Positions 1 through 27,367 of a DNA stretch of 27,367 nt are shown here, one piece after another. The DNA lies in contig JACVRA010000236.1 in the NCBI GenBank assembly GCA_019828545.1, forward strand, positions 1 to 27,367. Reading direction: 5' to 3'. A program made the translations under genes and the position numbers. The notes beneath the pieces were generated by a model. That model was given only the letters and a program-made list of their open reading frames with translations, was not told where the DNA came from and ran no database searches. The DNA comes from Paracamarosporium sp. OC-R06-R3 (lineage: Eukaryota > Ascomycota > Dothideomycetes > Pleosporales > Didymosphaeriaceae). Each line of letters begins with the position of its first letter. Position 1 is the first letter of the stretch.

Positions 1-95
1 TTAATCTTTAGTTTACCTCTTATTACGTACTTTTATATACCTCTACTTAAAGTATACTTAGTATAGACCTTTTAACTACCTATGCTAATATAATA
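1..95 (+). repeat. RIP-mutated copy of a dispersed repeat (copy A)
   Basis: This stretch aligns base for base with 16801-16895. Nearly every difference is C-to-T or G-to-A relative to that copy, in both polarities, which is the footprint of RIP. It begins at the window edge, so its left boundary is unknown. Related copies lie at 17037-17151 (same orientation, also RIP-like) and 27237-27362 (inverted). Confidence 0.8.
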
Positions 96-467
96 TATAA
101 TTATATTAATTATATTATTAAAATTAAAATTAAGTTTCTACTTTACTTTATTACAGCTTTTTATACTTTAATTATTAAAAGTAATATTTAAGAAGGCTTT
201 TAAGGTATTAGCTTAATCTCTTTTAATTTAAAAGCTATACTATTAAAGCTTAATATAAGGCTTTATACTCTACTATTAGTTACTATAGATTATAGTAACT
301 AGTAGTTATAAATACTAAAAAATACTCTAGAATTAAGGTCTTAATTAATGCTTATAAAGTAGAGGATTTAAAGACATATAAATAGTTCCTTAACTATAAT
401 AGTTAAGGCTATTAAAAAGCTTATAAAAGGCGCTAAGATAATAGCGTATTCTCTAGTATTAATAACT

Positions 468-719
468 AAGCGCAATGCTAAGCTTTAAGCTACTAATAAG
501 GCCGCCATACAACGTAAATTATATAAAAGAAAGCGTATATAGCGTAAGGGAGTTCTAATAGCTAAGGAAGGCCTACAGCTAGCCACTCTAAAGGACTTTA
601 TAGCGCATAGTAATAGGAAGAAGGCGAAGAAGAGGGTGTACACTAATAGAGGCAAATTAACTCAACGGCGCTATAGACGCTGCAGCCAGCCTAGGTACAA
701 CAGAACAACTTATAAGTAG
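468..719 (+). mobile_element. Decayed pogo/Fot1-like transposase C-terminus
   Basis: One frame from 468 to the TAG at 717-719 reads as the basic C-terminal tail of a pogo/Fot1-type DDE transposase. It has a Lys/Arg-rich stretch, a KEGLQLA-like segment and a basic end. In-frame stops at 483-485 and near 540 fit CAG or CAA changed to TAG or TAA by RIP. The DNA upstream (1-467) is extremely AT-rich and presumably the rest of the element. Downstream, 829-862 holds a short tandem repeat (two units of roughly GCCGGCCACTCGCYCGTG) that may belong to the terminal repeat. The element cannot be active. The superfamily is recognised from the general look of the tail, not from a search. Confidence 0.6.
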
Positions 720-828
720 CCTATAGAAGTAGATTCTACATAGATTGTACTATTATAATTTTTTATAGTAATTTATAGTGATTCTGTACTATCGTGTATA
801 GTATAGACTTTAGTGGGGGCTTGGCACG

Positions 829-862
829 CCCGGCCACTCGCTCGTGCCGGCCACTCGCCCGT
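829..862 (+). repeat. Short GC-rich tandem repeat at the transposon edge
   Basis: Two near-identical units of about 17 bp (GGCCACTCGCTCGTGCC followed by GGCCACTCGCCCGTGAT) sit in otherwise AT-rich DNA just beyond the decayed transposase. They may be part of the element's terminal inverted repeat. The partner end lies outside the window. Confidence 0.5.
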
Positions 863-1216
863 GATGTACGTTATAATATTTCTTAATTTAAGGGATAAAA
901 AAAATCAATATTTAGAATGTAGAAAAGATAGAATCGGGTTTTAAAGATATAGAGTAGTTATAAACACACAAAAACCTTAGAAGTTTTCAATTTTCCCAGT
1001 GAAAGGTGTGTATTAGCTAAGAGCATGTACACGATGCTAAGACATGGGACTTATGCATTCGCTCTTGCCTTTTTGAGTGCATCGCCGAACTTCGCCTCGG
1101 CGACACCAGGATGCTATCTCCACATGTTGGCGACATTAGATATAGTATATGTTGGTCCATGCAGGGCAATCTCTGGCGCTTTATCTTCAATTTGCTTAAA
1201 TATAGACTAATTTCGA

Positions 1217-1232
1217 GAAATACGCGTATTTC
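1217..1232. repeat. 16-bp perfect palindrome
   Basis: GAAATACGCGTATTTC reads the same on both strands. Its core AATACGCGTATT recurs at 4212-4223 and, in part, near 4159-4169. The function is unknown. Confidence 0.6.
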
Positions 1233-1500
1233 GCGTAACTATCAAACCCTAAGCCAATCGACTTCAAAAGGTACATCTCGGCACGTGCGGGAATGTGAAA
1301 AGCTTGGCTTGACACATAGATGTCCCGAGTGTGCATATCAGCATCTAGTGCGCCTGCTGTGCACTCTGAAGGACTATGCACCAGGATTCTAGCGCTTCGC
1401 GCCCGAGTCATTTCCACGATAGTGGCCTTATAAAAATACCTAGGGCTCAGACACACTATGTTCGTAAGATTCACCCCTACTCACTATACTCACCTCTATC

Positions 1501-3225
1501 ATGATCACCAAAACAATCTTATCGACCTTTATTGGTGTTACTGTGTTGACTACCTCCGCCGTAGGGAAATCGCTCCCTATCGCACGCCTCGATTATCTTC
1601 CAACGCTGAGTGAGGGTGCTGCGTGTGCTTGCTCACAGCTAACTGGGATCTTTGGTTCTTTGGTTCTAACTGCAAATTTAACACAATACGCTGCGCAAGC
1701 CGAAGACTTTTACGACATCCGGGCAGTCCTCCAGCCAAAATGCATATTTTTACCCAATGACGCTGCACAGGTCGCGGCAGGAATGTCTGTCATTGCCTCG
1801 TGCGGTGCCCAATTCGCCATTCGAGGTGGAGGCCACATGAATGTAAGTAAAGTTGCATAGCTCCGATATTGGGCTTCTGACGATGCCTGGCACACAGTTC
1901 CCCGGTTCAAACGATATCGACGGTGGTGTTTTACTTGCTCTCAATGAGTTAAACGAGATTCATGTCGATCCCGACAATAAAACGGTCGAAGTCGGCCCTG
2001 GCAATCGGTGGGTAGACGTATACTCAGCTCTGGATCCTTATGACCTATACTGTATTGGTGGACGCATGAAAACCATTGGGGTCCCGGGCTTATCACTCAT
2101 AGACGGTTTTCACTATCTGTCAAACAAATATGGCTTTGCTATGGACAATGTAGTGAGCTATGATGTCGTACTTGGCAATGGCACGGAAGTGGTCGCCAAC
2201 GCCACGTCGAATACGGATCTCTTCTGGGCGCTCAAAGGGGGGGGGGGGGGCAAACAACTTCGCGATCGTCACGAAGTTTGTTCTGAAGACTCTTCCAATT
2301 CCCCAGATCAGTACAACCTTGCAAGTCTTCAACGAAAGTTTCGTTCGCGAGTTCATCGATGCCACCGTGGACTTGGCCAAATACCAAGATCCTCATGTTG
2401 GAGCTGGGTCGATCATCACAATCACGTACAATACAACAACAAAGGCAGTTACAGCAGTATTGAGGGGTGTTCAGGAGGGTATCGAGTCTCCACCATCCAG
2501 TTTCCAGAAATTTTCAAAACCTCCGTCCGTTATTAGTCAACATAGCGTCCAAAGACCAACAGACTTTCACGCACAGCTAGACAGCCCCTTTCAGATGTTT
2601 CGGTATGTTGCTTCCTGGTCATTGATTGTATTTTGAGATAGTGCGATATCGAACGTAACTAATTAAACGAACGTAATAGGATTCAATTCGGTCACAAAAC
2701 GATAAAGCCGGATGCAGACCAGATCTATCGTATCTACGAGGCGTGGAAAGCTGCTGTCGAAGATATCAGCGACGTCGAAGGCCTAGTTCCAACACTTGTG
2801 TTGAATACTATGGCGTCAAGTGCCATGAGTGTTGCTAAGAAGAACGGTGTCGGTAATGTGTGGGGCTTGGACGACAACCAGGTTTTTATCAGTAAGTATC
2901 ATCTGCAATCATCTTGTCACGCCACCGGCTAGGTTCTAAAGACTGGGTAGTTTGGCAAACTTCGACGGGTTGGGATAAGGCTGAGAGTGATTTACGGGTC
3001 ACAAATTTTGCTCGCGGCATACTCGACGAGCTTCATGCGGAGAATCAGGCAAAAGGTCTTGCATCCGATTTCATCTATATGGGAGATGCTGCAGAGTTCC
3101 AAGGCCCGTTCCTGGGCTTGCCACCGAAGAACATCCAACGAATGAAACGCGTCAGGGGTGTGTTCGACCCCCTTGACGTCTTCACGAGGCAAAATTGGGG
3201 GGGTTTTAAACTCCCTCGGGCATAG
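1501..3225 (+). CDS. Secreted FAD-linked oxidoreductase (berberine-bridge type), frameshifted in a poly-G run
   Basis: The start at 1501 gives a hydrophobic signal peptide (about residues 1-22). Likely exons are 1501-1842, 1898-2602, 2680-2891 and 2933-3225, with GT-AG introns of 55, 77 and 41 bp. The N-terminal half is an FAD_binding_4 domain. It has the RGGGH motif, whose His normally carries covalent FAD, followed by PGSNDIDGG and a VGPGNRWVDVY stretch. The C-terminus ends in RQNWGGFKLP, typical of the BBE domain. This family oxidises alcohols, sugars or secondary metabolites outside the cell or in the secretory path; the substrate is not predictable here. The exons total 1552 nt, one more than a multiple of three. 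The frame is lost in the run of 14 G at 2237-2250, and 13 G would give about 516 residues. This is either a sequencing error or a true slippage mutation. Confidence 0.8.
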
Positions 3226-5013
3226 AACAGAATGTTTCGTTGGAACTAGTTGAGTCTGGAATAGTTTTGTGAGACAATTCTTCTTTCAAACACATAAATC
3301 AGCGCGAATATAAGTCCAACAGTTGTAGATGAGAAAAGTCTTTTGACTCCGTTCTGCCTTACAGCAAGGTGCAGAGCTAGCGTGTGGCCTTCTTTTGGGC
3401 ACTATTCGACGACGTTACCTTGTGATCCTCCATTGCATATAGTTGATTACGATCATTACCCAGCTTAGACTTGCATTCAATTTACTGTTTCTACTAATAT
3501 GCTGCAGTCGGTTGGAATCGCAATGTATCTTCCTCGCGTAACGCAGACCCGTATGGTTGCATTGCATTATCAAAACCTTATTCATGAACGAATAAGATGA
3601 AAAAGAGACTTCAAGATGTATGCGTAGAACTCAATGTCTATGCCTCCTGCCTAAGTTTAACCTAAAAGAAAGAAGATGGTCTCTATACAGGCTATGAGGT
3701 CACATTTGAATTGGATATTGTAATTATATCTCATAGCCGCATAGGTACTAAAATAAGAACAGATCGGACAAAGGACATATTTCACCTTACATGTATCATC
3801 TTCAATATAGTCTATCCTAAAACATCTCCGTAAATACTGACCAATAACTGTTCCTCCCTCGCTACCTTTACGCTTGAAATGCCAGTTTATATAACTATGC
3901 ATACGGTCGTTGTCGTCTAACACCAAAGCACATAATTCTAGATTGCCAATTATTGTACCATCTAGATAACAAGCCGCTAGTAACTATCTCTTGCACAATT
4001 GCTGTTGACGCTGTTAACCCCTGTGTAAGGAGAAGATCTCCCGATCAATTCTTTCTTTGCACTTGATATCTGCGAATAAGCCGCACAGGGGCCTGTTACA
4101 ACATTGGTCTGCAATATCGTCGCCGGGCCGTTTTATGCCAACGCTAGAGCGACGAAGCGAATACGCGTACACATAATGGTCCGTCCCCATCTGGAATTCG
4201 AGCACTAAGATTAATACGCGTATTCGCTTCTGCGCTTTGCATTGGCGTGCTTTATGCTGTCAATCACGATATTTAGCGCTGTCGGTCTGAATTAGCCAGA
4301 ACTCCAATCGGGTGGGCCACGGCTAGTGGGCAGGGATTATATGCGTAGCCACGGACATCGGACGCATAATAAACTCCACGCAATAATGGATAGCGCTATG
4401 ACAAACACGAGCTTCGTATTATACAGATCTATTAGATACGAGACAGTTGCTAGAAATCGTGATCGATCATCGGGGCCCCTGTCACCACATGCCGCGATAT
4501 TAACACCACCTAACAACGTGCATCGTCTCTTTAGAATGCCATCAATAAAACCGGAGTGAAACAATAACTACTAATCTCTCGTTTATCGTCGGATGCGTGT
4601 CAATTAGACCACTCAAATTTGTGTACGGCAGCCCTTCACTCATAGCCAGCTCCTGGCACCTAAAAGTCCATCTCAGAGTCCTCTCTAGGTCGCATGAAGT
4701 ATGAGAACTTTGGGTCTTTAGGACCCCTTTTCCACTTTTCCCTTAGCGTAACCCTAGTCAATACGCGGCGCAACCGCCAATACCCAGTGTAGTCGTGAGT
4801 AGGGCCAGAAGACTTTGTGCTGTGAGATCCCTCCATAGACTTGCAAATGATTAGTGGCCTCTACCCTATAATGAACGCATTGGCTAATCACAACTAATAC
4901 CTTCTAATAGTAGGAATATAACCGACGTCAACGCAAATAACATAATAAGCAATGGCCTGCGTAGAGCTTAGGGATGTATCGGTCCTTCACGCACGCTCCA
5001 TCTATACGATAGA
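3226..5013. other. Intergenic region without a recognisable gene
   Basis: Short open frames occur on both strands, but none has a recognisable motif, a believable intron chain or a sustained coding bias. The only clear structure is the inverted repeat at 4131-4250. Confidence 0.6.
4131..4250. repeat. Imperfect inverted repeat (hairpin or small MITE)
   Basis: The arm at about 4131-4169 (containing CGAAGCGAATACGCGTA) and the arm at about 4212-4250 (containing TACGCGTATTCGCTTC) are reverse complements over 16 bp and remain similar beyond that. They could fold into a hairpin with a loop of about 45 nt. No clear target-site duplication was found. Confidence 0.5.
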
Positions 5014-5700
5014 GTGCTGGTCCCGATCAGAGCATCGTGGGCTGGATTGGCTCCACAAGAAAAGTCACTACGGACGCGGATCTGGTGGTCTATCTATGTA
5101 AGTGCGCAACGGTCTTTTGTTACGTTTTTGCCAGTGCTGATAGTACCATATCTGCGACCGTCATTCTACGGCGGCGTTGAGCAGGCCATGCCATATCCAA
5201 AATGAAGTTTGCGATGTTGAGCCAATAATTGTGCAGGATTTTGAATTCGAGAATGTCCACGATAAGCAACTCGTTCCTTCCCAAGAAGACTTTCACATAA
5301 AGTGCATTATTGAGATGGCGAAATCGTCCGAAGTACGTAAGTGAATCTATATGTCTAAGTAGCGAATTCTGATTTGCTTTTACGATATAGACTTAAATGC
5401 GCCAAGTTGAGGACATTCTCATCTCAGAGTATACTCCGCGTCGCCCGAGACCGGGCATATCCAACACGCGAGTCTTAGCCGGTAGACTCGCAAAGTGGGA
5501 ACTGAAACTTCCAGACCGACTTCAGAGGAGGCCGTTGGGGGATACCTTGCCTAATCCGGAAGATCCCTTCTAAGGCTGGGAAATCAACAAAGGCTCATCT
5601 CATCACAATATCGGAGCTTGCAACACGTACGGTCGGTCTCGTTGCGAACATTATAGACAGCGATTGTTCATATTCGATTAAGCTCCTGACAACGCTCGTA
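5014..5700 (+). pseudogene. Relic of a fungal-specific transcription factor (Fungal_trans domain)
   Basis: Fragments in different frames line up in the order expected for the middle domain of a Zn2Cys6 regulator. They are an RTRIWWSIYV segment (about 5071-5100); a CDVEPIIVQDFEFEN segment (about 5210-5270); an intron-like GT-AG stretch (5337-5390); an ISEYTPRRPRPG...RLAKWELKLPDRLQ segment (about 5420-5530); and an AHLITISELATRTVGLVANII segment (about 5595-5655), followed by a GTAAGT. A frameshift lies between the first two blocks and a stop follows the third. No zinc cluster was found upstream. This is a dead gene fragment. It may once have controlled neighbours such as the FAD oxidoreductase, but that is a guess. 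Confidence 0.6.
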
Positions 5701-5750
5701 AGTGACTTTCCTGAAACAGGTCTTGCTAAGACTGCACGGTTACTGTAGAT

Positions 5751-6422
5751 CTCTCTCTAGGAGGCAAACATATGTGCGCAGTGCAGCCCCAGTGGTTGTA
5801 AGGTGATGTGATTCAATGAAATCTGGTGTTAAAGAGGGGGGTTGTAATACGCTCCCATCGCGTTCTAGCACATTATGGTACCTTCGGCACAGCTTGCTTC
5901 TCTTATTATAACCTAGGGTTGTTCGCTTAAATAAACGAAATGAGAGGTTTTACGCACTCAGGCCGGTAAGTGGCTAATGAAAAGAGGGGGCGGAAAGATA
6001 AGCTGCGCCCCAAACATACATGTACAATACTCGTACGACGGATTGAGAATGTAAGATAATGACGTACATCATGTTCAGTGACATCACCCTTTGATGAGGG
6101 ACGCGATCTGCAAATGTACCCATACGCATCGAAGCCTCTGGTGTCGGAACGTTGCTCGCTTTGAGGCAGGGTTGGAAGTTCCAATTCCTTCGATCTGTTC
6201 TATCCGTTGGTAGATCATTAGCCAAAGCCGAGCTTGAGACGAAGGATTGATGATAAAACAAGAGGATGAACGTATCTTTTGTCGCTGTCATCCGCCAGAC
6301 CTGCGCTCCCGGTTTCCACACACCAATAATCGCAGATCACGGACCTTTTGGTCAACGCTCCCAAGAGATACTATTATTTACACATAGGAGAGCACAGCAT
6401 GTCATCTCAATCGCATTGTACT
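5751..6422. other. Intergenic, no gene recognised
   Basis: Several open frames of 60-115 codons overlap one another on both strands. None shows a motif or consistent coding bias, and no repeat stands out. Confidence 0.5.
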
Positions 6423-6737
6423 ATGAGTTTGTTTCTCCCCATCGCCGAACAGGTATTCACCTAACCCATTCAATCAAAAGGCGGCGCATCGATCACATCC
6501 ACCGAGGCGATCCCCCAAAACCCTGACCAAAACGAAACAACCAGGAAAGAACCATCTCAAGGCAAAAGCCTTTGGAAGAAGCTTAAAGAAGAGAATGGAC
6601 AGCGCAAGGAGAGGGTACAGCGCGTCAGTCACGAAGAGGCTGAGAAAATGACAGGATATGGCGAAAACACCGAAAAGAAGAGAGAGAGCAGGGAGAAGAT
6701 GAATAAAGCGCCATCTTTGTCTGCTTTGATTTTCTGA
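6423..6737 (+). CDS. Possible small lysine-rich fungal protein, C-terminal exon
   Basis: A frame open from about 6481 to the TGA at 6735-6737 encodes a highly charged tail. It includes KSLWKKLKEENGQRKERVQR and then EEAEKMTGYGENTEKKRE. It resembles C-termini of small, uncharacterised fungal proteins in tone, but no family is named with confidence. An ATG at 6423 precedes a possible GTATTC donor. The intron this implies would be under 35 bp, so the 5' structure is unsolved. It could be a gene fragment. Confidence 0.3.
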
Positions 6738-8295
6738 AAGCGTTTTTCTCGAGGATACTGGGCAGGCCAGCAGAGCATCTTCACCTGTCTTCCGATGTGT
6801 ACGGGTACGTATCTGATTTGAAGGACTACAGACCTTGATCAGGCATATTTGTGTTTAGTGGCTTTTGGCTGTATAGCAGATTAACATGGAGTTTATTTGG
6901 ACTTAGTAACAGCCCAATCACCAAGTGACAAAACGGTGAATCATATCGTGCTTGTTACGGATGGAAATACCCAGTTGAGGTGTATGAGCCCAGCTAATGG
7001 CACTAATTCGATTTGGATTGGACTAGGTGCGCGAAGTTGAAGATGTGAGCGAATTCATGCGTAGAGGTATATAGCACGGGTCCTGCTGCCCATCAAGTAC
7101 CATAAGTACCAAACGGGCTATCCAGGCTAGTATATGCCCTGGTCTTCGTCACCCAACAAGTTACACTCCGTCCAGCCTGCACATAAGGTCAGACTTTCAG
7201 CATGACCAGATTGATTGGGATAGTATTCGCAGTTAGCCAAGTACCCGGACATTGATCGAGCTGAAAGACCGCCTATGATATCTCGTACCTCCTACATCAA
7301 CACCTATATGAATCGTACGAGCACTCGTGCTCGGAGTTACTGCTTTTAAATGGGCGATGTAGCCTAATTTGTAATAATAGCGGCATTTGATCACATTCGC
7401 TCTAGGGAAACGAGGAATCGAGACTGAAGGGGCATATGGACGCTCTGGCTGGTGGACCTGACGCTTTCCGAAACAAGCCGCCACATTCTAGAGGCTGATG
7501 CAGAGGGTTTGGTAGTAGAATATATGCATGGTAGCTTTTCCATTCTTAGCGCGCATCAGGGTATCTTATGGTTCGGCTTTATGCGCCGCAAGCAGTACGT
7601 TCTGCCTTGGCCACCGTTCCTGCATCGACTCATATGTGTCAAATATAGCGTTCGTGGTTGGCTCATGCATGCAGCAGAAACCCTGCCTTGGACTTGCATC
7701 TACTTCGTTTATTCCAGGGTGTTGCACACATACTCATATTGAGATCGTGGAACTAGGAAGGGGCTAGGATATTGTCACTCCGGCCAGTGCGATCCAATCT
7801 CTTGTCGAAAATGATTTTCCAAGCATCGGGGGCGGCACGGTCACTGAGGGATCCAGCTATTAGAGATGAGTTTTGCCCTTCTTCACGTTAACATTGAAAG
7901 GTAATTTTTAATAACATCGACGCCTCTCAAGGTCTTGGTTGTTTTGTCTGATTTCAATTTTTCCCACTGGAACGGGTCACCTATATTCATATAATAAGCT
8001 CAAACTCATTTTTGTGCATTATCCAATGCGTCCCTTTCCTTCACCTTTTCTCTTTTCAATCATCCGCGCGCACAGTGTGAACCCCTTCTTGTGTGGAGTT
8101 CATGAGAATCGATTGTCGAACCCTATACACTCGCCAGTAGGATCATCGGACATGTTATGCAGGCTCCTCTGAATAGTGTGAAAAAGAAGATTGTATGTAC
8201 CAACTAGAAGAATTTCGCGCACAGAACACACCTTTCAGTTTCACCTAGCCTCGTTCCTTTTGCAGCACCAAGAACCACGCTCACATTCTACTCAC
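6738..8295. other. Intergenic, no gene recognised
   Basis: Open frames at 7233-7484, 7452-7767 and 7939-8172 lack motifs and overlap on opposite strands. Part of this interval is the 3' flank of the rhamnogalacturonan lyase gene. Confidence 0.5.
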
Positions 8296-10380
8296 TTACG
8301 CGACCTCCAACCTCAGCGCATCATACTGCAAGTACACACTTTCCGGCAGTACCGCATCTTCTGGCGCCGTTGCACGCGCCGGCAAACTCAGTAAAATCTC
8401 ATTCTCGCCCACCTTCAGGAGCTCTGCCTCGAAGACAAACTTATGCCCTGTTGTGTAACATGTGGCCGCACTGCGTACCGCACAGCTTGACGAGTGCTGT
8501 GAGGGAATGGTCCAGGTTGGAAGCTGCTTTCCGTTGACAACAACGGTGTAGGGCAGATTGTTCCAGTCCTTGCTTGCGTTGTCATTGTTGCCGGCTGAGG
8601 TTTTGACACCGGCTAACTGGATGGTAAATGTTGCATTGGCCTTGTCGGCGATCTGCTGCTGCTTCAGGTCGAATGTGAGTGTCCAATTATTGACATTGGT
8701 ATAGTATGGGTCTTTGCGAACGTAGTTGGCTTTACCGCCGAAGACACTCCAGTGCACGTAGTTGAAGTCTTTTGCGGGGTCTGAAGTGCCGACTTTGAAC
8801 TTCACGCCGTTGGGAAAGTCGTTTGGGAAATCGTGGACAGCCCAGTACTGGCGGTATTGGCTTATGCCAAGGGACTTCGAAGTGTCTTTCTCGTCGCCAT
8901 GACGAAACTCGCCGCAGGACTTGTCCGGGGTGCCGATGCGCCAGAGTTCGGTGCCGGCGGCCTCTTCGGTCCAGGTTACTGTTGCTGTCTGCGTTTCTCC
9001 GGCTTTGATCTCGATTCCATCTTGCGTGTATTGACCGAATATCCCGTCCGCATATATAGTTAAGCGGTAGGTTCCTGCTTTCACAGAAGATATTGTACAT
9101 TTGCCGGAACTATCGATTTCGCCCCAGTATTGATACACCTTGCCCTCTTTATTATTATCCTGAAAGTCGGCGCCGTTGAGAGCTAGTACAGCGATGGCAC
9201 GTGTTGCACCCTTCTGGAGGGTTATGACGCCTTTAAAAGTGCCACGCTGGGAAGAGGGCACGAGATTAGGTACGTGTTGTGCTATCGAGTCATAGAAACG
9301 AGCCCAGTTGGAAATTGAAGTTTTGGTAGCGTCTTTACGCAGCTCCTGCAGGGTAGTTCCTTTTACGCCTTTGTTAAAGTAATAGTATTGCTGTGAGAAA
9401 AATGAGTTCATGCTTCCCAACAAAAAACTGATCAATGATGCGAACTCACCGGTCCAAAAGTGCGATCAAAGCCATTTATCATCTCCGGTACTCCATTCCC
9501 GTGGTGATTCGAAACTGCATCACCTTTAGATGACTGGTCATTCCTGGTGGGGCAATGGTAAGAACTTACCGAGATAGTTGTATACAATGCCATCCACTGT
9601 TAAATCCGAGTGCGTCGGTCCGCCAAAGTACGTGTCTTTGGTATTCATGACCAGCCATGCTCCAAACGCTGATCCGTCGCTACTTTTGCTGCCGTCTCCA
9701 TATAAGCCATGCACAATCTGATTCCTCCATTGCTCAGAGAACATATACTTGGTAAAGTAATCTGAAACCTGCTTGACATACGGATGGTCCTTCTTACCGC
9801 CCACATACCACGATGCGTCCTGCACTGTGGGAGCGCCGCTCGTGTCCGGCAAGGGGCCATACATCTCGTCGCTGGAAGACAAATGCGTCCAGAGCGAGGA
9901 AGTTGGGCGGAATAACTGGCGCATTTCGCCCAAGTCGCCACCGCTCGCCGTACGCGAGTTGTTGTACGATGCGCGCGCGAAGACGTGCATGCCTGTCTCG
10001 CCATCTCGCAAGAACCAATATTGCTCAAGCACTTTGCCTGTGTTTTGGTAATCATGGCTCATCATTGCGCCCGCATATGTCTCGCCATCTCCATCCGTGC
10101 CTTTCAATAGTTTGTAAGTGGCGCCATTTCCTGGGGTCCAGAATCCACTGTCGATGCAATGACAGTCAAGGTACGGTCCGCGTCCGGTGCCAAGTAGATT
10201 TTGCCCATCGAGTGATAGTTTGAAAACAGATCCCGAGCTCTTGGCGACGGAAAACGAGAGGCGGTCATTAGAGATGTTGATGGCGCTTTCATCCTCTGAA
10301 GATTTGATTGACGCGAGACCAACCGAGGCCCAGGACAAAAAGACGAAGAAGATCGCAAAGATGAGTTGAGACACCTTCAT
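8296..10380 (-). CDS. Rhamnogalacturonan lyase, polysaccharide lyase family 4
   Basis: This secreted enzyme cleaves the rhamnose-galacturonate backbone of rhamnogalacturonan I in pectin by beta-elimination. Exons on the minus strand are 10380-9570, 9523-9450 and 9390-8296, with introns of 46 and 59 bp; they add up to 659 codons without a break. The start at 10380 is preferred over the ATG at 10551 because it places a clear signal peptide (MKVSQLIFAIFFVFLSWASV) at the N-terminus. The order is an N-terminal beta-sandwich lyase domain (about 30-335, ending near NHHGNG...GFDRTFGPQYYYFNKG), an FnIII-like domain (about 345-435, with AGTYRLTIYADGIFGQY) and a jelly-roll C-terminal domain (about 440-655, with FNYVHWSVFGG and LQYDALRLEV). 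The gene looks intact. It suits a plant pathogen or saprotroph. Catalytic Lys and His residues known from the Aspergillus enzyme were not mapped. Confidence 0.9.
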
Positions 10381-10561
10381 CTTGACGACGAATCTTTGAC
10401 TGGCAATCCAATGGGGAACTCCATTTGTTTTTGAATCATTTTGCACGACGACGGGAAGAGATAGCCCGATCGGTTCATTACACACCGGTTGTTCGGAAGA
10501 AATACAGCTTAGGGCATCTGATGGAGCTGATTGGTGCAAAACGTAGTCCATAGTAATACTT

Positions 10562-10585
10562 GGCTATATTAGTATATATAAGAAT
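10562..10585 (-). promoter_or_regulatory. TATA-rich candidate promoter of the lyase gene
   Basis: The minus strand reads TTCTTATATATACTAATATA about 190 bp upstream of the chosen start at 10380. A TATA-type core promoter with a 5' leader of roughly 150 nt is plausible. It rests on position and composition only. Confidence 0.3.
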
Positions 10586-10790
10586 AATACGTGTTTCATG
10601 CGGTCAGGGTTGGGGATAAACCGGATCCATGGTCAGCAGAACCATGATGGCTTCGAAACGTTTGTCTTAGTCCTGGCGAGTAAGTATAAAGTTTTAAATC
10701 TATCTTGAATTGGTCACCTTTCCGAATCGAGACTTCGCTTCATGAACACTTTAGATATGGATAACTTCACAACTATAACATTAGTCTACA

Positions 10791-12068
10791 CTAGACCCTG
10801 TCCCATCGTTCGTCCACGATAAATCGGTGAAGACTGGTGAACTCCTCAGTCCACGCACCCTTGAAAGGCTCCACCTTAACGCCTCTAGCCTCCGCCGCCC
10901 GATATATTCGTTCACACGCCCTCTTCGCATGCGCCAAATCCTCATCCGACACTGCTGGAGGCTTCACTGTGTTTAGAGGGGTTACAGTGACTTCGTTTGT
11001 TGTTTCCGTAACTCCCTCCTGTTCATCCACCGACTCGTCGCTCGATTCTTCGTCAACCCCATCCTTTTTTCCTTCCTGGTCTTCCTGTTCCTCCGTTCCA
11101 TCATCGTCCCCATGCTCCTCCTCATCCTCCATGTCCCACACCAAACTCAACGTGCGCAACTCCGGCAACCACTCCGGATCCTCCAACCTCGCCACCCACT
11201 CGTCCACCACGCTCTCCCTCTTCGCCAGCGCGATCGAGCTCCTGAACCTCAGCTCCTTCAACCCTTTCGGAAACCACCGCCACGCTTGCGATAGCCGTGT
11301 ACGATCACTATAGACGTCTGCGAGCACGAGCACGAGCCTCTCTAGCCTATCCAGCTGCGGCAGTAACTGCTCTAGGATGTTCTCACTTGGCAGCTCGAAA
11401 TCATTCTGGCTCGGCGCCACCACACTTAGCGTCTCGAGCTTGTCCACCCTCAGCGGTAGCGCCAGCGCGAGGCGAAATAGCATGTCATGCACGTCGTTGT
11501 GGATCATCTCGAGCGTCCGCAGCGCGCTCTCCCCTGCAACCTCATTGCGCTCCTCCCTGTCTCGCCCTTCGTACTTCTTCCGCATCCACTCCGTCGCGAG
11601 CTCCGGCACGTACGTGATCTTGATCCCGCTCGACTCCACTTTCGTCTCCTTCTCTTTCTCTTTCTCTTTTTCCGCATCCACTAACTCCTGTGTAGTCGGC
11701 CCCTCAAACCGCAACCCAGCCACGTAGTTCAGCACCAGATGCTCCACGCCGCCGCTGCCACGGTCCTCACCAATGACCCAGGGACTCCGACAGACCTCAC
11801 CGCACGCGCTACTGAGCGTGAGCTTCCGAAGTGGCCAGTGTGAGGGGATACCCGCGTCGGTGAGCGACTCGGCCCAGCCTGAATCGATGTCCAGATGCGT
11901 TACAGAGGAGAAGTGGGCAGCGAGAAGGGCCCAGGCAGAGTCCGAAGGCGAGTCTTCAGAGAGAGTGAGGTGAGTGGTTGTAGAAGAAGCATTGCGAAGT
12001 TGTGGGGGGAGTGGCTTGAGCATGTCGAGCTCGACGGCGGCAGGTGGTGGGGTCGAGGGGGTAGCCAT
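10791..12068 (-). CDS. Leucine-rich, acidic hypothetical protein (LRR or F-box-like scaffold)
   Basis: This single open frame of 425 codons runs from ATG at 12068 to the stop at 10791. Residues about 20-110 and 180-310 repeat LxxLxL-type strands (such as THLTLSED, THLDIDSG, RKLTLSSA, EHLVLNYV, ETLSVVAP, ERLVLVLADV, KELRFRSS, RTLSLVWD). They suggest an irregular leucine-rich-repeat solenoid like those in fungal F-box-associated proteins. No F-box is visible at the N-terminus, which is short and proline-rich. Low-complexity parts are a KEKEKEKE run (about residue 135) and a long Asp/Glu tract (about 315-355). GC content and codon choice are higher than in the surrounding relic DNA, and the frame is intact, so it is probably expressed. 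The function is unknown. Confidence 0.75.
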   Translation of the reverse strand: MATPSTPPPAAVELDMLKPLPPQLRNASSTTTHLTLSEDSPSDSAWALLAAHFSSVTHLDIDSGWAESLTDAGIPSHWPLRKLTLSSACGEVCRSPWVIGEDRGSGGVEHLVLNYVAGLRFEGPTTQELVDAEKEKEKEKETKVESSGIKITYVPELATEWMRKKYEGRDREERNEVAGESALRTLEMIHNDVHDMLFRLALALPLRVDKLETLSVVAPSQNDFELPSENILEQLLPQLDRLERLVLVLADVYSDRTRLSQAWRWFPKGLKELRFRSSIALAKRESVVDEWVARLEDPEWLPELRTLSLVWDMEDEEEHGDDDGTEEQEDQEGKKDGVDEESSDESVDEQEGVTETTNEVTVTPLNTVKPPAVSDEDLAHAKRACERIYRAAEARGVKVEPFKGAWTEEFTSLHRFIVDERWDRV

Positions 12069-12129
12069 GGCTGGAATCGAGGTTAGTCAGTCAAGGGTCG
12101 GGGCAGAGCCTAGGTCGCGATATTGGGTG

Positions 12130-12265
12130 GTTTTGATATAGTGGTGTGTGGTGTGTGGTGTGAGCTTTCTAGCTCCTGGGGTATGGCGCGAAATGGTGTG
12201 GTGTGGTGGCGGTTCAACGCTGGGGTTTGGGCGCTAGGCGGAAGGGCGCTTAGGCGGAAGGGCGG
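12130..12265. repeat. GTGTG-rich simple repeats and a short tandem duplication
   Basis: The upstream flank of the leucine-rich gene carries GGTGTGTGGTGTGTGGTGTG (about 12142-12161) and a second GGTGTGGTGTGG tract near 12195. A tandem pair of a GGCGCTTAGGCGGAAG-like unit follows at about 12229-12262. These are simple-sequence tracts without an assigned role. Confidence 0.5.
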
Positions 12266-12379
12266 GCGTTAAGTTAAGCGAGGATAACGCACCAGCTGAG
12301 TAGTGATGTCAGATCCGCGATGGATGTTGATGGTTTATTGTAAACTGTGATGATTGTGGAGTTGATTGTGTGGGTTCTG

Positions 12380-12560
12380 GCTAAAACCAAGGTTACCCTC
12401 TTGTCCTTAATGTACTAAGCCTTCCTTAGCGCTCTAGGTTTTGTTGTGTACTTTAACAATAGTACAATCACTATAAGTCACTATGATAGTACATTATGAC
12501 TTATTGTGAACTTTAGATTGTACTCTCTACAATAGTACCAGTACTCATCATTGTTTTGCT
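12380..12560 (-). mobile_element. Relic of a transposon end related to the one at 733-800
   Basis: On the minus strand this AT-rich stretch contains ATAGTGACTTATAGTGATTG followed by TACTATTGTT. The 3' flank of the decayed pogo-like element at about 765-795 has the closely similar ATAGTAATTTATAGTGATTC then TGTACTATCG. Several GTACTAT/ATAGTAC palindromic bits recur. It is probably an end fragment of the same transposon family; no coding part is recognisable. Confidence 0.4.
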
Positions 12561-12861
12561 GTACATTCTAAAGTTATTACCTAAGACAGCGACTGCAACA
12601 ATTCTGCGAGTGGGGAATACCGTTTTCTTGAGAAGAGCCATGCTATAGCTTAGGCAAAGCTATGCAGTGATAGGGATGCGAAAGTTCTGGTTGCGGCCCT
12701 GTATGCATAGGAGAACTGTGGGCGTACAGCTCCGGCAGAAGCCAGACTGAGGTTCCATGTTCAGGATGGGCTGTATAGTAGCCCAACTTAGAATCAACGC
12801 GATAACATGCGGGGCCTAACAAGGCGTTCTTGAAAGATACCAGCTAGCTCTGATACATTTG

Positions 12862-13131
12862 CTAGAATTCTAATCGCATTTGACTGCATATCCATGAGTC
12901 TGGTGTTGGACAAAAGAGCGCTGAGCATAGCAGCAGCTCCACGGTGCAGCCAAATGTACATTGGATTGCACATGATTTGAGCCAGTACAATTGATGAACA
13001 GCATACGAACTGTATTCAATACCTACATTGCAAGGCTTCTCGCTCATTGGAGCACTGTGTGGGGCTGCTGCAAGGCTGAGTCCAACAACTAGGATTGTCG
13101 ACACTACTATTTCGGGAAGACATTGAACCAT
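12862..13131 (-). CDS. Candidate small secreted cysteine-rich protein
   Basis: Starting at the internal ATG at 13131 gives 89 residues with a hydrophobic N-terminal segment (STILVVGLSLAAA) and a plausible cleavage after AAA. A mature part follows with about seven Cys, beginning PCNVGIEYSSYAVHQLYWLK. A CNxG...WxxC layout is seen in some fungal effector-like small secreted proteins, but the similarity is loose and the C-terminus looks irregular. The surrounding DNA has no other gene. It could be a chance frame or a decayed effector. Confidence 0.25.
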   Translation of the reverse strand: MVQCLPEIVVSTILVVGLSLAAAPHSAPMSEKPCNVGIEYSSYAVHQLYWLKSCAIQCTFGCTVELLLCSALFCPTPDSWICSQMRLEF

Positions 13132-13200
13132 TCGCTCACAGGGTTGCTTTGTGTTTAAACGAATTTGCCTTGCGCCAATGAAGTGGATGCAATAAGGCAA

Positions 13201-13773
13201 GCTTCTACATTGTTAAGCCTTTTAAAACTTTAGCATTTACTAAAATCGCCCTCCTTTTAAAATATCCCAGTTTTCAATAATCTAAACTACTTTGCGTGTA
13301 TATTAGTTATTCTATTATATACTCCATTTTTGCTTATAGTGGCTGTGTACGTAATCTACTAGAAAGAACCTGTGTTAAGGAAAAGAAGTCTGTTCGCGTA
13401 GAAACTCAGCGCAGCTAGAGACAATGTTGGGGAAGGAGAGAGTGCTGTACCGGGTTTCTACAGTTCCCGTTACAACTCGACTGCGCCTGGTGATAGCGTG
13501 ACTGAGTCTCGTAGGGGAAGCGTTTTACGCGGTTCCAGTTACCAGGGAGGACCGGTAGCTAGCGTTGCGGAGTAGGTAGTGACAGATCGGGCCGTGGTGT
13601 TGACAGAATAATGTCGCAATGTAGCGTGTAGTAGTCAACGAGATATCTGATTTCGTTCAACCCTGACAACGTGTACGATGGTACTACACCTAATATCATC
13701 GTTTCCCCTGGTAGTTGCTGCTCCTGCTTATTGTATAACCCTTAATTCTTTCATTCACAGTGTGCGCAATGTT
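13201..13773. other. Intergenic, no gene recognised
   Basis: AT-rich around 13210-13330, then mixed composition. An open frame at 13678-13941 opposes the degraded regulator gene and has no motif. Confidence 0.5.
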
Positions 13774-15060
13774 CTAGAGTCGGTTGCTCTCAGTTTGCAT
13801 CGTCGCCACGTAATTCTGGCAAGACTCGACCTGCAACGCTCCCAAGAGTACGACTTTCAAAGTCTGGTGGAACAGGCGCATGAAGTGTACATGGATAGGT
13901 CCAGGGCTGGAATATTCACGCTCGCGACTGATCGTACATGACTCCAAAGAATCAAGAAGAAGCGTTTTAACCGAAAGCAGTTCAAGAGCAACATCCGCGC
14001 ATCTCACTTAAGCAACTTTATGGAGAAAGGCAAGGGTAGAGCCGGCCATCTTTCTCAGCTCAGTCCGCATATTGGGCGCAATCCTGCGAAAATCCTGAGA
14101 TGTGGGTAGTTTGCCGTTGGGAAATTTGGAACGATCAGATGATGAGTCTGTCACACCGATGACACTATTCGGTGTTGGAGAGTCCGCAAATTTACATGGT
14201 GCGGCGAACATTTTGACAACGAAGACGTCAAGTAAAGGCAACTGCACATGATTTGCTGGTGCGAGAACACTCGGCGCGATAAAGTACGGCCTGGCCCGGT
14301 GCTCATGCATGATCTTGAGTCCTCCGAGTATGTGATGGGCCATCGCAACGTAGTTCATCCGTGCTTGCTCAATGCTAATCAGGATTTGACAACAGAGAAG
14401 TGGGGAACTGGACAAGTTTGCACCCGGTGCGAGAAGATTGGAAGCGAGGCAGGCCCCGGAGAGTTATACTGTATTGCTCGAGGCCAAAGTGATAGGTCGG
14501 CGTGGGCCGAGCATGCGACGCAGGGCCATCCACAACCGCTTCCAGATCTGCCCGGAAGGCTTTCAGGGATAACATCGCGTGCCGTATGATCGGACAGGTC
14601 ACGCTATCCTGAATGACTTGCTTGGGTTCTTCTTTATATAGTATCTCTGCTCCGCCTATACTCTTGATCGACAAGTAGCCATGGAGAAGATCGATGTGCT
14701 GAGGCGTGATCGCACGACAAACAGAGAGGGCAGTATTCGAGGCCCAGCTCGACAGAATACTACTGGCACTGGCGTTTTCGAGCGATTCGCTGGTGAACAG
14801 GATGAAGGGGGATTCGTAGCCGTCGCAACTACGTCCCGTGGTGATACACTTTTGACAGGATGGTTTGTTCTCGTCACATTTAATCTTCCTTTTTCTGTCG
14901 CAGATTAAGTACTTGCTAGTTCGCATTCAACTCGACGTAGTTTGGAAAACAGAAAGATGCTGGAATCATCCGCTCTTACTGACCTACAGGTAGTACATCC
15001 ACTTCTCCCCTTTACTCTACGCTTAGTGCTGCGTTTGGGGGCCACGTCGGTGTCAGCCAT
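13774..15060 (-). pseudogene. Zn2Cys6 fungal transcription factor, frameshifted
   Basis: The ATG at 15060 opens exon 1 (15060-14984), which ends in GCTTCR. An 89-bp intron (14983-14895) splits the zinc cluster at a position common in this class. Exon 2 resumes with KRKIKCDENKPSCQKC and ITTGRSCDGYE, completing a CX2CX6C...CX2C...C binuclear cluster. The next part carries the helical segments of a fungal regulator, including TYHFGLEQYSITLRGLPRF. The frame then ends at 14375. The expected continuation (LLCCQILISIEQ... and HHILGGLKIMHEHRARP) is in another frame from about 14415 down to 14008. After a stop there, related-looking sequence goes on to 13774. One frameshift near 14430-14465 and one stop near 14010 therefore separate conserved blocks. 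It is most likely a recent pseudogene; a sequence error is the alternative. It faces the GST gene across a shared promoter region. Confidence 0.65.
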
Positions 15061-15264
15061 GTTGAGCATCTATGCTGCCGCGCACCTGTTACGGATCAAG
15101 GCGATGATAGAGCACCGATTTTAGTAGTCACACCGAACAGACGAATAAAACTTTTGACTTGGAGCTACTTTGTACCTGTCAAGTGTGGAGACGAAAATCC
15201 TTTGAGGCTGAGCGCAGTTATGTCACGGGCCAGTCATGTGGCCGCTAGCCCGAATGGTGAGCTA

Positions 15265-15328
15265 CGGCGAACCGACCAATCACAGCGAGTTTCGGAAAAG
15301 CTTCATCATCCCTAGGTTATTATAAATT
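15265..15328. promoter_or_regulatory. Divergent promoter: CGG-N4-CCG, CCAAT and TATA box
   Basis: Between the divergent regulator (start 15060) and GST gene (start 15497) lie an inverted CGG-CGAA-CCG (15265-15274), a CCAAT box (15276-15280) and TTATTATAAATT (about 15317-15328). Inverted CGG triplets are the usual target of Zn2Cys6 dimers, so the adjacent regulator could have acted here. The TATA is oriented toward the GST. Binding is inferred from motif and context only. Confidence 0.45.
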
Positions 15329-15496
15329 GGCGCTTGATGTACGAATAGTCTCCGAAGTGACTATGTGTACTGTAAAACAGGTTTGCAGTATAAATTCCGA
15401 GTCAATGCCACGATTCCTGGCCATTCCAATCTTCATCTGATGTGCAAGCTCGTAAACAGCACCCGATTCACGAAAAGATCATTCCACACCTCTAAA

Positions 15497-16248
15497 ATGC
15501 CGGCTTTCACTTTGCACGGTTTCCCTAGCTCGACAAATGTTGACCGAGTTCGCTTAACGCTTGCTGAAGGTGGCTTCACCGATTTCGAGTTCAAGGCTGT
15601 CGATCTCCTGAAAGGGGGGCAAAAGGTAAGGCTATATCGTTTTCCAGAAGATCATCCACAAACATAGAATTTTATTCACTAGATAGTTCCTTTCGCGGAG
15701 GCTGATCATGCACCAGTCAGAAGAATACCTAAAACTCCACCCATGGGGCAAAGTCCCAGCCATAACCTATCCCAACGGCTTTACTCTCTATGAGAGCCAG
15801 GCGATCTGCAAATACCTCGCGACCAAATACTCGATTCCGCCCCTACCATCCTCTTCCGACATCGAAGCTACGGCTGTGTTTGATCAGGCAGCCTGCGTAC
15901 TGAATGCCTACTTCACAGAGCCCTCAGCAAGGATCTCCATCGAGAAGTTCGTGAAACCGGATATGCTTCAGCTGCCCACTGACGAAGCTGCCGTGTCTGA
16001 GGCAGTGAAATCGCTTGGGGAATTCTTTGACGTGCAAGAACATTTGTTAAAGAAGGGCGGATACATAGCCGGGGAGCAATTCAGTCTCGTGGACATATAC
16101 TACATTCCTGCTATCCTGAGATTGTTCATGCTTGGTTATGAGGACATCGTGCGAGGTCGCCCTACTGTGTGGGCGCTTGGTAGGATCGTTGCATGAACCA
16201 ACCAGCAGTACAGGCGTGGATGGCCGCTGGCAAGAAGGCTACTGCGTA
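15497..16248 (+). CDS. Glutathione S-transferase-like protein, C-terminus disrupted
   Basis: Exon 1 (15497-15625) encodes MPAFTLHGFPSSTNVDRVRL, a thioredoxin-fold GSH-binding start. A Ser/Thr in the PSSTN stretch is the likely catalytic residue, as in phi-class-like fungal GSTs. A 91-bp GT-AG intron (15626-15716) follows. Exon 2 resumes exactly at SEEYLKLHPWGKVPA and carries TLYESQAICKYLA, with the Glu-Ser pair that binds glutathione, then the helical C-terminal domain. The first in-frame stop is at 16196, giving about 202 residues. The expected last helix (MNQPAVQAWMAAGKKATA) is readable in another frame to the TAG at 16246-16248. A one-base shift near 16175-16180 and a TGG-to-TAG change separate the two. 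The enzyme would conjugate glutathione to electrophiles in the cytosol. Whether the shortened form folds is uncertain. Confidence 0.8.
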
Positions 16249-16766
16249 GTATACAACCTTTAATAAGGATCTAGGTTGTCCAGTTAACAAGGACTAGCTC
16301 TTATACCTAGAAAGGTTTCTTTTATTTTCTATCTATACCTCTTTATTATAAAGAGTGTTTTGTAAATTAGCTAATACTATCTACTAAGCTATATTATTGC
16401 TCAGTGAGGAACGAACTGAGCTTATACTTGGGAAATGGGCCGCAGTGAAAAGTCGGAGTTAAATCAGCCTTCTCAATTTGGACGTGAATCTAGCACTTTA
16501 ATTAGCTTAAAAAGAGCGTTTTAAGCTATCTAATTAGCTGTTTAAAACGCAACATAACATTGTTTTTCTAAGCACTAATGTAACGAGGCTTGGGCTTGAT
16601 CCTACTGATCCTATCAAGCTCCGAAGCAGATCCGACGTTGAGCCGATATGTGTGTGATCGTCAGGGGGCTCAAACGATTAGGATCTTGGCAACACGGATC
16701 AAGTCCACCTATATAGCCAGCTCCTAGCTGTAGATAGCTCAGTAGCTTTTCTGTATCCTTTCGTAC
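16249..16766. other. AT-rich intergenic relic DNA up to an assembly gap
   Basis: Strongly AT-rich from 16260 to 16420 and mixed after that, with no gene recognised. It ends in GTATCCTTTCGTAC (16753-16766), which is the outer edge of an inverted repeat, directly at the run of N. Confidence 0.5.
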
Positions 16767-16893
16767 NNNNNNNNNNNNNNNNNNNNNNNNNNNNNNNNNN
16801 ATTGATCTTTGGTTCACCTCTTATCACGCACTCCCATATGCCTCTGCCCGGAGCACACCTAGCACAGACCTTTTGACTACCTGCGCCGATACA
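16753..16893 (+). repeat. Left end repeat (copy B), not RIP-mutated, containing the assembly gap
   Basis: This copy keeps its C and G bases where copy A (1-95) has T and A. N bases fill 16767-16800. Its antisense strand is open from 16893 to 16801 and reads KVCARCAPGRGIWECV, a CxxC...C pattern. The repeat may therefore be a piece of a dispersed coding family and not a structural transposon end. Confidence 0.75.
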
Positions 16894-17036
16894 TAGAGGG
16901 TGTCAACGCTATACTCAAATAAGGTAGATGTGGACAGGTGCGTAAGCTTAGGCGAAAACGGGAAATAAATAGGGGTAGATTTAAGCGTCATTCCCAAACG
17001 AGACGCACATGGCCAAATACGCAGGAGCCCCAGGGA

Positions 17037-17151
17037 GATAGGCCTATAAGTATTTGATTTATTTAAGGTTATTTCTCTATATGCACTTCTATATACCTCT
17101 GCCTCGAGTTACACTAAATCTAGAGCCTTGATTACCTACGCCAATATATCC
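17037..17151 (+). repeat. Second, RIP-like copy of the end repeat
   Basis: From AGGCCTATA at about 17038 through the CCTACGCCAATATA block near 17140, this stretch aligns along its whole length with the reverse complement of about 27239-27346. Many differences are C-to-T or G-to-A. It lies about 140 bp inside copy B in the same orientation. Confidence 0.65.
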
Positions 17152-17541
17152 TGCCTAAGAATTAACCCTACTTGCCCCTTTGTATCTAGCTAACCTTAGG
17201 GCTTTAACAAAATCCTCCTTAGCTCTATTCCACTACCTTCTTTATCCGGGTCCTAAAAGGGTATTAGAACTAGTAAAGGTTGAAAAGAAGACAGTAGAGG
17301 TGAAGGGCTAGATCGACTCCACTCAGACGTAGGGGGAGTAAGGGTTTGAGGTGGGGTGTAAGGTGGACATGAATGAAGAGATGCTTTACACTTTTTTGCA
17401 ACAGTCGTCGAGCTGCCTTAAGAGAGATCGACATTTGCAGTCATTTCCTAGCTCCTTAATTGAGCCACAGCAATGGTAGCATTCGTTGGCATCAATCATC
17501 TGACACTCACCCCAATCACGAGGCCTCGTCGTGGCTGGCAG
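17152..17541. other. Relic repeat DNA downstream of the MFS gene
   Basis: No gene is recognised. It is AT-rich to about 17230, then purine-rich (about 17270-17360). It forms the 3' flank of the minus-strand transporter. Confidence 0.5.
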
Positions 17542-20113
17542 CTACGACAGAGCGTATCTGCTCGTACCCCTGATCTTCTTTCCATATCGATAAAAGACAT
17601 ACGGAAACCTGCATTGACGCATCGTCAGCTCTCCCGGTCTTCTGCAGCTTTTTGATTTTGGTTTCCTTACGGCGCCATGGCCAGCGTCAGAAACGCCAGT
17701 AGAGAGCTCGCCCAGGGATATCCCAGCGCTGTTGTGGCACATGAGGAACAATGGTCAGCCTGCTGTATCTGCTTGTTGGTGTCGAGCGGAATTGAACATG
17801 GGTCGCACACCTTGATACATCTGGATTCCAAACAGCGGAAAGGCTGCGGCAAAGACGCTCCTCGCAAAGCTGTTTGCGGCGAGGGCGCTTGCTGCATATA
17901 GAGGATACTGTCTCGGTATCAGCTGGCCGATCTGGTGGAGATATCTTCCATAGCGATGCGATGCTCTCGCCCTTTCGAAGTAAGACTTACGCAGTCGACA
18001 AGAAATGTGAAGATGCCTGAGTAGACCAGAATTATTCTACATCGTTCATAATCGTCAGCACGGGACTGTTCTTTCCTTTGTTAGAGTACCGTCCCTTCCA
18101 CTTACCCCATGCCAAAGAGTCCAGAAAATAAAATCGGAGCTGCAGCCCAAGTCAGCCTACCGCGTATACAGCTATCGAAGAGCGCCATTGGAAAGAGTCT
18201 CAAGACGATCAGACAGTCGTACCGATCCAAGGAATCTGCATTGTCGATACGTCAACAACAATCTCTCATCCGCAACGCGGAACTTTTTCTCTGCTGCTTA
18301 CCCATGGAAACATCGTCCAACCGAAGCCTACAAGCCATATGTCAGTATCCGCGTTCGCCATCATGTGAATGGCTTCAGAGCCGAGGGTACGACGTTGCTC
18401 ACCAAAAAGGCTGATGGGAACAAGGAAGGAACCCAATATGGTAGGCGGCAACCGAAATTCTGGTTCGCATGCTCCCTTCTGACCCGTTCGGGCCTCATAC
18501 TGTCGGAGAAGCCGCCTGTAGTTACGTGCCCACAGAGGGTCTGTCAAGACGCCGACGATCATGCCAACGAGAATTCCGAGAAACGACGTGCCCGTCTGCG
18601 AGAGGGTGAAGCCATGATTGTTCTCGAACACGAGCGGGAATGCACCAAAGAACAGGTACAGAACCCCAAGCAGGATGGCAGAGAGCGTGCAGAGGCATAG
18701 ACACTGTTGTTTCAGGCACCTGTTAGCCTGCGTGACATCTTGTGTATGCTCTTGGTACATGACACCAACATACCATTGGTTCAAGGAGCAGTAATTGGAA
18801 AGGTCTGACACATGACCACATGACGGTCTTCGATATGGAGCGGTCGAGCTTATCTATCGGGGCTGTCCATGCTCCATTGCCAGTTTCCTTTCGCAGACGC
18901 TCTGCTTTTCGGCGCAGTAGGACAGGAGGGTACGTCTCTGGCACGAGGAGCGTGATCATGGCGAGTTGCACTGCTGTCCAGATCAGAAGCACGTAGAAAG
19001 TCCAACGCCTGTGTAACAGTCAGAGAGGCGAACCAGGTGCGAGTCCGCCGGGCACGACATACCAGGTCGTGTATTGATTTATGAACCCTCCTATCAACGG
19101 CCCAAATATAGGTCTGAATGATGCACAGCCGTCAGCGACAGATCGGATCCTTAAAAAAGAAAATCACCTCACCCGAGAAACGGCGAGGCCGAGTAAACCA
19201 TCATTGGCGCCGAGAGCTCGTGGTTCGCAAACATGTCTGTGAACAGCCATCAGCCGTGATCCTCGTGCACCGTTTAGCCTAGAGCATTGCTCTGCAGCGT
19301 TACATCACAGACCTCGTATCGTACCGCCTGCAACAGACAAGAATGCGGCTCCAGATAAGCCGTCAAGAAAACGACAAACAAGCATTGTAGCCGCATTGTG
19401 CGCAACGGCAGACGGGATCAGCCAGATGAAGAAGAAGAAGAACGAGCCGATGTAGATTGGACGCCGTCCATAGAACTAAGCCATATCATCATAAGCCTTT
19501 TCGCTCATCCTCTGTTCGAGTTTCCTATGATGCTCGTTGGAGCACTTACCTCTGATAGCGGACTCAGAACCATGGGCCCGATGCCTGGACGTATGCATTA
19601 GCTGTATCAAGTCCGGAAAAGCATTTTGGAGGTTGCCGCTACGTACCAAGCCCGAGAACAAAAAGGGAAAGTCCCAAGGTTGCGACTTCCCTGGAGATAT
19701 GGAACTCTGGTATAATTTGGCCGTATGTAGACGTGTATATGGAAGAGACATTTGTGCTGATAGGGACATACATATTAGCGATGACCTTTCCTTCTCGATA
19801 TCCCTACACATGCCGCTGTACATGCCATCATCAACAGAGAATGTCATATCAATACTCACACGCATAGAGACGACGATCCGATGATGAATGTGATCATCCA
19901 TTTCCGCGCCTTGCTCAGTGACTGTCCTGGATGCAGCGCATCGTTTTCTTCCCAACCCACTACCCACGGGTCATGAGGAGGGTCTGCTTCAGCGTCCTTT
20001 GTCTGAGAGGCGCCATGCGGGTCAGGATCTCCACGCGCCGCAGCAGTCTCGGCTGAACTGTCAAAGCGGTTCTCCGCATCATAATTTTCCAGCTCTTTGT
20101 CTTTGGCGTCCAT
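17542..20113 (-). CDS. MFS transporter, DHA1 drug:H+ antiporter type
   Basis: Fourteen exons can be followed from ATG 20113 to TAG 17542: 20113-19860, 19756-19647, 19584-19550, 19475-19313, 19236-19173, 19113-19063, 19008-18774, 18703-18403, 18327-18302, about 18156-18106, 18036-17991, 17907-17811, 17728-17671 and 17608-17542. All have GT-AG introns. The product has a polar N-terminus with HDPWVVGWEEND, then membrane segments with the family motifs. These include SPLSEFYGRRPIYIGS, GGTIRDMFANHELSAPM, PIFGPLIGGFINQYTTWRW, VPETYPPVLLRRKAERLRKE, LYLFFGAFPLVFENNHGFT, IFTFLVD and RYGKKIRGTSRYALS at the end. It should export small molecules across the plasma membrane using protons. Exons sum to 1558 nt, one base over a multiple of three. 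The junction between exons 9 and 10 (18302/18156) is the only one that does not keep frame, so a one-base lesion or a missed splice site is likely. Confidence 0.8.
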
Positions 20114-20247
20114 CGCTGTACCTGCCGCCACTGCTGAAGATAACCTTCTAATCAGCTTTTTAATTGAGAGTATCAAAACGGAGCGTGGCTGTGATCGAAT
20201 ATGACTGTGACAAACAGACGACGGAGCGTTCGGAATTGTTGCGCTAT

Positions 20248-20267
20248 GTTGCAATGACTGAGGTCAT
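20248..20267. promoter_or_regulatory. 20-bp motif containing TGAC-N4-GTCA, copy 1
   Basis: GTTGCAATGACTGAGGTCAT lies 135 bp upstream of the transporter start. It recurs with one mismatch at 21437-21456, upstream of the bacterial-like ORFs. The dyad ATGAC-TGAG-GTCAT resembles paired bZIP half-sites, but the identity of the binding protein is unknown. Confidence 0.45.
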
Positions 20268-20487
20268 CCGACCACGTTATAACGCCAAGTGCTCCTTGTT
20301 GAGCTTAGAAATCGGCGGCTGCACGCCGCGCGCGTCGCAGGTGAGCAGAGTCATCTCACCTCAGATTGCTAAAACCACCTTGATGGGTGATGAAGTGCAT
20401 ACTGTACAATATATTGGATCTTCCGCTCCCTGGCCCGCGATTCTCACTGCATAGTGCCACGGGTGGGAGGTGCACACCGACTTGCAC

Positions 20488-20718
20488 TACCGCATAATCT
20501 CAGACAATACGTTTATGCTAGGCTTAGATAGGCAGGTTGGTCCTCCAATCAGGTGCTGAGTTCTGCTATATAAGTGGATAGCACGTGATGTTTTGGAATA
20601 AATAAGGTAGTGGACATAGCTTCTCTCTCCACTTATATAGAGATCTATCCAATCACCGTATAGATTTGAACTTCTCTTTTGAGCCTAGCATAGACGTATC
20701 ATTTGAGATTATGCGGTA
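20488..20718. mobile_element. MITE with TA target-site duplication
   Basis: The 227-bp element (20490-20716) begins CCGCATAATCTCA and ends with the exact reverse complement TGAGATTATGCGG, flanked by TA on both sides. The arms remain related further in (TATGCTAGGC near 20515 against GCCTAGCATA near 20682). An inner inverted pair, CTATATAAGTGGA (20566-20578) and TCCACTTATATAG (20628-20640), makes the whole unit foldable. TA duplication points to a Tc1/mariner-type transposase acting in trans. Confidence 0.75.
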
Positions 20719-20778
20719 CAAACTTATTGAATGAAGGTTTGCCGACGTAAGCAATGAATTGCTTTAAGAGTGGGCGTA

Positions 20779-20868
20779 CAATCCTTCAATCCACAATTCT
20801 TTAATCCACAATTCTTTAATCCACAATTCTTTAATCCGCAATCCTTCAAGCCGCAATCCTTCAATCAC
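20779..20868 (+). repeat. Six tandem 15-bp repeats
   Basis: Units of CAATYCTTYAATCCA run in register from 20779 to 20868; three consecutive units share the core CAATTCTTTAATCC. The outer units are diverged. It is a minisatellite-like array between the MITE and the bacterial-like ORFs. Confidence 0.85.
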
Positions 20869-21046
20869 AATGTATTAATAAGGAACGCCCATGCACATCC
20901 TTGAACATTACGGGCCGGGTCTCGCTGATCTTAATGCAGCCCCCCCTTACGCTTTGGTGCTAACCTTAAGAGTAAAGTCCTGCCGCTTATTCTGAACTAA
21001 GACAACGCCGCCTCCTGTTAAGCAATTACCAAGCATTACTTATTAC

Positions 21047-21154
21047 CGGCATTTTAACGTTATCTCTTGCCCTGGTAATTGCGGCTGCCTACGGACTTAA
21101 CGGCATTTTAACGTTATCTCTCGCCCTGGTAATTGCGCCCGCACACGGACCACC
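21047..21154 (+). repeat. 54-bp tandem duplication
   Basis: A unit beginning CGGCATTTTAACGTTATCTC at 21047 is repeated at 21101. Both copies continue with CCCTGGTAATTGCG and a few substitutions. The second copy is also one arm of the inverted repeat with 21320-21371. Confidence 0.85.
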
Positions 21155-21371
21155 TAAGTGTGACGAATTAGAGTACTAGTTCTTTTAGCGCAAAACTCAA
21201 AAATATAAGCTTATAATTAGTAGATAGCAGAAATTATAGGATAGTCACGTGCCAGTTGTGTAACTCAGCCAATTATAAACTCGTATATTAAGAATTTTCA
21301 TCTTCCTGCCAAATTCACTACTAGTACTCTGGTCCGTACGCGGGCGCAATTACCAAGACGAGGGATAACAT
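21111..21371. repeat. Inverted repeat, possible small transposon relic
   Basis: The arm at 21111-21180 and the arm at 21320-21371 are reverse complements over GGTAATTGCGCCCGC, CGGACC and AGAGTACTAGT; the left arm has an extra 17-18 bp. The interior of about 140 bp is AT-rich. A shorter GCAATTACCAAG copy lies at 21022-21033. This is most simply a short non-autonomous element. Confidence 0.6.
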
Positions 21372-21436
21372 AATACGAATCAGGCTTACTCGCTCACCTT
21401 ATCGGCTTTCAGCAGAAAAACATACTGCTGCAATGT

Positions 21437-21456
21437 GTTGCGATGACTGAGGTCAT
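21437..21456. promoter_or_regulatory. 20-bp motif containing TGAC-N4-GTCA, copy 2
   Basis: GTTGCGATGACTGAGGTCAT lies 186 bp upstream of the acyltransferase ORF start and differs at one base from 20248-20267. It could be a shared operator. It could also be a repeat edge, since the sequence between the copies is largely repeat DNA. Confidence 0.45.
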
Positions 21457-21641
21457 ATAAATAATAAATAAAAACCTAGATACTATAAACAACTTGCTCA
21501 ACAACCTTGATACATGCAAATACTTTGTGGAAAGCAACGATCAACCAACACAACTAAATGCATGCATTCTTTCCCCCTGTGAAACCGAACACATACTAAC
21601 TTGGAAGAGACTAGACGAATTCATATTCATTCAGGCTAAAG
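21457..21641 (+). promoter_or_regulatory. Candidate fungal promoter and leader for the bacterial-like ORFs
   Basis: AT-rich DNA with ATAAATAATAAATAAA (about 21456-21471) and CTATAAAC (about 21483) leads into a leader of about 150 nt before the ATG at 21642. No Shine-Dalgarno-like sequence precedes the ATG (context GCTAAAG). The composition switches to GC-rich about 40 nt after the ATG. Transcription is not shown. Confidence 0.35.
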
Positions 21642-24056
21642 ATGATAACCCCACAGAACAAAGTGCCTACCAGCCAGGCCTTCACGCTTCGGCCCGTTGG
21701 ATTTTTTCCGGGCTTAGGCAGCCGCTCTGCCTATCGCACGCTCGAATGCGACCTCTCCCTGAGCGACGCGCCTGATATCCGCGATGCCTATGCACAAGGC
21801 GCCGCCGCCCTCGGCCTCGAGGCGAAGCAGATGGTCCTGACGCCGGCCAATCTGCCAGAAGATCGCATCGAGCGTCAGGCATTTGTGGGCGCAGCCCTGC
21901 TGGTGCATGGCATCGTGCTCCAGCGCCACCTCGACAGCGAAGCCGCGCGCGCAGGCACACAGATCCGCTTTGCCGCATTCACGGGCGAGAGCTTCGGCAT
22001 CATCACCGCAGCCGTTGCCGCGGACGCGCTGTCGATTGCCGACGGCACGAAACTCGCCTATTTGCTGGCGCCTTTCATCCTTGTCGGTGCCGAGGGCGCG
22101 CAGGGCGGCTCGCCCCTGCAGGCACGCATTGCGTCTCTTCTCGCGCGAAGCGGTGTGACGCAGCCGCTCGCGGCTGAGCCAGCCCATGTCGTCGGCCTTT
22201 CGGGTCGGCCGGACGCGCTTCAGAAGGCGCTCGCAGCCCTGAAAGAGCGGTACGGCGCGCAGGACGTGGAACTGCACAAGGTATACGCCGATCACCAGGC
22301 AAACCTGTATGTGCGCATGGGCATCCGGGAAAGCTTCGGTCTGTTCATGGCCAATTTCCCCGAGCTCTCCTTGCAGGAGCTGAAAGAACCGACGGCCTTC
22401 ATGGCGCATGCCGCCCGCATGGCACCCGTCCGCGAGGCATTCGCCCGCATCATGGACGAGGAGGGCGTCCAGTTTCGCGACGCCCACACACCGCTGATCT
22501 GCAACCACAAGGCCGCAATTGTTCAGCGCGCCGCCGACGTCCGCGAAGCCGTGCTCGCCGTCATCGATCGTGTCATGCAATCCCGCTGGACCGCCGAACG
22601 CTGCGAGCATGTCGGGGCCAATGTCGTGCTCGAGCTCGGCCAGGGCGACAAATCAATCCGCCTCCTCAACGACAACGGTCTGACCCTGCCTGCAATCGGC
22701 TATGCGGGCGCCCCCCACGCTACGGAAGCCTTGGTCGAGGCGGCACGACTGCTGCAGGCATTCGGGGAGACGGCCCGCTCCGACATGCAGTCGACGGACC
22801 TCACGCCGGACGCGCTGGCACTTTTGCGCCGCATGTTTCAGGTGCCCGCGCGCTATCCTGAAATTGCCGAATTCCTGCGTGGGGAGTTCGTAAAGACCAT
22901 CGCCGCAAGCCAGATCGGCCGTCGCCACCCCCTTGCCCCCATGTCGCGACGCTTCATCGAGGTCTATCAGCACAGCATTGCCGCAGCAGGCGACCTCGAC
23001 CTCGATGCTGGCGAGCTGGCACTTCAGGTTCAGGCCAAGAAGACGGTCGTGGGCGACAGCCACACGCTCGGTCGCGTGAATACCGAGATCAAGGTGCTGC
23101 GTGCTGACGGCACCATTGTCCACCGCATTTCCAACGCCCGGTGGACCCCCGAGGCGCTGGTTTTCTATTGCAGCAGGCTTGAGCATCACCCGGCCGTGGA
23201 ACTGATCCACGCTGGTCGGCGCATGGCCGAACACACGCCTGAAATTGCGAAACTCTATCGCTCCTCCTCAGCCTTTCTGTCCTTCGACCTGACCGACACC
23301 CTGCAGATGCCCTCAGGCATGCTGCGGCCCCGCGCCATCGCCGCTCTGCAAATCCTGCATCAACTCGCCATGCTGACATTGCTGCGCCGTGAGCGGCCGG
23401 CAATCTTCACGTCGCACGACGTTTACCACGCAGGCGGCGACCTCTTGGGGTGGTGCGTCGCTCTGGCCGCCACCAGCGCCTTGAGCGCACGTGATGCGGT
23501 TGCACTCTATGCGACGCATTTGCAGACAACGGAGAAAACGGATGTTGCGGACCCTGTCGAGAGACTCGATACGATCCTCGATCGCCTCCGCGAGCCCACG
23601 GCCCCAATTGTCGCGGCCAGTGGCAGCCCCCTCATCACCATCAAGGATATCGCGCGAGAGACACGCGCCCTGTTCAGCCAGAGCCATGCCGCTTTCGACG
23701 CACGCCGCCACAAACTGCGGCTGAACGGGGACGTGCAGATCGTGTGCCTGGCATCCAGACCCGCGCATAAGACATTCGACACGACGCCCTTTGGCAGCGA
23801 GGTCACGCTTATCGCATCCTCTGCGGACATCGGGAGGCGCCGGCATAATACGGGGCATAATACAGCGCTAGAAGCTCTGGAACATGGTTGTATGTCCTCG
23901 CTGACGGGCGATAACCAGCGTGTCCTGAAGTTTGCGCAGGGCCGCAAGATCCTCAGCAGCACCGTCTTTTCCTACATAAAGCTGGGCGAACAGGTGCTCG
24001 GCTTCGGCCAGGGCGGCAGTGAGTCCATGACGATATTCGTGACCCAGCAGCCTTAG
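21642..24056 (+). CDS. Bacterial-like double acyltransferase (FabD-type plus degenerate second copy)
   Basis: An intronless ORF of 804 codons, GC-rich with bacterial-looking codon choice, unlike all neighbours. Residues about 18-345 form a malonyl-CoA:ACP acyltransferase (FabD/PKS AT) fold. FFPGLGSRS (21-29) matches the FPGQGSQ start. GESFG (115-119) puts the nucleophile at Ser117. AHAARMAPV (255-263) supplies the catalytic His256 in the place of FHSPLM. LELGQG (330-335) matches the closing VELGPG. Residues about 565-680 look like a second, shorter acyltransferase in which GGDLLGW (598-604) replaces GHSLGE, so Asp600 sits at the Ser position and the copy is probably inactive. The rest (345-560, 690-804) is unassigned. 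The likely role is loading an acyl group onto a carrier protein or ketosynthase partner, but none is present in the window. The stop is TAG (24054-24056) and the next ORF continues in frame. Confidence 0.8.
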   Translation: MITPQNKVPTSQAFTLRPVGFFPGLGSRSAYRTLECDLSLSDAPDIRDAYAQGAAALGLEAKQMVLTPANLPEDRIERQAFVGAALLVHGIVLQRHLDSEAARAGTQIRFAAFTGESFGIITAAVAADALSIADGTKLAYLLAPFILVGAEGAQGGSPLQARIASLLARSGVTQPLAAEPAHVVGLSGRPDALQKALAALKERYGAQDVELHKVYADHQANLYVRMGIRESFGLFMANFPELSLQELKEPTAFMAHAARMAPVREAFARIMDEEGVQFRDAHTPLICNHKAAIVQRAADVREAVLAVIDRVMQSRWTAERCEHVGANVVLELGQGDKSIRLLNDNGLTLPAIGYAGAPHATEALVEAARLLQAFGETARSDMQSTDLTPDALALLRRMFQVPARYPEIAEFLRGEFVKTIAASQIGRRHPLAPMSRRFIEVYQHSIAAAGDLDLDAGELALQVQAKKTVVGDSHTLGRVNTEIKVLRADGTIVHRISNARWTPEALVFYCSRLEHHPAVELIHAGRRMAEHTPEIAKLYRSSSAFLSFDLTDTLQMPSGMLRPRAIAALQILHQLAMLTLLRRERPAIFTSHDVYHAGGDLLGWCVALAATSALSARDAVALYATHLQTTEKTDVADPVERLDTILDRLREPTAPIVAASGSPLITIKDIARETRALFSQSHAAFDARRHKLRLNGDVQIVCLASRPAHKTFDTTPFGSEVTLIASSADIGRRRHNTGHNTALEALEHGCMSSLTGDNQRVLKFAQGRKILSSTVFSYIKLGEQVLGFGQGGSESMTIFVTQQP

Positions 24057-24062
24057 ACCACC

Positions 24063-26954
24063 ATGCCTCTTGATACGAGCAAACCCATCATCGTCCGCAA
24101 AATCCTGAGCGAGGCCCTGATCTCGGTCGGGTGGAACTCGGAGGGCGAGGGCGTCATGCTCCCACCCTTCGTCAAGGCCAAGCGTCAAGCGGAATTTCTG
24201 AAAGCCCTCCCAGACCCGGCACGGCGGTATTTCCCCGAGGTCTTCGACATTCTGGAGCGCGAAATTCCCGTCCCCCCGCATCAGCGGCAGGACATGCAGC
24301 GCGACAGCTTCAAGGAACTCATCTACGAAATGAGCTTCGTGCCGGGCGAGGAAGTCAGCCGCTATGTGGAGCGATGCAGCCCGCCGCCTGCAATCGTCGC
24401 GCGCATCTATGAACAGATCGCGCTCGTCCTGGCGCGCGATGTCCATAGCCTTCGCCGCACCCCGGCACCGGGCCAGACACTGGAGACGTCGTATTTCCAC
24501 AAGATCGAGGCACGGCTGGCACTCTGCAGGCGCACCGCCCCGCTGACGTTCAGCCCTCATTTGCTCGATACGGACCACATCGTCATCAACGGCGTGCAGT
24601 ATCGCAATGTCGGCACCTTGCTCAAAGCTTTTCGGGAGCATCCCGCCTATGGCGAGATTCTGGAGCCACGCTTCCATGCGCTCGTCATGGGTGACACCAA
24701 CACGGAAAACATCAAGATCAACAATCTTGGCCCCTTGCAGCACGCACAAACACTGATCGAAAGCGGTGCCGCGCAATCCGAGATTGATGCAGCACTCGAT
24801 GCCATGACTGCGACTTCGATGGACCTGCGCTTCTTCGACCCGCGCGCCATCGGCTTTGCAAGCGAGGGTGCCGAGACGCGTGACGACCCCATGTATGACA
24901 ATAAGCCGTGGCACAACTCGCTCGGCCATTACGACGAAATGCACCATGAGCGTTTCGAACTCAACGTTCGTACCGGGCCGAACCAGACACCCGATATCCA
25001 CATCACCTACGAGCCGAACAACCCCTATGCGCGCGCTTATCGCGTCGAGGACTTGACGGAACGCGGCATTGATGTCGCAAGCCAGCCCGGCGGTGTGGGC
25101 ATGGAGCATTATTTCGCGCCGGTAATGCGCAAATTATACGACATGGACAATCCGAACTCGCCCCGTACAGCCGAAGACCCGCACTGGCTGGTGCGGTTCG
25201 TCTTCATCATGGGCACACATTTTACCGCCATGCCGCCGTTTCATTTCCAGACCGAACTCGGCGGCGAGTTGATCGATTCGCTGCTGGTCCAGCGACGCCC
25301 GGTCGCAATTTTTTGCGAAGGCATCCGCTGGCTGAACTGGGCCCTGCAAATGCTGGAAGGCACTCGACGTTCGTTTCTGGGCATCCAAGTTCCCGCAGCA
25401 TCGGTCCCGCATCAGCCCCATTATGATGCCGGGTCACCGGTACCAGACCAAGAACCTCGACCAATGGCCATTTCGCCCAATCCTGCCTTTTCCCGTATCG
25501 GCATGGCCGCTATGGCACCGGAATCGCGCGTCATCTGCACGCCCTGGAGCCGCATGGTGCGGGGCCTGGCCCTCGGCCAGTACCCGGTCGGCTATGATGA
25601 TGCCATTGCCGGCATCATCACCCAGGCACGCGATATCCTGACGCGACAGGTCACCAAGCCCACGGGCTACCTGCGTTTTGCGCTCCAGCTTGCTGAACTC
25701 GGCATCGCGCTGAACCGGCCGGGCGCGCGCGTCACACAGGACGAATTGCAGACCCGCGCCACCGGGCTGATGAATGCCCTCGGCGCTGAAACAAACCCCT
25801 ACTACGCAGCCGTCGGCGGGGGCATCCTGTTTGACGCATTCGCGAAATTCCGGCTCGACATATCCCTGCTCGTCAACAGCACGCGCGATTTCGCAGCCGA
25901 GATGCTGGACGTGATCGACCGCATCCAGCCAGACCAGATCAAAGACGAAAACGCAGGCAACCACGGCGAATACGAAAAGCTCTTCGCCTACACCTCAATC
26001 TTCCTCGGGATCGGGCAGGCAGGCCTGACCAACAGGCTGACCAGCGGCCCGCGCAATTACGTGCGCGAGGCCCTACACCTCATCCAGACCGTCCCCTCCC
26101 CGTTCTTCAAGGGCCGCGGGTGTTCGATGCTGTTTTCCGTCCTCTCCGCCATCGGGCTGGACGGCATGATTTTCGACGACGGGCACGACTTCATGAAGGA
26201 GGTGCTGGAATACGTCGACCGTGATGACAGCATCGACTTCCCCTTACGTTTCCCGCAGCCCATCACGCGCGCCTACGTGAAGATCTACCCGCGTATCACG
26301 ATGCTGAACGCAATTGCTATCTCGGGGCGACATGAATACGCCACCATGGGGCATGACCGGGTCGCAGAACTCAAGCCGCTCTGGGCTGAGCTGGAGCCGG
26401 CGGAGAAGATGCACCAGAGCCTGTATTATCTCATCGCCCTGCACAATCTCGGTCGCACCGAACAGGAAATCGGCAGTGTCCATGTGTTGATGGATGAACT
26501 GCTCGGCTATCTGGACGTTGTGGATCCGGGCGCCAATTTCTTCCTCAACGGCCTCAGCCACGCCTACGTCGTCGAATCTGCCATGCTGACCGGGCGTCTG
26601 GGCGATATACCGCCGCAGGAGATTGATCGCATCGCCGGTTGCCTCAAGCGGATGGATGCAACGCCGATCGACCGGGCAAGCCGCGCCTATCCGTTCAGCT
26701 ACAACCTCAACGCACTCGGCGAAATCGGCAAGGCTGGCGCGTTAATGTCCCCCAATCCGGTTTACGGCGGTGTTTCTGCCTTCTCATGGCTGGTCGAGCA
26801 ATTTTCGCCGGATGGCCAGACTGAGGGCAGCCGCCTGTTGATGCTGGGCAATGCGCTGATGGGTTTGGGCTTACGTCTTCGCCCCAAAGAACAGTCATCA
26901 ACCCCGATGTTTGATGATTTCGCCAGGCGCCGCGGGTGGAAGATCGAGGCCTAA
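24063..26954 (+). CDS. Bacterial-like phosphotransferase-domain protein with large helical C-terminus
   Basis: An intronless, GC-rich ORF of 963 codons, 6 nt after the previous stop and in the same frame. Residues about 60-440 resemble the APH/choline-kinase-like phosphotransferase fold. VPGEEVSRYV (93-102) fits the lid region and YFHKIEARL (144-152) the helical insert. VMGDTNTENIKI (208-219) corresponds to the HGDxxxxNI catalytic loop with Asp211 and Asn216, although the usual His is Met209. FFDPRAIGF (257-265) holds the metal-binding Asp259. DPMYDNKPWHNSLGHYD (275-291) matches the DxxYDxAKLxHSxxGxYD stretch seen in kinases of bacterial polysaccharide clusters. Residues about 505-963 are almost wholly helical (for example GRGCSMLFSVLSAIGL, SLYYLIALHNLG) and I do not recognise them. 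Some helical-toroid fold is possible. The ATG context is ACCACCATGC with no Shine-Dalgarno. Substrate unknown. Confidence 0.75.
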   Translation: MPLDTSKPIIVRKILSEALISVGWNSEGEGVMLPPFVKAKRQAEFLKALPDPARRYFPEVFDILEREIPVPPHQRQDMQRDSFKELIYEMSFVPGEEVSRYVERCSPPPAIVARIYEQIALVLARDVHSLRRTPAPGQTLETSYFHKIEARLALCRRTAPLTFSPHLLDTDHIVINGVQYRNVGTLLKAFREHPAYGEILEPRFHALVMGDTNTENIKINNLGPLQHAQTLIESGAAQSEIDAALDAMTATSMDLRFFDPRAIGFASEGAETRDDPMYDNKPWHNSLGHYDEMHHERFELNVRTGPNQTPDIHITYEPNNPYARAYRVEDLTERGIDVASQPGGVGMEHYFAPVMRKLYDMDNPNSPRTAEDPHWLVRFVFIMGTHFTAMPPFHFQTELGGELIDSLLVQRRPVAIFCEGIRWLNWALQMLEGTRRSFLGIQVPAASVPHQPHYDAGSPVPDQEPRPMAISPNPAFSRIGMAAMAPESRVICTPWSRMVRGLALGQYPVGYDDAIAGIITQARDILTRQVTKPTGYLRFALQLAELGIALNRPGARVTQDELQTRATGLMNALGAETNPYYAAVGGGILFDAFAKFRLDISLLVNSTRDFAAEMLDVIDRIQPDQIKDENAGNHGEYEKLFAYTSIFLGIGQAGLTNRLTSGPRNYVREALHLIQTVPSPFFKGRGCSMLFSVLSAIGLDGMIFDDGHDFMKEVLEYVDRDDSIDFPLRFPQPITRAYVKIYPRITMLNAIAISGRHEYATMGHDRVAELKPLWAELEPAEKMHQSLYYLIALHNLGRTEQEIGSVHVLMDELLGYLDVVDPGANFFLNGLSHAYVVESAMLTGRLGDIPPQEIDRIAGCLKRMDATPIDRASRAYPFSYNLNALGEIGKAGALMSPNPVYGGVSAFSWLVEQFSPDGQTEGSRLLMLGNALMGLGLRLRPKEQSSTPMFDDFARRRGWKIEA

Positions 26955-27236
26955 AATCCCGAGGCCCTGGCAATGGGCGGTTTGGTCCGGGACTAATTGT
27001 TACGACCGTCACTGCAGGAAGCCCAGGAGAGGCTTTGGTAGAATGCATAGAGGAGAAGCCTAAGCTAATAGAAGATAACGCCACACAAGCAACTAAGTCA
27101 CGCGATATTTCAAGAATCTCATTGTTAGAATAGATGAAATAGATTGAACAGCACAGCCTATCTTAATATTCTTAATAGCAAGACCAGCGAAACAGTTACT
27201 ATATAGACCTTTATAATAAATTGCTTTTCTACTTAT
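26955..27236 (+). other. 3' flank of the bacterial-like ORFs, no gene recognised
   Basis: GC-rich for about 100 nt after the stop, then a transition to AT-rich fungal-type sequence from about 27055. An open frame (26936-27133) crosses the boundary but has no motif. No terminator hairpin of bacterial type is evident. Confidence 0.5.
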
Positions 27237-27362
27237 TGTATCGGCGCAGGTCACTCAAAGCTCCGGGCTCGGTGTAGCTCTATGCAGAGGCATATGGGAG
27301 TGCGTGGGTAGAGGATAACCTAGGATAAATTGAGTGCCTATAGGCCTGGTACGAAAGGATAC
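27237..27362 (-). repeat. Right end repeat (copy C), inverted relative to the left copies
   Basis: Reverse-complement identity with the left copy B covers 27237-27250, 27284-27306 and 27349-27362, with diverged sequence between. It aligns along its full length with the RIP-like copy at 17037-17151. It is GC-balanced and not RIP-mutated. Confidence 0.75.
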
Positions 27363-27367
27363 CGAAA

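Follow-up and report, generated by a model that had tools for sequence, protein, structure and literature searches.

The closest described counterparts of the locus reported here are the Wickerhamiella/Starmerella operon transfers (siderophore and thiamine), which, in the available portions of the two reports, likewise concern adjacent bacterial genes of one pathway (PMC13376923, PMC11952965), the siderophore genes also lying beside a fungal transporter (PMC13376923). As far as the accessible text of the 2025 report extends, polycistrons are not normally translated by yeast and the operon form was not retained in the transfers cited there (PMC11952965). Translation reinitiation past short spacers has been described for fungi and for yeast in the accessible parts of two sources (PMC10352335; PMC11952965), including the IGG1/IGG6 bicistron of Glarea lozoyensis, likewise displaying a short stop-to-ATG spacer and translated by reinitiation (PMC10352335). 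Compared with what these partial texts describe, the present cassette is distinguished from the Wickerhamiella/Starmerella cases by (i) an apparently filamentous host, (ii) an Acetobacteraceae-like donor, (iii) an uncharacterised enzyme, and (iv) a retained 6-nt spacing, and from IGG1/IGG6 and the engineered bicistrons, which are fungal genes, by a spacer that would derive from a bacterial overlap. With its 6-nt ORF spacing, the cassette provides a natural test locus for how eukaryotes activate bacterial operons acquired by transfer.

The window, i.e. the whole stretch of DNA analysed (27,367 nt), is one entire contig of a 43.1-Mb assembly of 337 contigs, ending 413 nt past the cassette stop codon. 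The cassette comprises two ORFs (Table 1), with unit A corresponding to ORF 1, and units B and C to residues 1-445 and 468-963 of ORF 2. Neither ORF contains an internal stop, and each returned a single match in the genome, namely itself, indicating a single copy in these searches. The existence of full-length bacterial homologues shows that neither is an open frame arising by chance. The initial annotation had described two long intronless ORFs of roughly 60% GC beside a multi-exon gene in AT-rich DNA carrying MITEs, and this description holds: both ORFs are intact, the computed GC content is 63.3% for ORF A and 60.1% for ORF BC versus 38% (21370-21641) and 41% (26955-27236) on the two sides, two MITE-like elements are located upstream, and the neighbouring gene reads as a minus-strand MFS transporter, divergent from the cassette on its upstream side. 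The RIP-mutated repeats proposed for the flanks are sustained only in part, the RIP-like dinucleotide bias being strong at 1-1000, moderate at 21000-21370, and absent in this check from the cassette and its immediate flanks. An intron across the A/B junction was also considered and rejected, as the candidate GTGAGT at 24019 falls inside the invariant GGSES codons and introns of 38 or 61 nt starting there would shift the frame.

Table 1. Positions of the cassette features and neighbouring elements in the window
Feature	Position	Strand	Remarks
ORF A: acyltransferase, putative degenerate copy and probable start of kinase N-lobe	21642..24056	+	804 aa
FabD/MCAT-fold acyltransferase domain	21684..22757	+	residues 15-372
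Acyltransferase nucleophile GESFG, S117	21984-21998	+	
Acyltransferase His256 in AHAARM	22404-22421	+	
Putative degenerate acyltransferase copy	22797..23696	+	about residues 386-685; hhalign of the two halves
GDLLGW in the putative degenerate copy	23436-23453	+	at the place of GESFGI in the first copy
Probable kinase domain start on ORF A; P-loop motif GFGxGGSESMTxF	23709..24053	+	GGSES at 24012-24026
A/BC junction: TAG stop and 6 nt (ACCACC), then ATG	24054..24062	+	same frame
ORF BC: kinase core fused to C	24063..26954	+	963 aa
B: choline-kinase/APH-fold kinase core	24063..25397	+	VRK 24093-24101; GDTNTEN 24690-24710; DPRAIG 24837-24854
B-C linker, low model confidence	25398..25463	+	stop codon and intergenic gap here in bacteria
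C: helical, alpha/alpha-toroid-like protein	25464..26951	+	M468 corresponds to where the stand-alone C gene of bacteria begins
Multi-exon MFS transporter gene	17900..20263 (approximate limits)	-	MFS_1 E 5.8e-5 on 19308-19475; remaining exons by eye
MITE-like element	20488..20718	.	37-nt inverted ends; relatives at other sites in the genome
MITE-like element	21113..21369	.	40-nt inverted ends
Fungal repeat at contig end	27237..27367	.	38 places in the genome search, this copy included

The same adjacent pair is present in bacteria as full-length homologues lying side by side. An exact-peptide scan with the second ORF in a one-genome-per-species collection disclosed at least 54 bacterial loci, and tblastn added three plasmid records, giving 57 loci whose ORFs were mapped onto both fungal proteins. 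Viral carriage was discarded, the scan of viral_contigs giving no relative. The bacterial layouts include (i) A fused to B with a separate C, the commonest form (31/57); (ii) A, B and C as three ORFs (4/57), all four from Acetobacteraceae, with locus L088 arranged likewise; (iii) A, followed by part of A fused to B, and then C (4/57); (iv) all units in one ORF (3/57), from Omnitrophota; and (v) B and C without A (6/57), mostly cyanobacterial. The remainder are single or cut cases, C with AT-B and B with AT-C among them, so that the fusions joining parts in bacteria comprise A-B, A-B-C, AT-B, and AT-C. The fungal layout, A followed by a B-C fusion, is found in none of the 57 bacterial loci. Among 397 Acetobacteraceae genomes, sampled out of a larger group, a family-wide search recovered relatives of the second ORF in five, and the operon is therefore sporadic in the family. 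The enzyme module occurs from Omnitrophota to actinomycetes; no curated family covers B or C, and the module may point to metabolite clusters yet to be explored. No paper on the A/B/C gene set was found in the literature within the terms tried.

Several of these loci display features of their own. The giant single ORFs of Omnitrophota (L011, L012, and L034) measure 3,224 and 3,130 aa, with one cut, and in L011 and L012 the C part is repeated and a long N-terminal part shows no Pfam match. The loci with B and C alone (L047-L051 and L054) comprise five cyanobacterial and one alphaproteobacterial case, accompanied by molybdopterin oxidoreductase-like, alcohol dehydrogenase, and further genes, and hint at an older two-part core. 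Finally, the 12-kb plasmid pRW1 of Acinetobacter larvae (L057) carries the cassette together with two toxin-antitoxin pairs.

Unit A shares with FabD/MCAT enzymes (PF00698, TIGR00128) the fold, the GxSxG serine, and the catalytic histidine, in agreement with the FabD-like acyltransferase initially proposed: the GESFG serine S117 is preserved in 39/39 filled rows, and H256 in 40/40. In FabD, an arginine binds the malonyl carboxylate. According to the alignment to 3k89, the equivalent position is L142 in the fungus and, across 40 rows, F in 35, L in four, and a gap in one. Unit A thus differs from FabD/MCAT by F or L in place of the arginine (39/39 filled rows), by a fused degenerate copy, and by scores below the curated cut-offs (15.8 versus 32.7 for PF00698; 33.1 versus 260.9 for TIGR00128). 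The assignment of the second half as a degenerate acyltransferase copy has moderate support, the hhalign comparison of the two halves giving E values of 5.3e-5 and 1e-4 at probabilities of 67 and 58%.

Unit B has the overall fold of the choline kinase/APH family, including the P-loop, the GDxxxxN catalytic loop, and the Asp of DPR, although it is set apart by its own highly conserved motifs (DDPMYDNKPWHNSxGxYD) and by the lack of a Pfam family: PF01636 was matched by one of 62 rows at E 0.025 and by none of 29 at E ≤ 1, and no Pfam family was reached for B. A further difference is its apparent division over two chains in the fungus and in Acetobacteraceae. The motif GFGxGGSESMT is located at the N-terminus of 9/9 stand-alone B ORFs, directly before VRK; the GGSES region matches the A/B junction of the fused proteins (hhalign E 1.6e-27); and an alignment of unsplit kinases (29 rows) shows joint conservation of GGSES, VRK, GDTNTEN, and DPR. 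For these three reasons GGSES is read as the P-loop hairpin of the kinase, its conservation and that of D211, N216, and D259 corresponding to the P-loop, the catalytic-loop Asp/Asn, and the metal Asp, respectively. The alternative of GGSES as the end of the degenerate acyltransferase was dropped in view of the stand-alone B ORFs and the profile comparison. The ORF boundary lies between the P-loop and VRK in the fungus and in 5/5 Acetobacteraceae, and the kinase is quite probably split, with the P-loop on ORF A and the rest on ORF BC. Since the boundary splits the kinase, a working enzyme would need both chains, or recoding, which adds a reason to keep both frames together.

Class III lanthipeptide synthetases combine a kinase with an alpha/alpha cyclase, in the order lyase-kinase-cyclase. 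In the cassette, a kinase and a helical part were found, Pfam detected no lyase domain, and the whole-length match was loose (rmsd 18.5). LanC-type cyclases carry zinc cysteines; several class III cyclases lack them. In unit C, no Cys is present at the positions with 90% conservation over 47 rows. Sequence-only searches with B and C (PDB, Pfam, NCBIfam, and PHROGs) returned nothing convincing. The LanC and terpene-cyclase readings of C were rejected, the best Foldseek row being drimenyl diphosphate synthase (E 0.015, rmsd 19.8). The folds found agree with the earlier proposal, which paired acyl transfer and phosphotransfer with a helical module not recognised so far.

The phylogenetic position of the cassette was addressed with one tree per unit (29 rows for A, 31 for B, and 29 for C, representing a chosen part of the loci), built with a quick method with SH-aLRT as the sole support. 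In each tree the fungal row groups with five Acetobacteraceae rows (SH-aLRT 100); it branches as their sister in the A (89) and B (99) trees, the branching in C being unresolved. The identity to Acetobacteraceae reaches 60-63% for A, 72-77% for B, and 70-75% for C. Codon usage correlates at 0.82-0.88 with Asaia and Gluconacetobacter versus 0.55-0.60 with three native ORFs of the window; being still bacterial-like, it points to slight amelioration. The cassette displays two features of horizontal operon transfer, its adjacent genes falling within a bacterial clade and being embedded in eukaryotic DNA, and judging from trees and layout it is, in all likelihood, a horizontally transferred bacterial operon with Acetobacteraceae on the donor side. 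Vertical fungal inheritance is rejected for the sampled data (bacterial loci and the fungal copy), the trees containing no bacterial-free clade. The bacterial origin by horizontal transfer advanced in the initial annotation is thus upheld by three trees, codon usage, and the same gene neighbourhood in bacteria; added to it are the Acetobacteraceae donor side, the three-gene source operon, the B-C fusion, the junction-cut kinase, and the missing FabD arginine.

The bacterial-like codon usage and GC content would equally suit bacterial contamination or an assembly chimera joined to fungal DNA, as would the position of the contig end so close to the cassette and the mixed assembly, with its two different mitochondrial genomes. 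This explanation is nevertheless very improbable, because fungal DNA is present on both sides, with the joins lying at the ends of the two ORFs, and because the flanks, compared by short words with the five Acetobacteraceae loci, share nothing with them beyond chance words and the final codons of C. In addition, among the best candidates scored, a 16S covariance search of the assembly gave two full-length matches, both AT-rich and mitochondrial with tRNA neighbours, and none of bacterial type, and a DnaA search gave no match, 13/14 control genomes being positive. The fungal proteins retain 227 of 230 near-invariant residues (A 59/60, B 113/114, and C 55/56), counted as those common to 97% or more of the bacterial rows, with the cyanobacterial rows left out for C. 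The missing bacterial 16S and DnaA matches, together with these retained residues, argue against contamination and decay; the operon boundaries are also unlike those in any of the five Acetobacteraceae, and the cassette is probably not a contaminant. The end branches in the trees measure 0.25-0.44 changes per site, part of which may have been passed inside a bacterium, and the residue conservation suggests that the cassette is under selection.

The boundaries between the units differ from those of the Acetobacteraceae operons. In the five Acetobacteraceae (5/5), GGAGG precedes B, and A and the start of B share an 11-nt overlap in different frames, whereas the fungal cassette displays neither GGAGG nor the 11-nt overlap at A/B. 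Purine-rich Shine-Dalgarno-like stretches precede the inspected starts of A (L002, L003, and L005) and C (L004, L005, and L088), and none was seen before fungal A, BC, or M468. The bacterial B-C gap consists of a stop and 81-84 nt in L002, L003, and L005, and is longer in L004 and L088. The lost Shine-Dalgarno-like stretches and changed junctions fit life in a eukaryote, an unsampled donor being another possible source of them. It is proposed that an Acetobacteraceae-type operon of three separate genes would have entered a filamentous fungus and been retained by selection, with B and C becoming one ORF and the A/B overlap becoming stop, 6 nt, and ATG, after or during transfer.

The spacing of 6 nt leaves no room for a promoter, which makes a single mRNA most likely, and a bicistronic message is given about even chances. 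The fungus would then make one mRNA from which BC is translated by termination-reinitiation, an internal promoter inside A being possible. The shared frame of A and BC, separated by TAG and 6 nt, introduces a different route, in which the TAG is read through or reflects a sequencing error, yielding a single A-B-C chain about 1,770 aa long; readthrough would also rebuild the kinase, here unsplit. The different A/B frames of the five bacteria and the prevalence of unsplit A-B (31/57, besides three all-in-one loci) lend it some weight, yet a shared frame is expected by chance in one case of three, and the same split in five Acetobacteraceae genomes indicates that two chains can work. Moreover, we know of no strong readthrough context of the TAG-ACC kind, and ACCACCATG represents a good initiation context, so that this route appears quite improbable.

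Another alternative is that BC goes untranslated or is driven by a promoter of its own inside A, in a cassette that is recent and not yet in use. The un-ameliorated codon usage would suit such a state, as would the normal inability of yeast to translate polycistrons, in the accessible part of PMC11952965. Retention of the near-invariant residues over end branches of such length, the in-frame B-C fusion, and the spacing of A from BC speak against it, and it is considered unlikely. Returning to termination-reinitiation, it is tentatively proposed, at somewhat less than even probability, that a filamentous fungus translates the operon as a tight bicistron, and that the chains pair to rebuild the kinase of an undescribed acyl-transfer/phosphotransfer/toroid synthase.

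Regarding function, the two chains would assemble into one machine, a view founded on the P-loop residing on A, the remaining kinase on BC, and the bacterial fusions of A, B, and C, whose variable order speaks for a single complex. The Ser-His acyltransferase would move an acyl group other than a malonyl-type one, the kinase would phosphorylate the acceptor or product, the helical C unit would enclose it, and the product, a small metabolite, would be exported by an MFS pump. Acyl transfer, phosphorylation, and enclosure by C of exactly this kind remain a tentative scheme. MFS_1 is encoded by 12/94 upstream and 2/77 downstream ORFs of 41 loci, corresponding to about a third of the cassettes, and in two Streptomyces plasmids it lies directly upstream, beside ArsR, a response regulator, and a FAD monooxygenase. 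The cyanobacterial B and C pairs adjoin molybdopterin oxidoreductase subunit-, alcohol dehydrogenase-, and amidohydrolase-like genes (names partly by eye).

The likeliest function is considered to be the synthesis or modification, by one complex, of a small metabolite that is exported; the main rival is that the system detoxifies a foreign compound, acylating and phosphorylating it. The latter draws on the APH-type kinase fold, the drug-type MFS and one-component regulators nearby, the small-plasmid carriage in Acinetobacter larvae, and the GST gene in the fungal locus; nonetheless, the FAD monooxygenase and regulators give the two Streptomyces plasmid loci a biosynthetic appearance, the cyanobacterial B-C loci contain oxidoreductase and decarboxylase-like genes, and resistance enzymes are, to our knowledge, rarely three-part machines, leaving detoxification somewhat unlikely. 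Taken as a whole, operon transfer, selection, a bicistron, a two-chain machine, and an exported small metabolite constitute the best explanation of the locus, and a reasonably probable one.

Besides the cassette, the window contains a Zn2Cys6 regulator fragment (-) and a GST gene (+) at 14378-16196, beside the MFS gene and the cassette, the four together resembling a small metabolic cluster. A polysaccharide lyase family 4 gene (rhamnogalacturonan lyase-type) is located at 8299-10551 (-), with Pfam domains II and III on 8299-9435, and a run of 34 N at 16767-16800 adjoins a copy of the contig-end repeat family. Elsewhere in the assembly, which may be a mixture of two fungi, the two different mitochondrial genomes are found on contigs C300 (L108-L110) and C26 (L111 and L112), with two SSU rRNAs and cox1 products 84% identical over 508 aa; C26 also carries a cox1-cox2-type fused ORF of 785 aa.
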